Made by a program: the position numbers and the translations under genes
Shown here: piece after piece, positions 1 to 64,000 of the stretch
How the letters are laid out: every line of letters begins with the position of its first letter
How positions within the stretch are numbered: position 1 is the first letter of the stretch
Notes under the pieces: model-generated
What the model saw: only the letters and a program-made list of their open reading frames with translations
Database searches by the model: none
What the model was told of the DNA's origin: nothing
Source of the DNA: Terriglobia bacterium
GTDB taxonomy: Bacteria > Acidobacteriota > Terriglobia > Bryobacterales > Bryobacteraceae
DNA: 64,000 bases
Direction of reading: 5' to 3'
NCBI GenBank assembly: GCA_020073265.1
Contig: JAIQFN010000004.1
Span: 62,001 to 126,000 of the forward strand

Positions 1-3000
1 GCCGCCACCTGCAGTGCGCGCGGACCACCGCTGCCGAACACCGGGTTGACGCGGCTGGTCGGGATGCCGAAGGTGAAGGTCGGGTTGGTGGCCACCCCGG
101 CGGCCGTCGTCGGCCGCACCACGCCCTGCAAGGTCCCGCTGTAACCGGTGAGGTTGGCGATGTTGAACAGGTTGAACGCCTCGCCGATCAGCAAGAGCTT
201 GAAGCGTTCGGCCAACGCGAAGGTCCGCGTGATGCGTAGATCGTGCGTCAGGAAGCTGTCGGCAGGCTGGAAATTATCCGGCAGCACCACGTAGGGATAG
301 GCTGAACCCGTGGTGTCGCGGTTGGCGCGGCCAATTGTGCTCAACGGCGTGTTGGGCGGCGCCGGATACGTCGCGTTGTATGCGTCCACCAGTTTCCGGA
401 TGTCCCCGATGCTGGTATCCCCGCCGAAAGTATTGTTCCCGGTGCCCGGCAGGTTGAAGATCCTGGTGCCGTCGCCGTTGACGTCGAACGAGCCGAGTCT
501 GACCGAAATCGGCGCGCCGCTCGCCATATCCATCGAGGTCGAAAGCTGCCATCCGTTCACCACCTGGCGCACGAATGCGTTGCCTCCGTTGAACGCGGGA
601 ACCTGCCAGATCGCGCTGGCGGTCACGCGGTGCGTGCGCGTTCCCCCCACGGTGCCATAGCCCTCGAAGAGGTTGTCGTAGTTGTTGATGCCGGTGAATC
701 CTTTGTTGCGAGTCAGCGCGTACGACGTGCTGAACTGCAGCCCGTGCGACATGCCGCGGTTGAGTTGGAACTGCAGCGATTGATACCGCGACAGCATTCC
801 CGGCTCGCCTAAATCGATGCCGCCGAGCGAGCACTCGGCGCGCGGGTCCTTGGCCTGAGCCGCGGTGCACTGCGGCAGCACGGGGTTGCGTGTCACCGTT
901 GCGGTGCCGGAAGCCGCCAGCGTATAGCTGCCGATCCGGTTGAACCGGTTCAGATCCACCCACTCGCCTTCATACACGCCGAAATGAACGGCACGGCTCA
1001 TGACGTAGTCTACCGACAACACCGTACGCGGAAGAATCTCGCGCTGCACGCCGAGATTGACCTGGAAGGTATAAGGAGTCTTGAAGCTCTGGTCGAGAAC
1101 GATATCGTTGAGCTGCGGACCCTGCACCGTCTTGACGACATCCACGTTGCGAATGCTCAGGTCCTTGCCCGTATAGATGGCTGCGGCCGCCACCTGTGCC
1201 TTGATCGTTGGCAGGTAGTTCAACATATCAGCAGCGGTGAACTGCACCGGCGTGGTGAAGTTCAGAGTCGCCGGCTGGCCGGGCTGGCCCGCCTTGGGAT
1301 TGGCGATGCCTGTCGAATCGGACTGTGTCAGGCCAATTCCAGCCGGTGCATTCAGCACCAGGTCCTGCAGCGTCAAGTAATCCACGTTACCCGAGGCGTG
1401 ATGCAGCGAGGCCCCCGCGCGAATCACCGTCCGCTGGCTCTTGCCGATGCTCCAGGCCAGACCCACAGTGGGATCGAAATCGCGATATTGGCTCGGAACC
1501 GTTCCAAGGTCGCTTGCACCCAGCAGCGGAGCCAGGAACCCAGAGCGCGTGGTGTTGTGGAACACCAGGTTGGTTTCATGCGACCAGCCCAGCCCGTAGG
1601 TGAGCGTCACGCCTTTGCGAATCGACCACGCATCCTGGGCGTACGCGCGGCTCAGCAGATTGTGCCAGATTTTGCTGTCCAAATAGTTCACGGGCTGACC
1701 GGCATCGCCGAAGCCAATTGTCAGCGAGCCAGTCACCGGTAATTGGTTCAACTCCGCGAAAGTCGGCGTGAGGCCGGTTGCGCCGACGTGCAGGCTGGCC
1801 GGCAGAGCGTTGTAGATGGCCGGATTGGCGGCCTGCAGCGTGGCCGGCGCGATGGCAGCGAAACTGCCCTGCAGATTGCGCGACCAGCTTCCATGCGAGA
1901 CGTTCTCTTCCAGATTGACCCCGAATCGGAAGCGATGCGCGCCCTTGATCCAGGTCAAGCCGTCGGTCACCTGGTAAGTTCGCGGGTTGCGATCCTGGGG
2001 GACGTTGATGTCATTGCCGATGGTCAATCCCCCGAAGTAGGTGACGCGCGTGCTGCCCGCGCCGAAGCAGTAATCGGAAATACCCGAAGCGATCGCCAGG
2101 CACTCCGCCTGGGTCGGTCCGGACAGATGGTTCCGCCAATAGGAATACGAGAACTTAAAATCGTTCACCAGCGTCGGACTGATGACCGTCGTCAGACCCA
2201 TGGCCGCCTGATTGGCGAAGTTGCTGGAGGCGTCCCAGGTGGATTCCAGCGCACCGCTGGAAGAAGGCGAAATGGCGTGGTTGGAATCGATGTTCCCCCG
2301 CACAAAGAGCTGATTGTTGGCATTGATCCGGTAGTCGAACTTCACACCCGCCAGGTGGCCCGCCAGAGGTTGCTTGGCGACATGGTTCCAGCCGTACAGC
2401 AGCGGATCGCTGAAGGCCACGGTGGTGGCGCCAATCTGGTCGTTCCGTTCGTAGTTGCCGAAAAAGAAGAGCCGGTCCTTGATGATCGGCCCGCCGATGC
2501 TGCCGCCGAATTGCTTCCGCACGAAGTAGGGATCCTGAAGCGAATGGCACGCCGAGGAAGTGGGCACCAGGCACGCCGGATTCAGCGCCGTCGGATCCGT
2601 GGGCCGCTTCAAGCCCGAGAACGCGGCCATATTGTGATCGCGGAAGAAGAAGAAGCCGCTGCCGTGCAGCTCGTTGCTGCCGCTGCGCGAGATCACGTTC
2701 ACCGCGCCGGTCGAGACTGTGCCGGAGGCCAGGTCGAAGCCGAAGGTCTGAATCTGGAATTCCTGCACGCTCTCTGAAGAGAAATTCTGCGACGTCCCCC
2801 CAGTAATGCGATCGTTCACCCGAGCACCGTCGAAGGAGATGGTGGTCTGGGCTGTCGGCGCGCCTGCTACCGACACGTTGAAGAACGAGTTCGGGCTGGT
2901 CGGGCCGGAGCCGTTCACGTAGGAAACCGTCACGCCCGGCTGCAGCGCCGCAATGGATAGGAAGCTGCGTCCGTTGAGCGGGAGGTTATCCACGCGCTGC

Positions 3001-3473
3001 TGATTCATGACGCCTCCCACCACCGAATCCATCGTATTCACGGCAACCGCTGCGTCCGAGACCTCCACCGTTTGCGAAGTCGATCCCAGCGTCATAGCGA
3101 AGTTCACGGTAGTATTGGTGCCCACCTGCACCGTGACGGCCTGCAACTGCGAGGTGAATCCCTGTTGCTCGGCGCGAACGTCATACTGGCCCGGCGGCAG
3201 GTTCTCAAAGCCGAAGCTTCCCTCCGGGTTGGTGGTCACCCTGCGGTTGAGATCGGTGCCCTTGTTGGTGGCCGAGACCGCCGCGCCAGGAATCACCGCG
3301 CCGTTCGGATCGGTTACCGATCCGTGGATCGAACCGGTGGTCTGGGCTTGCGCTTGTGGAACGCTGAGGAACGCGATAGCCAGCGCCAGCACAAAGAAAC
3401 CGGCGCTGATTCGTGAAGTGTACGAAAACGCAGACTCGAGAATACGAGTGCGCTGAATGACCCGACGAGTCAT
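1..3473 (-). CDS. TonB-dependent receptor with carboxypeptidase-like regulatory domain (3' end cut by window)
   Basis: My minus-strand translation from the ATG at 3473 stays open to the window edge, about 1157 residues. A run of G (GAGGGGGG) a few bases upstream serves as ribosome binding site. Residues 20-44 form a signal peptide ending in AQAQ. Residues 45-130 match a carboxypeptidase regulatory-like domain (start TTGSIHGSVTDPNG), as in the large Oar/CarboxypepD TonB receptors of Acidobacteriota. A plug-like region with the motif NLPLNGRSF follows, then a long aromatic-rich barrel. The last readable residues (GPRALQVA) resemble the usual end of these receptors, so only a few codons should be missing. 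Family knowledge says such proteins import large ligands across the outer membrane using TonB energy; the substrate cannot be read here. Confidence 0.92.
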   Translation of the reverse strand, partial: MTRRVIQRTRILESAFSYTSRISAGFFVLALAIAFLSVPQAQAQTTGSIHGSVTDPNGAVIPGAAVSATNKGTDLNRRVTTNPEGSFGFENLPPGQYDVRAEQQGFTSQLQAVTVQVGTNTTVNFAMTLGSTSQTVEVSDAAVAVNTMDSVVGGVMNQQRVDNLPLNGRSFLSIAALQPGVTVSYVNGSGPTSPNSFFNVSVAGAPTAQTTISFDGARVNDRITGGTSQNFSSESVQEFQIQTFGFDLASGTVSTGAVNVISRSGSNELHGSGFFFFRDHNMAAFSGLKRPTDPTALNPACLVPTSSACHSLQDPYFVRKQFGGSIGGPIIKDRLFFFGNYERNDQIGATTVAFSDPLLYGWNHVAKQPLAGHLAGVKFDYRINANNQLFVRGNIDSNHAISPSSSGALESTWDASSNFANQAAMGLTTVISPTLVNDFKFSYSYWRNHLSGPTQAECLAIASGISDYCFGAGSTRVTYFGGLTIGNDINVPQDRNPRTYQVTDGLTWIKGAHRFRFGVNLEENVSHGSWSRNLQGSFAAIAPATLQAANPAIYNALPASLHVGATGLTPTFAELNQLPVTGSLTIGFGDAGQPVNYLDSKIWHNLLSRAYAQDAWSIRKGVTLTYGLGWSHETNLVFHNTTRSGFLAPLLGASDLGTVPSQYRDFDPTVGLAWSIGKSQRTVIRAGASLHHASGNVDYLTLQDLVLNAPAGIGLTQSDSTGIANPKAGQPGQPATLNFTTPVQFTAADMLNYLPTIKAQVAAAAIYTGKDLSIRNVDVVKTVQGPQLNDIVLDQSFKTPYTFQVNLGVQREILPRTVLSVDYVMSRAVHFGVYEGEWVDLNRFNRIGSYTLAASGTATVTRNPVLPQCTAAQAKDPRAECSLGGIDLGEPGMLSRYQSLQFQLNRGMSHGLQFSTSYALTRNKGFTGINNYDNLFEGYGTVGGTRTHRVTASAIWQVPAFNGGNAFVRQVVNGWQLSTSMDMASGAPISVRLGSFDVNGDGTRIFNLPGTGNNTFGGDTSIGDIRKLVDAYNATYPAPPNTPLSTIGRANRDTTGSAYPYVVLPDNFQPADSFLTHDLRITRTFALAERFKLLLIGEAFNLFNIANLTGYSGTLQGVVRPTTAAGVATNPTFTFGIPTSRVNPVFGSGGPRALQVA

Positions 3474-3621
3474 GAGACCCCCCTCGCACTGCAGCTCTCT
3501 AATCGCAGCTTGCCTGCGATCAATCGCAGCAGGGGGACCCTTCCGAACCCCGAGACTGCGGTTTCAGAAGTCTATACCTAGTCTCGGTCGGGGTCAAGGG
3601 GGTAACAGGGGGTCCCGGGGC

Positions 3622-4071
3622 CTACCCCGGATACTTCCCCGCAATGTATCCTTCCAACTGCCCGATGGTCTCCTCATGCGACTGGATGGTCCAGTTCACC
3701 ATGTCCCCGATCGAAACCACGCCCACCACTTTGTCGCCGTCCATCACCGGCAGATGCCGGATGCGATGCTCCGTCATCAACCGCATGCATTCCTGCACCG
3801 TGTCCTGGGGCGTCACCACCATCACCAGGCTGGTCATGATCTCGCGCACCTGCGTCCGCTTCGACGAACGGTCCTTCAGAATCACCTTGCGCGCATAATC
3901 CCGCTCGGAAATGATGCCGTCCAGCCGGCCGTTGGACATCACCAGCAGCGCTCCTATGCCCTTGTCCGACATTTTCTGAATGGCCTCGAAGACCATCGCC
4001 GTCGGCTCCACCGACCAAACCTGCCGGCTCTTCCGCTTCAACACCGACTCAATCGTATCCACCGGTTTCAT
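3622..4071 (-). CDS. Paired CBS domain protein
   Basis: This is a 149-aa cytoplasmic protein made almost only of two CBS motifs. CBS1 lies near residues 8-60 (AMVFEAIQKMSDKGIGALLV, then GIISERDYARKV). CBS2 lies near 75-130 (QECMRLMTEHRIRHLPVMD, then GVVSIGDMVNW). Such pairs (Bateman modules) bind adenosyl nucleotides; stand-alone versions of this size are common and their partners are usually unknown. The frame stays open to 4128, but the ATG at 4071 fits the family start (MKPVDTIESVL) and has a G-rich stretch upstream. It is transcribed away from the decayed GNAT copy at 4127-4326. Confidence 0.9.
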   Translation of the reverse strand: MKPVDTIESVLKRKSRQVWSVEPTAMVFEAIQKMSDKGIGALLVMSNGRLDGIISERDYARKVILKDRSSKRTQVREIMTSLVMVVTPQDTVQECMRLMTEHRIRHLPVMDGDKVVGVVSIGDMVNWTIQSHEETIGQLEGYIAGKYPG

Positions 4072-4126
4072 GGGATTGCCCCCCGCCGTAATTCTAGTCC
4101 TAAAGGCCACCCGGCTCAATGGCCTC

Positions 4127-4326
4127 ATAATATGGACGGTCGCCGGGAGGAAATATGTCAGAACCCTCAGCCGCGCGCCCGCCGGCGTTCAGTTCGTCGA
4201 AGCTAAGCCGGAACGCATCAGCGATTTAGGCTGCATCCACGAACAGTCCGTTCAGGACCTCTCGAACCGGCGCGCCTTTCCCCCGGACTTTTCCACATAC
4301 CGTGGCTCGTGTCGTGATTGGCACGA
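4127..4326 (+). pseudogene. Decayed 5' copy of the GNAT gene at 7393
   Basis: These 200 bases match 7365-7566 over promoter, ribosome binding site and the first ~55 codons of the intact acetyltransferase gene. The leader and start (ATAATATGGAC...GGAGGAAA.ATGTCAGAACCC) differ at about 4 of 40 positions. The start ATG is at 4155. One base is missing near 4178, so the frame stops early at a TAG. In the shifted frame the matching peptide continues (VQFVEAKPERISDLG against VQLVQAKPEHVSELG, then FPPDF). Similarity ends near 4326. The -10 hexamer is CATAAT here and TATAAT in the intact copy. No function is expected; it records a duplication or an old recombination. Confidence 0.85.
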
Positions 4327-4466
4327 CCCGACCGCCGTTCACCGGCCCGGCCCGCCCAGCGGAATACAGTTTCAATCCGGTTACGCACATAATTTTTACA
4401 ACTTAGTCCCCAACGATTCTCTGCATTCGACCATCAGAGATATTGAAACTCAAATTTGGAGGCTTA

Positions 4467-5450
4467 GTGAAACTGTCACTCGTGTGCTCGTTGCTTTTAG
4501 CGAGCGCTTATTCCGCATCCGCCCAAACGGCCGCAACCCTGGCCGCCGTGGGCTACACATCTCCCGCGCCCATCCCCGTTGTTCCGGGCGAGGTCGTGAC
4601 GTTGTTTTACCGCAACGTCCCACCGCTTCCCGACGGCAGCTTGCGAACCGCTGCGGCGAACACGGTCCCGTTGCCAACCGTGCTCGCCGGACTTTCCGTC
4701 CACGTCAGCCAGCCGCCCGTGAACTTTCCGATATTCGCCGTCCGTCAGGAGAACGATTGCACCGACGCTCAGGGCAACCCGGCCAATCCTTCCAACCCGG
4801 CCAACCCGGCCTGCCTGCTCACTACGCTCAGAGTGCAGGTGCCATTCAGACTCCAGGTGGTCAAGGAGATGGTGCTCGATGTGGACGGCCAGGCTAGCCG
4901 CAGCTTCGCTTTGTCACAGATCACCGACAACGCCCACGTGCTTACGTCGTGCGACTTGACCTGGGACACCAATTGGTTCAGCTCCTGCAGCCGCGTCGCT
5001 TTCCACGGCGACGGCACACAGATCACCGGCAAGTCCCCGGCGCGGCCCGGCGAAACGATCGTTGTCTATCTCTGGGGCCTCGGCCAGACTTCACCGATCG
5101 TGCCAAGCGGCGAGCCCTCACCGCCGGGCGTCGTGCTGGACCAATTTCCGGGAGTTCCCGGCGTACGGGCAAGGTTCCTGGACGGTCCAACCATTCTCAC
5201 CGATATTCCAGCGTTCTACTCTCCGGAGGATGCGGTTGATCCCGGCTCGCCGATCGATTTTGTCGGCCTGACTCCAGGCCAGATCGGCCTGTACCAGATC
5301 AACGTTGCGATACCGCAGTCGCTCATTCCGACGACATCGTGCGGCGATCTCATTTTTGGAACAACCGACAAGATTCCCGCCAACGCGGTATTGCACATCA
5401 CTACGCTCTACTCCGGCACAGAGGAATTGGGCTTCTGCTTGAAGCCTTGA
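4467..5450 (+). CDS. Secreted TIGR03437-like protein
   Basis: This is a 327-aa exported protein with signal peptide MKLSLVCSLLLASAYSASAQ. The rest is beta-rich. It carries phrases typical of the Solibacter C-terminal domain TIGR03437: PGEVVTLFYRNVPP, PGETIVVYLWGLGQTSP, and GLYQINVAIP near the end. I chose the GTG at 4467 because GGAGG lies just upstream (4458-4462); the frame also allows a TTG at 4443. The domain is common at the end of acidobacterial secreted proteins and its role is unknown. Here it makes up almost the whole protein. A strong hairpin terminator follows. Confidence 0.8.
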   Translation: MKLSLVCSLLLASAYSASAQTAATLAAVGYTSPAPIPVVPGEVVTLFYRNVPPLPDGSLRTAAANTVPLPTVLAGLSVHVSQPPVNFPIFAVRQENDCTDAQGNPANPSNPANPACLLTTLRVQVPFRLQVVKEMVLDVDGQASRSFALSQITDNAHVLTSCDLTWDTNWFSSCSRVAFHGDGTQITGKSPARPGETIVVYLWGLGQTSPIVPSGEPSPPGVVLDQFPGVPGVRARFLDGPTILTDIPAFYSPEDAVDPGSPIDFVGLTPGQIGLYQINVAIPQSLIPTTSCGDLIFGTTDKIPANAVLHITTLYSGTEELGFCLKP

Positions 5451-5468
5451 AAAAGCAACGCCCGTAGC

Positions 5469-5512
5469 GCTCGACGGCGCGCGAACAGACGCGCGTTCGT
5501 CGAGCTTTCTTA
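5469..5512 (+). terminator. Rho-independent-like terminator after the TIGR03437-like gene
   Basis: GCTCGACG (5469-5476) pairs perfectly with CGTCGAGC (5498-5505), with inner CGCGCG arms on both sides of a short loop. TTTCTT follows. It lies 19 bases after the stop at 5450. Confidence 0.75.
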
Positions 5513-5539
5513 GTCACATTTCCACTCCGCCCCTTCGCA

Positions 5540-5571
5540 TTTACCATCCTTTTACAGCATGTGGACAGTCT
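5540..5571 (+). repeat. 32-bp upstream repeat, copy 1
   Basis: This segment reads TTTAC-C-ATCCTTTTACAG then CATGTGGACAGTCT. It matches 8367-8398 with only two substitutions. Each copy lies shortly before a gene for a secreted protein (5600 and 8488). It may be a shared regulatory site or a remnant of a duplicated promoter; no known factor site is recognised. Confidence 0.6.
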
Positions 5572-5599
5572 GCCTGCCGGCCGCCGCATCACACCATAT

Positions 5600-7261
5600 A
5601 TGTTCAATCCAAAGTTGTGGAACCGCGCATTCAGCGCGCACTCGCTGCGGCAGGCAGCCATTATTTCACTGTGTTGCGGAATCCTGCATGCCTATAGTAG
5701 CGGCCCGGATCCCCGTTACACCGGAGCGCCTGGCGATAGCTCTGGAGCCTGCACGTCATGCCACCGCGGCCTGGCCATCAATGCGGGGCAGGGTAGCGTC
5801 ACCATCGTGATGCCCAATGGAAATTCCTATACGCCCGGCGTGACGCAGCACATCATGGTTCAAGTCTCCGATCCTCAACAGCGCCGCTGGGGCTTCCAGA
5901 TGTCCGCACGTCTGAAAAGCGACCAGGTGAACGGCCAGGCCGGCGATTTCAATCCCAGCGATGGTTTCACCCAGGTCATCTGCGATAACTTCACCCCGAA
6001 ACCGTGTTCCGCGAACGCCTTGGTTCAGTTCATCGAACACACCGCCGCCGGAACGCGTTCCGGAGTCGCGGGCGGAGTGACGTTCGAGTTCGATTGGACG
6101 CCTCCGGCGGCGGACTCAGGCAACATCGTCTTCTACGTGGCTGCCAACGCCGCCAATGGCGACGGCAGTCAGAATGGAGACCACATCTACACAACCAGCC
6201 TCGAGATCACGTCCAGCAACCCGGCTGTTCCTCCTGCCCCAACCATTCCTGCGACCAAGTACACGCAGCACAATCTCGTGTCGGACCTGCCCGGCCTGGC
6301 TGACCAGACCGATGCCGCCCTGATCAATCCCTGGGGCATCGCGTTGAACCCGACCGGGCCGTTCTGGATCTCGAATAACCACACCGGCACCAGCACGCTG
6401 TACAACGGATCCGGCCTGCCCTTTCCCATCGGCAGTCCCTTGGTCGTGAACATCCCGGCGGCCGGCGCGGGGAACGCCCCGACACCCACCGGTCAGGTTT
6501 TCAATGGCACGCCGGCTTTCGAAATTTCACCTGGAAACCCAGCCATGTTCATCTTCGCGACGGAGACCGGTACGATCTCGGGCTGGAACCCGCAAGTGGA
6601 CGCGGGCAACGCGAAACTCATGATCGACCGCTCCGGCTCGGGCGCGGTCTACAAGGGCGTCGCCCTGGGATCAAACGACTCCGGACCGCTGCTGTACGCG
6701 GCTAATTTCGCTGCCGCGACCATCGATGTGTTCGACGGCAAATTTCAACCTACCCAAGTCGCCGGAGGTTTTGTCGATCCCAATCTTCCCGCGGGCTTCG
6801 CGCCCTTCAATATTCGAAGAATCGGCCGCAAGCTGTACGTCGCCTACGCCTTGCAGAACGACGCCAAGCACGACGACGTGGCCGGCGCCGGAAACGGCTT
6901 GATCGATGTCTTCGACTCGAATGGAACATTAGTCCAGAGGCTGGTCTCCAACGGCAAGCTCAATTCCCCGTGGGGCATCGCTCTGGCGCCCGATTTCTTC
7001 GGCGACTATAGCAACACCCTCCTGATCGGAAACTTCGGCGACGGCGCCATCAATGCTTTCGATCCGTTCACCGGTGAATACCTGGGCACACTCCAGGACG
7101 GCAACGGAAATCCGATCAGCAATCCCGGGTTGTGGGCGCTCGAGTTCGGCAACGGCCACGATGGCGGCGACGCAAACACGCTGTACTTTACGGCCGGCAT
7201 CGCGAACGGGGCGAATGTGGAAGATCACGGCCTGTTCGGTTCCATTCAAGTAGCGCAGTAG
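5600..7261 (+). CDS. Secreted TIGR03118-family protein with N-terminal choice-of-anchor V-like region
   Basis: This is a 553-aa exported protein. A hydrophobic segment near residues 17-32 is followed by CTSCH (Cys51, Cys54, His55), a CxxCH motif that could bind haem but more likely marks the 'choice-of-anchor V' type region that continues to about residue 200. The C-terminal 340 residues match TIGR03118 (INPWGIALNPTGPFWISNN and later NSPWGIALAPDFFG), a propeller-like family of unknown role. I chose the ATG at 5600; a GTG at 5561 is in frame but lies inside the 32-bp repeat shared with another gene's upstream region, so it is probably not coding. No clear ribosome binding site precedes either start. 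Confidence 0.85.
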   Translation: MFNPKLWNRAFSAHSLRQAAIISLCCGILHAYSSGPDPRYTGAPGDSSGACTSCHRGLAINAGQGSVTIVMPNGNSYTPGVTQHIMVQVSDPQQRRWGFQMSARLKSDQVNGQAGDFNPSDGFTQVICDNFTPKPCSANALVQFIEHTAAGTRSGVAGGVTFEFDWTPPAADSGNIVFYVAANAANGDGSQNGDHIYTTSLEITSSNPAVPPAPTIPATKYTQHNLVSDLPGLADQTDAALINPWGIALNPTGPFWISNNHTGTSTLYNGSGLPFPIGSPLVVNIPAAGAGNAPTPTGQVFNGTPAFEISPGNPAMFIFATETGTISGWNPQVDAGNAKLMIDRSGSGAVYKGVALGSNDSGPLLYAANFAAATIDVFDGKFQPTQVAGGFVDPNLPAGFAPFNIRRIGRKLYVAYALQNDAKHDDVAGAGNGLIDVFDSNGTLVQRLVSNGKLNSPWGIALAPDFFGDYSNTLLIGNFGDGAINAFDPFTGEYLGTLQDGNGNPISNPGLWALEFGNGHDGGDANTLYFTAGIANGANVEDHGLFGSIQVAQ

Positions 7262-7276
7262 GCTTTTTCCTCCTTC

Positions 7277-7314
7277 GGGCTTCGGGTGGGTGCCTCCGAA
7301 GCCCGCTTTTTTTT
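7277..7314 (+). terminator. Rho-independent terminator
   Basis: GGGCTTCGG (7277-7285) pairs perfectly with CCGAAGCCC (7296-7304), and eight T follow (7307-7314). It closes the TIGR03118 gene. Confidence 0.92.
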
Positions 7315-7363
7315 CATCCAACCGCACCACGCCCTTCGCGCAGTTGCAACTCCTGGATGGTCC

Positions 7364-7369
7364 TATAAT
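7364..7369 (+). promoter_or_regulatory. -10 box TATAAT upstream of the GNAT gene
   Basis: A perfect TATAAT lies 23 bases before the ATG at 7393, with GGAGGAAA between them. No good -35 is visible at the right spacing. The decayed copy has CATAAT at the same place (4126-4131). Confidence 0.55.
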
Positions 7370-7392
7370 ATGGACTGTCACCAGGAGGAAAC

Positions 7393-8280
7393 ATGTCAGA
7401 ACCCGCATCGGCGCGCTCCGCCGATGTTCAACTCGTCCAAGCCAAACCCGAACATGTCTCTGAGTTAGGCCGCATCTGTTACGAGGCCTTCAAAGACATC
7501 GCCGACCAGCACGGCTTTCCGCCGGACTTCCCCAGCGCGCGGTTCGCTCGCTTCGTGATCGGCATGCTGGTCGGCCGCCAGGATGTCTACGGAGTGGCTG
7601 CGCTGGTGGACGGTGAACTGGCCGGCTCGAATTACATATCGCTCACCGATCCGGTCTCGGGCATCGGACCCATCTCGGTCGACTGCGCGTTCCAGGGCCG
7701 CGACATCGGCCGCAAACTCATGCAGGCTGTCATCGACCACGCGCGCGCGAACCGCATCGAGCGCGTGCGCCTGCTCCAGGACGCTTTCAACACCGCGTCG
7801 CTGTCGCTGTACGCCTCGCTGGGGTTCGACGTGAAGCACGCCGTCGCGTACTTGCGCCTGGCGCCCGCCTCCGCTGCGGATCATTCGATTCGCCCGGTGG
7901 AAGAGCGCGACCTCGACGTGCTCGACCAGCTTTGCCTGCGCAACTACAAGTCCAGCCGCCGGAACGAACTCGCCGCCGCCGTCCATGCCGGTCTGTCCCC
8001 GCTCGCCCGCCAGCGCGATGGAAGACTCACCGGCTATCTGATTCCCGGAGTTTTCGGCCACGGCGTCGCAGAATCCGAACAGGACGCCGTTGCCATCGCG
8101 TGCCAAGCCGCCCGCCTGCTTCCCCCAGCCCGCGCCTTCTGCTTCTGCCCGCTCGACAACGGCTCCTTGTTCCGCGCATTTCTCAAGGCCGGCTGTCGCA
8201 CGGTCAAAATGATGAACCTCATGGCTATGGGTCCTTACGAACAACCCGCGCCCGTCTGGATGCCATCGGTTCTTTATTGA
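7393..8280 (+). CDS. GNAT family N-acetyltransferase (tandem domains)
   Basis: This 295-aa cytoplasmic protein starts at an ATG with a strong AGGAGGAAA site. The first GNAT domain spans about residues 8-160. Its acetyl-CoA loop region reads SVDCAFQGRDIGRKLMQAV, and a late strand reads ASLSLYASLGF. A second, weaker GNAT-like half starts near residue 165 (HSIRPVEERDLDVLDQL). The substrate cannot be inferred. A truncated, frameshifted copy of its 5' end lies 3.2 kb upstream, so this is the functional paralogue. Confidence 0.9.
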   Translation: MSEPASARSADVQLVQAKPEHVSELGRICYEAFKDIADQHGFPPDFPSARFARFVIGMLVGRQDVYGVAALVDGELAGSNYISLTDPVSGIGPISVDCAFQGRDIGRKLMQAVIDHARANRIERVRLLQDAFNTASLSLYASLGFDVKHAVAYLRLAPASAADHSIRPVEERDLDVLDQLCLRNYKSSRRNELAAAVHAGLSPLARQRDGRLTGYLIPGVFGHGVAESEQDAVAIACQAARLLPPARAFCFCPLDNGSLFRAFLKAGCRTVKMMNLMAMGPYEQPAPVWMPSVLY

Positions 8281-8366
8281 ACCGGCTCTCGGCGCGCCGC
8301 GCATAGTTTGACTCTGCGTCTCGCCCCGCGCTGCCTCATCGTGACCCTGTTCCCCCCGTCAGCCCG

Positions 8367-8398
8367 TTTACGATCCTTTTACAGCATGTGAACAGTCT
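8367..8398 (+). repeat. 32-bp upstream repeat, copy 2
   Basis: This is the second copy of the segment at 5540-5571, with two substitutions (one in TTTAC-G-ATCC, one in GTG-A-ACAG). It lies 90 bases before the start codon at 8488. Confidence 0.6.
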
Positions 8399-8487
8399 TT
8401 GCGCTGTTGGCCGCATCTGTATTCATGTTGCCGGTGCGGTGTGTGAACCAACCCGGTTCCAATTTACGACAAGACGAAAGGATCGAT

Positions 8488-9009
8488 ATGAAATTTGCTT
8501 GCTCAATGATTTTTCTGGGGCTGTTTGCCTCGGCCACGTTTGCCCAGGACGCCCCCATTGTGCGCTGGAAACAAATCGTCGGCGTGATCACCGCACCCGG
8601 CATGGATAACCCGGTGGCAATGGCTACCGATGCGCAAGGCCAAGCCAGCGCCATTCACGCTGGCGCGGGTCCCTGGTCTGCGGTCAGCGGCTACGCTCGC
8701 GTGGACCTCATCAATAGTTCCGTCAGCTTCAATGTCACGGGTCTCGTCATGAACGGAGGCAACAACAGCGGCCTCGTCCCCGCAAACTTCAAAGTGGTTG
8801 GCACGCTGGTGTGCAACAGCGGCACCACGGACGTCGCCACCGCCAAGGACACGCCTCCCGTACTCCTCAGCCCTCAAGGTGACGCCGACTTTACTGGCCA
8901 GTTCACCACCAGCATTCCCCCGTCCTGCGCCAACCCGCTGTTCCTGATTCGGGTTCCGACCGGCCGCTGGATCGCCACCGGCGCCGTGCGTACGCAAAGC
9001 GCGCAATAA
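8488..9009 (+). CDS. Secreted hypothetical protein
   Basis: This is a 173-aa exported protein with signal peptide MKFACSMIFLGLFASATFAQ. The mature part is a beta-rich single domain (SAVSGYARVDLINSSVSFNV, VVGTLVCNSG, then a C-terminal GRWIATGAVR) with two cysteines that could form a disulfide. It resembles a family of small acidobacterial secreted proteins without known function. I chose the ATG at 8488, which has AAAGGA upstream; the frame is open from 8407. Confidence 0.75.
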   Translation: MKFACSMIFLGLFASATFAQDAPIVRWKQIVGVITAPGMDNPVAMATDAQGQASAIHAGAGPWSAVSGYARVDLINSSVSFNVTGLVMNGGNNSGLVPANFKVVGTLVCNSGTTDVATAKDTPPVLLSPQGDADFTGQFTTSIPPSCANPLFLIRVPTGRWIATGAVRTQSAQ

Positions 9010-9033
9010 GCCGGTATATCGTTGTGTTCGAGT

Positions 9034-9063
9034 GGCGGGGCGATGTAGCCTCGCCATTTTTTT
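9034..9063 (+). terminator. Rho-independent terminator
   Basis: GGCGGGGC pairs with GCCTCGCC (one mismatch) around a six-base loop, 9034-9055, and seven T follow (9057-9063). Confidence 0.75.
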
Positions 9064-9088
9064 GCGAACGAGCGCCCGGCCTCGTGCG

Positions 9089-9094
9089 TATAAG
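9089..9094 (+). promoter_or_regulatory. -10-like TATAAG directly upstream of the ADOP permease start
   Basis: TATAAG ends only five bases before the ATG at 9100 and no ribosome binding site is present. If used, transcription would start at or next to the start codon, giving a leaderless mRNA. Confidence 0.4.
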
Positions 9095-9099
9095 ATGAC

Positions 9100-11511
9100 A
9101 TGCTGCAAGATCTGCGCCTGGCCCTGCGCCGCCTCGCCAAATCTCCCGGCTTCACCATCGTCGCCGTGCTGACTCTGGCCCTGGCCATTGGCGCAAATAC
9201 CACCACCTTCAGCGCACTAAACCAGTTTCTCCTCCGCCCGATTCCGGTCGAACGCCCCAAAGACCTGGTCTTTCTGAACAACTCGCGCGGACCATCGCAA
9301 TCCTACCCCACTTACCTCGACCTTCGCGACCGCAACCGGACGCTCGCGGGCCTGATCGCCTACCGCATCGCGCCGGTCTCCTTGAGCCAGGGTGGCAAGA
9401 ACGCGCACATGTGGGGCGACGAGGCCACCGGCAACTACTTCGACGTGCTCGGCGTGCATGCCGTGCTCGGCCGCACCTTCACGCCGGAAGACGACCGCCG
9501 CGGGTCGCCGCATCCGGTCATCGTCTTGAGTTACTCCACCTGGCAGAGCCACTTCGGCGCCGACCAGAACATCGCCGGCAAAACCGCCAAGCTCAACGGC
9601 CTCGAGTACACCATCCTCGGCGTCACGCCCAAGGGTTTTTACGGAACTGAGATCCTGCTGGCGCCCGAATTTTGGGTTCCGCTGGCGATGGTGCCGCAAA
9701 TCGAGCCGGGCAACGACTGGCTGGACCGCCGCGGCACCCACAACATCTGGATCTTGGGACGCCTGAAGCCGGGCTTCAACGCCCGCCAGGCCGCCGAGGA
9801 CTTGAACGCCATCGCCGCCGATCTCGGCCGCCAGCACCGCGAAGACGAGGGCCTGCGCCTTCAGCTCTCTCCTCCCGGTCTGGTCGGCTCCACGCTGCGT
9901 GGCCCGGTCCTCGGATTCGCGTCCGTACTGGTGGCCGTGGCCGGACTGGTTCTGCTGATCGCCTGCGTCAACATCGCCGGCATGCTGCTCGCTCGCGCCA
10001 CCGTCCGCCGTAAAGAGATCTCCATCTGCCTGGCCATTGGCGCGCCGCGCGGAAAAATCGTGCGGCAACTGCTCGCCGAAAGCCTGCTGCTCTCCGTCGC
10101 CGGGGCCGCGGCCGGCGTGCTGCTCGCGATTTGGATCCTCGACCTGATCGGCGCCATCCGCTTCCCCATCGATGTCCCCGCCGCCACCTCGCTGCCTTTC
10201 GACTTCCGCGTGCTTCTGTTTACTCTCTCGGCCTGCGTTCTCACCACGCTTCTGTTCGGACTCGCGCCCGCCATCCATTCGGCGCGCGTCGACCTGCTTC
10301 CCGCTTTGAAAAATCAGCTGTCCGAACGATTCCGGCGCGTGCAAGTGCGCGATCTGCTGGTCGGCGCCCAGGTGATGCTCTCGGTGATCCTCCTGGTGGG
10401 AACCGTGCTGGTGGTCCGAAGTCTCCAGCGCGCCGTCACCATCGATGTCGGGTTCAATCCGCGCCACGCGGTCATGGTGATGTTCGACGTCGCCTTGAAC
10501 GGCTACAGCCAGGAGCGCGGCCGCGCCTTCGAGCGCCGTCTGATGGATCAGCTCACGGCACTTCCAGGCTTGGAGTCCGTCGCGATGAGCAGTTCTCTGC
10601 CATTGGGCCTCGGCGAGTCGAGCACCAACGTGTATGGCGAAGGCAAGCCTGTTCCAAAAGTTTCGGACGCGCCCAGCGCCTACTACTACAATGTGACGCC
10701 CGGCTATTTCCGCACCATGCAAACCCGCCTGATCGCCGGCCGCGACTTCGACCAGCACGATACCGCGGAGTCAACGCGCGTGGCCATCGTAAACGAAGCT
10801 TTCGCTCGCCGCTTGTTCCCCGGCGAGAACCCGCTCGGCAAACGCTTCCGCCAGGGTGTGACGGGATCTCCCTGGATCCAGATCGTCGGCATCGCGCAGG
10901 ACGGAAAATATCAATCGTTGAACGACACCGGCGAGCTGGCGCTCTTCTGGCCGCGCGCGCAGCGATACGATTCCACCATGACGGTGGTCGCCCGCTCCTC
11001 CCTGGCCGGCCAGGATGTGCTGAAGAGTATCGAGCGCAGCATCGGCGAACTCGACCCCACGCTGCCATTCTTCCAGGCCGACACGCTCGAGGACCACATG
11101 AGCCTTCCACTGTTGCCCGCGCGAATCGCGGCCTCCATGCTGGGCGCGTTCGGAGTCCTCGCGATGATGCTGGCCGCCACCGGTGTCTACGGAATGCTGG
11201 CCTACGCCATCTCCCGCCGCTCGCGCGAAATCGGGATTCGCGTCGCCATCGGCGCCACCAAGTCGAACGTGCTGTCGCTGATCCTGCGCCGCGCCATCGT
11301 GATCGTAGCCGCCGCCAGCGTGGTCGGCGCAGGCTTGGCGCTCGGACTCGGCCGTCTCTTCACTCCGATTCTCTACGGCGTCAGCCCGCGCGACCCCTTG
11401 ACTTACGCGCTGGCCCTGGCGTTGATGGCCGCCATCGCCCTCGCAGCCTGCCTGGTCCCCGCCCGCCGCGCCCTGCGCATCGACCCAGCCATCGCCCTGC
11501 GCGACGAGTGA
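9100..11511 (+). CDS. ADOP-family ABC permease (duplicated FtsX/MacB domains, no ATPase)
   Basis: This 803-aa inner membrane protein has two FtsX-MacB units in one chain, the pattern called ADOP (acidobacterial duplicated orphan permease). The N-terminus MLQDLRLALRRLAKSPGFT and first membrane segment are typical. A first periplasmic core (about 45-275) leads to a three-helix block near 280-400 with RRKEISICLAIGAPRGKIVRQ. A second core (about 440-660) ends in a second block with SREIGIRVAIGATKSNVLSLI and the usual tail RRALRIDPAIALRDE. No ATPase gene is next to it, so it would need one supplied from elsewhere. The substrate is unknown; MacB relatives export peptides, antibiotics or lipoproteins. 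Confidence 0.95.
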   Translation: MLQDLRLALRRLAKSPGFTIVAVLTLALAIGANTTTFSALNQFLLRPIPVERPKDLVFLNNSRGPSQSYPTYLDLRDRNRTLAGLIAYRIAPVSLSQGGKNAHMWGDEATGNYFDVLGVHAVLGRTFTPEDDRRGSPHPVIVLSYSTWQSHFGADQNIAGKTAKLNGLEYTILGVTPKGFYGTEILLAPEFWVPLAMVPQIEPGNDWLDRRGTHNIWILGRLKPGFNARQAAEDLNAIAADLGRQHREDEGLRLQLSPPGLVGSTLRGPVLGFASVLVAVAGLVLLIACVNIAGMLLARATVRRKEISICLAIGAPRGKIVRQLLAESLLLSVAGAAAGVLLAIWILDLIGAIRFPIDVPAATSLPFDFRVLLFTLSACVLTTLLFGLAPAIHSARVDLLPALKNQLSERFRRVQVRDLLVGAQVMLSVILLVGTVLVVRSLQRAVTIDVGFNPRHAVMVMFDVALNGYSQERGRAFERRLMDQLTALPGLESVAMSSSLPLGLGESSTNVYGEGKPVPKVSDAPSAYYYNVTPGYFRTMQTRLIAGRDFDQHDTAESTRVAIVNEAFARRLFPGENPLGKRFRQGVTGSPWIQIVGIAQDGKYQSLNDTGELALFWPRAQRYDSTMTVVARSSLAGQDVLKSIERSIGELDPTLPFFQADTLEDHMSLPLLPARIAASMLGAFGVLAMMLAATGVYGMLAYAISRRSREIGIRVAIGATKSNVLSLILRRAIVIVAAASVVGAGLALGLGRLFTPILYGVSPRDPLTYALALALMAAIALAACLVPARRALRIDPAIALRDE

Positions 11512-11513
11512 GC

Positions 11514-11552
11514 TAGTGGGGCAGGCTATCCAGCCTGCCGCGGCCTTTAGGC
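11514..11552. repeat. REP-like tandem-hairpin element, family 1, copy 1
   Basis: GGCAGGCT/AGCCTGCC (11520-11539, four-base loop) is followed by the short palindrome GCCTTTAGGC (11543-11552). Read on the minus strand it matches the element at 53977-54017: a ...TAAAG... palindrome, then a GCAGGC/GCCTGC hairpin, then CCCAC. It lies between convergent genes and reaches into the stop codon of the AraC/DinB gene. Confidence 0.6.
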
Positions 11553-12494
11553 GGCGCCTTCTTCCCTCCGTGCCGCGAGACTCCGCTCATATTCGATCGG
11601 ATCCCCAAACCCATCCACCTTCACTCCCAACTTCCAAAACACATCCAGCGCCAGCAGCCGCCGATGCGAGTTGAATGTAATCACGTGCGCGAACATGCCT
11701 CCAAACGTGAACGTCTCAGGCGGTTCGCACAACGCGTCGACGAAAGTGTCGCTCCAGGCCCCGCGTCGCCCCACGTCATTCAGAATCCGCTTGAACTCCG
11801 CATCCGCTCTCTCCAGACGCGCCAGCATCGCCGCCGGAGTGCGCTCGCTAGCCTTGCGATCCGGCAAGCAAGATATGTCGCGGCCTGTTAACGCCGCTGT
11901 CCACACCTCCTTGGTCTGAACCATGCGATCCAGGATTTCGCGCAGATTGCGGTCCGCGTTCTCCCACGGGAGAATCCTCGACATCCCGTTCAACGGCCGG
12001 TCCAGTTGTTCGTCCGTCAAATTCTTGGCATGCTCCAGCAACCGCGCGGTATGCCAGGAATCGCTGCCCGCGAAAAGATCGAATAGGTCCATGTCTTCCA
12101 AGTCTCCTTTCGAGCCGGAACCGGGCGCGCAGAAGTGAAACCCGTTCGCCGCGGTGAGATGGTAGTACGTCGCTCCCATCCGCCGGTACAGGCTGGGCGA
12201 GACGCGAAAGGCCTTGCCGAACGCGCGCGTGAACGCTTCGAGCGACCCGTATTGCGCGTCGAGAGCGATCTCAGTCACCGAAAGCCGCGTGCGTCCCAGT
12301 TGCCACGCCGCGCGCTCCAGCAGAAACCGCCGCCGCATTTCGGACGGCGTCTCCGCGATTAGCGCCTGGAACAGCCGGAAAAAACTGCTCCGGCTGCAGT
12401 ACGCCGACCGCGCCAGCTCGCTCGTCCCAACCTCCCGGTCGAGAGAATCCAGCACGATCGCCGAAAGCCGCTCTGCCTGATCTCTGGCGTCCAT
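11547..12494 (-). CDS. AraC-type HTH regulator fused to a DinB-like domain
   Basis: In this 315-aa protein residues 1-105 form an AraC-type double helix-turn-helix (TSELARSAYCSRSSFFRLFQ and later VTEIALDAQYGSLEAFTRAF). Residues 135-300 look like a DinB four-helix bundle (TARLLEHAKNLTDEQLDRPL, then MFAHVITFNSHRR with histidines that may bind metal). HTH-DinB fusions of this kind are known and are thought to be ligand- or stress-sensing regulators; their targets are unknown. The start ATG has AAGGAA just upstream. Confidence 0.85.
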   Translation of the reverse strand: MDARDQAERLSAIVLDSLDREVGTSELARSAYCSRSSFFRLFQALIAETPSEMRRRFLLERAAWQLGRTRLSVTEIALDAQYGSLEAFTRAFGKAFRVSPSLYRRMGATYYHLTAANGFHFCAPGSGSKGDLEDMDLFDLFAGSDSWHTARLLEHAKNLTDEQLDRPLNGMSRILPWENADRNLREILDRMVQTKEVWTAALTGRDISCLPDRKASERTPAAMLARLERADAEFKRILNDVGRRGAWSDTFVDALCEPPETFTFGGMFAHVITFNSHRRLLALDVFWKLGVKVDGFGDPIEYERSLAARREEGAA

Positions 12495-12595
12495 TTCCTT
12501 AGCTCACATGAAATGTACCAGCATACACCCGCCCGCGCCTGATCCAGCGTCCCATTTTTCCCGGATCGCGCTACGATGGGACTGGGAAATGCCTC

Positions 12596-12880
12596 ATGCC
12601 GGCCCGTTGGTCCCAGCGCGTCACCGAAACCAGTAACGCTCTCGATCTCGAAGAGGGCGTGTTCACCTGGAACGATCCCCGCCGCATCGCCGCGTCGCTC
12701 AAACACTCCTCGCAAACCAGCCAGCGCCGCAAAGGATCGCCGCTTCAGGCCGCCATGTCCATGCTGAACTTCTACATCAACCGCGCCGGCGCCAACCTTC
12801 CCGCCAAACAGCGCCGCGTCTTGACGCAAGCCAAGACCGAGCTTCGCAAGGCGTTCGGGCGATCCGATTCCGCGGAATGA
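12596..12880 (+). CDS. DUF3175 protein
   Basis: This is a 94-aa basic protein. It matches DUF3175 over its whole length: RWSQRVTETSNALDLEEGVF, DPRRIAASLKHS, and AMSMLNFYINRAGANLPA. The function is unknown. The stop overlaps the ATG of the next gene by four bases (ATGA), so the two are probably translated together. Confidence 0.85.
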   Translation: MPARWSQRVTETSNALDLEEGVFTWNDPRRIAASLKHSSQTSQRRKGSPLQAAMSMLNFYINRAGANLPAKQRRVLTQAKTELRKAFGRSDSAE

Positions 12881-14187
12881 TCGAGCGGCAGAAGCTGTTG
12901 CGAGGGTTTCGTCTGTCTGAGTGGGTGATTCGCCCGGATGACGGCTCCGTCACTTCGCCCACCGGTACCCATCGCCTGGAACCCCAGTTGATGGAGCTGC
13001 TCGTGTTCCTCTGCTCGCGCGCCGGCGAAGTGATTCCCAAACAGGAGGTCCTCGAAACCGTCTGGGGCGGCCGCTTCGTGAGCGACGAAACGGTGAAAGG
13101 ATGCTTCTACCAATTGCGCAAGACGCTCGGCGACGATCCGCGCGAGCCGCGTTTCATCGAGACCCTGCCCAAGCGCGGCTATCGGATTCTTGTCCAGCCG
13201 GAGCCGCTCTCCGGCACCCCCGTTAGCGAAGCACAGGAACTCTGCCTCAAGGGCCGCGCGGCTTTGTCGGAGCAGCCCTCCGAGGCTTCGCTCAAACAGG
13301 CGCGCCTGTATTTCGAGCGGGCCATCCAAGCTGAACCCGAAAACGCCGCAGCGTTGGCGGGACTGGCGCGAACCTACGTCCTCATGGTCAGCTTGGGGCT
13401 CGGACGCGCAGCCGAGTTCCTGCCGCGAGCCAAAGTAGCCGCCTCGCGCGCGCACGAACTCGATCCCCATCTCGCCGACGCGCACCTGGCTTTGGCCGTG
13501 GTCCGGTTCCTTCACGATCATGATTTCGCCTCCGCCGAGCGGGCCTTCCACCTGGCCGTTCAACAGCAGCCCAGCGACTCGCTGGCCCACACCTGGTACG
13601 CGCAGTTCCTGGCTTCCCAGAATCGGCACGCCGAAGCGATCGCCGAAGCCAGACAAGCCGTGGAAGCCGATCCTCTCTCATTGACAGCCCGCAGGGAGCT
13701 TCTCAACATATTGTTTGCCGCGCGCCGCTACGACGAGACCATCGCCGAGGCCCATCAGCTCCTGGACATCAATCCCAGTTTTCCGGACGTGCATCTGGGA
13801 ATGGTGTGGGTCCACGTTTTGCGGCATCAGGATCGGCAGGCGTTCGAAGCGTTCACCGCGGGACTCAAGGCCATGGGCGTCGCGGCTCCCCTGATCCAAC
13901 AGGCGCAGGAGGTGTTCGCCACCGGCGGCATGCCTGGAATTTTGCGCGCTTGGTTAGGATTGCTCGAACAGAACGCCGCCATGGGACAAAAGAATCAAGT
14001 CGACCTGATCATTCTGCACTCCCTGCTGGGCGACCGGGACCGGTGCTTTCAGCTTCTGGAGTTGGCCGCCCAGGAACAACATCCGTATCTGTTCTGGTTG
14101 CCGGTGCTGCCGGTCTTCGACAACCTGCGGTCCGATCCGCGCTACTCGCGGTTACTCGCTCAGCTCGGATTTCTTTCCGTAACCTAA
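12877..14187 (+). CDS. Winged-helix transcriptional regulator with TPR repeats
   Basis: In this 436-aa protein residues 1-105 form an OmpR/CadC-type winged helix (LEPQLMELLVFLCSRAGEV, then VSDETVKGCFYQLRKTLGDD and FIETLPKRGYRI). Residues 115-400 are helical TPR-like repeats (ARLYFERAIQAEPENAAALA; RHAEAIAEARQAVEADPLS). No receiver domain or membrane helix is seen, so it is a soluble CadC-like regulator. It starts inside the stop codon of the DUF3175 gene. The target genes are not evident. Confidence 0.88.
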   Translation: MIERQKLLRGFRLSEWVIRPDDGSVTSPTGTHRLEPQLMELLVFLCSRAGEVIPKQEVLETVWGGRFVSDETVKGCFYQLRKTLGDDPREPRFIETLPKRGYRILVQPEPLSGTPVSEAQELCLKGRAALSEQPSEASLKQARLYFERAIQAEPENAAALAGLARTYVLMVSLGLGRAAEFLPRAKVAASRAHELDPHLADAHLALAVVRFLHDHDFASAERAFHLAVQQQPSDSLAHTWYAQFLASQNRHAEAIAEARQAVEADPLSLTARRELLNILFAARRYDETIAEAHQLLDINPSFPDVHLGMVWVHVLRHQDRQAFEAFTAGLKAMGVAAPLIQQAQEVFATGGMPGILRAWLGLLEQNAAMGQKNQVDLIILHSLLGDRDRCFQLLELAAQEQHPYLFWLPVLPVFDNLRSDPRYSRLLAQLGFLSVT

Positions 14188-14259
14188 GCTTAGTCGCCCC
14201 AACTTTTTCCCAACCAACAAGTCACGCCGCGCCTGACCTGATTTCGCACGCTCCCACCC

Positions 14260-14265
14260 TATACT
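14260..14265 (+). promoter_or_regulatory. -10-like TATACT upstream of the CPBP gene
   Basis: TATACT lies 20 bases before the ATG at 14286, with GGAGG (14272-14276) between them. No convincing -35 was found. Confidence 0.35.
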
Positions 14266-14285
14266 GATCGCGGAGGTAATCAACC

Positions 14286-15170
14286 ATGCTCAACTTTCTC
14301 ACTCGCACATTAAGAACATTCAAAGCCGGACTGCTCGGCTTCGGCATCGCTTTACTCGCAGGCGGCGTCTGGGCCGGCTTGTACGTCGCCAATCTCAAAA
14401 CCACGCCGCGCATCCCCTGGGCCGTGATCCCCATGGCTTTCTACTTGTGGGGAATGTGGCGATACCTGGGCGGCAAGGGCTGGCCCCGGAGCACATCCCA
14501 AGCGCGCCGCACCTATCTGCGCGCCCGCCCCGTCACAGCCCGTACGTTCGGCTGGTCATTGCTCGCCGGCGCGTTGGGCGTCGCCGCGCTCGCCGGACTC
14601 TGGATCGTCCTGTTCCAACTGGTGAAGATGCCCGGCAACGTTCTTCCCGATCCGACCCAATACCCGCTGCTCACCATGGCATTTTTCGCCGTCATGGGAT
14701 CGCTGGTCTCACCGCTCGCCGAGGAAGCCGGCCTGCGCGGCTACTGCCAGGTCATGCTGGAACGCGAGTTCCGCGGGCCCATCGCGGTGCTCATCTCATC
14801 GGTCTTCTTTGCGTTCGGCCACGTGAACCACGGACTGCTGTGGCCCAAGCTGTTGGTCTACTTCCTGGCGGGCCTGATGTTCGGCTCCATCGCCTACCTC
14901 AGCAAGTCCATCCTGCCGGGGATTCCAGTGCACATGCTGGGCGACCTCACTTTCTTTACGATGGTCTGGCCCTACGACACCGCGCGGCGGCTGGTGTGGG
15001 AAACCGGCGCGGACACCTGGTTCTGGATTCACGTCGCGCAAGTGGTGATGCTCGGAGCGCTCGCGCTCCTGGCTTACCGGCGCCTGGCGAAGTCACTCGA
15101 TGCGCCCGTCGCGCATGCGTACGACGCGGTGTCCGTAGGCGGCGGCCTCGGGGTTGTGGGTAATCATTAA
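14286..15170 (+). CDS. CPBP family intramembrane metalloprotease
   Basis: This is a 294-aa membrane protein with about eight hydrophobic segments. The CPBP signature is clear: EEAGLRGY (Glu146, Glu147, Arg151), then FAFGHVNHG and a later GIPVHMLGD, supplying the expected Glu and His residues of the Abi/CAAX protease family. The substrate is unknown; relatives process prenylated or other membrane proteins. The last 26 residues are encoded antisense to the end of the convergent ABC ATPase gene (78-base overlap). They look unlike membrane protein, which suggests that an original stop was lost. Confidence 0.88.
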   Translation: MLNFLTRTLRTFKAGLLGFGIALLAGGVWAGLYVANLKTTPRIPWAVIPMAFYLWGMWRYLGGKGWPRSTSQARRTYLRARPVTARTFGWSLLAGALGVAALAGLWIVLFQLVKMPGNVLPDPTQYPLLTMAFFAVMGSLVSPLAEEAGLRGYCQVMLEREFRGPIAVLISSVFFAFGHVNHGLLWPKLLVYFLAGLMFGSIAYLSKSILPGIPVHMLGDLTFFTMVWPYDTARRLVWETGADTWFWIHVAQVVMLGALALLAYRRLAKSLDAPVAHAYDAVSVGGGLGVVGNH

Positions 15171-15767
15171 GATGGTCTGGCCCAGACGGTCGTTGAGCCC
15201 CCGCAGGATGCCGAGCACCGCGTTGGAGTTCTCGGTGTCCAGGTTCCCGGTGGGTTCGTCCGCCAGCAGGATGGCCGGATGGTTCACGATGGCTCGCGCG
15301 ATGGCGACACGCTGTTGCTCACCTCCCGACAGCGCGCGCGGCTTGTGGTCCAGCCGGCCAGCGATCCCCAGCAGCTTCAGCACTTCTTCGAACTGCGGAT
15401 CCAGCGGGCCGTTCTTGTGCGCGATGTGGCGCGCGATCTCGATGTTATCGCGCGCGGTCAGCGTCGGCAGCAGGTTGTACTTCTGGAAGACAAACCCGAC
15501 GCTGGTCTTGCGCAGTTCGGTGCGCTGCGCGTCGGTCAGCCCCAGCAGGTCAAGGCCGGCGATGTGTACGCTGCCGGAGGTGGGCGGCGTCAGTCCGCCG
15601 ATGATGTGGAACAGGGTCGACTTGCCGGAGCCGGACGGGCCGATGATAGACAGGAACTCGCCGCGCGCCACGTCCAGGTCCACACCGCGCAGCGCCTGCA
15701 CTTCCACCTCGCCGACGCGATACACCTTGCGGAGATCGCGGATGGAGATGATCGGCGCGTCACTCAT
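15093..15767 (-). CDS. MacB/LolD-type ABC transporter ATP-binding protein
   Basis: This 224-aa cytoplasmic ATPase has all motifs: Walker A GPSGSGKST (about 43-51), Q-loop VFQKYN, signature LSGGEQQRVAIARA, Walker B ILLADEP and switch histidine ITHN. It belongs to the MacB/LolD/FtsE class. Its start overlaps the end of the permease gene by eight bases, so the two form one transporter. It is the last gene of the cobalamin riboswitch operon. Confidence 0.93.
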   Translation of the reverse strand: MSDAPIISIRDLRKVYRVGEVEVQALRGVDLDVARGEFLSIIGPSGSGKSTLFHIIGGLTPPTSGSVHIAGLDLLGLTDAQRTELRKTSVGFVFQKYNLLPTLTARDNIEIARHIAHKNGPLDPQFEEVLKLLGIAGRLDHKPRALSGGEQQRVAIARAIVNHPAILLADEPTGNLDTENSNAVLGILRGLNDRLGQTILMITHNPEAAAYGHRVVRMRDGRIE

Positions 15768-16854
15768 AGGCCAGCGCTTCGATGGCGTCCTGGCGCGCAG
15801 CCTTGAGGCCTGGATACACCGCTCCGAGCAACGCGCCCACCAGAGCGATCGCAGCCGAGATGAGCCACCACAAGTAGACGATGTCCTGGACCAGCGTGCC
15901 GGGAATCAGGTTAGCGATCAACGCGCGCGTCCCATACGCTAGCGCGATGCCGAGAATGGAGCCGGCCACCGCCAGCAGCGTGGTCTCGCGAAGCAGAATG
16001 TTCAGGATGAAACCCGGCGACGCCCCCAGCGCCTTCAGCACGCCGATCTCGCGCGTCCGCTCCAGCACGGCGGTGTACATGGAGAGGAACACTACCAGGA
16101 ATCCCACCAGCACGCCCAGGCCGATGACCACGTAGATGAACTCGGTCAGCATCGGAATGTTGCCGGGCGAGAACAAGGTCACGTAGTCTTGCATCGAAAA
16201 GATCTTGTATTCCTTGAGCCGCTCGGACAACGCGGCGATGGCCGGGTTGATGTTGGCGGGCTGGTCGATCTTGACGTAGACCAGCGTGACCTTCCCGGTG
16301 TTGGCGGTGAGGTCCTGCAAAGTGTCGAGCGGCACCACCATGCGCGCGAGCATGCCCGGTATGTAGATGCCGGAGACGCGCCACGGCCGGTTCATCTCCT
16401 GGATCGTGTCGCCGACGTGGAGCTTATGCTGGGCCGCGTACAACTCGTCGACCATGACGTCGTCGGGGTGCTGGAACGGGCCTCCGTGGACGAAGCGGAA
16501 TCCGCCACTCATCTTGTTGAACGACGCCAGATCGATGCCGGTTATGCTCTTGAAAAGATCGGTTCCATAGATGAGCACCCCGGAGGCTACCGTCACGTGC
16601 GGCTGCTTCTCGATGACCACCGGGATGATTCTGGCGAGCATCTGTCCGCCGGAGATGATGATGGCGCCGCTGGGCGGGCGAACCAGGATATCGGCGCCGA
16701 CGCCCTCGGCCCGGCGAGCCTGATCGTTGAGCATGCCTTTGCTCAGCCCCACCAGCGTTAGCACCATGGTCACCTGAATGCCGATGGCCAGGATGCTCAG
16801 CAGCGTGCGGACCGGCCGATGCTTCAGGTTTTCCAGGACCAGCTTGTTGATCAA
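15760..16854 (-). CDS. MacB/FtsX-type ABC transporter permease
   Basis: This is a 364-aa inner membrane protein. One N-terminal helix (residues 15-37) is followed by a periplasmic domain of about 200 residues, then three C-terminal helices (near 235-260, 290-310 and 330-350). ERTREIGVLKALGAS is the FtsX-type cytoplasmic loop. Translation must start at TTG 16854, one base after the stop of the methyltransferase gene, which suggests translational coupling. With the ATPase it forms a half-size MacB-type transporter, a class that usually moves substrates out of or away from the inner membrane. Confidence 0.9.
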   Translation of the reverse strand: MINKLVLENLKHRPVRTLLSILAIGIQVTMVLTLVGLSKGMLNDQARRAEGVGADILVRPPSGAIIISGGQMLARIIPVVIEKQPHVTVASGVLIYGTDLFKSITGIDLASFNKMSGGFRFVHGGPFQHPDDVMVDELYAAQHKLHVGDTIQEMNRPWRVSGIYIPGMLARMVVPLDTLQDLTANTGKVTLVYVKIDQPANINPAIAALSERLKEYKIFSMQDYVTLFSPGNIPMLTEFIYVVIGLGVLVGFLVVFLSMYTAVLERTREIGVLKALGASPGFILNILLRETTLLAVAGSILGIALAYGTRALIANLIPGTLVQDIVYLWWLISAAIALVGALLGAVYPGLKAARQDAIEALAYE

Positions 16855-16855
16855 T

Positions 16856-17905
16856 CTATTTGTAGGATACGACTACGCGCTGAGGCAGCGGACTCAACTG
16901 GCGCATTTCGTTGCGCGCGAATCCGGCATTGCGAAGCATGCGATCGAGTTCGGAGAAGGTGTAGGCGTCCCCACCCGATGTGCCGCCCAGCATCATCATG
17001 CTAAACGTCGCGTGCATCGGCGGCGAAACCCGGTCTTCGTTGGGAATGAATTCGAGCGTCACAGCCCGGCCTCCCGGTGCGAGTGCGGCATAAACTTTCT
17101 TGAGCAACGACTCGTTGGTGGGGACGTCGAAGTGATGCAGGAAGTTGGTCACTAGAACGATGTCGTAGCCCGTTCCGAAATCCGCTTCGAACGCACTGCC
17201 AGCGATGGTGGAATGGCGGGACGACACGCCGGCCTTCTCGGCATTCTCGCGCGCTACTGCGAGTACCGCCTCCCAGTCCAGCGCGACGATCCGGGCGTTG
17301 GGGTTCTGGCGGGCGAGGGCGATGCCAAACAGTCCGTGTCCGGCCGCGATGTCGAGGACCTTCCAGTTGGCGCCCGAGCGCGCGTCGAGCAGTTCTGCGA
17401 TGGCCTGTGCCGGCATGTTCATCATGGGCGCCATGGAACGGGCGAACTCGACCCACATCGGGTTGTTCGGTTCCACAGTTCCTTCACCTTCCAGAAGCGT
17501 GCCGCCTTTACGCACAATCGCGGCTATATCCTTGAAGCCGTCCGCCAGAGCCGGGGTTCCGAGGAAGGCGGCAACCGAGCCCATGTAAGCGGGGGACTGG
17601 CGATTCAGAAATACGGCCGAATCCTGCGTCAGGCCATAGTGGCCGTCCTGCTTGGTGAGGAATCCGATTACTGTCAGAAAATCGCACAACACGCGGGTGC
17701 CTTTTTCGGACGCCTGGATGCGTGCCGAAATGGACTTGGTGGTGGTGTTTCCTTCCGCGATGGCGGTGAACAGGTCCAGCTCGATCGCGCCTCGCAGCGC
17801 GGCGGTGCGCTGGTACGCGTTCAGTGTGTCGAAGATGATTTCCGGCGACGGGGCCGGCTGGTGTTGCGGTGATGCAGACATAACGTATCCATGATAGCGG
17901 CTCAC
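16856..17905 (-). CDS. SAM-dependent methyltransferase in the B12-riboswitch operon
   Basis: In this 349-aa protein the N-terminal ~100 residues form a winged-helix dimerisation domain (TAALRGAIELDLFTAIAEG). A class I methyltransferase fold follows, with the SAM loop VLDIAAGHG (about 183-191), acidic residue in IVALDWE and NFLHHFD before strand 4. This is the layout of small-molecule O-methyltransferases (acetylserotonin/TcmN type). The first ATG at 17905 overlaps the stop of the receptor gene (ATGA); a second ATG at 17881 is possible. The methylated substrate is unknown. Its place in the operon suggests a corrinoid- or tetrapyrrole-related job, but that is inference. Confidence 0.85.
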   Translation of the reverse strand: MSRYHGYVMSASPQHQPAPSPEIIFDTLNAYQRTAALRGAIELDLFTAIAEGNTTTKSISARIQASEKGTRVLCDFLTVIGFLTKQDGHYGLTQDSAVFLNRQSPAYMGSVAAFLGTPALADGFKDIAAIVRKGGTLLEGEGTVEPNNPMWVEFARSMAPMMNMPAQAIAELLDARSGANWKVLDIAAGHGLFGIALARQNPNARIVALDWEAVLAVARENAEKAGVSSRHSTIAGSAFEADFGTGYDIVLVTNFLHHFDVPTNESLLKKVYAALAPGGRAVTLEFIPNEDRVSPPMHATFSMMMLGGTSGGDAYTFSELDRMLRNAGFARNEMRQLSPLPQRVVVSYK

Positions 17906-20127
17906 CAGTGAATCAGCACGCCGCCCGCGAGGCCGCGGGAGAGCGCCTGGTAGCCCAGAACCTCTTCGTAGCGTTCGTTCAGCAGGTTGTCGGCGCGAAG
18001 AAATGGAGTGACGTGACTGGCCGCGTTGTAGGATGCGGAGGCGTAGATGTTTTCGTAGCCCGGGTTGCGCGTGACGCCGAAGGTGAAGTCGGCGTCCTGG
18101 CGTTCGCCGGTGAATCGGCCGCCCACCACCAGGGACCAGCGCTTGGGTGTGACGGCGACTGAGAGCGCGCCGGAATTGCGCGGGCGGCGAACCAGTTCTT
18201 CGCCGATGCCGGTGGTGGATGACGCGGGCGATGTGGAGGCGGTGACGCGGGTGTACAGGCGCATGTAGCTGCCCATGATCAGGATGTGACGCGGCAGGCG
18301 CGCTTCGACGGATGTTTCAACGCCGCGCGCCCAACTGGCCTGAACGTTCTGCCAGGAATCGCCGACAAAGGCGATCAGGTTGGTGAACGAGCTGCGAAAC
18401 GCCGCGACCTCGGTACGCACGCGGCGCCCGAACCATTCTGAAACAACCGCGGTCTCGTAGGTGTTGGTTTCTTCGGGCCGCAGTGCCGGGTTGCCATGGA
18501 AGTAAGGCGATTGCGCGAAGTCTTCGAGCAGGCTGGGTTCGGTGACGCCGCGCCCCGCGCTCAGGCGAAGCGAAGCAGAGGAGAGCGCGCCATGTTCGTT
18601 GAACATCAGGAAGCTGGCGCCGCCGCGGCCCGAGCCGATGGTGCCGAAGGCGCTGCTGTGCTCCAGGCGCGCGCCGCCGCTCAAGTAGATCCGGCTGCCG
18701 ACGTTCTGCTGGAGGTTGGCGAAGAAGCCGTGGTTGTCGCGCGAGGCCACGACGTCCGAGAGATCGCCGCTCTGATTCTGGTAGTCGTAGCCGAACACCA
18801 CGACGCCGCCGCGATGCGAGAGCGTCCCTTGATAGCCGGCGGTCTTGCGCTCGGTCAGGTTCAGCGAATCGGACGGGCCAAAGAACGCGGAGCTTTGGAC
18901 GTATCGCAAGCCGACGCGGGTAGGCGGCGGAGGCGCTGACGGATCCAGGAGTTGGACGAAGTAGACGCGCGGCACGGGGCCGGCGACGTCGCGCACCAAG
19001 GCAGCCAGCGGTTGCTCGCCGAACGGTTCGTCGTCGTTGAAGCGGTCGCTCAGGCGGTTGTAGCCGAATGAGAAGCGCTGCAGGTAGTTCGGTCCGCGGC
19101 TGTCGTCGAGACGCAGCGAGACGGTGGCATCGCGAGTCTCTTCGTTGGGAACGGGATCGACCACTCCATAGGCCACCTGGCCGGGCGTGCCGGCGTGCGC
19201 GTCGTAGATGTGGAAGACGCCGCGCAGTTGGGTTGCGTTCGAGATGCGGTAGCCGAGATTCGCCATGCCGGTGTTGTCGCGATCGTAGTCGTTCTGATAA
19301 GCGCCGACGGTGTGGAGTTCGGAGGCGGCGAAGGAGTAGTCCAGGCGATTGGCGAAGCCGCCGGTAAGGCTGCTCATCCAGCGGTCGGTCTGGAAGCTGC
19401 CGCGCTCGTAAGAGGCCGAGCCGTGCGGGATGGCGTCTTCCGGATCGCCGCGCTTGGTGAGCAACTGGATGACGCTGGCGGCGGCTTCGGCTCCGAACAG
19501 CGCACTCTCGGGGCCGCGCACAACCTCGACGCGTTCGATTGCATCGCTCGAGAGACTTTCCAGATGCAGCTCCCCGCCCGGATCGTTGAGCGGTACTCCA
19601 TCGAGCAGGACCAGCGTGCCGGTTCGTTCCGCGCCGCGCGTGTAGACTTGCGCGAGCGAGCCGGGGCGGCCGTATTGCGAGACCTGGAGGCCGGGGACGT
19701 CGCGGAAGACGTCGAAGAGCATGGGGTAGTTGAGCGCGGCGAGGCGCTGGCCGGTGATGACGGTGGCGGCGACGGCGGCTTGTTCGGGAGTGGTTTGAGT
19801 GCGCACGGCGGAGACGACCACGCTTTCCGCCGGACCGGCGATGGCGAGCGTGATTCTTGTGTCCATCGACGCGGAGAGTTGGACGGTTTGCGGCTCGAAG
19901 CCGGCGTCTTCGATGCGCGCTTCGCAGCGATCCAGGTTGGCGAGAGTGAAGCGGCCCTCGACGTTGCTATAGGCGGCTTGATTGCGGCAGGCGACGCGCG
20001 CGCCCTGGACGGGGCGGCCGGAAGGATCCAGGATGGTTCCGTGAATGTTGTTGGTTTCGCCCGCAGCCATGGCGAGCGGCTTCGCCAAGACTGCGAGCGA
20101 CAGAGACAGTAGAAAGATGGTTCGCAT
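17902..20127 (-). CDS. btuB: BtuB-like TonB-dependent receptor under a cobalamin riboswitch
   Basis: This is a 741-aa outer membrane receptor. It has signal peptide MRTIFLLSLSLAVLAKPLAMA, a short carboxypeptidase-like regulatory domain (NNIHGTILDPSGRPVQGARV), then a TonB-box-like ESVVVSAVRT, a plug (LVLLDGVPLNDPGG, IERVEVVRGPESALFGAEA) and a barrel ending in aromatic HW. The ATG at 20127 has GAGGGAGAAA upstream, so the longer open frame to 20286 is not used. The cobalamin riboswitch at 20165-20308 supports corrinoid uptake as its job. The downstream methyltransferase starts within its stop codon. Confidence 0.9.
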   Translation of the reverse strand: MRTIFLLSLSLAVLAKPLAMAAGETNNIHGTILDPSGRPVQGARVACRNQAAYSNVEGRFTLANLDRCEARIEDAGFEPQTVQLSASMDTRITLAIAGPAESVVVSAVRTQTTPEQAAVAATVITGQRLAALNYPMLFDVFRDVPGLQVSQYGRPGSLAQVYTRGAERTGTLVLLDGVPLNDPGGELHLESLSSDAIERVEVVRGPESALFGAEAAASVIQLLTKRGDPEDAIPHGSASYERGSFQTDRWMSSLTGGFANRLDYSFAASELHTVGAYQNDYDRDNTGMANLGYRISNATQLRGVFHIYDAHAGTPGQVAYGVVDPVPNEETRDATVSLRLDDSRGPNYLQRFSFGYNRLSDRFNDDEPFGEQPLAALVRDVAGPVPRVYFVQLLDPSAPPPPTRVGLRYVQSSAFFGPSDSLNLTERKTAGYQGTLSHRGGVVVFGYDYQNQSGDLSDVVASRDNHGFFANLQQNVGSRIYLSGGARLEHSSAFGTIGSGRGGASFLMFNEHGALSSASLRLSAGRGVTEPSLLEDFAQSPYFHGNPALRPEETNTYETAVVSEWFGRRVRTEVAAFRSSFTNLIAFVGDSWQNVQASWARGVETSVEARLPRHILIMGSYMRLYTRVTASTSPASSTTGIGEELVRRPRNSGALSVAVTPKRWSLVVGGRFTGERQDADFTFGVTRNPGYENIYASASYNAASHVTPFLRADNLLNERYEEVLGYQALSRGLAGGVLIHW

Positions 20128-20164
20128 CGGACGTTTCTCCCTCGAAAACGCGATCTGTTTTTGA

Positions 20165-20308
20165 GCGAAGAACCGGTCTCCTGACTTGCGGCTGGCCTTC
20201 CTTGAAGCGACCTTCCCACTTGCGCAGTGGCGGCTTCGGCCCGGTCTCATGCCGTTTACAGTTGCGGGGCAGTGGCGGATTTTCACCGCCTTCCCGTTCG
20301 TTCTTCGC
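20165..20308 (-). ncRNA. Cobalamin riboswitch
   Basis: On the minus strand the leader contains the conserved core elements: GCGGTGAAAATCCGCCACTG, CCCCGCAACTGTAA, GGGAAGG and the B12 box AAGTCAGGAGACCGG. The outer stem P1 is perfect, GCGAAGAA (20308-20301) with TTCTTCGC (20172-20165). The ATG of the BtuB-like gene lies 38 bases after the element and its ribosome binding site is in between. No terminator hairpin is obvious, so control by hiding the ribosome binding site is more likely. Binding of cobalamin should repress the whole four-gene operon. Confidence 0.95.
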
Positions 20309-20370
20309 TGCTACGAATTTTGAAAGAGCGCTTAACTGACAGGAGAGAGTATAGCAGATCATTCTCAGCG

Positions 20371-20415
20371 TTCACATGAGTGTGAACGCGGCACGCAGGA
20401 GTGCGTGCGCCACGG
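20371..20415. repeat. Tandem-hairpin repeat, family 2, copy 1
   Basis: Two adjacent hairpins: TTCACA/TGTGAA (20371-20386, loop TGAG) and GCACGCA/TGCGTGC (20391-20408, loop GGAG), joined by CGCG and followed by GCCACGG. The same design is at 60722-60769. Both copies lie directly after the stop codon of a minus-strand gene. Confidence 0.7.
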
Positions 20416-20416
20416 C

Positions 20417-23110
20417 TTACTCCGAAACGTAGTGGGTGGCGCGGGGGAGGTCGGCTTTGGTCAGGCGGACGGTGGATAGGGCGTTGTTGCCTTCGAGGAC
20501 CAGGACCATGTGGCGGCGGTCGAGCGGATTGGTTGCGGCGAATGCCAGGGCTTCGGTGTCGGAAGCGTGGGTCGTACCGTCGACGCGGAAGGTCGCGCCC
20601 GCGGAATCGAGGCCGATTTTTTCCTGCCAGGCGGCTAGAGCGGAGTTGGTCTCGGGGCGTCCGACGAAGATGACGTCGTGCGCGCCCAGCTCGGCGGGGG
20701 TGACTTCGAAGTCTTTGCGGATTGGGACGGCGCTCTCGAAGGAGTCGAGAAAATTCTTCTGGAGTTGCTCGGCGGCGTAGCGATTCGCGCCCGCGTCGGT
20801 GACGGTGCCGTAGACCAGGATGGCGGTGTGGAGGCGGCGCCGGATGTCGGACAGCAGGTACATCGGGCCGCCCTTATCGGGTGGCAGGGCGAACTTCACG
20901 CCCGCGGCGTCGAGGAAAGATTGCGCGGTTACCGCTTTGGTGGTGTGGGCGGCGAAGAAATCCTTCATCAACTGGAAGAAGCGATCATCGCCCAACTGGC
21001 GGCGCAACTGATCGAGGAAGATGGCGCCTTTGTGTTCTTCGATGGCGAAGCGCTGGATGGCATTGGGCGGCGTGGCGGCGCCGGCGGATCGATACTCGGC
21101 CCAGTGAGCTTCGATGGCTTGGGCGAGATCCGAGGATTGCAGGTCGCGGTAGTAGGCGGCCGATCCCGCGCTGAACCAGGTGTCAGCGTCGGAAGCGGGC
21201 AGCACCCAGCCGCTCCACAGGCGATCGTGCGAGAAAAACTCGTGCGCATCGAGTCTGGAAGGCGGGGGTTCGCTGGCCGCTTGCGGGGCGGATTCGCGCG
21301 CGGTGATGAGACGGTAGCCGTTGGAGTAGAGGCCGTCGTTCTTGGCGAAGGTTTCCTTCTCGGATTCCGACGGCACCCATTCGCGCTGGTTGGGCTTGCC
21401 GAACGCGGCCCACACCATCATGCGCGAGGCCATGCCGGCGGTTGCGACTTTCGCGTCCATGGTGGTGGCGCTGACGAGCGGCGCGGTGCGGAAGGCGAGG
21501 AAGGCGAACTGCTCGTCGATCTTGCCGGCGTAATCGCGATACAGCTCCTGCCACTTGAGATCGCGCGGCGCGGGCACGAAGGGAACATGCTCGGGCGGGC
21601 CGTTGGGATCGGGCTCGTACTCCAGGCGCACGTTGAGATCCTTGGCGTTGTTGTTGCCCCAGTAGAAGCCCTCGGTGCCGTTGAACCAATCGTTCTTGGA
21701 GCTGCGATAGAGGCGCGTCTTGTAAGTGCCCAGCTCGAACATGGCGATCTCGTTGGTGCGGGCGTCGCCGATGATCCACTCGTTGGTGTAGAGGCCGTTG
21801 TTCTTGTCCTTGAGGTAGCCGACTACTTTGTCGATCGAGTCGCCGTACTGGATGGCTTTGCGCGCGCGGTAGGCGACCGGCGTGCCTTGCGCGTTGAAGG
21901 GACTCTGGCGGATGGTGGTCTCGGTAAGGACGATGCCGGCGTCGTTCTGATACCAGTCGGTGCCGCTCTCGATTCCACCGGGGTAACTCTGGATGAGCAT
22001 GCGATGACCGGCGGCGGGCTTGATGTCGAGCATCACGTTGGTCTGTTCGGCGAGGGTGAGCGGCCACCAGGTGACGTGTCCGACGATCATGCGGCCGTCG
22101 CGTGTGGCTTTGCCGGTGGCGGCGAAAGCGCTGCAATGGTCGGCGGGCGCGCGCTTGCGTCCGGAGAAGGCCGGGGATTCCAGATGCAGGCCTTCGAGAC
22201 CGCTGGGGGTGAGCTGCAAAGCGTCGCGCAGATCGCCCAGCTCGACGGTGGTGTTGAGGACCACCATGTCGGTGAGGTCGATGCGGCGGCCGTCCCAGGT
22301 TGCGCCGGCGTCGGAAGCGCCGTCGGCGATGCCCTTCATTTCTTCGAGGATCTCCTGGTCGAATCCGCGGAGGAAGAGCGCGGCGGCGGTGGTGCGCGCG
22401 AAGCTCCAGCTTTGCTCCTTGCCGTCGGCGAGTTCGGCGGCGCAGCGGGCCAGGTACTGCACGATTTCCTTGGACATCAGGCGGCCGTGCTGGTAGCCGC
22501 GCTCGTAGGGCTGGCCTTCGATGTGGAGGTAAATCCATCCGCCGGTGGGGTAGCGGTAAGCGGGGCCGTAGGTGGAGACGGCGGCGGGCGCGGGCCATTC
22601 GTTCTTGGACGAAGCTTCGTCGATGCTGACGCCGGCGAACCAAGCCTTGCCGTCGAAGGCGCCGCCGGTGGCGACGCTGAGCAGGATGTTGTCCTGCGCG
22701 CGGGTGGCGGTGAAGCGGAGGTGGACGCGCGTCCAGTCGCTCGAGCCGCCGATGGATTCCGAGTGCACGTCGAAGGGCATGGAGGCCATGGAGAGCGCGG
22801 CGCCGATGGCGATGGGGGAGCGGTCGAGATCGCGCACGGCGAGCTGGTTGGTGCGAATCCAGCCGGTGAGTTCGTAGCGCTTGCCGATGGTGAGCGGGAT
22901 GGGGGCGCTGACGACGGCGGCATCGCGGGCGGCCGGGCCAGGTTCGACGCGCATGGATTTCTGGTTCTGGTACGAGACGGACGCGTCGGGTGCGGCGGCG
23001 CCGCGCAGTGTGGTCCAGCCGGCGTCGCTGTGTTCGAAGGAGCTTTGGAACAGCGGCGAGGCGGCCTGTAGCGGGGCGAGGAAGGCGAGGCACAGGAACA
23101 GGGCGCGCAT
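20417..23110 (-). CDS. Secreted C45-type acyltransferase/hydrolase with carbohydrate-binding-like and M1-like parts
   Basis: This is an 897-aa exported protein with signal peptide MRALFLCLAFLAPLQA. Residues 20-170 look like a beta-sandwich ligand-binding domain (RYELTGWIRTNQLAVRDLD; TRVHLRFTATRAQDNILLSV). Residues 190-620 match C45 / phospholipase B-like Ntn hydrolases: GYQHGRLMSKEI, then ADHCSAFAATGKATRDGRM with Cys326 as the likely autocatalytic nucleophile, and WIIGDARTNEIAMFELG. The C-terminal part has a segment like the tail of M1 peptidases (LRRQLGDDRFFQLMKDFF) but no HExxH. The substrate is probably an amide or acyl compound; the exact reaction is unknown. Confidence 0.8.
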   Translation of the reverse strand: MRALFLCLAFLAPLQAASPLFQSSFEHSDAGWTTLRGAAAPDASVSYQNQKSMRVEPGPAARDAAVVSAPIPLTIGKRYELTGWIRTNQLAVRDLDRSPIAIGAALSMASMPFDVHSESIGGSSDWTRVHLRFTATRAQDNILLSVATGGAFDGKAWFAGVSIDEASSKNEWPAPAAVSTYGPAYRYPTGGWIYLHIEGQPYERGYQHGRLMSKEIVQYLARCAAELADGKEQSWSFARTTAAALFLRGFDQEILEEMKGIADGASDAGATWDGRRIDLTDMVVLNTTVELGDLRDALQLTPSGLEGLHLESPAFSGRKRAPADHCSAFAATGKATRDGRMIVGHVTWWPLTLAEQTNVMLDIKPAAGHRMLIQSYPGGIESGTDWYQNDAGIVLTETTIRQSPFNAQGTPVAYRARKAIQYGDSIDKVVGYLKDKNNGLYTNEWIIGDARTNEIAMFELGTYKTRLYRSSKNDWFNGTEGFYWGNNNAKDLNVRLEYEPDPNGPPEHVPFVPAPRDLKWQELYRDYAGKIDEQFAFLAFRTAPLVSATTMDAKVATAGMASRMMVWAAFGKPNQREWVPSESEKETFAKNDGLYSNGYRLITARESAPQAASEPPPSRLDAHEFFSHDRLWSGWVLPASDADTWFSAGSAAYYRDLQSSDLAQAIEAHWAEYRSAGAATPPNAIQRFAIEEHKGAIFLDQLRRQLGDDRFFQLMKDFFAAHTTKAVTAQSFLDAAGVKFALPPDKGGPMYLLSDIRRRLHTAILVYGTVTDAGANRYAAEQLQKNFLDSFESAVPIRKDFEVTPAELGAHDVIFVGRPETNSALAAWQEKIGLDSAGATFRVDGTTHASDTEALAFAATNPLDRRHMVLVLEGNNALSTVRLTKADLPRATHYVSE

Positions 23111-23117
23111 CCTTATA

Positions 23118-23783
23118 TTATGACGTTTCTCGTTGCTGGTTTCTCGTTTCTCGTTCCGGGCGAGTCTCGGGTTGGTTGGGTTGTTGGTTCGATGGTGCGG
23201 CGGATTCGTCGGGTGGAGAGATGGTTAGTAGCTTTGGGGCTGAGTGTTCGATCCTGGGATTCGGTTTGTTTTGTAATTTTACTTCTTTCGACGACCTGGC
23301 GGTTTGCATTTCGGTGAGGGCGTTGAGAATTTTCTGATATTCGCGGTGGAGGCGGGCCTGGTAGCGATTGAGGAGCGCGAGGGCGGAGTTGGCGCCGGCC
23401 AGCGAGTCGAAGGCGAAGGCGAGGCGGTGGATTTCGTCGACCTCGGTGAAGTGCTCGTCGATCCACTGTTCGTCTTTGGCCATTTGATTTTCCAGGAGCG
23501 CGGATTCGACGGCGGCATAGCGGGCGAGTCGCCAGTGGGCGGCGGCGAGCTGGCGGACGAGATCGCATTCCGGTTTGCCGAGGGGCTGGAAGTGGGCGAG
23601 GTAGTGATTCAGCTCGGCTTCGTATTCGGCGGCGGGTTCGTTATGGAGGACGACGGTTTGGGCGGAGAGTCCGTGGGTGACGGCGTTGAGCGAGACGGCG
23701 GCTTTGCCGGCGGGGGTTTTGGGGCCGGTGGATTTTTGGGCGTTGGCGCGGACGGAATTGAGTTTGCGCTGGGATAGAGCCAT
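23118..23783 (-). CDS. Hypothetical protein of the STGPKTPAGK type
   Basis: This is a 221-aa protein with N-terminal RANAQKSTGPKTPAGKAAVS and LNAVTHGLSAQ, a pattern seen in many acidobacterial and planctomycete proteins of unknown role. The middle is helical (residues 45-150) and the last 60 residues are proline/glutamine-rich and disordered. I chose the ATG at 23783 because AAAGGAG sits before it; the frame is open to 23924 but that part is low-complexity. Confidence 0.75.
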   Translation of the reverse strand: MALSQRKLNSVRANAQKSTGPKTPAGKAAVSLNAVTHGLSAQTVVLHNEPAAEYEAELNHYLAHFQPLGKPECDLVRQLAAAHWRLARYAAVESALLENQMAKDEQWIDEHFTEVDEIHRLAFAFDSLAGANSALALLNRYQARLHREYQKILNALTEMQTARSSKEVKLQNKPNPRIEHSAPKLLTISPPDESAAPSNQQPNQPETRPERETRNQQRETS

Positions 23784-23941
23784 GCGGATCTCCTTTGAGA
23801 CGAGGGTAGCGGAGGGAGGCGGGCGCGGCGGGGGTGGATTTTTGTAAATGGTTGGGACGGGACGAGATTGAGGTGGCGGAGAGTTGTGATCAGCCGCGGG
23901 GATGGCTGGTGAGCGGCGATTCATCTCGATGAGACGTTGGT

Positions 23942-24202
23942 TTACAAGGTGCGGCGAGACGACGATGGACGGCGAGCGCGGTGTTTCTGGATGATTCCGG
24001 CCAATGCGCGCAGCGCCTCATTGGCCTCTCCCGAAGTGGGGAATGCGGCGGCTACGTCGGGTTCCAGCACTACTACAGCGCTGCCCGCGGCATAGCGCGA
24101 GGCGTACTTGTTGCGCGAGCCTCGACTGAAATCATACTCCGGAAGAATCTCGTCGGCATCAGCCGGCTTGGCGGCTTGGCCTTTACGGTGTGGTCTCTTC
24201 AT
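23942..24202 (-). CDS. BrnA-like antitoxin of a BrnT system
   Basis: In this 86-aa protein the pattern DEILPEYDFSRGSRNKYASR followed by a GSAVVVLEPDVAAAFP strand and NEALRALAGII matches short antitoxins found next to BrnT toxins. The first residues are basic. Its start overlaps the end of the toxin gene by 20 bases, the usual toxin-then-antitoxin order of brnTA. It should bind the toxin and repress the operon. Confidence 0.8.
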   Translation of the reverse strand: MKRPHRKGQAAKPADADEILPEYDFSRGSRNKYASRYAAGSAVVVLEPDVAAAFPTSGEANEALRALAGIIQKHRARRPSSSRRTL

Positions 24203-24467
24203 AGTTCCTTCGCTCGTGGCGTGTGGCGAGTCGGGCGCTGATGATGCGGATGGCCTCGTTCCGGTCGACGTACATCACTGCAAGCAATCGCTGGTCCCGG
24301 GAAAGGCCCAGCAGGACGAACCGCTCTTCGCCGGACGAATGACGCGGGTCGGTAACGATGCGACCAAGGGGATCGCTGAAGACGGTCGCCGCCTCCTCGA
24401 ACCCCACCTTGTGTTTGGCGAGATTTGCCGCAGCTTTTCGCGAGTCCCACTCGAACTCCAGCGCCAA
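24183..24467 (-). CDS. brnT: BrnT family toxin
   Basis: This 94-aa protein is a full match to BrnT: FEWDSRKAAANLAKHKVGFE, VFSDPLGRIVTDPRHSSGEE, and the C-terminal IRIISARLATRHERRNYEE. BrnT folds like RelE and cleaves RNA when released from its antitoxin. The only in-frame start is TTG at 24467; an upstream ATG is out of frame. The antitoxin gene overlaps its 3' end. Confidence 0.9.
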   Translation of the reverse strand: MALEFEWDSRKAAANLAKHKVGFEEAATVFSDPLGRIVTDPRHSSGEERFVLLGLSRDQRLLAVMYVDRNEAIRIISARLATRHERRNYEETTP

Positions 24468-24575
24468 ACTTCATTATAGTAGCGCCTCAGCTCTTCACGG
24501 TTTTGTGAGGCGATTGAGGCGGATGAAATCCGTGACCGAGCTCGGACCCTGATATGACTTGCGCGACCGGCTTCC

Positions 24576-25607
24576 TCAGACCGGGACGGCTTCGATCACG
24601 CTTAGCGGAGATTGGGTGGGGACGATTCGGGTGAGCCGGAATCCGCCGGCGGCGAGCAGATCGCGATACTCTGGCTGGGTGCGTTCGCAACCACCCGCGT
24701 AGACCAGCATGGCGACATCGAGCCACTTTCCGAATTCCGGATCGTTGCCGGGCGTCATGACGGTTTCGGCCAGCAGCAGCTTTCCCTGGCCGGCCATGGC
24801 GCGGTGACAGTTCCGCAGGATGGTGGTGGCGCGAGCGTCGTCCCAGTCGTGGATGATGTGCTTCAGCATGTAGGCGTCGCCGCCGGCGGGCACGGATTCG
24901 AAAAAGTTCAGCGGCGCCACCGTGCATCGATCGGCGAGGTTGGAGGTTTCGAAGCGACGGCGCGCGCCCTCGATGACAGCGGGCATGTCGGCGAGAATGC
25001 CCTGCATGGACGGATTGGCCTGGAGGATGGCGCTCAGGAGGCTGCCGTATCCGCCGGCGACGTCCACCAGCGTATGGACGCCCGAGAAATCGTAGGCCGC
25101 CACGATCGCGGCAATCTCGGGGCCTGAGAAATTGGTCATCGATTCATCGAAGAGTCTGCCGTGCTCCGGATTTTTGCCGAGGTAATCGAAGAAGCCCATG
25201 CCGTGGATATGGTCGAATGCCGTCTGGCCGGTTTTGACGCTGTGGAGGAGATCGCCCCAGGGCTGGAAGCCGAAGGATTCGCCCATGACCATCACCCAGG
25301 CGCGCATGGAGCCTGGAGCATCGGCCTGGAGGCATTCCGCCATGGGGGTGAGCGCGAAGCGGCCGTCCGGGCCTTCGGCGAATATGCCTACGCTTGAGAG
25401 CGCGCGCAGGAGCCGGTAGAGCGAGCGGGCATCGACGCCGGCGGATTGGGCCAAGTCGGGAGTGCTTTTGGGTCCGTCGCGGAGCAGGTCGGCGATACAT
25501 AATTTTGTGGCGACGAATATTGCCTGGGTCGTCCAGTGACCGGTGGTGAGGCTCAACAGAGCGACCGGGGGCGGCAGTGTTTGCAGGGCAGGAGCGGGAG
25601 ATGACAT
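24576..25607 (-). CDS. SAM-dependent O-methyltransferase
   Basis: This is a 343-aa protein. The winged-helix dimerisation part (residues 15-100) contains ATKLCIADLLRDGPKSTPDL and RLLRALSSVGIF. The SAM loop is LVDVAGGYGS (180-189). MLKHIIHDWDDA carries the His expected as catalytic base in plant-type O-methyltransferases. The ATG at 25607 fits the family; the frame is open to 25667. A -10-like TAGAAT lies ten bases upstream (25618-25623) and the ribosome binding site is weak. It is a paralogue of the operon methyltransferase at 16856, but unlike that one keeps the HDWDD motif. Substrate unknown. Confidence 0.87.
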   Translation of the reverse strand: MSSPAPALQTLPPPVALLSLTTGHWTTQAIFVATKLCIADLLRDGPKSTPDLAQSAGVDARSLYRLLRALSSVGIFAEGPDGRFALTPMAECLQADAPGSMRAWVMVMGESFGFQPWGDLLHSVKTGQTAFDHIHGMGFFDYLGKNPEHGRLFDESMTNFSGPEIAAIVAAYDFSGVHTLVDVAGGYGSLLSAILQANPSMQGILADMPAVIEGARRRFETSNLADRCTVAPLNFFESVPAGGDAYMLKHIIHDWDDARATTILRNCHRAMAGQGKLLLAETVMTPGNDPEFGKWLDVAMLVYAGGCERTQPEYRDLLAAGGFRLTRIVPTQSPLSVIEAVPV

Positions 25608-25815
25608 ATGTCCAGGGATTCTATCATGCCGATTGGTCAGGGGGAGGCGCCGTAAGACCAAAAGCATCGCTCCGCGGAGACTGGCGCAAGGACCTCGCGA
25701 CTCTCGACTGCATAGCTGAGGGGCGGGAGAAGAGTGAGCTTCTGCGTGGCCGACCGACCGCTCGGAGATGGGGACGCGATATCTGGGCCTCGCTGGTGCG
25801 TTTTACAATCTGGTC

Positions 25816-26004
25816 ATGACCTGTCCCAAATGTAACGGTGAAATGGAGGTAGGGCTTATAGCCGGGCCGCGGGCTGTTGCATGGATCGAGGACCCGCTGC
25901 ACAAGAGCACATTGCTGGGTGTGAAAGTGCGTGAAGGGAAACGACTGGCAATCCAAACGTTTCGTTGTATCGATTGTGGATTTCTTGAGAGTTATGCCAA
26001 ATAG
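25816..26004 (+). CDS. Small zinc-ribbon protein (PF20097/DUF6487-like)
   Basis: This 62-aa protein is a two-knuckle zinc ribbon: CPKC at residues 3-6 and CIDC near residue 52, with GEMEVGLI and a final GFLESYAK as in the PF20097 family. Role unknown. The ATG at 25816 follows TACAAT (25804-25809) by six bases, with no ribosome binding site, which suggests a leaderless mRNA. The frame is open from 25768. Confidence 0.75.
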   Translation: MTCPKCNGEMEVGLIAGPRAVAWIEDPLHKSTLLGVKVREGKRLAIQTFRCIDCGFLESYAK

Positions 26005-26095
26005 TGCGTGATCAACGCCGGAGCTTGGATGTGGTGGGGCTTCCATACTGCTCCTTCGCACCAGTCTTCACGTTGTTTATCGCTATCTGCGCGGG

Positions 26096-26509
26096 ATGGT
26101 TGGCGGCGGTTGCCACGAGCAAGTTCTTGCAGCGCCTTCCGCCGGAAATCTCCCAGAGCAGACGGGCAACGCGCCTCTGCTCAGCAAATTGATCGACCAA
26201 GCCTTGGCCCAGTTGTTCGCTCCGCGGAAGACCAAGCAGCACGGCGCGCTGAACTACGCGGGTTCGATCGGATCGACGGAGCTCACGGTTTCCGTCATAT
26301 TTTCCAACCTGTACGGCCAGTTGCACTGGTGGGTCAACATGCCGATGTTGAATCCGAATCTGAAAGCCGCCCGCGTCCAGGATTTTTGGGGAGCTTACGC
26401 GTGGAATTATCTCACGGAGGAAAACGCTCCCCGCTCGATTGATCTGCTGTGTGAAAGAATCGTCTACTTCGCGAACTTGCGGGAACGGATCGACGCGCTG
26501 GCTGAATAA
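26096..26509 (+). CDS. Hypothetical protein, possibly broken
   Basis: This is a 137-aa frame with protein-like composition in its C-terminal 110 residues (SKLIDQALAQLFAPRK; FSNLYGQLHWWVNMPML; FWGAYAWNYLTEENAP). I recognise no family. The 5' end is doubtful: the overlapping frame from 26004 to 26192 contains a good membrane-like segment (FTLFIAICAGWLAAVA) that could belong to the same ancestral gene, joined by a frameshift near 26150-26190. No ribosome binding site precedes the ATG at 26096. Confidence 0.4.
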   Translation: MVGGGCHEQVLAAPSAGNLPEQTGNAPLLSKLIDQALAQLFAPRKTKQHGALNYAGSIGSTELTVSVIFSNLYGQLHWWVNMPMLNPNLKAARVQDFWGAYAWNYLTEENAPRSIDLLCERIVYFANLRERIDALAE

Positions 26510-26924
26510 GCGCCAAGTCCGCCGCCAACGGCTTCTCTCTTTTATTAAGTCCTGCTGTTTTGTGCTCAAGTCCGTTCCTGGAAAACAGATTCGCCTGCCG
26601 TTGGTGGATTCTTAGCAAACGGGAACGCGTCAAGTTGACGAGAACCATCCTACGCGTTGAGGGGTTGGCTGGTGCGAGCGGATTGTTTCCGGACGGCAAC
26701 CCGGAAGTTAGTCTTGCGGGATGGACGGTGCCGGCAACTTGCGGTTAGCGCGATCCGTCAGTGTTCCAGAAAATCTTCCTGTCCCTGCGGCTTGATGCGC
26801 TCGGCCTTGACGGAGCCCGACAGCGATGCCGGCGAAACTTTCTTCTCCAGCAGGTACCCGCGCTCCAAATTCGTCCAGAGGGAACCGATAGAATAAGTTT
26901 GTAGAGCAGATGGAGGAAGGGCGA
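26510..26924. other. Gene-poor stretch with repeat copy A
   Basis: I see no convincing gene here. It holds the left direct repeat (26694-26781). A short minus-strand frame ends in QEDFLEH at 26758, the same tail as the kinase gene that ends inside the right repeat. It may be the 3' scrap of a lost gene. Confidence 0.45.
26694..26781. repeat. 89-bp direct repeat, copy A (left)
   Basis: The 88 bases match 30058-30146 with about six substitutions and one indel (about 92% identity). The pair flanks the 26925-29939 gene. Confidence 0.85.
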
Positions 26925-29900
26925 ATGGCAAGCGCAGGAACTTGGTCAGCACACGCGGTTTCCCGCTTGCGTGGGGCAGGAATCATCCTAATGGCCATTG
27001 TCCTTTGGTACGTCCCGGCCGGGAGCATCTTCGCGGATCCAACGGAAACGGCACGGGAAGCGAAACCAGCGAAGGCATCCCTGCTGGGCGTGCCCCTAAA
27101 CTTCGAAGCCAATCAGGGCCAAGCGGACAGCCAGGTAAAGTTTCTATCCCGCGGCGACGGCTACTCGTTGTTTCTCACATCGTACGAAGCTGTCTTCACG
27201 CTGCGGTCTCCGGATGGGGCCAAGGCTCCGCCGTCGGTTTTCCGTATGGAACTGCGGGGAGCCAATCGTAGCGCCCAGGTTAGCGGCGCAGATAAGCTGG
27301 CAGGTGTAGCCAACTACTATGTTGGCAACGACCCGGCGAAGTGGCGCAGCGGAATCGCGACCTACGGCAAAGTGAAGTACCAGGGCCTCTACCCAGGCAT
27401 CGATGCGGTGTTTTACGGCAATCAGCGTCAATTGGAGTACGATTTCGTTGTCGCGCCCGGCGCCGACCCCAAGCAAATTTCGCTCGGTTTGACCGGAGCC
27501 AAGCCGAGTGTAGACGCCGACGGCAACGTCGTCCTGAAACTGGCGGATGGCGATCTGGCTTTGAAGAAGCCGGTGGCTTTTCAGAACTTCGCCGGTGAAA
27601 AGAAAATCGTCGAGGCCGGCTATACCATCGCCGGAAACCAAGTTCGTTTCCACCTGGGCAAATACGACCCCAACCAAACGCTGGTGATCGATCCGGTGTT
27701 CACGTACCTCACATACTTGGGCGGTTCCAGTGTGGACTACATTGGTGGCGTCACGGGCGTGGCCCAAACCAGTAGTCCCAACCATGCTCTGGCGATCGAT
27801 TCTGCCGGCGACGTCTACGTTACCGGACAAACGCTTTCAGATGACTTTCCCGCGGCCAATGCCTATCAATCCAGCAGAAAGGTGACCGGAGGCGCTTACG
27901 CGGCCTTTGTGAGTGCCCTGAACCCATCCGGCACGGCGCTGCTATACAGCACGTATCTGGGAGGATCATTTATTAGCGCCGGACAGGGCCCCGGTACGGA
28001 CGCAGCTACCTCGATCGCCTGGGATAGCTTCGATAACGCCGTGTATGTCGTAGGTGCCGCCCAAAACTCCGATTTTCCGGTCACGGCCGGCGCGTTCCAG
28101 CCCCAAATTGCGTTTGGCTCTTACAGCGCTTTTGTAGCCAAGTTCAACAGCACCGGCCAACTCACGAAGTCGACATTTTTAGGGCCTCACGTAACCGAAG
28201 GACTCGGGATAACATCGGACTCGCTCGGACGAGCCTACGTCGTGGGCGTTACCTCCTACGGCAGTTGCACAGCGGCATCCCATACGATTTGCTTCCCCAC
28301 AACATCGGGAGCGGTTATTCCAGGCGGCAATTTCGCGCAGAATGGCAACGGTTTTGTGTCCGTTTTCGACGCGAACCTATCGACGCTTTTGTATTCCACG
28401 CTCCTCGGCGATCCGAATGGCTCGGAGCATAGCACTTCGGAGGCCTTCGACGTGACGGTGGACCCGAATGGAAATTTCTACGTCGTTGGCGTCACGGGTT
28501 CGCCTAGCCTCCCTACCACTCGGGGCGCTTTCCAGCCAGCCCTGGGGACGAGCAATGCTACTCCACTCGTCGGATTTGCCGCTAAGTTCGGACCGGTCAG
28601 CGCCAGTGGGGCCACGCTCACTTATCTCACGTATCTGGAAGCAACAGGCATAAGTTTCGGCGAATTCCCGAGCAGTGTGGCTGCCGATAGCCAGGGCAAC
28701 GCGTATATCGGCGGCTACTCTAACTCGCTGACGTTCCCCGTAACGACGGGTGCCTACAACACTCCCTGCCCGCTAAACGGCGCTCGACTTTGCCCTGCCG
28801 CATTTGCGACCAAATTGAATCCTGCCGGAACGGGCCTGGTGTGGTCTGCGCTGGTGGAACCTGCTGACTTTTTCTCCACCATTAAACTCGATGCGCAAGG
28901 GTATGTATTTGTGAGCGGCCACGCCGGAGCGTCTTCGTTTGTGCCAGTGAATCCGGTGCAGACCGTTCTCGACAATAGCGGAGGGTTCGTGGCGAAACTC
29001 GACCCGACGGGAAGCACGTTGCTGTTTGCTTCGCTGATTCAAGGAGGTTTTGCCCTGAAGGGCTTGGCGGTGGACGCGCTGGCGAACGTTTATGTAACCA
29101 GCTACACCCCTGACACTACACTGCCGACGACACCCGGCGCGTTTCAGACTGCCTTAAAGAATCCCGGCACCGGCAACAGCTATGACGGCTTCATCGGCAA
29201 ATTCAGCTTGGCGCCTTCGATCACGCCCAACGGCATCGTCCCCAATGACAGTTCCGCTCCCGCGATCGAGGCCGGCGAATGGGTTTCGATCTATGGCGTC
29301 AATCTCGCCGGCGCCGCCGCGACCTGGACCGGCAACTTCCCCACATCGCTCGGCGGCGCCAGCGTCACGATTGACGGGAAGCAGGCTTATTTGTGGTATG
29401 TCAGTGCGACACAGATCAACCTACAGGTTCCTGACGACGCAGCAACGGGACCGGTCACCGTCGTGGTCACTACGCCGAACGGAACGGCATCCTCCACCGT
29501 TACACTCGCCCAATTTGCTCCTTCGTTCAACTTGCTGGATGCGAAACACGTTGCGGGCATCATCCTGAGGTCAAATGGATCGGGTGCTTACGGCGGAGGC
29601 TCCTATGACATCATCGGCCCCACGGGGAGCTCGCTTGGCTATGCGACGGTTGCGGCGAAAGCGGGCGACAGCGTTGAGCTTTTCGGCGTCGGATTCGGGC
29701 CAACCAGTCCGCACGTCGCCCCAGGCGCGATATTCTCTGGATCGGCGTCCACTACTAACGCCGTGAGCCTCCGCATCAACAACGTGAGCGTCAATCCGTC
29801 CTTCGCCGGATTGTCCGCGGCCGGCCTCTATCAGATCAATTTCACCGTCCCGGCAGGCCTTGGCACGGGCGACGTCACGCTGGTGGCCGCCGTGGGCGGC

Positions 29901-29939
29901 GCGTCGACACAGCCGAGCGTCGTCATCTCGCTGCAGTAG
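26925..29939 (+). CDS. Secreted SBBP-repeat protein with TIGR03437 C-terminus
   Basis: This is a 1004-aa exported protein. The first ~40 residues include a hydrophobic signal segment (GIILMAIVLWYVPAG). Residues 50-260 match the DUF7948-type N-terminal domain (NFEANQGQADSQVKFLSRG; YPGIDAVFYGN; LEYDFVVAPGADP). Many SBBP beta-propeller repeats follow (AIDSAGDVYVTGQTLSDDFP; STLLYSTLLGD). The last ~240 residues are TIGR03437 (IEAGEWVSIYGVNL; QINLQVPD; LYQINFTVPAGLG). I chose the second ATG, 26925, because GGAGG lies eight bases before it; the frame opens at 26910. Such proteins are thought to be cell-surface or secreted binding proteins. It sits exactly between two direct repeats. Confidence 0.9.
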   Translation: MASAGTWSAHAVSRLRGAGIILMAIVLWYVPAGSIFADPTETAREAKPAKASLLGVPLNFEANQGQADSQVKFLSRGDGYSLFLTSYEAVFTLRSPDGAKAPPSVFRMELRGANRSAQVSGADKLAGVANYYVGNDPAKWRSGIATYGKVKYQGLYPGIDAVFYGNQRQLEYDFVVAPGADPKQISLGLTGAKPSVDADGNVVLKLADGDLALKKPVAFQNFAGEKKIVEAGYTIAGNQVRFHLGKYDPNQTLVIDPVFTYLTYLGGSSVDYIGGVTGVAQTSSPNHALAIDSAGDVYVTGQTLSDDFPAANAYQSSRKVTGGAYAAFVSALNPSGTALLYSTYLGGSFISAGQGPGTDAATSIAWDSFDNAVYVVGAAQNSDFPVTAGAFQPQIAFGSYSAFVAKFNSTGQLTKSTFLGPHVTEGLGITSDSLGRAYVVGVTSYGSCTAASHTICFPTTSGAVIPGGNFAQNGNGFVSVFDANLSTLLYSTLLGDPNGSEHSTSEAFDVTVDPNGNFYVVGVTGSPSLPTTRGAFQPALGTSNATPLVGFAAKFGPVSASGATLTYLTYLEATGISFGEFPSSVAADSQGNAYIGGYSNSLTFPVTTGAYNTPCPLNGARLCPAAFATKLNPAGTGLVWSALVEPADFFSTIKLDAQGYVFVSGHAGASSFVPVNPVQTVLDNSGGFVAKLDPTGSTLLFASLIQGGFALKGLAVDALANVYVTSYTPDTTLPTTPGAFQTALKNPGTGNSYDGFIGKFSLAPSITPNGIVPNDSSAPAIEAGEWVSIYGVNLAGAAATWTGNFPTSLGGASVTIDGKQAYLWYVSATQINLQVPDDAATGPVTVVVTTPNGTASSTVTLAQFAPSFNLLDAKHVAGIILRSNGSGAYGGGSYDIIGPTGSSLGYATVAAKAGDSVELFGVGFGPTSPHVAPGAIFSGSASTTNAVSLRINNVSVNPSFAGLSAAGLYQINFTVPAGLGTGDVTLVAAVGGASTQPSVVISLQ

Positions 29940-30057
29940 CAGGCACCGTGACCGTTGCGGTCGCTTATCCGCGAATCCGGCTATCGGCAAGCTGGCCGGA
30001 AATAACTCCAACCTCACGCCGAGGTGTATAGCAAATTCGCGCCAGTTCCCGTATTGT

Positions 30058-30122
30058 CGGCAACCCAAAAGTTAGTTTTGCAGGATGGACGGTGCTGGCA
30101 ACTTGCGGTTAGCGCGGATGCG

Positions 30123-30146
<24 letters not shown>
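30058..30146. repeat. 89-bp direct repeat, copy B (right)
   Basis: This is the partner of 26694-26781. It includes the last codons (QEDFLEH, stop at 30123) of the minus-strand kinase gene. Confidence 0.85.
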
Positions 30147-32781
<2,635 letters not shown>

Positions 32782-32919
32782 CTTAAGAGGGATAACACTT
32801 TTTACGGACCAAAGTGGGGGGTGATTCGCAGCATCGGCGTCAAACAGCGCGCTGGAAAGGCGCGCGGGCATTTCTCCGTGTCAATCTATTCTCGATCCGA
32901 ATCGCGCTTGACCACGCGG

Positions 32920-32925
32920 TACAAT
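32920..32925 (+). promoter_or_regulatory. -10-like TACAAT upstream of the second kinase gene
   Basis: TACAAT lies 13 bases before the ATG at 32939. GGGA is in the short leader. It is in the divergent region between two kinase genes. Confidence 0.35.
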
Positions 32926-32938
32926 CGTGGGACGCGCC

Positions 32939-35590
32939 ATGCCTTTAGCACCCGGAACGCGCTTGGGACCCTACGAAATACTTGCGCCGATCGGCGCCGG
33001 CGGCATGGGCGAAGTGTACCGGGCGCGCGACACCAAACTGTGCCGCGACGTGGCGATCAAGGTGCTGCCGGCGGTCCTGGCGGATGATCCGGAACGGCTG
33101 GCGAGGTTCGAGCGCGAAGCCAAGGTGCTGGCCTCGCTGAATCATCCCAACATCGCGCAGATTTATGGCGTGGAAGAGCGCGCGCTGGTGATGGAGCTGG
33201 TAGAAGGCGAAACGCTCAAGGGGCCGGTTGCGGTGGAGACCGCGCTTCAATACGCCAAGCAGATTGCCGACGCGCTGGAAGCCGCGCACGAGAAGGGCAT
33301 CATCCACCGCGACCTGAAGCCGGCCAATATCATGGTCACGGCGGCGGGCACGGTGAAGGTGCTGGACTTCGGGCTGGCCAAGGCAGCCGACAACTCGGGC
33401 GCGCAAGGCAATTCGGCAAATTCGCCGACTCTCACGATGTCGCCGACGCAGGCGGGGATGATCCTGGGGACGGCGGCGTACATGAGTCCGGAGCAGGCTC
33501 GCGGGAAAGCGGTGGACAAGCGCGCCGACGTGTGGGCGTTCGGGGTGGTGCTGTACGAGGTGCTGACCGGCGAGCAGACCTTCACGGGCGAGACGGTGAC
33601 GGATGTGCTGGCTTCGGTGGTGAAGGAGCATCCGGCGCTGGACCGGTTGCCGGCGGGGCTGCGCGTTATTGTGGAACGCTGCCTGCGGAAAGATCCGCGG
33701 CAGCGCTGGCAGGCCATCGGCGACGTGCGGGTGGAGATCGAGGCGTTAATCGCCGGTCCGTGTGGGATTTTGGAGGGAGAGCGGCATGCGGCTGCGAGGC
33801 CGCTATGGAAGCGCGCGATTCCGGTGGTGGCAGCCGCGATTCTGGCGTCCGCGATCACGGGCGTAGCAGTGTGGCGTTTGAAGCCGTCCGCTCCGCTGGC
33901 AGTCACCCGATTTCCCATACAGCTTGGCGAAGGGCAAGGCTTCTTTGGAAACCGGCTGGCGGTGGCGATTTCGCCGAGTGGCGCGCAGATCGTTTATGCC
34001 GCCACCAACCGCTTCCTGCACCTGCGTTCGATGGCGGAGCTGGAAGCGAGGGTGATCCCGGGAAGCGAGGATCCGACCGGCCTGACGAGTCCCGTGTTTT
34101 CGCCGGACGGCCGTTCCGTAGCATTCTTTTCCGGGGCAGATGCAACACTCCGGAAAATCCCCGTCAGCGGCGGCGCAGCCGTGACCATTTGTCGAGCGAG
34201 CAATCCCTGGGGCATGACCTGGGGCAACGACGGAATCGTGTTTGCACAGAATTATCAAAACATCTTACGGGTTTCTCCGAATGGCGGCAAACCGGAAGTT
34301 CTGGTATCCGTCAAGGGCGGGGAACTGATCGCGCACCCGCAGGTATTGCCAGGCGGCGAAGCAGTCCTGTTCACGCTTGCCAGGTCGACCAATTCGTGGG
34401 ACCAGGGGCAGATCGTGGTGCAAGTGCTGAAGACGGGCGCTCGCAAAACGTTGATCGATGGAGGGAGCGCTGCGCGCTATGTGCCGACCGGGCACATCGT
34501 ATATGCGGCGAGCGGCACGCTGTTCGGAGCGCCGTTTGACTTGCGGCGGCTGGAGGTGACTGGAGGATCGGTTCCTCTCATCGAAGGCGTGCAGCGAAGT
34601 TCCTTGACAGGAGTGGCGCAATTCAACTTCTCCGACAACGGTTCGCTGGTTTACGTTCCCGGCCCGGTGCAGAGTAGCTCGGGTCATGCATCTCTGTCTC
34701 TGGTGGATCGGAGGGGTGGTGTAGAAGCGTTGAAATTGCCGCCGGCGGCGTACGGCTATCCTCAGGTCGCGCGGGATGGCAAACGAGTGGTTTATGAAGC
34801 CGAGGACGGCAAAGAGACGGCGGTCTGGATATACGATCTGTCAGGCGGAAATGCGCCGCGGCGGCTCACCTTTCAAGGATCGAATCGATATCCCATCTGG
34901 ACGCCGGATGGCGAGAGGGTCGCGTTCCAGTCGGATCGCGACGGCGACCTGGGAATCTTCTGGCAGCGCGCGGACGGAAATGGCACAGCCGAACGACTCA
35001 CCCAACCGGAAAAGGGAGTGATACACATTCCCGATTCATGGTCGCCGGATGGGCAGCAACTGTCGTTCACGGCCATCCAGGGAGGCACTCCCGGGGTGTG
35101 GACCCTGTCGCTTCGGGATCGGAAAGCCGCGCCTTTTACGGAGCCTGGGTCGTCTTCGGAAGCGTCCGAGTTCTCGCCGGATGGCCGCTGGGTGGCGTAC
35201 CAGTCCAGCGAAACGGGACGCTTGGAGATCTATGTCCGTCCGTTTCCGGCGAGCGCGGCGAAGTATCAAATCCACAGCGGGAGTACGAATGGCGATGTTC
35301 ACCCGTTGTGGTCCAGGGACGGAAAGGAACTCTCCTTCAGCACCGGGCCAGTTACATTCGTCGCGGTGAGCATTACAACGGCGGCAGGATTCACCTTCAG
35401 CACTCCAACTCCGGTGCAAAGGGGCGGGCTGAACGGAACGCCCACGGGACCAAGGAACTATGACATTCTTCCCGACGGACGATTCCTGGGAGTGGTGATG
35501 GCCGGGCAGGCCCAAGGGGGAGCCGCGACTCAAATCCAAGTGGTGCTCAATTGGTTCGAAGATGTGAAGCGCCGGTTCCAGGCGCGCTAG
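32939..35590 (+). CDS. Ser/Thr protein kinase with C-terminal WD40/TolB-like propeller
   Basis: This is an 883-aa kinase. The start [14 protein letters not shown] is the family pattern, so ATG 32939 is preferred over GTG 32927. The kinase domain covers residues 11-280, with [14 protein letters not shown], Lys41, [10 protein letters not shown] (123-132), DFGLAK and YMSPEQ. One membrane helix lies near 290-310 ([17 protein letters not shown]). The outer part is a PD40/TolB-like propeller with repeated [37 protein letters not shown] and [12 protein letters not shown]. Such receptors are abundant in Acidobacteriota; the outer propeller probably binds a ligand or protein. Targets are not known. 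Confidence 0.93.
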
Positions 35591-35641
35591 GGGCCGGTTG
35601 GAAAAGCCTCGCGCGGCCGCGCGGCGATGCGTCAGGATCAA

Positions 35642-37009
35642 TCAGCCGCCATCGGAGAACAGCGGTGACGAAATGATCTTGGACGCGCTGGCGCTCGAAT
35701 CCACCACCACGCCGAAGAACGGCGACATCATTTCCTCCCAGGTCATCTGGCCGTAGTAGACGGTCTTAGTGGGGTCGGGGTTGAATTTGTTATTGACGGA
35801 ATTGTCGAAATGGGCGTCGATGCGCAACTTGGTTCCCTTGGGCACCTTGATGGTGGTGTTGTATCCGAGCTGCCAGTTGAAATCGTAGCGAGGGATATCG
35901 AGGACGACTTGTTTGGTTCCGTCCGGGTACTCCAGCGTCCAGGTGGTGTCCTTTCCACGAAAGTGCATGTGAGCCATCATGAAGACCAGCTCGGCATCCT
36001 GGAGGAACGTGGCTTCGGCGGGCGGGCTTTTCCAATTGGGATCGTTGGGCGGAATCGCGAATTTCTTGGAATCGGTGGGCGCGGAGACGACGAAGGAAAC
36101 ATAGCGGCGCGAGGGCGGTTCTTTCGCTACTGTGAAGCCGATCTTGACGTGATCGGTGACCGCGGTTCCGTTGGGCGTGTAATGCAGGCTGTAGGTGACA
36201 TCGTAGCCGGCCGGGATCAGCTTGGCGGCGTGGACGGTCCGGTAGTCGGCGGCGGGATTGCCGGGCAGGTAGCAGTCCTCCGGCCCGGCAGACTCAAAAA
36301 TCGCGCCCGCATCCGCCGCGCTGGCGCCTTTCAGAGCGCCGCTTTGAAACGTGTCGCCCTTCTCCGGAATGGCAGATCCGTTCTCGTCTCTCTGCTTGTC
36401 CTGCCACACTGGGACGCCGTACTTCAGGCCCGCTTTGTGGGGAGCGAAGCCAACGCAGATGTGATGGGTGACGGCAGGATACTCCGGCTTGATCTGGACG
36501 GAAGTGACCCAGGTGTCTTTGGTGAAACCGGTGGGGAGGACTACGGCCAGCCACTCGATTACGTTGTTCTTGGGCTTGGCAGGAACGTCGGTGGCGGGGC
36601 CATCCAGGATAATGTCAGGCTGAATCTGCCAGCCGTCCGTCCATCGAATGGGAGCCGGGGCGTCCTTTGGATCGCCTTCCAGCGCGCCGCTGTCGGCCCA
36701 CTTTGCGATGGTCTGGATCTCGGCCGGCTTCAGCGACCGATCGTTCAGGTAGGGGCCATGTTGCGAGTCGGCGAACCAGGGCGGCATCGCTTTGGTGGTA
36801 ACCATGGCCTTGATGGACTTGGCCCACGGCCGGGTGCTCTGGTAGGTGAGGAACGACATGGGAGCCATCTGCCCTGGCCGGTGGCAACTCTGGCAACTGC
36901 GCTGCAGGATCGGCAGGACCTGCTTGTTGAAAGTAATCGGGGAATCGGTTTTGACTTCGGCCGCGAACGCGCTCCCCGTTAAAGCCAGAAACGCGAATAA
37001 GAGTCGCAT
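35642..37009 (-). CDS. Secreted cytochrome c / copper type II monooxygenase-like protein
   Basis: This is a 455-aa exported protein with signal MRLLFAFLALTGSAFAA. A short cytochrome c-like segment has CQSCH at 39-43 and later MPPWFAD. The rest resembles the catalytic core of copper type II ascorbate-dependent monooxygenases (PHM/DBM): THHICVGF (His182-183), SLHYTPNG (His276) and HMHFRGKD (347-354). Known relatives hydroxylate substrates with two copper atoms; the electron here may come through the haem. The ATG at 37009 has GAGGGTGGAG upstream; the frame opens at 37078. The substrate is unknown. Confidence 0.82.
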   Translation of the reverse strand: MRLLFAFLALTGSAFAAEVKTDSPITFNKQVLPILQRSCQSCHRPGQMAPMSFLTYQSTRPWAKSIKAMVTTKAMPPWFADSQHGPYLNDRSLKPAEIQTIAKWADSGALEGDPKDAPAPIRWTDGWQIQPDIILDGPATDVPAKPKNNVIEWLAVVLPTGFTKDTWVTSVQIKPEYPAVTHHICVGFAPHKAGLKYGVPVWQDKQRDENGSAIPEKGDTFQSGALKGASAADAGAIFESAGPEDCYLPGNPAADYRTVHAAKLIPAGYDVTYSLHYTPNGTAVTDHVKIGFTVAKEPPSRRYVSFVVSAPTDSKKFAIPPNDPNWKSPPAEATFLQDAELVFMMAHMHFRGKDTTWTLEYPDGTKQVVLDIPRYDFNWQLGYNTTIKVPKGTKLRIDAHFDNSVNNKFNPDPTKTVYYGQMTWEEMMSPFFGVVVDSSASASKIISSPLFSDGG

Positions 37010-37261
37010 CTCCACCCTCTTTCTATAGGGACAAGGATAGCAAGAGGCGTCGCGGTTTGCTTCGGGATCGCGGCGCATCGGGGAGCTAGCGACGCACCAA
37101 GGGGCAGCCGTTCGCTTGTCGCCGCAGAGCGCACACTTAGCCGGTGCGGCTCTGCTCTACACTGCCCGTCAGCGAGGGGCTAACATCGCTGGTTTATTCC
37201 GAGCCACAATGGAACTCATGGAAGACGCCTTCACTTTTGAAGGTACAGTGTATTAACGGCG

Positions 37262-37813
37262 ATGAGCGACAGGCACGAGGGCATTACTCCTGAAATCTCG
37301 ACTTGGATCGGTGAGCAGAGAGTGTTTTTCGTCGCAACCGCGCCCCGCGCGTTAGACGGCCACATCAATGTGTCGCCCAAAGGGGGCGATTCGTTTCGGG
37401 TGCTTGGTCCGCTGGAAGTGGTTTACCAGGATTTCACCGGTAGTGGCGCAGAGACGGCCGCTCATGTTCGCGAGAATGGCCGAATTGTCGTCATGTTCTG
37501 CGCTTTTCAGGGACCACCCAAAATCGTGCGCATCCACGGCCATGCCATGCTGATCGCCGTCGAAGATCCTCGCTACGCTGAGTTCGTGGAACTGTTTCCC
37601 GCGAATCCGGGTACGCGTGCTTTCGTACATATTCGGGTGGATCGCGTTTCGGATTCGTGCGGGTACTCGGTTCCGCTCTATCAATTTCAAAGCCAGCGAG
37701 AAACGCTCGACCGCTGGGCCGCGGCGAAAACGCCGGAAGGATTGAAGGCCTATCGCGCCGCGAAGAACCGTCAGAGCATCGATGGCCTTCCTGCGCTGTT
37801 GCCTGAAACGTAA
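37262..37813 (+). CDS. Pyridoxamine 5'-phosphate oxidase-like flavin protein
   Basis: This 183-aa protein matches the PPOX/FMN-binding split barrel: FFVATAPRALDGHINVSPKG, SGAETAAHVRENGRIVVMFC, and PPKIVRIHGHAMLI. Members bind FMN or F420 and act on small molecules; specificity cannot be told from sequence. The C-terminal 50 residues are helical. No strong ribosome binding site is visible before ATG 37262; TACAGT lies a short distance upstream. Confidence 0.85.
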   Translation: MSDRHEGITPEISTWIGEQRVFFVATAPRALDGHINVSPKGGDSFRVLGPLEVVYQDFTGSGAETAAHVRENGRIVVMFCAFQGPPKIVRIHGHAMLIAVEDPRYAEFVELFPANPGTRAFVHIRVDRVSDSCGYSVPLYQFQSQRETLDRWAAAKTPEGLKAYRAAKNRQSIDGLPALLPET

Positions 37814-37948
37814 CGCTGCGTTGAGGGCAACCGGGCCACGGCCAGAGCGGTGAAGCACCGAGGGAAGTATAGAGTATCAAGGCCATCGCGACAGTTGAAA
37901 GTACCCCCCCCGATCCGACCAAGGCCAGCTTCCAAGCAGGGAAAGGCG

Positions 37949-38263
37949 TCACTTGCCTCTCAGTCCGTCGCGCCAGGCGATTACTTCGAGTTCGCCCCGG
38001 ACTGCGTCCTCGACGCGGACCACGGGGTGCACCTGAAATACAAGTGCAGGGAGCATCGAGCAAAACTTGTGAATCGTCAGCGGATCGTCGCAGTCCACCA
38101 ACATATTCCCACCCCACTCGCCCACACGCACCACAAAAAACTCGATCTTGAAATTGGCTGGCGCCTTCCACTGGCCAAACACTTCGAGGATTCGCTTCTG
38201 GGCATTCTCATACTCTATCGGCGAACCTTGCGGGCGTTCGAACCAGCTGATCATGTACTTCAT
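37949..38263 (-). CDS. DUF3303 protein
   Basis: This 104-aa protein has the DUF3303 layout: MKYMISWFERPQGSPIEYEN, then KIEFFVVRVGEWGGNMLVDC and HPVVRVEDAV. It is a small ferredoxin-like barrel of unknown role, often found alone. AAGGAG lies just before the ATG. Confidence 0.8.
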   Translation of the reverse strand: MKYMISWFERPQGSPIEYENAQKRILEVFGQWKAPANFKIEFFVVRVGEWGGNMLVDCDDPLTIHKFCSMLPALVFQVHPVVRVEDAVRGELEVIAWRDGLRGK

Positions 38264-38512
38264 CTCTTCTCCTTAACATTGCAAATGGTCTGACCGATCA
38301 CAACCGCTTAAGTCTACTACCTCGGCGAGAGGTGTTGGACAACCAGCGCTTCGTTGAGGAACCTTTTCCGAGTTATAGGGAGCGGCTTGCGATTCGCAAG
38401 AGACCGATTCGCAAAAAACCACGTGGATTGACGGGCGGCTGGGCGTATACTCAATAGAACCTGGGAGTCCAGGATGGACTTCGAGAGCGGCAAGTCTGGG
38501 AGGATCGGGGAT

Positions 38513-40351
38513 ATGTCGAGATCGGTCCCGTGTGTGTTGAGACTCGTGATGGTTGCTCTTGGCGCCGGAGCGGCGTTCGCGCAATCGCCCGACGGCGCCG
38601 CTGTTTATGCCAGGCACTGCGCCCGCTGCCACGAAACGGATAAGACCGGCTGGGCGGCGCGGCGCGATGCGCTGGGCAAGTTACCGCCCGATGCAATTCT
38701 GGCGCAGCTTCACACCGGCATCATGGCTTTGATGGCGACGCTGACGGATGAGGAAAAGCGCGCGGTGGCCTCCTACATTTCGGGCAAGCCAGTGGAGGCG
38801 TTTCGCACGGCGGCGCCGCCCGAACCCGAAGGTCTCTGCCCGGCCGGCTCCAAGGCGTCCGATCTACTTTCGGGTCCGCGCTGGAACGGCTGGGGAGGCG
38901 ATATCAGCAACAGCCGGTTCCAGCCGGCGGACATGGCGGGGATTTCCGCCGGCCAGGTATCGCGCCTGAAGCTCAAGTGGGCATTTGGTTTTCCGCTGGC
39001 TTCGGTGGTGTGGTCGCAACCGGTGGTATCGGGGGGACGGGTTTTCGTGGGGAGCCAGAACGGCGCGGTCTACTCTCTGGACGCAAAGTCCGGCTGCACG
39101 TATTGGACATATCAAGCTTCGCCGGCCGGCGTACGCTCGGCCGTGACCATCGGGCCGCGTTCCGCCTCCAACGGTTTTGCCGTGTATTTCGGCGATTTGG
39201 AAGCGAGGGTTCATGCCGTTGACGCGATCACGGGCCAGGCGCTCTGGAAAGTAAAGGTGGACGAACATCCGCTGGCGCGTGTCACGGGCGCTGTGCAGCT
39301 TTATGAAGGGCGGCTGTATGTCCCGGTGGCTTCCTTCGAGGAAGGTCCCGCAGCGGATCCCAAGTACGAGTGCTGCACGTTTCGCGGCAGCCTGGTAGCG
39401 CTGGATGCGCAGACCGGCAAACAGATCTGGAAGACGTACGTCATTCCGGCGGCGCCGCGACGCACGCGCAAGAACGCATCCGGCACGCAACTGTGGGGGC
39501 CTTCGGGCGGCGGAATCTGGTCCGCGCCGACGATCGACCGGAAACGCCGGCTGATTTACGTCGCCACCGGCGATCACTATAGCGATCCGGAGGAAGGGTT
39601 CGGCGATTCGGTGGTGGCCATCGAGATGGATTCCGGCAAGATCGCCTGGGGGCGCAAACTGCTGGAAGGCGATCGTTGGAACCTGGGGTGCATCGCGGGC
39701 GACAAGGTCGGCTGCCCCAAGGGCGAGGGGCCTGACTTCGATTTCGGATCCTCCGCGATTCTGCACACGCTTTCCGGCGGCCGCGAGGTGCTGCTGGCGG
39801 GGCAGAAATCGGGTGTGCTGCACATTCTCGATCCGGACCAGCGCGGCGCCGTGATCCGCCAGGTGCGCGTAGGCAAGGGCGGCATCATCGGAGGGATCGA
39901 ATGGGGGACGGCCGCCGACAACGATAAGATCTACGTCGCGGTTTCGGATCTGGACCGCACCAATCCGGAAGCCGGCGGCGGGCTCACTGCTATCCAGATC
40001 GCGACCGGCGAGAAGGTGTGGCATGTTCCCGCGCCCAAGCCTCCCTGTCTGGGTCAACAGGGGTGCAGCGCTGCTCAACCGTCGGCGGTGACTCTCATTC
40101 CCGGCGTGGTGTTCTCAGGATCCCTGGACGGCCATCTTCGCGCTTACGCGACGGCCGACGGGAAGCTGCTCTGGGATCTGGACACGCGCAAGCCTTTTTC
40201 CACCGTGAACAACGTGCCGGGAGCGGGTGGGTCGATGAATGGCGCGGGCCCGGCGGTGGTGGATGGAATGCTGTTCCTGAATTCCGGGTACGGTTTCCTG
40301 GGCGGCGCGGCGGGCAACGTACTGCTGGCGTTCTCGGTGGATGGCCGCTGA
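38513..40351 (+). CDS. PQQ-dependent quinohaemoprotein dehydrogenase (polyvinyl alcohol dehydrogenase-like)
   Basis: This is a 612-aa periplasmic protein. A signal segment (VMVALGAGAAFA) is followed by a cytochrome c domain with CARCH near residue 37 and a distal ligand probably in IMALMATLTDEEK. After it comes a PQQ-type beta-propeller with repeated VYSLDAKSGCTYW, VHAVDAITGQALWK, LVALDAQTGKQIWK and RAYATADGKLLWDLD. A Cys pair (ECCTF) recalls the vicinal disulfide of quinoproteins. The order haem domain then propeller is that of polyvinyl alcohol dehydrogenase and related enzymes. I chose ATG 38513, with GGGAGGA eight bases upstream; the frame opens at 38474. Confidence 0.85.
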   Translation: MSRSVPCVLRLVMVALGAGAAFAQSPDGAAVYARHCARCHETDKTGWAARRDALGKLPPDAILAQLHTGIMALMATLTDEEKRAVASYISGKPVEAFRTAAPPEPEGLCPAGSKASDLLSGPRWNGWGGDISNSRFQPADMAGISAGQVSRLKLKWAFGFPLASVVWSQPVVSGGRVFVGSQNGAVYSLDAKSGCTYWTYQASPAGVRSAVTIGPRSASNGFAVYFGDLEARVHAVDAITGQALWKVKVDEHPLARVTGAVQLYEGRLYVPVASFEEGPAADPKYECCTFRGSLVALDAQTGKQIWKTYVIPAAPRRTRKNASGTQLWGPSGGGIWSAPTIDRKRRLIYVATGDHYSDPEEGFGDSVVAIEMDSGKIAWGRKLLEGDRWNLGCIAGDKVGCPKGEGPDFDFGSSAILHTLSGGREVLLAGQKSGVLHILDPDQRGAVIRQVRVGKGGIIGGIEWGTAADNDKIYVAVSDLDRTNPEAGGGLTAIQIATGEKVWHVPAPKPPCLGQQGCSAAQPSAVTLIPGVVFSGSLDGHLRAYATADGKLLWDLDTRKPFSTVNNVPGAGGSMNGAGPAVVDGMLFLNSGYGFLGGAAGNVLLAFSVDGR

Positions 40352-40480
40352 TCCGGAGTGAGGAGATCGGGATTACCGCGGTCTCATCAGGCGATGGCGA
40401 ATTGATTCCCGTGGCCGGCTTGTGCCAAGATTGTGCGTCAGTACCACGCCCCAAGGCGAAATCATTCTATGGAGGAATCC

Positions 40481-41059
40481 ATGCGGAAGCACTTCAGTAA
40501 AGCAATGGCCGGCTGCGCGCTGGCGGTAGTGTGTCTGGCGCCGGCCGCCAGTGCACAGGCTCCGGCGGCGGGCGCTCAGGCCGTCCCGGTCAACGTGGTG
40601 GCTCATCCGACCTACGTTTCCATTCCTTTGGAAATCACGGTCAACCGTCCCGCGGCCGAGGTATGGAAGCGCGTCGGCAAGTTCTGCGATATCGGCGAGT
40701 GGTTCCGGATCCCGTGCACGATCACCGCGGGAAAAGACGGCGAGTTCGGCGCGGTGCGGTCCGTCGCGGGCGAGGTCCTGGTGGGGAAAACCGAGCTCTC
40801 CTATACCTACACCCAGACCGTGAGGGCCGACCGGCCATACAATCTCTATCACGGCACGTTGGAAGCGAGGCCGGTGACGGATACCACGTCGAAGCTGGTT
40901 TACACGCTGATGTTCGATAACTCGATGTTGGCGGACGACGCCGCCCGCGAAAAGGACAAGGCGCAGAAGACCGCGCAGTTCACGCGGGCACTAGAGAACA
41001 TGAAGATCCTGGCCGAAGGCGGCACGCTTCCGCCGGCTCCAGCACGCGGCGGCCGGTAA
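40481..41059 (+). CDS. Secreted SRPBCC (polyketide cyclase/START-like) protein
   Basis: This is a 192-aa exported protein. The signal peptide ends near APAASAQA. The mature part is an SRPBCC helix-grip fold: SIPLEITVNRPAAEVWKRVG, FCDIGEWFRIPCT, LSYTYTQTVRADRPY and MFDNSMLAD. These proteins hold hydrophobic ligands. GGAGGAATCC precedes the ATG at 40481; the frame opens at 40433. It follows the PQQ dehydrogenase by 130 bases and may be cotranscribed. Confidence 0.85.
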   Translation: MRKHFSKAMAGCALAVVCLAPAASAQAPAAGAQAVPVNVVAHPTYVSIPLEITVNRPAAEVWKRVGKFCDIGEWFRIPCTITAGKDGEFGAVRSVAGEVLVGKTELSYTYTQTVRADRPYNLYHGTLEARPVTDTTSKLVYTLMFDNSMLADDAAREKDKAQKTAQFTRALENMKILAEGGTLPPAPARGGR

Positions 41060-41114
41060 ATCGAGCTTCAACGTAGCGTTTGGGCGCCCGTTTCCAACCG
41101 GAGGCGGGCGCTTT

Positions 41115-41441
41115 TCAGTCGATCAATTCGTCCCATGCGAGCGCGTATCCCAAGGCGCGCTTTACTTCGCGATGACGCGATGGCGGTAAAGCGCCGGCCC
41201 GGGAATCGAGCCACCGTCGCGCGACGGTGCGGATGTTGTCGAGGTTGGCGACGCAGGATGAGGGCAGTCCTTCGCGGCGGCTTAGCCGGACCTCCACGGG
41301 AATGGCTCGGATGGTGGTGGTTACTTCGGCGACGATGAACTTGCTCAGATACTGATAGGCATCGTTGCGGCTCAAGAGCAACACGGGCCGGCGGCCTGCC
41401 GGGGCGGGCAAGTTGGCCCACCAGATCTCGAACTGCCTCAC
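41115..41441 (-). CDS. PemK/MazF-family toxin
   Basis: This 108-aa protein matches the PemK/MazF fold: RQFEIWWANLPAPAGRRPVL at the start, then LLLSRNDAYQYLSKFIVAEV and VANLDNIRTVAR. Family members are endoribonucleases that cut mRNA at short motifs. The start overlaps the end of the antitoxin gene by four bases. It forms a type II pair with the gene at 41438-41656. Confidence 0.9.
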   Translation of the reverse strand: MRQFEIWWANLPAPAGRRPVLLLSRNDAYQYLSKFIVAEVTTTIRAIPVEVRLSRREGLPSSCVANLDNIRTVARRWLDSRAGALPPSRHREVKRALGYALAWDELID

Positions 41442-41656
41442 GGCTTGTAGGCCTCGGGCGTGGACCAGTCGTCGGCATCCAGCGTCGAATCGGGCTGTTT
41501 GCGGTAGGCTTCGCGCATGGCGCGGTATTCCGCCTGACGGATGGCCTTGCGAATCGCCTGCCGGACGAACTCCGACCGTTGGCGTTTTCCGGGCGCGGCG
41601 ACCCGGTTCAATGCCGTCAGGGTCTGCTCGTCCAATTGGATCAGGAGCGGCTTCAT
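41438..41656 (-). CDS. Ribbon-helix-helix antitoxin of the PemK/MazF pair
   Basis: This 72-aa protein has a ribbon-helix-helix N-terminus (MKPLLIQLDEQTLTALNRVA, then RSEFVRQAIRKAI) and a C-terminal tail that should wrap the toxin (DADDWSTPEAYKP). The open frame runs far upstream (to 42097) but ATG 41656 fits the fold. No ribosome binding site is present. A perfect TATAAT (41667-41672 on minus) ends ten bases before the ATG, so the mRNA is likely leaderless or nearly so. The A/T-rich repeat ATATATATAT at the start may be the operator. Confidence 0.85.
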   Translation of the reverse strand: MKPLLIQLDEQTLTALNRVAAPGKRQRSEFVRQAIRKAIRQAEYRAMREAYRKQPDSTLDADDWSTPEAYKP

Positions 41657-41666
41657 ATATATATCT

Positions 41667-41672
41667 ATTATA
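41667..41672 (-). promoter_or_regulatory. -10 box TATAAT of the PemK toxin-antitoxin operon
   Basis: Read on the minus strand this is TATAAT, in the A/T-rich segment 41654-41680. It is unusually A/T-rich for this GC-rich window. The start codon follows after ten bases. Confidence 0.6.
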
Positions 41673-41743
41673 TAGAAGCTTGATATGGTCCTAGGAATTT
41701 CCGGCACGGAATCCGGATAACGTCTTCTTAGGAAGGGGACATC

Positions 41744-42172
41744 GTGACCAATGATGAGCAAGCCATCCAGGACATCCTGAGACAGCTCGAGGCTGCCTGG
41801 AATGCGAGCGACAGCGTGGGCTTCGCGGCGGCCTTTGCGGAGGATGCCAATTTCATCCAGATATTCGGGGGGCAACTGGATGGGCGTGGCGCCATTGAGG
41901 CCTCGCATCGGAGCATTTTCGACACGATCTACAAAGACAGCCGGGCCAGCTTCATGTTGCGGAGCATTCGCTTCGTTCGTCCCGACGTGGCCATCGTGTT
42001 CACCAAAACGCGCGTGGAGCTTGCCGCCGACGGCGCGACGCCCGAGATAGAGGCCCGGCCGACGATGGTTGTAGTGAAGGAGCAAGGGAAGTGGCAAATC
42101 ATGGCTCTCCAGAATACGAAGATTTCGGAGATGCCGGCCGCGGCGCAGGCGGCCAGCCGTCTTGCGACCTAG
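41744..42172 (+). CDS. SgcJ/EcaC family (SnoaL/DUF4440-like) protein
   Basis: This 142-aa protein has an NTF2-like fold: QAIQDILRQLEAAWNASDSV, FAEDANFIQIFGGQLDGRGA, and VVVKEQGKWQIMALQNTKI. SgcJ/EcaC proteins are small cytoplasmic proteins tied to secondary metabolism but found widely. It starts at GTG 41744 with GGAAGGGG before it. Similar proteins are at 45265 and 58200. Confidence 0.87.
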   Translation: MTNDEQAIQDILRQLEAAWNASDSVGFAAAFAEDANFIQIFGGQLDGRGAIEASHRSIFDTIYKDSRASFMLRSIRFVRPDVAIVFTKTRVELAADGATPEIEARPTMVVVKEQGKWQIMALQNTKISEMPAAAQAASRLAT

Positions 42173-42204
42173 GCCCTGGTAGCGCTACGGAGCGAACGGA
42201 ACCG

Positions 42205-42615
42205 TCAAGCCGGCTTCTCGCAGTTGACCATCCATGGAATGCCGAATTGGTCAACGAGCACGCCGAAACGAAGCGCCCAAAACGTTTCCTGGAGGGGCAT
42301 TTGAACAGTTCCGTTTTCTGCCAGCGCTTTGAAGATGCGCTCTGCTTCCACCGGATCACTGAGATTGAACTGTAGGGCGAAGCCCTGTGGCTTCTGATAC
42401 TGTTCCGGCGAAGCATCTGACCCGGAGAACATGAAGTTGGCGAGAGCGAACGTAGCATGACTGATCTTCTTTCGCCAATCGGCCGGCGTTTGCAGGTCCA
42501 TGGGTGTGTTCTCGTAGGTCATCATGAAGGTGGTCCTGCCGTGGAGACACTCCTCGTAGAACTTGAAGGCCGCTTCGCACTGGCCGTCGAACGCCAGATG
42601 TGGATACAACTGCAC
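42205..42615 (-). CDS. VOC/PhnB-like protein
   Basis: This is a 136-aa protein of the PhnB glyoxalase-like group: LYPHLAFDGQCEAAFKFYEE, MMTYENTPMDL, ISHATFALANFMFSGSDA and RFGVLVDQFGIPWMVN. Such proteins resemble 3-demethylubiquinone methyltransferase-like VOC dimers; the reaction is unknown. The start is GTG 42615, because AAGGAGG lies five bases before it and the family begins at this point. The longer open frame upstream is a shadow of the YncE-like gene. Confidence 0.85.
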   Translation of the reverse strand: MQLYPHLAFDGQCEAAFKFYEECLHGRTTFMMTYENTPMDLQTPADWRKKISHATFALANFMFSGSDASPEQYQKPQGFALQFNLSDPVEAERIFKALAENGTVQMPLQETFWALRFGVLVDQFGIPWMVNCEKPA

Positions 42616-42686
42616 GCCGCCCTCCTTGGAAGCCTGAACTGCCCGGATGCTTGAGGATACGTCCGCGAGCCTGTGCCGCGGCGATC

Positions 42687-43694
42687 TTAGCGCGCGGCTG
42701 GAGCGCGCTCGATCACCATCAACGTGAATGATCCGGGCAGCACCGGCGGTCTTCCACGGCCGGCCGCTTCGCCGAACTTCGCCGAGACGATGAAGACGCG
42801 GTGATTGGTTGGGTCGATCCCCATGTTGCGCGCGCCCTGCGGCGTCTCGACGTTTTCGACGACGCGATATTGGTCGGGAGTGTCCTGATGGATCACCGTC
42901 AGCGTGCCATTGGCATTGGAGGCGAAAGCGTTGCCCGAGGCCGGATCGAAGCCGGCGCCGTCGACGCCAGTGCCGATGGGGACGGTGGCGACCAGCTTGC
43001 CGGCCTGATAGTCGGAGATGGCCATCACGCCGCTGCGGCATCCGCTGAAGAGCCGATGGTGGGCGGTGTCGATGGCCATGGAGACGGGCTGCTTGCACGG
43101 GGCGGTGGGCCAGCGCCGCAACACGGTGGCTGCTTTGGCATCGATCTCCACCACTTCGCTCGAGTCGGTGAGATTCGCGTACACCTTGCCGTCGCCGGCT
43201 GAGGCGCCATATTCCGGTTTGCCGCCCAGCGCGATGTTGGTGATCAGAGTTCCGGCGCGCGGATCGATGACGGTGGAGGAATGTGCGTCGCCATTCAGCG
43301 TGAAGACGCGGTTGGAGGCGCTGTCGTAGAGGATGGCGTCGGCATCTTCGGCGGCGGGGATGCGGCCGAGCGTCTGAAAGGTTTTCAGATCGAACATGAC
43401 GACGGACTGGTCGTTACCCGAGGTGGCGAATCCATGACCGGTGGCGGGCGCGAGCGCGGTTCCGTGCGCACCCTGGATGCCGGTGACTTCGCCGAGCAGC
43501 GTCCCGTTGTCTTCGTCGACGACCATGACGCGATTGGTCCGGGCGATGAACAGGCGATGATTGGGTGGATCGGGCACGATGTAGTCCCAGCGGCCGTCGC
43601 CGCCCAGCGCGTAGGTGTGGGTGACGCGATACGAGGACTGCGCGAGGAGCGACGTTGCTGCAGCCAGGGTGAGGATGAACGCGATTTTGCGCAT
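42687..43694 (-). CDS. Secreted YncE-like beta-propeller protein
   Basis: This is a 335-aa exported protein with signal MRKIAFILTLAAATSLLAQ. The rest is a seven-bladed YVTN-type propeller: HRLFIARTNRVMVVDEDNGT, DLKTFQTLGRIPAAEDADAI, NRVFTLNGDAHSSTVIDP and HRLFSGCRSGVMAISD. Relatives bind DNA, metal or quinone-like ligands, but most have no known role. AAGGA precedes ATG 43694; the frame opens at 43730. Confidence 0.87.
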   Translation of the reverse strand: MRKIAFILTLAAATSLLAQSSYRVTHTYALGGDGRWDYIVPDPPNHRLFIARTNRVMVVDEDNGTLLGEVTGIQGAHGTALAPATGHGFATSGNDQSVVMFDLKTFQTLGRIPAAEDADAILYDSASNRVFTLNGDAHSSTVIDPRAGTLITNIALGGKPEYGASAGDGKVYANLTDSSEVVEIDAKAATVLRRWPTAPCKQPVSMAIDTAHHRLFSGCRSGVMAISDYQAGKLVATVPIGTGVDGAGFDPASGNAFASNANGTLTVIHQDTPDQYRVVENVETPQGARNMGIDPTNHRVFIVSAKFGEAAGRGRPPVLPGSFTLMVIERAPAAR

Positions 43695-43816
43695 GGTGTT
43701 CCTTTGTGCCGAGTATATCCCAGGCAGCACGCAACCAATTAATTTAGGATAAGCGTCTCCGGTTCATATGCTGCACGATGTACGATATTTGAGACGACGC
43801 GCGGGGAGAGCTATCG

Positions 43817-44043
43817 ATGATCGATCTGGTTGATACGCTGATTCTCGATCTTCTGGAGTGGGTGGCGAGCGGTGAGCGAAGCTATGCCGAGGTGATGGAC
43901 GCGTGGCGCACGTCCTGCCCAGGCTTCCGGTGTGGGAGGATGCGAACGATCGCGGTCTCATCACGACGGAGCGGGTGGACGGGCGCTTGATCGTTAAGAT
44001 CACGTCCGCGGGCCGCGCGTTTCTGGTGGAGCGCCGCCGCTAG
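43817..44043 (+). pseudogene. Frameshifted small winged-helix-like protein
   Basis: From ATG 43817 (GGGGAGAG upstream) the frame reads MIDLVDTLILDLLEWVASGE and AEVMDAWRTSCP, then goes out of frame. Another frame continues it well: LPVWEDANDRGLITTERVDG, then IVKITSAGRAFLVERRR and TAG at 44041. The span is 227 bases (3n+2), so one base is missing near 43921 after TGCCCA. Restored length is 75 residues. The end resembles the wing of a small HTH protein; I know the pattern as a widespread hypothetical protein but not its function. It is either real decay or a sequence error. Confidence 0.7.
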
Positions 44044-44063
44044 GCTTTCGAGTCAGGTTGCTC

Positions 44064-45227
44064 ATGGATGCAAAATCCGCAGCGCGAGAACGATTCGAGT
44101 CCGCCCGCGCGGGGCTGATCGAACTCAGCCACCGCATCCATGCGTACCCGGAGCTGGGCTTCGAGGAGGAGAAGTCGTCGGCGTGGCTGTGCGAGTGGCT
44201 GGCCGACGCGGGTTTCGCGGTGGAGAAAGGCATTTGCGAACTGCCCACGGCGTTTCGCGCGCGCTTCGGAACGGGCCCGCTGCACGTCGGGATTTGCGCG
44301 GAGTACGATTGTCTGCCAGGGATCGGGCATGCGTGCGGGCACAACATTATTGCCGCGTCGGCGCTGGGAGCAGCGCTGGCGGCGGCCAAAGTTGCGGACG
44401 AGGTGGGACTCACGGTCAGCGTGATCGGCACGCCGGCCGAGGAAGTGGGCAACGCCAGCGGCAAGATTCTACTGCTGGAGCGCGGCGGTTTCCGGGGCAT
44501 TCATGCCGCCATGATGGTGCATCCGGCGCCCTTCGATTTGCTGCGGGCGAAGATCATTGCGGCGTCCATGTTCGAGGTGCACTACACCGGGAAGGAGTCG
44601 CACGCCTCGGCTTTTCCGGAGCTGGGCGTGAACGCGGCGGACGCGTTGACGATCGCGCAGACGGCGCTGGGGTTGCTGCGGCAGCATATCCGATCGAGCG
44701 ATCGAATCCACGGCATTGTGACCAACGGCGGGGCCGCGCCGAACATTGTGCCCGCGCACACGTCGGCCAAGTACATCATTCGCGCCGAGACGCTGGATCA
44801 ACTGAGGGAACTGCGCCCCAGGGTGCATCGCTGTTTTGAGGCGGGAGAGCTGGCGACGGGCGCGAAGGTGGCGATCACCGGAGGTGACAAACCGTACGCC
44901 GAGATGCGGCACGACGAGCAAATGGCAGCGCTGTATCGCCGCAATTCGGAAGCGCTGGGGCGTCCGTTTCCGAATCTGGGCGAGTGGGAAACTCGGCCTA
45001 CGGCTTCCACCGACATGGGCAACGTTTCTCTGGCGATGCCGTCCATCCATCCGCTGATCGGGATCAATTCTCTGCCGGCGGTGAACCATCAGCCGGAGTT
45101 TGCCGCGCACTGCATCACTGCTGATGCGGATAAGGCGCTGGGGGATGGGGCCTTGGCGATGGCGTGGACCTGCATCGATCTTGCGAGTGAGCCTGACGTT
45201 CGCGAAGGGTTGACGGGCCGGCGGTAG
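44064..45227 (+). CDS. M20 family amidohydrolase/peptidase
   Basis: This 387-aa cytoplasmic metallohydrolase has the features of the M20D (AbgB/IAA-amino acid hydrolase-like) group: HRIHAYPELGFEEEKSS, AEYDCLPGIGHACGHN (80-94, metal-binding Cys/His), GTPAEEVGNASGK, and YTGKESHASAFPELGVNAAD in the lid domain. It should remove an acyl or aminobenzoyl group from an amino acid. The ATG at 44064 is preferred over TTG 44058. It lies directly after the frameshifted small gene and may share its promoter. Confidence 0.9.
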   Translation: MDAKSAARERFESARAGLIELSHRIHAYPELGFEEEKSSAWLCEWLADAGFAVEKGICELPTAFRARFGTGPLHVGICAEYDCLPGIGHACGHNIIAASALGAALAAAKVADEVGLTVSVIGTPAEEVGNASGKILLLERGGFRGIHAAMMVHPAPFDLLRAKIIAASMFEVHYTGKESHASAFPELGVNAADALTIAQTALGLLRQHIRSSDRIHGIVTNGGAAPNIVPAHTSAKYIIRAETLDQLRELRPRVHRCFEAGELATGAKVAITGGDKPYAEMRHDEQMAALYRRNSEALGRPFPNLGEWETRPTASTDMGNVSLAMPSIHPLIGINSLPAVNHQPEFAAHCITADADKALGDGALAMAWTCIDLASEPDVREGLTGRR

Positions 45228-45264
45228 CGACAGCGACGATTTACGTACTACCTGGAATCAGATA

Positions 45265-45708
45265 ATGACAAACGAAGGCCACAGGAGAGCGGCGGTGCTG
45301 ACGGCTGACGATGAGAACTCCATTCGCTTGCTGCTGGCTCGTTTGTACGACGCGTGGGCGCGTGGGGACGGCGACGCTTATGCGGCGTGCTTTACTCCGA
45401 AATCCGACTACATCACGTTCAATGGCATACATCTTCGCGGTCAAGCCGAGAATGCGGAACTGCATGGCGCGCTTTTCCGCAGGATACTCAAGGGAACCAA
45501 ACTGTCGGCCGAAATTGAGAGCGCCGAATTACTCTCGAGCGGTGTCGCGCTTGTTCATACCGTTGGGAGCGGGCGGAAGAAGTCCTATCAGACTTATGTC
45601 CTGGTAAAGTCCGATTCCGAATGGCTGATCAGATCGTTTCAGAACACACGGGTCCAGCCATTCAGTGTCTGGATCACACGCTGGATGCAAAAGCGGGCAG
45701 GGCGCTGA
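45265..45708 (+). CDS. SgcJ/EcaC family (SnoaL/DUF4440-like) protein
   Basis: This 147-aa NTF2-like protein reads DDENSIRLLLARLYDAWARG, YAACFTPKSDYITFNGIHL, and TYVLVKSDSEWLIRSFQNTR. No signal peptide is present. It follows the M20 gene by 37 bases in the same direction and may be cotranscribed. Reaction unknown. Confidence 0.85.
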   Translation: MTNEGHRRAAVLTADDENSIRLLLARLYDAWARGDGDAYAACFTPKSDYITFNGIHLRGQAENAELHGALFRRILKGTKLSAEIESAELLSSGVALVHTVGSGRKKSYQTYVLVKSDSEWLIRSFQNTRVQPFSVWITRWMQKRAGR

Positions 45709-45860
45709 TGGATGTTTCGGCCTTTAGACGGCCGGGCATGCTGGTTGATTGAGGCGGCGCTCATCGCTATCCGCGGCGAACCGGATAGGAGCATCGGCAG
45801 CCATTCAAACGAACCCCTACGGAGACTACCGTCCGGCTGGCAGGGATTAGCTCCAGTTGA

Positions 45861-45866
45861 TATACT
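45861..45866 (+). promoter_or_regulatory. -10-like TATACT upstream of the TonB receptor start
   Basis: TATACT ends ten bases before the ATG at 45877. No ribosome binding site is seen between them. Confidence 0.35.
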
Positions 45867-45876
45867 TCTGTTAGCC

Positions 45877-48423
45877 ATGGTTAATGCAGGATTACCGGAC
45901 TCAACGTTTTCTCCGGCGCTGGCGGTGGCGTTGTGCTGGTTGATCTGGGGACCTGTCGCAGCAAACGGCCAGTCTCTGGGCGGAGCCGGCACGCTCCGGG
46001 GGATGGTCAGAGACGCAACGGGCGCGCCGGTGCCGGAGGCTGCCGTCGAGCTGTCCAACCCGGTGAGGGATTTTTCGCGACGGACGAAAACTGCAACCGA
46101 CGGCACCTTCGCCATCAATGGCATTCCGGCCGGCGCCTACGGGCTGCAAGTTTCACTGGCGGGTTTCCAAACGTTCGTCGAGAGAGTCAACATCTCAAGC
46201 GCGATCCCGGTGGAACTGGAGGTGCGGCTCGAAGTGGCTGGTCAAAGGACCAGCGTGACGGTGGAAGCAGCCACGAGCAACCTGGTGGAGAACAAAGCTG
46301 TCGCCAGTGACACGATCGATCGCGAGTTTCTGGCCGGGCTGCCGACGGTGTCGGCCGATTCCGGGTTGAATGACGCGATCATTTCCACGACGCCCGGCAT
46401 CGCCGCCGATTCCAACGGATTTTTTCATCCTCTGGGCGATCATGCTCAGGTGAGCTACGTGATCGATGGGCAGCCGGTGTCGGACCAGCGCAACAAGGTT
46501 TTCTCGACGTCGATTCCGGCCAACGCGATTCAGTCGATGGAGGTCATCTCAGGCTCGCCTCCAGCCGAATACGGAGACAAGACCAGCCTGGTGATCAATG
46601 CCTCGACGCGATCGGGACTCGGCCAGAAGCCCACCGGGAGCTTGATCGCAGGCTACGGTTCCTTTGGCACGCTGGGCGAGGAAGCCACGCTGGGCCTGGG
46701 GGGCGCGCACTGGGGAAACTTCCTGGTAGTGAACGCGGAACGGACGGGCCGCTTTCTGGATACGCCGGAATTTTGGCCGATGCATGATTTCGGCAACATG
46801 GGAACCTTGTTCGACCGCATGGACTTCGAACGGGGACCCAAGGATGCCTGGCACCTGGACCTGCTGGCGGCGCGCAACTGGCTGCAGATTCCGAACACTT
46901 ACGATCAGCCACGCCAGGACCAGAAGCAAAAGGTGGTGTCATTCAATATTGCGCCAGGCTATCAACACACCATCGATTCGAGAACGCTGGTCAGCATCAG
47001 CGTTTTCGCGCGCCGCGATCAGGTGAACTACTATCCCAGCCGCGATCCGCTGGACGACTCGCCCGCGACTTTGGCTCAGGACCGTTCGCTGACGAATTTC
47101 GGAGTGCATGCGGACCTGTCGCAAGCGCGGGGCTGGCACAACTGGAAGATAGGACTGAACGCGGTGGAAACGCGGCTGGACGAGGCGTTCAGCCTTGGGA
47201 TTACTGATCCTGCCTACAATGCTCCCTACCTGAGCGACGGCCTGCCCAATCCACGATTCTTGAGCAGCCTGATGCCGTACGACCTGACTCGCGGGGGGCA
47301 ACTGTACCAGTTCCGCGGGAAGGCCAACATCAAGCAGGCCGCCGGCTTCCTGCAGGATTCCATCACGCTAGGCGACCTGACGCTGAACATTGGATTGCGG
47401 TTTGACTATTATGACGGTCTCACGGAGGGAGACGGTCTGGAGCCGCGCTGGGCGTTCTCCTACCTGTTCAAGCCGACCAGGACCGTGATTCGCGGGGGTT
47501 ACAGTCACACTTTGGAGACGCCCACCAACGAGAACCTGGTGGCTTCGAGTTCCACCGGTTCCGGGGGCCTGGCGAGCAACCTGTTCAAAGGGACGGCGGA
47601 ACAGCGACCGATTGGGCTAGGCAGCCGCAATCAATACGATGCCGGAATCCAGCAGAGCCTGAGCAGGTGGGTTCTGGTGGACGTGAGCTACTTCCGCAAA
47701 TACACGCGCAACGCTTTCGACTTCGATGCACTTTTCAGCACACCCATCACGTTTCCGATCGGGTGGAAGCAATCGAAGCTGGACGGAGTTGCGGCTCGCA
47801 TCAGCAGCATCGACATTCACGGGCTGCGGGTGTACGCGACCATGGGTCACGCGAACGCCAGGTTTTTCGGTCCGGAAAATGGCGGTATCATCTTCAATTC
47901 GAATCTGACGATTGGCGCCTACCGACAGGATCACGACCAGGTTTATCAGCAGAACGTGAATCTGCACTATCAAAGATCCAAGAATGGCTGGTGGGCGGAC
48001 TTTATCTGGCGCTACGATAGCGGACTGGTGGTGGGGGCGGTGAACAATCTGGCAGATGCGCTGGCGTTGACGGCCGATCAGCAATCGGCCATCGGTCTTT
48101 ACTGCGGAGACGAGCGAGCTATGCTGACCCATCGAATCACGGCTTGTGGTTTGCCTAGCTATGGCGCTGAGCGGATCAACATCCTGGCGCCTGGGACCGA
48201 GAACAATGACCGTAATCCGCCGCGAACCAAGTCTCGGAACATATTGAGCGTCAGCGCACAGACAGACAACGTGTTCCGTACGGAGCGCATCCGCACGATG
48301 GTACGTTTCACGGTGGTGAACCTGACCAACAAAGGCGCGCTCTACAATTTCCTGTCGCCGTTCAGTGGCACGCACTGGGTGGAGCCGCGTTCCTACCAGG
48401 TGCAGCTCGGTTGGGCTTTCTAG
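45877..48423 (+). CDS. TonB-dependent receptor with carboxypeptidase-like domain
   Basis: This is an 848-aa outer membrane protein. After the signal segment (ALAVALCWLIWGPVAANGQ) comes a carboxypeptidase-like domain (GTLRGMVRDATGAPVPEAAV; TDGTFAINGIPAGAYGLQVS), then a plug (VSYVIDGQPVSDQRNKVFST; SMEVISGSPPAEYGDKTSLV) and a barrel ending in QVQLGWAF with terminal Phe. ATG 45877 starts the signal peptide; the frame opens at 45712 but the upstream part is not protein-like. It is shorter than the receptor at the window start. Substrate unknown. Confidence 0.92.
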   Translation: MVNAGLPDSTFSPALAVALCWLIWGPVAANGQSLGGAGTLRGMVRDATGAPVPEAAVELSNPVRDFSRRTKTATDGTFAINGIPAGAYGLQVSLAGFQTFVERVNISSAIPVELEVRLEVAGQRTSVTVEAATSNLVENKAVASDTIDREFLAGLPTVSADSGLNDAIISTTPGIAADSNGFFHPLGDHAQVSYVIDGQPVSDQRNKVFSTSIPANAIQSMEVISGSPPAEYGDKTSLVINASTRSGLGQKPTGSLIAGYGSFGTLGEEATLGLGGAHWGNFLVVNAERTGRFLDTPEFWPMHDFGNMGTLFDRMDFERGPKDAWHLDLLAARNWLQIPNTYDQPRQDQKQKVVSFNIAPGYQHTIDSRTLVSISVFARRDQVNYYPSRDPLDDSPATLAQDRSLTNFGVHADLSQARGWHNWKIGLNAVETRLDEAFSLGITDPAYNAPYLSDGLPNPRFLSSLMPYDLTRGGQLYQFRGKANIKQAAGFLQDSITLGDLTLNIGLRFDYYDGLTEGDGLEPRWAFSYLFKPTRTVIRGGYSHTLETPTNENLVASSSTGSGGLASNLFKGTAEQRPIGLGSRNQYDAGIQQSLSRWVLVDVSYFRKYTRNAFDFDALFSTPITFPIGWKQSKLDGVAARISSIDIHGLRVYATMGHANARFFGPENGGIIFNSNLTIGAYRQDHDQVYQQNVNLHYQRSKNGWWADFIWRYDSGLVVGAVNNLADALALTADQQSAIGLYCGDERAMLTHRITACGLPSYGAERINILAPGTENNDRNPPRTKSRNILSVSAQTDNVFRTERIRTMVRFTVVNLTNKGALYNFLSPFSGTHWVEPRSYQVQLGWAF

Positions 48424-48544
48424 ACCGGTTCGGCTTCCGCCTGCTTTGTACCGCAGGGGGGCTGCGCATTTCTTAACACTTTCTTTATGCTGGCTGGGGC
48501 AATTTTGATACGAATTTTATGGCCGCTTTCCTACCCTGGAAGTA

Positions 48545-49042
48545 GTGGCGAGGTTCAAGTCAGCCGAATCGATCTTTATTGCTGCTCCGGTCGAGGAGCG
48601 GGACCGGCGCCTCCAACTCTACGTAATCTTCACTGATTTCGAAAGAACGCAGAAGGCGCTCGACGCCGCGCATGAGCTGGCGCGCGACTTAGAAGCTCGG
48701 CTGGTGCTACTGGCCGCGCAAGTTGTTCCGTATCCGCTGCCGCTGGAATCCCCGCCGGTTTCCGAGCAGTTTACCGAAAGCATCATGTCGCGATTGCTCC
48801 GCGAGCAGGAAGCGGAGATCGAAGCCAGGATCTATCTGTGCCGGGATCGCGACCAGACCATACGCCGCGCGCTGGGAGCGGATTCACTGGTGGTGATCGG
48901 GACGCGCGGGCGCTGGTGGCCGGGTGGCGAGAGAAAGCTGGCGCGGCTGCTGCGGCGGGACGGACACCACGTCATTCTGCTGGACGCCAAGCGAGCGCGG
49001 CCGGCCGCTGTGCGCCTCGAGCACATTCCATCGAGCCTATAG
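48545..49042 (+). CDS. Universal stress protein-like protein
   Basis: This 165-aa protein has an alpha/beta pattern of the USP kind: LQLYVIFTDFERTQKALDAA at the first strand-loop, ALGADSLVVIGTRGRWW and HHVILLDAKR at the end. The USP nucleotide motif G-2x-G-9x-G is only partly kept. Start GTG 48545 has TGGAAG before it. It ends four bases before the permease gene. In KdpD proteins a USP-like domain is fused to the sensor kinase; here it is a separate gene at the head of the unit, which is the basis for proposing a role in potassium sensing or transport. Confidence 0.65.
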   Translation: MARFKSAESIFIAAPVEERDRRLQLYVIFTDFERTQKALDAAHELARDLEARLVLLAAQVVPYPLPLESPPVSEQFTESIMSRLLREQEAEIEARIYLCRDRDQTIRRALGADSLVVIGTRGRWWPGGERKLARLLRRDGHHVILLDAKRARPAAVRLEHIPSSL

Positions 49043-49046
49043 AACT

Positions 49047-51272
49047 ATGCAGACACCCACGGATTTAGCCACCGCCACGACGACGACCAAGGTGGTGGTG
49101 GCCACCACCGTCGCGCTGACGTTCATCTCCTTCTGGCGAGCCGCGTCGGTGGTGCTGAACGACATGGCATCCACCATGTTTTACATCGGCGGGATAACGG
49201 AGCAGGCCATCGGCAAGCCGGCGCCCTGGATGGTGGTGGCTGTCATGCTGTTCAGCTTCGCGGTGCGGTCGGTGTACATGGAAAGCTGCAGCATGTTCGT
49301 ACGCGGCGGCGTGTACGTGGTGGTGCGCGACAGCATTGGCCCCATGGTCGCCAAGCTTTCGGTTTCCTCGCTGGTGGTGGATTATATTCTCACCGGGCCG
49401 ATCAGCGTGGTTGCGGCGGGGCAGTATCTGGGGCGGCTCTTGAACGAGCTCAGCGGGGCGCTGCATCAGGGCTGGAGCACGGACCCGAATGCGTTTTCGG
49501 TGTTTTTCAGCGTCGTGGTGACGGCGTACTTCTGGTGGAGCAACATCAAGGGAGTTCCCGAGTCGAGCGGCAAGGCGCTGCGGATCATGCAGATTACCAC
49601 CGTGATGGTGCTGATCCTGCTGATCTGGTGTCCGCTGACATTAGCGCTGCACCGAGGAGCGCAGCTTCCGCCGGCTCCGACGCCGTCCAATCTGCATCTG
49701 ACGCAGGAATCCTGGGGCTGGTTGAATGGCACGTTCCTGACCAGGATCTCGTTCGTGGTGGTGATGGTGGCGCTGGGGCACTCGTTGCTGGCCATGAGCG
49801 GCTTTGAAACGCTGGCGCAAGTTTACCGGGAGCTCGCGTATCCGAAGCTGAAGAACCTGCGCCTCACGGCCAATATCATCTGCACCTACAGCGTGGTGAG
49901 CACCGGGCTAATCTCGGTGTTCGCCGTCATGATCATCCCGGACAGCACGCGTAGCAACTATTTCGACAACATGATCGGCGGGCTGGTGATGAACCTGGCG
50001 GGACCCGAGTTGCTGAAGCTGGGGTTCCACATCTTCGTGGTGATCGTGGGCGTGCTGATTCTGGCGGGGGCGGTGAACACTTCGCTGATCGGCGTCAACG
50101 GCGTGCTGAACCGGGTGGCCGAAGACGGCGTGCTGCTGGACTGGTTCCGCAAGCCGCACCGCAAGTACGGCACGACGTTTCGCATCCTCAACACGATGGC
50201 GTTGCTGCAAATTGCAACCATCATCGCCAGCCGCGGCGACGTGCTGCTGCTGGGCGAGGCCTACGCTTTCGGCGTGGTGTGGAGCTTCGCGCTGAAGGCG
50301 CTGGGAGTGCTGGTGCTGCGGTATCAGCGGCATGACCAGGAATACAAGACGCCGTTCAACCTGACGGTGGGAGGGATCGAGATTCCCTTCGGCCTGGGCG
50401 CCACCACGCTGGTGCTGTTTCTGGTAGCGATCGCGAATCTGTTCACCAAGCGGATCGCGACCATTTATGGCGTGTCATTCACCATCGTGCTGTACGGGCT
50501 GTTCCTGGTTTCCGAGCGGGTGAACGCCGGCAAAAAGAACGAGCACCGCAGCGATCTGGAGAAGTTCAACCTGGAGCACCAGCCGCAAATCGGCTCGGAG
50601 GCGCTGGGGGTGCGGCCGGGATGCGTGCTGGTGGCGATCCGCGATTACCAGCGCATGTGGCATCTGCAGAAGGTGCTGGAGAAGACCAACCTGCGCCGGC
50701 AAGACATCGTAGTGATGACCGTGCGCCAGCTCTCGACCGGGGCTGGGGAATACGATTTGCGGGATGAGCAGCTCTTTGCGCACTACGAGCAGGAGCTATT
50801 CTCGCACGTGGTTTCCATGGCGGAAAAGCAGGGCAAGAGCGTGGAGCTGCTGGTGGTGCCGGCAGTGGATGTTTTCGACGCGATGGTGCAGACCGCTTCG
50901 AGACTCCAGGCCGCGCGGCTGGTGACGGGCGTATCGGCGCGCATGGAGTCCGAAGAGCTGGCGCAGCGCATCGGGCTGGCGTGGGAGCGCCTGCAATCGC
51001 CGCGCCACGCGTTTTCTCTGGAAGTGATCACGCAGGACCGGCCGTCGATTTACGTGAACCTGGGGCCGCATCCGCCGCGGCTGTGGCCGGAAGATCTGGA
51101 TCGGCTGCACAACCTTTGGCTGCGTTTGACGACGGAGTACGAGGTGGGTTCGAAGCTGCACCATCGCGACGTGGTGGGCCTGGCGTTGCAGCGGCTGGAG
51201 CACGAGCTCGACAGCGAGCAAAGAGCTCAGATTCTGGCGGACGTTGAGCGCATCGTCCAGAAGCACGAGTAA
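49047..51272 (+). CDS. APC superfamily permease with C-terminal USP-like domain (KimA-like)
   Basis: This is a 741-aa inner membrane transporter. Twelve hydrophobic segments run from about residue 12 to 490. Helix 1 has SVVLNDMASTMFYIGGITE, whose Asp lies where the APC/KimA group has SDALSS. Next come MFVRGGVYVVVRDSIG, LVVDYILTGPISVVAAGQYL and LLAMSGFETLAQVYRE. The last ~230 residues are cytoplasmic and USP-like (GCVLVAIRDYQRMWHLQKVL; VELLVVPAVDVFDAMVQTAS). This layout is that of the KimA potassium importers, though amino-acid transport cannot be excluded. The neighbouring KdpDE-like genes favour potassium. Confidence 0.85.
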   Translation: MQTPTDLATATTTTKVVVATTVALTFISFWRAASVVLNDMASTMFYIGGITEQAIGKPAPWMVVAVMLFSFAVRSVYMESCSMFVRGGVYVVVRDSIGPMVAKLSVSSLVVDYILTGPISVVAAGQYLGRLLNELSGALHQGWSTDPNAFSVFFSVVVTAYFWWSNIKGVPESSGKALRIMQITTVMVLILLIWCPLTLALHRGAQLPPAPTPSNLHLTQESWGWLNGTFLTRISFVVVMVALGHSLLAMSGFETLAQVYRELAYPKLKNLRLTANIICTYSVVSTGLISVFAVMIIPDSTRSNYFDNMIGGLVMNLAGPELLKLGFHIFVVIVGVLILAGAVNTSLIGVNGVLNRVAEDGVLLDWFRKPHRKYGTTFRILNTMALLQIATIIASRGDVLLLGEAYAFGVVWSFALKALGVLVLRYQRHDQEYKTPFNLTVGGIEIPFGLGATTLVLFLVAIANLFTKRIATIYGVSFTIVLYGLFLVSERVNAGKKNEHRSDLEKFNLEHQPQIGSEALGVRPGCVLVAIRDYQRMWHLQKVLEKTNLRRQDIVVMTVRQLSTGAGEYDLRDEQLFAHYEQELFSHVVSMAEKQGKSVELLVVPAVDVFDAMVQTASRLQAARLVTGVSARMESEELAQRIGLAWERLQSPRHAFSLEVITQDRPSIYVNLGPHPPRLWPEDLDRLHNLWLRLTTEYEVGSKLHHRDVVGLALQRLEHELDSEQRAQILADVERIVQKHE

Positions 51273-51284
51273 GGGGTCCGGCAT

Positions 51285-51290
51285 CATAAT
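51285..51290 (+). promoter_or_regulatory. -10-like CATAAT directly before the sensor kinase start
   Basis: CATAAT ends six bases before the GTG at 51297. No ribosome binding site is visible, so the kinase gene could also have its own leaderless transcript. Confidence 0.3.
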
Positions 51291-51296
51291 GAGTAC

Positions 51297-52841
51297 GTGA
51301 GCGGTACGGAGAACCAGCCGGAACACATCGGCGGGGACGATGTTGCGCAGTTCCCGGCAATCCCGCGAGGCCGGCGCGTGGCCCGCGAGCTTGCGGTAGC
51401 GGTGGCCATCATCGCCATCGCGACGCTGGTTGCGCTGGGCCTTCGCGCGAACGTGACGGCGACCAATCTCGTCATGGTCTACCTGCTGGGCGTGGTGGCG
51501 ATTGCCACGCGCTGTGGCAGGCAGATCGCGGTGCTGGCGTCATTTCTGAGCGTGGCGGCGTTCGATTTTTTTTGCGTCCCTCCCTATCTGACTTTTCGCG
51601 TGGACGATTATCAATACCTGATCACATTTCTGGGAATGCTGGTGGTGGCGTTGGTGATCAGCACGCAGACCGCGCGAATCCGGAAACAAGCGGCGGAGGC
51701 GGTGGGGCGGGTGGCCCGCACCGAAGTGCTGTATCGGCTGTCGCGGCGGCTGTCCGGCCAGTCGCAGGTTTTCGAGGTGGCTCGGGCGGCGGCGGAGTGT
51801 GCCGAGGAAGTATTTCAGACCGGCGTCGTTATTTTTCTGCCGGACGAGGGCAAGATCACTTTCCGGCGGCGATCCTCCGATCAATTGCCCATCCCCAGGG
51901 CCGAGGAGGCGGTGGCGCAATGGGTGTTCGATCACGCTGAGAAGGCGGGAAGCGGCACGCGGATGTTTGGCGACTCGACCGCGTTCTATCTGCCTTTGAA
52001 GGGCACGCGCGAGCGAGTGGGCGTGATGGGTTTGGTGAGCGCGGCGGATGCTTTCACGGGCGAGCAGATGCAGCTTCTGGAGATTTTCGCGCACCAAACC
52101 GCGCTGGCGATGGAGAGGACGCGCAGCCAGCACGCGGCCGAGGCGGCGAGAATCGAGATGCAGCGGGAGGAGATGCGAAGCTCGCTGTTGAGCGCGGTTT
52201 CGCACGACCTCCGGACGCCGCTGGCGTCGATCACAGGCGCGGCTTCCACGCTGCGGTCGCAAGGCGACAGACTGGAACCCGAGACGCGGAACGAGCTGCT
52301 GGAGAGCATTTCGGACGAAGCGGAACGCCTGAGCCGGCTGGTGAGCAATCTTCTGGACATGACGCGGCTGGAATCGGGCGTCGAGCTGCGCCGCGATCTC
52401 TACCCTCTGGAAGAAATTGTCGGGGCCGCGCTGCAACGGATGGAGCGTCAACTGCAGCGGCGGCAGGTGACCACCGATCTTCCCGACAGCCTGCCTCTGG
52501 TGTATGCCGACGACGTGCTGCTGGGGCAAGTAGTGGTGAATCTGCTGGAGAACGCGGTGAAGTACACGCCGGAGGGCACGCCCATCGAAGTGGCGGCGGA
52601 AGCGGGGACGCAGGCCATCACACTGGAGATTCGCGATCACGGCGCGGGTTTCGCTCCGGGCGAGGAAGGGCGGATCTTCGAGAAGTTCTATCGCGGGAAA
52701 TCCAAGGGCGCGCGAGGCGTGGGGCTGGGCCTGGCGATCTGCCGCGCGGTGATTGAAGCGCACCGCGGGACCATCGAAGCCTTCAACCGCTCGGGTGGCG
52801 GAGCTGTATTCCGGATTCGCCTTCCGCTGGCGGAAGTGTGA
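51297..52841 (+). CDS. KdpD-like sensor histidine kinase (lacking KdpD and USP domains)
   Basis: This 514-aa membrane kinase has four helices near residues 25-120 forming the DUF4118 domain of KdpD (VYLLGVVAIATRCGRQIAVL; FDFFCVPPYLTF). A GAF-like domain lies near 145-275. The HisKA domain has AVSHDLRTPLASI (phospho-His), followed by the ATPase with VVNLLENAVKYTP, LEIRDHGAGF and GVGLGLAICRAV. Compared with E. coli KdpD (894 aa) it lacks the N-terminal KdpD sensor and USP parts; a USP-like protein is encoded two genes upstream. It overlaps the response regulator gene by one base. Confidence 0.9.
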   Translation: MSGTENQPEHIGGDDVAQFPAIPRGRRVARELAVAVAIIAIATLVALGLRANVTATNLVMVYLLGVVAIATRCGRQIAVLASFLSVAAFDFFCVPPYLTFRVDDYQYLITFLGMLVVALVISTQTARIRKQAAEAVGRVARTEVLYRLSRRLSGQSQVFEVARAAAECAEEVFQTGVVIFLPDEGKITFRRRSSDQLPIPRAEEAVAQWVFDHAEKAGSGTRMFGDSTAFYLPLKGTRERVGVMGLVSAADAFTGEQMQLLEIFAHQTALAMERTRSQHAAEAARIEMQREEMRSSLLSAVSHDLRTPLASITGAASTLRSQGDRLEPETRNELLESISDEAERLSRLVSNLLDMTRLESGVELRRDLYPLEEIVGAALQRMERQLQRRQVTTDLPDSLPLVYADDVLLGQVVVNLLENAVKYTPEGTPIEVAAEAGTQAITLEIRDHGAGFAPGEEGRIFEKFYRGKSKGARGVGLGLAICRAVIEAHRGTIEAFNRSGGGAVFRIRLPLAEV

Positions 52842-53524
52842 TGAAACCGTTCATCCTGATCGTGGAGGACGATCCGCAGATCCGGCGTTTTTTGCGGGCC
52901 ACGCTGACCGCGGAGAGTTATCAATACCACGAGGCCGTTACCGCCGAGGACGGCATCGCGCAGGCCAATAGCCGGCGTCCCGACTTGATTCTGCTGGACC
53001 TCGGTCTGCCCGATCGCGACGGCCTGGAGGTGATTCGGCGGGTTCGCGAATCGAGCCAGATGCCGATCGTGGTGTTGTCGGCGCGCGGGCAGGAGAAGGA
53101 CAAGATCGCCGCTCTGGATTTGGGCGCGGACGACTACGTAGCCAAGCCCTTCAGCGTCGGCGAGCTGCTGGCGCGCATTCGCGCCGCTCTGCGCCGTTCA
53201 TCCGGAAGCGCGCAGGATGGGGCCGTGGTATGTTTCGGTCGGGTGGAAATCGATTTGGAAAAGCGGCTGGTCAAGGTGAATGGCGAGGAAGTTCACCTTA
53301 CGCCCAACGAGTACAAGCTGCTCCAGGTGCTGATCAAGCATCCGGGCAAGGTGCTCACGCAACAGCAGCTACTGAACGAGGTATGGGGGCCGAATCACCT
53401 GGACCAGGCGCAATATTTGCGGGTGTACATCGCGCAACTGCGGCGGAAGCTGGAGTCGGATCCGGCTCGGCCGAAGCACCTGCAAACCGAGCCAGGCATC
53501 GGCTACCGGCTCATCGTGGATTGA
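52841..53524 (+). CDS. KdpE-like OmpR-family response regulator
   Basis: This 227-aa protein has a receiver domain (1-120) with acidic pocket EDD (9-11), phospho-acceptor Asp53 in LLDLGLPDRDG and the conserved Lys in DDYVAKPFS. The C-terminal winged helix has LTPNEYKLLQVLIKHPGKVL and VYIAQLRRKLE ending in GYRLIV. It is closest in pattern to KdpE. ATG 52841 overlaps the kinase stop (TGATG) and has GGAAG upstream. It probably acts on the permease operon; no kdpFABC genes are in the window. Confidence 0.92.
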   Translation: MKPFILIVEDDPQIRRFLRATLTAESYQYHEAVTAEDGIAQANSRRPDLILLDLGLPDRDGLEVIRRVRESSQMPIVVLSARGQEKDKIAALDLGADDYVAKPFSVGELLARIRAALRRSSGSAQDGAVVCFGRVEIDLEKRLVKVNGEEVHLTPNEYKLLQVLIKHPGKVLTQQQLLNEVWGPNHLDQAQYLRVYIAQLRRKLESDPARPKHLQTEPGIGYRLIVD

Positions 53525-53552
53525 GCGCGCGGCGCCGAAGATGAGATGAGAC

Positions 53553-53592
53553 CGCCGGCCCGAAAGCGGACTCGCGAGCCGGCGATTGTTTT
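53553..53592 (+). terminator. Likely terminator after the two-component genes
   Basis: CGCCGGC (53553-53559) pairs with GCCGGCG (53578-53584) around an 18-base loop that has its own GC content. ATTGTTTTT follows. The hairpin is somewhat long for a standard terminator. Confidence 0.5.
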
Positions 53593-53599
53593 TGGAAGG

Positions 53600-53899
53600 C
53601 TAGATTTTTACGCTGTCGACCCTGATGGTGTCGCCTTCGACTTTTCCGGTGACAGTCACTTTCTGGCCGGCATGCTCAACCACCTTGGCTTGGTTGTCGA
53701 GCTGATAGATCTTGCCCTCTTCGGTAACGAGAACAGCCGGATCACCTCGCTTGATGCAGCTCTGCGCGCAGGACACGTTGCCCCGCATGGCGGGCTTGCT
53801 TGCGCACGACTTGTCGATGATGTATCCGGAAACGTCAGCGGCCATCGCGCTCAGCGCAAAGGTCGCGGTCAATGCGAAACCCGCAAATAGTTTGGTCAT
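53600..53899 (-). CDS. Small secreted protein (OB-fold-like, DUF5818-like)
   Basis: This is a 99-aa exported protein with signal MTKLFAGFALTATFALSAMA. The mature part reads DVSGYIIDKSCASKP, then CAQSCIKRGDPAVLV, DNQAKVVEHAGQKVTVTGKV and ends in RVDSVKI. Four cysteines may form disulfides or bind metal. The last half looks like a small beta-barrel seen in many acidobacterial secreted proteins of unknown role. AAGGAGG lies a few bases before the ATG. Confidence 0.8.
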   Translation of the reverse strand: MTKLFAGFALTATFALSAMAADVSGYIIDKSCASKPAMRGNVSCAQSCIKRGDPAVLVTEEGKIYQLDNQAKVVEHAGQKVTVTGKVEGDTIRVDSVKI

Positions 53900-53976
53900 G
53901 ATTCGCCTCCTTGAATCTAAGCCTGTACAACGGCGAGCGATTGAGTTTACCGTATTCGCTGGGCACAGGGCAAATC

Positions 53977-54017
53977 GCCGGCTAAAGCCGGTTTGCAGGC
54001 GGGATTGCCTGCCCCAC
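53977..54017. repeat. REP-like tandem-hairpin element, family 1, copy 2
   Basis: Two hairpins: CCGGCT/AGCCGG (53978-53991) and GCAGGC/GCCTGC (53995-54012), followed by CCCAC. It matches the element at 11514-11552 read on the other strand, both in order and in core sequence. Confidence 0.6.
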
Positions 54018-54140
54018 GGTGGTTTTCGCGCATGGTACTGTGCGACGCTGCGCAGAACGTTGGTTCTAAGTAGGCACTGTTGACAAGAGTTTGTGGAGAG
54101 GCCACCGGGTTGCAATGAGAAACACGGGGAGGTGACTCGA

Positions 54141-55352
54141 ATGCGGACCTTGCTGATCAGTCCTGACAAACAGCTCAACCGCGAGTTGGCGGCCGCGCTG
54201 GCGGCATACCCGGAAATCGACCTGGTGCGCCAGGTGGAAGCGTTTCCGGAGCCGGACGAATTCATGCGGATCATTCGGGCGCGGCGTCCGGACTTCGTGT
54301 TCATCTGCGTGGATGATTTTTTGCCGTTCAGCCTGTTAACCACCACCATCGACGACTGCATGCCGGGGCTTCCGGTGATCGGTGTGGGGCGCGAGGCGAA
54401 TCTGCTGCAACTGGTGCCCAAGCTGATGAGGCTGGGGGTTCGCGAACTGTTGACCGCTCCGATCACGCCGGAGAAGCTCACCGAAACGATCACATCCGTC
54501 GCGGGTCAACTGAGCAAGCATCCGGCGCCGCTGGCGCGGCTGGGGGACCTGTATGCGTTCTTGCCGGCGAAACCCGGCGTGGGTTCGTCGACTATCGCGA
54601 TCAGCACCAGTTGCGCGCTGGCGCACGAATTGAACGTCCGCACTCTGCTGCTGGATTGCGACCTGGCGGCCGGGGTCACGCGGTTTCTGCTGAAACTGGG
54701 GAACAGCTCTTCGATCGTGAATGTGTTGGCGAAGGCGGAGAGCCTGGACGAAGATTTGTGGTCGCAGATGGTTGGAAAATGGGACGGGCTGGACGTGCTG
54801 CACGCGGGCGAGCTGGATCCTCCGACGCGGCTGTCGGAAGCCAGCCTGGACGAAGTGCTGTCCCTGGCTCGGGCGCAATACGACACGATCTGCGCGGATC
54901 TGGCCAGCAGCATGGATCCGTTTTCAGTCCAGATCATGCGCGAGGCGCGGCGCATTTTCATGGTGACGACGCCCGAGCTGGTGCCATTGCACATGGCCGC
55001 GGACCGGCTGCGGCATCTGAACGAGTTGGGGTTGCGCGATAAGGTGAGCCTGCTGCTGAACCGGAAGAGCCCGGTGCGCACTGGTCTGACCGATGGCGAG
55101 GTAGCGCAACTGGTGGGTCTGCCGATCGCCCACCGGTTCTGGAACGACTATCCGGTGGTGCAAAGCGCGATTCTGGACGGCACGCCGGTTTCCTATCGAT
55201 CGAGCCTGGGGCAGAGCATCATGGACCTGGCGCGGTCGCTCATGCCGGGATCGGAATCAAGTAAAGCGAAAGCGCATCCGGTGGAGCATCGCAAGTTTCT
55301 GGAGTTCTTCCACGTGCCGGCGGCGCGGGAGCACGACGTCTGGCGCGACTGA
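54141..55352 (+). CDS. CpaE/TadZ-like MinD-type ATPase
   Basis: In this 403-aa protein residues 1-125 form a receiver-like alpha/beta domain (MRTLLISPDKQLNRELAAAL; RLGVRELLTAPITPEKLTET) without a clear phospho-Asp pattern. Residues 145-370 are a MinD/ParA-type ATPase with PAKPGVGSSTIAIS as deviant Walker A (no lysine before Ser-Thr), LLLDCDLAAG and MVTTPELVPLHMAADRLRHL. This is the CpaE/TadZ layout that places Flp/Tad pili at a cell pole. No other pilus genes are in the window, so its partner is elsewhere. GGGGAGGTGA precedes ATG 54141. Confidence 0.88.
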   Translation: MRTLLISPDKQLNRELAAALAAYPEIDLVRQVEAFPEPDEFMRIIRARRPDFVFICVDDFLPFSLLTTTIDDCMPGLPVIGVGREANLLQLVPKLMRLGVRELLTAPITPEKLTETITSVAGQLSKHPAPLARLGDLYAFLPAKPGVGSSTIAISTSCALAHELNVRTLLLDCDLAAGVTRFLLKLGNSSSIVNVLAKAESLDEDLWSQMVGKWDGLDVLHAGELDPPTRLSEASLDEVLSLARAQYDTICADLASSMDPFSVQIMREARRIFMVTTPELVPLHMAADRLRHLNELGLRDKVSLLLNRKSPVRTGLTDGEVAQLVGLPIAHRFWNDYPVVQSAILDGTPVSYRSSLGQSIMDLARSLMPGSESSKAKAHPVEHRKFLEFFHVPAAREHDVWRD

Positions 55353-55361
55353 GGGCCGCGG

Positions 55362-57224
55362 TTACTTCAGGTTGACAATGACGGCGTTGGCGGTGTGTCC
55401 GTCCACGGTGAGCAGCACGTTCGATTCGCCGCTACCACGCAGGCTCGGCGGCAATTGCACGTTCACCTGGTCGAGACCCTCGTATTGCAATTGGGGGCCG
55501 GCGTAGAGCACCGGTACGTTCACGCCGGCGATGGTCACCGAGACATTCGATAGCGAGCTGCGATTGCGGATGCCGGTGCCGTACAGGCTCAGGTACACAG
55601 GCGCGTTGACGCCCAGATTGATGGGCGTCGCAACGCAGCCGGAATGGTCGCACTGAAAGACCGGAATCGCCTGCGTCCCGGCGGCGGTGGCGGCGGCGAC
55701 TCCGATTCCGTTTCCGCTCATGCTGAACAACGTGGGCGCCACGGCTTGGATGTTTCCCGTGGTGGTGAGGGGCGCTGTGCTGCCTTGAATGGAAAATGTC
55801 GCGACGCCGGGCGCGGTGCCGTTCGGGATGACGAAGTTGATCTGCTGTGGCGAGGTGTAGTTCACGGTAGCCGGCCGTTCGATTCCCGCCGCATCTTTCA
55901 CGGTGACGCTTCCGCCCGGGAGATTGGATCCGAAAATCGACGCCAGCGAATTGGGCGTCACGGTGAGCGATCCGGCGGCGGCGGATTGCACGGTGAATGC
56001 CGAGTAGGCTCCGTAGTAGCGCGCCATCCAGTAGGGCAGGATGTAGTCGATGCCCGCGGTCTCGACGACTCCGGTGGTGCCGCCGGTGAGCTGGAAGGGA
56101 TCGCGCTGCCAGATGAAATCCGTCGGGGGCCGCAAGGGGACGGGGACCGGATCGCAGGCTTCGGAGCCGCACACAGCGACCTTGCCATGCAGGTCGACGA
56201 ACTGATCGCGCGAGGGGCGCTGCAGCCATTGGTCGAGCAGCGACAGGATGCGGGCGTCGCGCGCGGCGTTGGGGCCCGAGAGCGCGCGATCGATCACGTC
56301 GAAGAAGGCGTTCTGATGGCCGGCGGTAGGGTCGCGTATCAGGCCGTAGGCATCTTGGTAGATCCCGCGCGTGGAGCTGGTTTCCAGACGGACGAGGTTG
56401 AACAAGTTGATGTAGTCGAGGTTGAACTTGAAATACGAATCGTTGCTGGACGCGTCGATGGATAGGGGAAGATCGAGCGCACGCGTGTCGGCGTAGAGGC
56501 CGCGCTGATCGTCGTAGTAGGCCGAGAACTGATTGGGATTCACGTGGCGGCCGATCTGCACCAGGGCCAGGATCTGGTCGGGGCGCACCAGGAAAGTGGT
56601 GATGATGCTTCCGTCCGGCTGCACGACGGACCAATTGTGGAAGGTGAGGAAATGAATGAGGCGCGTCACCAGGTCGCTGATGGAATTCTTGGTGGCGAGA
56701 TCATCCACCATGTCGTAGGCGACGGCGAGTCCGAAGATGGCGCCGATGAACTGGTCGCGCGAGGTGTTTCCGATCCAGAACCAGGGGCTGGCCGGATGGA
56801 TGCCGTTGTTGGACTCTTCGCTCTGAATGCCGGCGGCGAAAGGTGAGGCGGCCCACACGATGCAGCGTCCCAGCAGGTTGTCGCCGGTGACGTCGGAGAG
56901 AGATTTCAGGCCCGCGATGGCTCGGGTGACGTTAGCGAGCGCGTCAGGAGAGCGCGTCACCTGATAGCGGAACGCTTCGGCGGCCAGATAGTGGCCGGTC
57001 CAGATGGCGGAATCGCCGGCGCGGGTGTAGCCGACGATCTGGTCGCTGGTGGAGGCGGCGTAGACGGGATCGAGTACGGTGAGGCCGAAGGGCGTGTGGC
57101 GCGCCTGAATGTTGGCGGAGATTCTGAGCGCGTCGGGTTCGGCGGCGCCGCCGCGGGCAGCAGAGAATAGCAGGGCTGTGCATGCGCCGGCCAAGCCGAG
57201 CAAACTTCGAGCAGTGCTGAGCAT
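55362..57224 (-). CDS. Secreted protein with helical N-terminal domain and TIGR03437 C-terminus
   Basis: This is a 620-aa exported protein with signal ending ARGGAAEP. Residues 45-400 are helix-rich and look like an alpha/alpha-toroid (GYTRAGDSAIWTGHYLAAEA; AYDMVDDLATKNSISDLVTR; WFWIGNTSRDQFIGAIFGLA). That fold is common in glycosidases and lyases, but I cannot name a family. Residues 410-620 are TIGR03437 (LASIFGSNLPGGSVTV; QINFVIPNGTAPGVATFSIQ; APVYLSLYGTGI; LDQVNVQLPPSL). Confidence 0.82.
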   Translation of the reverse strand: MLSTARSLLGLAGACTALLFSAARGGAAEPDALRISANIQARHTPFGLTVLDPVYAASTSDQIVGYTRAGDSAIWTGHYLAAEAFRYQVTRSPDALANVTRAIAGLKSLSDVTGDNLLGRCIVWAASPFAAGIQSEESNNGIHPASPWFWIGNTSRDQFIGAIFGLAVAYDMVDDLATKNSISDLVTRLIHFLTFHNWSVVQPDGSIITTFLVRPDQILALVQIGRHVNPNQFSAYYDDQRGLYADTRALDLPLSIDASSNDSYFKFNLDYINLFNLVRLETSSTRGIYQDAYGLIRDPTAGHQNAFFDVIDRALSGPNAARDARILSLLDQWLQRPSRDQFVDLHGKVAVCGSEACDPVPVPLRPPTDFIWQRDPFQLTGGTTGVVETAGIDYILPYWMARYYGAYSAFTVQSAAAGSLTVTPNSLASIFGSNLPGGSVTVKDAAGIERPATVNYTSPQQINFVIPNGTAPGVATFSIQGSTAPLTTTGNIQAVAPTLFSMSGNGIGVAAATAAGTQAIPVFQCDHSGCVATPINLGVNAPVYLSLYGTGIRNRSSLSNVSVTIAGVNVPVLYAGPQLQYEGLDQVNVQLPPSLRGSGESNVLLTVDGHTANAVIVNLK

Positions 57225-57316
57225 CCTCGCCGATGGCCCCTCACAATCGACGGACCAGGTGAGGAAAACGTTTCACCAAAGGAGGCGGGATGCTGCCTAG
57301 AAGGCGATTCCCAGCA

Positions 57317-57931
57317 TCAGCCCGACTTCGTTCTTACGCACGGATCGTTCGAGCCGCCCCAGCGCGTGTAGCGGACCTGGGGCAGCAGGTCGAGGCGGCT
57401 GATGCGATAGCGGAAACCGGCCGCGAAGGTGGCGCCGACTTGCGCGTCGGACCGGAAATGATCCTGGAACGAAAATGTTTGCGCGACGCCGTTGGAATCG
57501 ACGGTGGTGTCTTTGCCCGACTCGTGAATTCCGGCGACGCGGAACGCCCAGCCGGTGCCGATGAAGGGCTGCAGAGCCGACGTGCGCGGCCGGAAATAAT
57601 ACTTGCCGAGAAACGGGAATTCCCAGACGTTGGCGCGCTGGCGTGCCGCGAAGGCGACGATCCCGGCCCCGATGACGGTGATGTTGTTGTCGAGTTGGAA
57701 GGTGAAGCTGTTGCCGAGGCGTTGGTACAGAGCGTCGGCTTCGAGCGCAAGGCGGCCGGGAAAACGGACTTCAATGGATGGGCCGATAGTGTAGGGCCGC
57801 GATTCTTCGCGACCGCCGGTGGTGCGGTCGATCAGCGGAACGCCGCCCAGGGCGCCGACGGACACGGCTTGTCCGGGCGCAGCGCGGACGGCCGCAATCA
57901 ACAAGAGGACAAATAGTGCCTGTTTTTTCAT
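57317..57931 (-). CDS. Outer membrane beta-barrel protein, frameshifted at its C-terminus
   Basis: This is a 204-aa exported protein with signal MKKQALFVLLLIAAVRAAPG. Alternating strands (VRFPGRLALEADALYQRLGN; FPFLGKYYFRPRTSALQPFI; AQVGATFAAGFRYRISRLDL) match small outer membrane barrels. The frame ends in an unlikely NDPCVRTKSG. One base shift at about 57336-57341 gives RKNEVGLMLGIAF and a stop at 57297, the normal last strand with terminal Phe that the BAM machinery recognises. The restored span is 3n+2 bases, so one base is missing (211 residues if fixed). Confidence 0.8.
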   Translation of the reverse strand: MKKQALFVLLLIAAVRAAPGQAVSVGALGGVPLIDRTTGGREESRPYTIGPSIEVRFPGRLALEADALYQRLGNSFTFQLDNNITVIGAGIVAFAARQRANVWEFPFLGKYYFRPRTSALQPFIGTGWAFRVAGIHESGKDTTVDSNGVAQTFSFQDHFRSDAQVGATFAAGFRYRISRLDLLPQVRYTRWGGSNDPCVRTKSG

Positions 57932-58199
57932 GCGATGGCGGTAGCACGCGCGACGCCATCGGTGCGCTTTGTGTTTTGTTGCGGTTTACCGGATGCGGGT
58001 GTGATGCGCTCGCACGCGTGTGAATCGGGCGCCGTGACGCACAGGATCAGGCGATCGAAATTGGAAGTTCTTTAACGCCGCAAGGTGTGGTTTGAAATTC
58101 CGAATCACTGGCCGGGTCGCGACGTGGGTACTGATGAGCCAGCGATCCATTCGGGCAACTGGTATCATAACTTTCTGAAACACAACCAGGAGGTTTCGT

Positions 58200-58649
58200 A
58201 TGGCAAAGGTTCTTAGCGTATTTCTACTCGTGGGAGCGTGTCTCTGTCCGGTCTATGGGCAGACAACGAAGGCGGCATCCTCGAGCGCCGCGGAAACCGT
58301 CAAGCAACTGGAACGCGATTGGACGGAGGCTTCGAAGGCGCGGGACACCGACAAACTCGCCCAGATCCTTGCGGACGATTGGGTGGGCTTGGGCTTTGAC
58401 GGCGTGAAATCTACGAAAAAGGAGTTGCTGGCTAACACCAAGTCCGGCGTATCGAAGACTGATTCGGTCGAGATAGGCCCCATGGACGTCAAAGTGATCG
58501 GAACGATTGCTATTGTGCAAGGAAGCGACACCGAAAAAAGCTCCTTCAAGGGAAAAGACACAAGCGGCAAGTGGGTGTGGATGGATGTATTCGAGAACCG
58601 GAACGGCAAGTGGCAGGCCGTTCGTTCACAGTCCGCGATAGTGAAGTAG
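58200..58649 (+). CDS. Secreted NTF2-like (DUF4440) protein
   Basis: This is a 149-aa exported protein with signal MAKVLSVFLLVGACLCPVYG. The mature domain is of the NTF2 type: VKQLERDWTEASKARDTDKL, LADDWVGLGFDGVKSTKKEL and VWMDVFENRNGKWQAVRSQS. AGGAGG precedes ATG 58200; a -10-like TATCAT is at 58163-58168. Role unknown. Confidence 0.88.
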   Translation: MAKVLSVFLLVGACLCPVYGQTTKAASSSAAETVKQLERDWTEASKARDTDKLAQILADDWVGLGFDGVKSTKKELLANTKSGVSKTDSVEIGPMDVKVIGTIAIVQGSDTEKSSFKGKDTSGKWVWMDVFENRNGKWQAVRSQSAIVK

Positions 58650-58663
58650 CTCGACGAAGGTCG

Positions 58664-59185
<522 letters not shown>

Positions 59186-59193
59186 AGGTTCCC

Positions 59194-60687
59194 TCAAATC
59201 GGATAGGTGACCATCTGGCTGCCGCGCGGTCCGGAGGCCCAGCTTCCCAGCACCGCGGAGAATTTGCCGGCGGTGCCTCCGGCGACGACGATCTTGATGG
59301 CCTCGGGCGCGCGAAATTTCTGATAGCAGGGCTCGCCGTCGATGGTGATCTCTTTATACAAGCCGCGCTGGGCGAAGCCTTCGCCGGGGTCGTCGCCGCT
59401 GTAACAGCGCAACGGCACGCCGGTGTTCTCGAACAGAAACTCGCGGACGTTTTGCTTGCTGAAGCCGTCGTGATGGATGGAGTGGACGTGTTCGGGTCCC
59501 AGGACCACGGTGGCCTCATATCCCATGCAGGCGCGATAGCTCCAGACGGTGGCGAGCGCGTAGCTGATGGATTTCAGCACGCCGCGGGCGGTGCGGGCGT
59601 TGTGTTCGCTGACGCCATGGGGCGCTTCGGACGCAAAGAGCGAAACGGCGCTTTGATCTCGCGCCAGACCATGCTCGACGTGCAGCGGCTCCCAGGGGTT
59701 CTCTTCTTCGTTCTCGGCGATGCAGTAGGAAAATTTGCCGGGATTGCCGAGCGCTGACATGTCGATGGCGTCCGGTCGCGCGCCGCCGAGGTTAAGCAGG
59801 ATCAACTGCAAGGCGCGGCCGAGCGTGCTGTTGGAGCGGGCGGTATTGCTGAACAGGTTCTGGCGCGAGTTGAAGTGCAGCTCGCGCCGCACGGGTCCGT
59901 TCACGATGATGAGCGGGGCGGCGAAGTGCGTGGTGGCCTGGACGCCGTGCGCGTTGAAGCGTTCATCGGCGACGGCGCGCGCGAGCGGGATCAGGACGCG
60001 CATCATTTCCGGGACGCAGCCGGCCATGACGGCGTTGGCCGCGATTTTTTCCACCGTGGCTTCGCCGTAGCAGGGCGGGATGCGGGCGATCACTTCCTGG
60101 GGATCGCGTGCGGCGGCGCGCAGCATTTTTTCCACGCGCTCGGCGGTGGGCGGCACCACGGGCAGAGCGTCGCCGAAGGCGCGGTAGCAGTATTCGTAGG
60201 GGTCGTCGGAATCGGCGAGCTGGATGCTGGAGGCCTTGGCGCCGCGCGGGGAATGCAGGTCGAGCGCGGCCGCGGCGGCGTCTTCGGTTTGGACTTCCAG
60301 GTGTCGCGAGGTGCAGCCGGGCTTGCTCGCGGGCGCGCCGTCGTAGGGCGTAGCGACGGGCGCGAGTCCGAGCAGGGTCGCGATTTCGTTGAGCGCGGTC
60401 TTGTCGAATCCGGGTTCCTGGCGGACGATGCGGTCGTTTTCGTCCAGCACGTAGAGGGTCGGGACGGTGACTACTTCCAGGCGTTTGGAAAGCGCGAAAC
60501 CGGGGTCGCGCTGGATGGGGAAGCGCACTTCCATCTGGCGCACGAATTCGCTGGTGTCTTTTTCGGAATCCTGCGAGACGGCGGCGATCGGAGTCGCGTT
60601 GGCTGCGAGCTTGTTGAGGTACGGAGTGATCAGGCGGCAGGTGGGGCAGTCGGTTTGGAGGATGGCGAGGAGGCGGAGGGTTGGCAT
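59194..60687 (-). CDS. Thioredoxin-like domain fused to a conserved uncharacterised domain
   Basis: In this 497-aa protein residues 1-110 form a thioredoxin/TlpA-like fold: LLAILQTDCPTCRLITPYLN with CPTC at 14-17, then PIAAVSQDSEKDTSEFVRQM and VVTVPTLYVLDENDRIV (cis-Pro site VPT). Residues 155-497 form a conserved domain I cannot name: DALPVVPPTAERVEKML, PCYGEATVEKIAANAVMAGC, ATTHFAAPLIIVNGPVRREL and ATVVLGPEHVHSIHHDG. ATG 60687 starts the thioredoxin part; the open frame further upstream is antisense to the SDR gene. It ends eight bases before the UGSC gene and probably shares its transcript and redox role. Confidence 0.82.
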   Translation of the reverse strand: MPTLRLLAILQTDCPTCRLITPYLNKLAANATPIAAVSQDSEKDTSEFVRQMEVRFPIQRDPGFALSKRLEVVTVPTLYVLDENDRIVRQEPGFDKTALNEIATLLGLAPVATPYDGAPASKPGCTSRHLEVQTEDAAAAALDLHSPRGAKASSIQLADSDDPYEYCYRAFGDALPVVPPTAERVEKMLRAAARDPQEVIARIPPCYGEATVEKIAANAVMAGCVPEMMRVLIPLARAVADERFNAHGVQATTHFAAPLIIVNGPVRRELHFNSRQNLFSNTARSNSTLGRALQLILLNLGGARPDAIDMSALGNPGKFSYCIAENEEENPWEPLHVEHGLARDQSAVSLFASEAPHGVSEHNARTARGVLKSISYALATVWSYRACMGYEATVVLGPEHVHSIHHDGFSKQNVREFLFENTGVPLRCYSGDDPGEGFAQRGLYKEITIDGEPCYQKFRAPEAIKIVVAGGTAGKFSAVLGSWASGPRGSQMVTYPI

Positions 60688-60721
60688 GTTGGCCTGCGCG
60701 GTTCTTATTGTACTAGCCCTG

Positions 60722-60769
60722 GCGTCGACACGAGTGTCGGCGCGGCACGCATGAGTGCGTGCGCCACGG
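60722..60769. repeat. Tandem-hairpin repeat, family 2, copy 2
   Basis: Two hairpins: CGACAC/GTGTCG (60726-60739, two-base loop) and GCACGCA/TGCGTGC (60745-60762, loop TGAG), followed by GCCACGG. The second hairpin is identical in its arms to 20391-20408. It sits directly after the stop of the minus-strand SDR gene. Confidence 0.7.
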
Positions 60770-60773
60770 GGTG

Positions 60774-61616
60774 CTACCAGTTGTCGATGTGGATGGGGTG
60801 GGCGGGCGGCTTGCCTTCGCACCAGTAGTGGTCGAAGTTGGTGACGCCGGCGAGCTCGGCCAGGCAGTCTTCGTCGATCCATTCGCGGCCGGTGGAGGTG
60901 CGCGGCTCCTGGGCGAAGATGGCCAGCGAGGCGTCGCACAGGATCTCGGGCGTGCGCCACTGCGAGCGGTCGGAGAGGCCCAGGTTGATGGAAGCCTGGC
61001 TCTCGATGATGGTGCGCGGCCAGAGCGTGTTGGCGGCGATGTTGTCCTTGGAGTGCTCGGCGGAGAGGCCGATGGCCAGGCGAGCCATACCGGACTTGGA
61101 GATCATGTAGCCGACGCGGCCGGGCGACGGAGCGGTGGAAAGGCGCGGGCACATGTTCAGGACGTGGCCCCACTGCTGCTTGACCATGTGGGGCAGCGCG
61201 TAGTAGCAGGCGATGTAGGCGGCGCGGACGTTGATAGACACCATGAGGTCGAAGCGCTTGGGCGGGGTTTCGAGAATGGGGCGAGTCCAGATGGCGCCGG
61301 CGTTGTTAACCAGGATGTCCAGGCGGCCGAGCTCGGAGACGGCGCGCTCGATCATGTTGCGGATGGCGTCTTCGTTGCGGACATCGGTGGGCACCGCGAT
61401 GGCTCGCCGGCCGAGGGCGCGGATGGCGTCGGCGGTTTCGTGGATGCTGCCGGGGAGCTTTTCGGTGGAGTGCTCGCTCTTGGCGGCGACCACAACGTCG
61501 GCTCCTTCCTGGGCCAGGCGAATGGCGAGTGCTTTGCCGATGCCGCGGCTGGCGCCGGTGACTACGGCGACACGGCCGCGCAGGTTGGGATGCAGGACGG
61601 AGTTGGAAGCGGGCAT
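60774..61616 (-). CDS. Short-chain dehydrogenase/reductase (HSDL2-like)
   Basis: This is a 280-aa oxidoreductase. The nucleotide loop is TGASRGIG (20-27), followed by NNAG and the catalytic YMISK. The region LPGSIHETADAIRALGRRAI and the late TPEILCDASLAIFAQE are typical of the HSDL2/short-chain group that starts with GRVAVVTGASRGIG. The usual catalytic Ser is replaced or shifted (NMCPRLSTAP). ATG 61616 has GGAG upstream; the frame is open to 61958 but that part is antisense to the next gene. It is first in a minus-strand run with the thioredoxin-fusion and UGSC genes. Confidence 0.87.
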   Translation of the reverse strand: MPASNSVLHPNLRGRVAVVTGASRGIGKALAIRLAQEGADVVVAAKSEHSTEKLPGSIHETADAIRALGRRAIAVPTDVRNEDAIRNMIERAVSELGRLDILVNNAGAIWTRPILETPPKRFDLMVSINVRAAYIACYYALPHMVKQQWGHVLNMCPRLSTAPSPGRVGYMISKSGMARLAIGLSAEHSKDNIAANTLWPRTIIESQASINLGLSDRSQWRTPEILCDASLAIFAQEPRTSTGREWIDEDCLAELAGVTNFDHYWCEGKPPAHPIHIDNW

Positions 61617-61666
61617 GACTCCAACGAGGTTAGCACTGAACGCGGCACGCTGAAGCATGCGGCACA

Positions 61667-63436
61667 ATGGTAAAGATGGCTGGCAGGTTGCGAGGGTTGG
61701 TTGCGATCGCAGCGGCGTGTGTATGTGTTCACGCCTGGGCCGGGCCGGGGTGGAGGCTGTCGCGGACCGACCATTTTGAGTTGTATTCGCAGTCCGACGA
61801 TGCCGCGCGGCCGTTGCTTGCGTGGTTCGAGCAATTGCGCGCCTTCTATCTGCAACAGCCGCTGGTGAAGCTGGATGCTTTGCCGCCGGTGCGCCTGATC
61901 GTGTTCGCGTCCGAGAAGGAGTATGAGCCGTACCGGCTGCGGGCGACGTCGGACGCATATTACGCGGGGGGATCGGGCCACCACTACATCGTGATGTCCG
62001 CCCGGAGCGCCAGTGAATTCCGGATCGCAGCGCATGAGTATGCCCACTTCGTTCTGAATGCGAGCGGAGTGCGCCTGCCGCCGTGGCTCAACGAGGGGCT
62101 GGCGGAAATGCTTTCGACCGTGCATGTGAGCGAGAGTTTCTGCGAGGTGGGCGGGGACCTTCCGGTGCATTCCAGGTTGCTGAGGCAGCGCGTCTGGATG
62201 CCGCTTCGGGAGTTGCTATCGGAGTCGCCTGCGAGGGATGGTCGCGAGAACGCGGCATTGTTTTACGCGCAGAGCTGGGCGCTGGCGGAGATGCTGGCAC
62301 TGTCGCCGGAGTATGGCGCGCGTTTTGCGCAACTGATGGTCGCGGCCGATGGCCGGCCGGGCGTGGAAGCACTGGGTGAGGTGTACGGCAAATCGCCGGA
62401 GACGATCGAAAGCGACTTGCGCGCGTGGGTGGACAAACGCGCGGCGAAACCGATGCACTTGCCCGGCGCGGCCGCCGCAGCGCTGTCAGTTCAAGTTTCC
62501 GACGTGCCGGCTTTGGCCGCCCAATCGATTCTAGCCGACGCCCTGGTGACGAGCGGCGAACTGGATCGGGCGGCGGCGCTTTATAGTGAGATGGCGCGAG
62601 TGGCGCCGGAGGCGGCGAACGTATCGGCCGCGCTGGGCGCCATCGCGCTGCGCAAAGGCGACGCAGCGGGCGCGCGGGAGCAGTGGAAGCGAGCCATCGA
62701 GCAGGGCGTGGCGGATGCCGAGGTGTGTTACCGCTACGCGATTCTGGCGGATGCCGCGGGGCTCACGCCCGCTGAGATCCGTCCGGCGCTGGAACGGGCC
62801 GTGTCGCTCCAGCCGGACTTTGACGACGCGCGCTACAAGCTCGCGCTGCTCGAAAAGAACGCCGGGCATTTGGAGGTGGCGCTGGCGCAATTCCGCGCCA
62901 TGCGGAAGATCGCGCCGGCCCGTGCGTTCAGCTATTGGAGCGCCGTGGCGGACACGCTCAACGAACTCGCAATGCGTGAAGAAGCGCTGTCGGCCGCACG
63001 CCAGGCGGCCGAGCATGCCCACACCGAGGACGAGCGGTCGCGCGCGGCGCAGTTGGCTTATTTCGCCGAGACCGACCTAGCGGTGCAGTTCACGCGCGAT
63101 TCGAGCGGTCGCGCGCAGATGGTGACCACCCGGGTGCCGCACGCGGCGGCCGACTGGAATCCGTTTGTCGAGGCCGGCGATGATGTGCGGCGAGTGCGCG
63201 GAGCGCTGCGGGAGATCGATTGCAGCGGCGGCGTGACGCGCATTCGCTTGGAATCGGCGGGCGCGATGCTGACGCTCGCGATCGCGGACCCGTCGCGCGT
63301 GCGGATGCGCAACGCACCGGAGGAGCTGGTGTGCGGCACGCAGTCCGGTGAAGCGGTGTGGGTGGAGTATGCGGCGTCAAAGCGCGGCGGCGCCGACGGC
63401 CTGGTGCGCGGGATCGAATTCGCGGGGCTGAAGTAG
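61667..63436 (+). CDS. Secreted gluzincin-like metallopeptidase with TPR repeats
   Basis: This is a 589-aa exported protein. The signal segment (LVAIAAACVCVHAWAGPG) is followed by a peptidase domain with HEYAH (123-127) and LNEGLAE (Glu143), the HExxH+E pattern of DUF1570-like peptidases. Residues 270-470 are TPR repeats (DRAAALYSEMARVAPEAANV; AAGAREQWKRAIEQGVADAE). The C-terminal 100 residues form a beta domain (MVTTRVPHAAADWNP). M1 (61667) or M4 (61676) can serve as start; no ribosome binding site is clear. The target is unknown. Confidence 0.83.
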   Translation: MVKMAGRLRGLVAIAAACVCVHAWAGPGWRLSRTDHFELYSQSDDAARPLLAWFEQLRAFYLQQPLVKLDALPPVRLIVFASEKEYEPYRLRATSDAYYAGGSGHHYIVMSARSASEFRIAAHEYAHFVLNASGVRLPPWLNEGLAEMLSTVHVSESFCEVGGDLPVHSRLLRQRVWMPLRELLSESPARDGRENAALFYAQSWALAEMLALSPEYGARFAQLMVAADGRPGVEALGEVYGKSPETIESDLRAWVDKRAAKPMHLPGAAAAALSVQVSDVPALAAQSILADALVTSGELDRAAALYSEMARVAPEAANVSAALGAIALRKGDAAGAREQWKRAIEQGVADAEVCYRYAILADAAGLTPAEIRPALERAVSLQPDFDDARYKLALLEKNAGHLEVALAQFRAMRKIAPARAFSYWSAVADTLNELAMREEALSAARQAAEHAHTEDERSRAAQLAYFAETDLAVQFTRDSSGRAQMVTTRVPHAAADWNPFVEAGDDVRRVRGALREIDCSGGVTRIRLESAGAMLTLAIADPSRVRMRNAPEELVCGTQSGEAVWVEYAASKRGGADGLVRGIEFAGLK

Positions 63437-63446
63437 TCCGCCAGTT

Positions 63447-64000
63447 TTAGCGGCGCGCGATTCCGGCGGCCAGCGAACGGGTGGCGAAATCGCAGAATTC
63501 GAGCGCGGACTTCTTGGAGGCGGACGGAAGCTGGCCGCCGATGGCCAGCTTCGCGACACCGTGCACCAGCGACCAGGCCAATAGCGCGAGCTGCTGGGGG
63601 TCGCCTGCTTGCACCGCGCGGGCGGCTTGGCATTCGCGGACCAGGCCGAGCAGCACATCGAAGGCGCGGGCGCCCGAAGCGGCGAGCGCCGGGTACTGTT
63701 CGTGGGCGAGCGGGGTGTCGAACATCACGGCGAAGTGCTGCGGCCAGCGCAAGGCGAACGCAACGTAGCCGCGTCCGGCCAGGTTCAGCCGCTCGAGCGG
63801 TGTGGAGCCGGGCTTGAGAGCCGACTGCATGGACCCAGTCAGCCGGTCGAAGCCGTCGGCGGCCAGGGCGGCGAGTAGATCCTGCTTGTCCTCGAAATGC
63901 CGGTAGGGCGCGTTGTGCGAGACGCCGGCACGGCGCGCCACCTCGCGTAAGGTGAAGCCGGCGGGTCCGAGCTCGGCGATCAACCGCAGGGCGGATTCGG
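63447..64000 (-). CDS. TetR family regulator (5' end beyond window)
   Basis: The frame is open to the window edge. At the N-terminus it reads ESALRLIAELGPAGFTLREV, then ARRAGVSHNAPYRHFEDKQD: a TetR helix-turn-helix. The remainder (GYVAFALRWPQHFAVMFDTP) matches the WHG ligand-binding type (TetR_C_33). The true start lies past 64000, so the first residues are missing. The ligand and targets are not known. Confidence 0.9.
   Translation of the reverse strand, partial: ESALRLIAELGPAGFTLREVARRAGVSHNAPYRHFEDKQDLLAALAADGFDRLTGSMQSALKPGSTPLERLNLAGRGYVAFALRWPQHFAVMFDTPLAHEQYPALAASGARAFDVLLGLVRECQAARAVQAGDPQQLALLAWSLVHGVAKLAIGGQLPSASKKSALEFCDFATRSLAAGIARR

Follow-up and report, generated by a model that had tools for sequence, protein, structure and literature searches.

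A decayed partial copy of a GNAT gene upstream of the intact acetyltransferase gene, probably left by an old local duplication

Within the 64,000-nucleotide stretch of DNA analysed here (the window), positions 4119-4325 are very probably a pseudogene fragment, comprising the leader and the first ~55 codons of what was once a second GNAT acetyltransferase gene, one that arose by an old local direct duplication. We assign a probability of roughly 0.88 to this reading. The relic would have no function at present, and the enzymatic function would rest on the intact copy (Table 1), with respect to which the relic lies ~3.2 kilobases 5' and in the same (+) orientation.

Table 1. Features of the GNAT locus and its surroundings, in window coordinates
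Feature	Position	Strand	Evidence or remark
CBS-domain gene	3622 to probably 4071	-	
Leader of eroded GNAT copy: -10-like CATAAT (4126-4131), ribosome-binding site GGAGGAAA	4119-4154	+	common with 7357-7392
Eroded 5' part of GNAT gene, about 55 codons	4155-4325	+	72% DNA identity to intact gene start
Gene with TIGR03437 'Solibacter uncharacterized C-terminal domain', GTG start	4467-5450	+	NCBIfam E 4.5e-19
32-base repeat, copy 1	5540-5571	+	93.75% to 8367-8398, E 3.7e-6 in window
Gene with choice-of-anchor V and TIGR03118, signal-peptide-like start by eye	5600-7261	+	NCBIfam TIGR03118 E 3.2e-112, choice_anch_V E 3.3e-29
Terminator-like hairpin, 11 pairs and run of T	7276-7305		6 such sites in region vs 5.1 in shuffles
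Leader of intact GNAT gene: TATAAT (7364-7369), ribosome-binding site GGAGGAAA	7357-7392	+	sequence, repeat scan
Intact GNAT acetyltransferase gene, 295 aa	7393-8280	+	Pfam Acetyltransf_1 E 8.5e-13, residues 60-145
32-base repeat, copy 2: 86 bases past GNAT stop codon, 89 bases before ATG at 8488	8367-8398	+	
Gene without Pfam or NCBIfam match, signal-peptide-like start by eye	8488-9009		
ADOP permease	9100-11511		

The first-pass annotation of this DNA had described a partial GNAT copy of about 200 bases, covering the promoter and some 55 initial codons, 5' of the intact gene. This extent was borne out when the window was compared with itself allowing gaps: 4119-4323 aligned with 7357-7564 at 71.6% identity over 208 columns with two gap openings (E 1.9e-22). 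The similarity is real: the optimal local score of the segment against the intact copy was 518, well above chance, as 500 first-order resamplings of the relic averaged 221 and never exceeded 294. When the whole 6.4-Mb genome was searched at the DNA level with the upstream segment, the intact copy was matched at E 7.0e-23, and no third place of this kind was found at E<=0.001. What the two copies have in common is a stretch of ~36 bases directly 5' of the start codon, plus some 55 codons. Upstream flanks (4060-4118 vs 7290-7356) and downstream flanks (4326-4466 vs 7567-7720) resembled each other at chance level, the global scores being attained by 218 and 104 of 500 resamplings, respectively. 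Two genes were correctly said to lie between the copies, namely the open reading frames 4467-5450 and 5600-7261, both of which have family matches. On the other side of the relic, the CBS-domain gene (ORF 3622-4128) probably begins at 4071 and not at 4128, judging from the N-termini of two relatives (L041 and L042).

The upstream copy is decayed, as had been proposed. The one-base gap is located where it was claimed, at about 4178/4179, and shifts the reading frame, so that the ATG at 4155 opens only 24 codons followed by TAG. Read in the shifted frame, the relic still resembles the GNAT N-terminus, matching the intact protein at 43% across residues 7-50 (E 8.5e-6). It carries GCIHEQSV in place of GRICYEAF, a motif that is nearly invariant elsewhere: in a comparison with 13 relatives, 12 of them readable (the piece of L048 that was used contained a stop in each of the three frames), GRI was kept in 11 and the terminal AF in all 12. 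Differences from the intact gene affect all three codon positions (14/53, 9/56 and 16/56 for positions 1, 2 and 3). As position 2 differs least, it is possible that the relic was under constraint for a time before it decayed. The similarity to GNAT stops at about 4325, and nothing above chance level was found of the GNAT body beyond this point, where the TIGR03437-domain gene occupies the position expected for the rest of the first copy. A GNAT body hidden within the gene at 4467 was also considered and rejected, since 23 of 100 resamplings were as similar. The segment thus combines significant similarity to an intact gene with a disrupted and truncated frame and a loss of constraint at conserved residues, which are the marks of a pseudogene, and 4155-4229 should be kept out of gene annotation.

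The relic was also said to keep its promoter, and this was true in part. The ribosome-binding site and a -10-like hexamer are present, with CATAAT instead of TATAAT as had been read from the sequence. A scan for sigma-70-type -35/-10 pairs (16-18 nt spacing), however, found none at either GNAT copy, and divergence was not significantly lower in the leader than in the codons, with 4 of 28 leader positions (4127-4154) differing versus 39 of 165 coding positions (p = 0.33). The promoter-like sites in 3500-9120 numbered two (mean of 1.7 in shuffles), both on the - strand (4119-4091 and 3597-3569), and neither reads towards a GNAT copy.

These observations bear on another explanation, according to which the leader and the 24-codon frame would be held by selection as a regulatory leader or a small peptide for the gene at 4467. 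The ribosome-binding site is indeed identical to that of the intact copy, and it lies within the best-kept part of the relic, which is also the best ungapped block of the repeat scan (60 nt at 83%, 4119-4178 / 7357-7416). The leader is not significantly less diverged than the codons, though, and the gene at 4467 is preceded by a GGAGG of its own, some 130 bases past the relic, in a spacer that is richer in AT (GC 0.50 vs 0.625 for the window). Moreover, an Rfam search of 3400-9200 returned a single match below E 1, at 7061-7134 and far under its gathering score, and the relic DNA found one 22-base match in 120 other genomes of the family (in G011; up to six candidates per genome scored). We therefore consider this explanation very improbable. 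The same low standing is given to a more far-reaching form of it, in which the relic leader would be a live transcription and translation start and the 24-codon frame would regulate the gene that took the place of the GNAT body and that looks secreted. If it were true, a promoter would have been captured from a dead gene and, together with the 32-base pair described below, a small local regulon would have formed from duplication debris.

The leader is also informative about the origin of the two copies. No resampling out of 500 attained the leader similarity between them, and the leader pattern, with up to two mismatches allowed, occurred genome-wide only at both copies (reversed control, one). 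When the leader of the intact copy was compared with the regions upstream of 18 relatives' genes, similarity was at or near chance level; the best relative was L069, where 3 of 300 resamplings attained the score, the next-best score being attained by 13 or more. The presence of AGGAGGAAAC upstream in L069 may explain its score. Because a non-coding leader is common to the copies and not clearly present 5' of the relatives' genes, a local duplication of DNA is indicated, in agreement with one of the scenarios put forward initially, duplication of the locus.

Alternatively, two GNAT genes could have been gained separately, one of which decayed, without any local duplication. The gene is patchily distributed: of 200 genomes sampled from the family, 36 contain a relative (own genome counted, E<=1e-20). 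Of the 10 GNAT loci found in the genome collection, the nearest, from an Acidobacteria gp3 MAG record, is 64% identical, and further relatives occur in Chloroflexi, Phycisphaerae and Polaromonas records. Short gapped alignments put the relic at 65-82% identity to 13 relatives (over 87-120 aligned bases), and its 73% identity to the neighbour (over 124) falls inside that range. Nevertheless, the relic's alignment score with the neighbour (259) exceeded that with each of the 13 relatives (102-168), and the non-coding leader is clearly common only with the neighbour copy. Separate gains hence appear highly unlikely, and local duplication remains the preferred origin of the pair.

Related genomes had been suggested as a source of an intact two-copy locus or of an empty site, and neither was seen among the loci looked at. 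The two genes may have been brought in between the copies, as was also suggested. The CBS gene at 3622 had DNA matches in two of the four other genomes of the genus, and no GNAT match stood next to it on either of these two contigs. Over the first 16 kb of both contigs, open frames at least 120 codons long matched proteins of the window and its left flank at the CBS gene only; L042 was an exception, with two overlapping frames, roughly 6-8 kb from that gene, that matched window positions 15099-15737. Conversely, GNAT loci of relatives were fetched (tblastn, E<=1e-5, loci of the own genome left out), many of them reaching only about 1.5 kb on each side, and none of those fetched contained the CBS, TIGR03118 or 8488 genes of the window. 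Other genes of the neighbourhood had matches at such loci: L032 contained a TIGR03437-domain match, a partial one, some 6 kb away from GNAT, the ADOP permease was matched in L032 and L033, and the gene at 12877 in L044 and L071. Among 20 other relatives, the TIGR03437 gene was matched in five (E<=1e-20) and the gene at 8488 in none at E<=0.001.

How far the duplicated unit extended can be considered in the light of a 32-base repeat, absent from the first-pass annotation and found both in the repeat scan and in the self-comparison of the window. Each GNAT copy is followed on its 3' side by one repeat, order and orientation being the same for both, and the first repeat is situated between the 4467 and 5600 genes. 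The unit may accordingly have spanned GNAT into its 3' spacer. The body of the first copy would then have been lost, with the TIGR03437-domain gene now in its place and the TIGR03118 gene between the units. No further similarity was detected in the flanks of the repeat pair (global scores attained by 91 of 500 resamplings on the left and 227 on the right), nor between the region before 5540 and the GNAT 3' end (344 of 500). Since its flanks are unrelated and it is far better kept (94%) than the relic (72%), the repeat may be an independent element.

Such an element could be a control sequence shared by genes 5600 and 8488 instead of an edge of the unit, which would be compatible with our reading of the relic. 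Both repeats stand just upstream of these genes (28 and 89 bases, respectively), their flanks are unrelated, and the 22-base core, allowing up to three mismatches, occurs in the genome only at 5540 and 8367 (reversed control, none). On the other hand, their order and orientation are as expected if a GNAT unit had been duplicated together with its 3' spacer, the scan detected no sigma-70-type pair at the repeats, and in 236 other genomes of the family the core had one match, with three mismatches, compared with seven for the reversed control. A shared control element thus has about an even chance, and because the flanks are unrelated, we hold it and the unit edge about equal. By eye, the genes behind both repeats have signal-peptide-like starts.

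Some further repeats were recorded. The motif ATRTGRACNGTC has seven genomic occurrences (reversed control, five), four of which fall within a 4.3-kb stretch, at 4130, 5559, 7368 and 8386, all on the + strand and each upstream of a reading frame. A common origin of the leader pair and the 32-base pair through this motif was considered and is treated as chance, as the pattern was picked after being seen. Four comparisons of the leader with the 32-base element gave chance-level similarity in three cases (112, 271 and 296 of 1000 resamplings) and a weak one in the fourth (18 of 1000). Elsewhere in the window, an 89-base direct repeat, 92% identical (26694-26781 and 30058-30146), flanks a long open frame at 26892-29936 and may mark both ends of a unit that was inserted or duplicated. 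Two copies of a 48-base repeat, 85% identical, are present at 20368-20415 and 60722-60769, and in each of them two hairpin-like inverted repeats can be seen by eye.

The relic is of an ordinary kind and leaves general views unchanged, adding one further trace of small-scale duplication and decay in an apparently acidobacterial genome. Work on Candidatus Solibacter usitatus Ellin6076 describes widespread small-scale duplications in that genome, mostly not recent ones, and paralogs with low identity (PMC3174227). Like those, the GNAT pair described here has diverged; what are paralogs in that account (PMC3174227) correspond here to a truncated and frame-shifted relic. As for the GNAT acetyltransferases (PF00583), the intact gene at 7393-8280 matches the family and passes its curated cut-off (49 bits vs 20.7), and the relic resembles its N-terminal part. 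Because the relic covers residues up to about 55-58 only and so ends before the stretch of the domain model (60-145), it can hardly have acetyltransferase activity.
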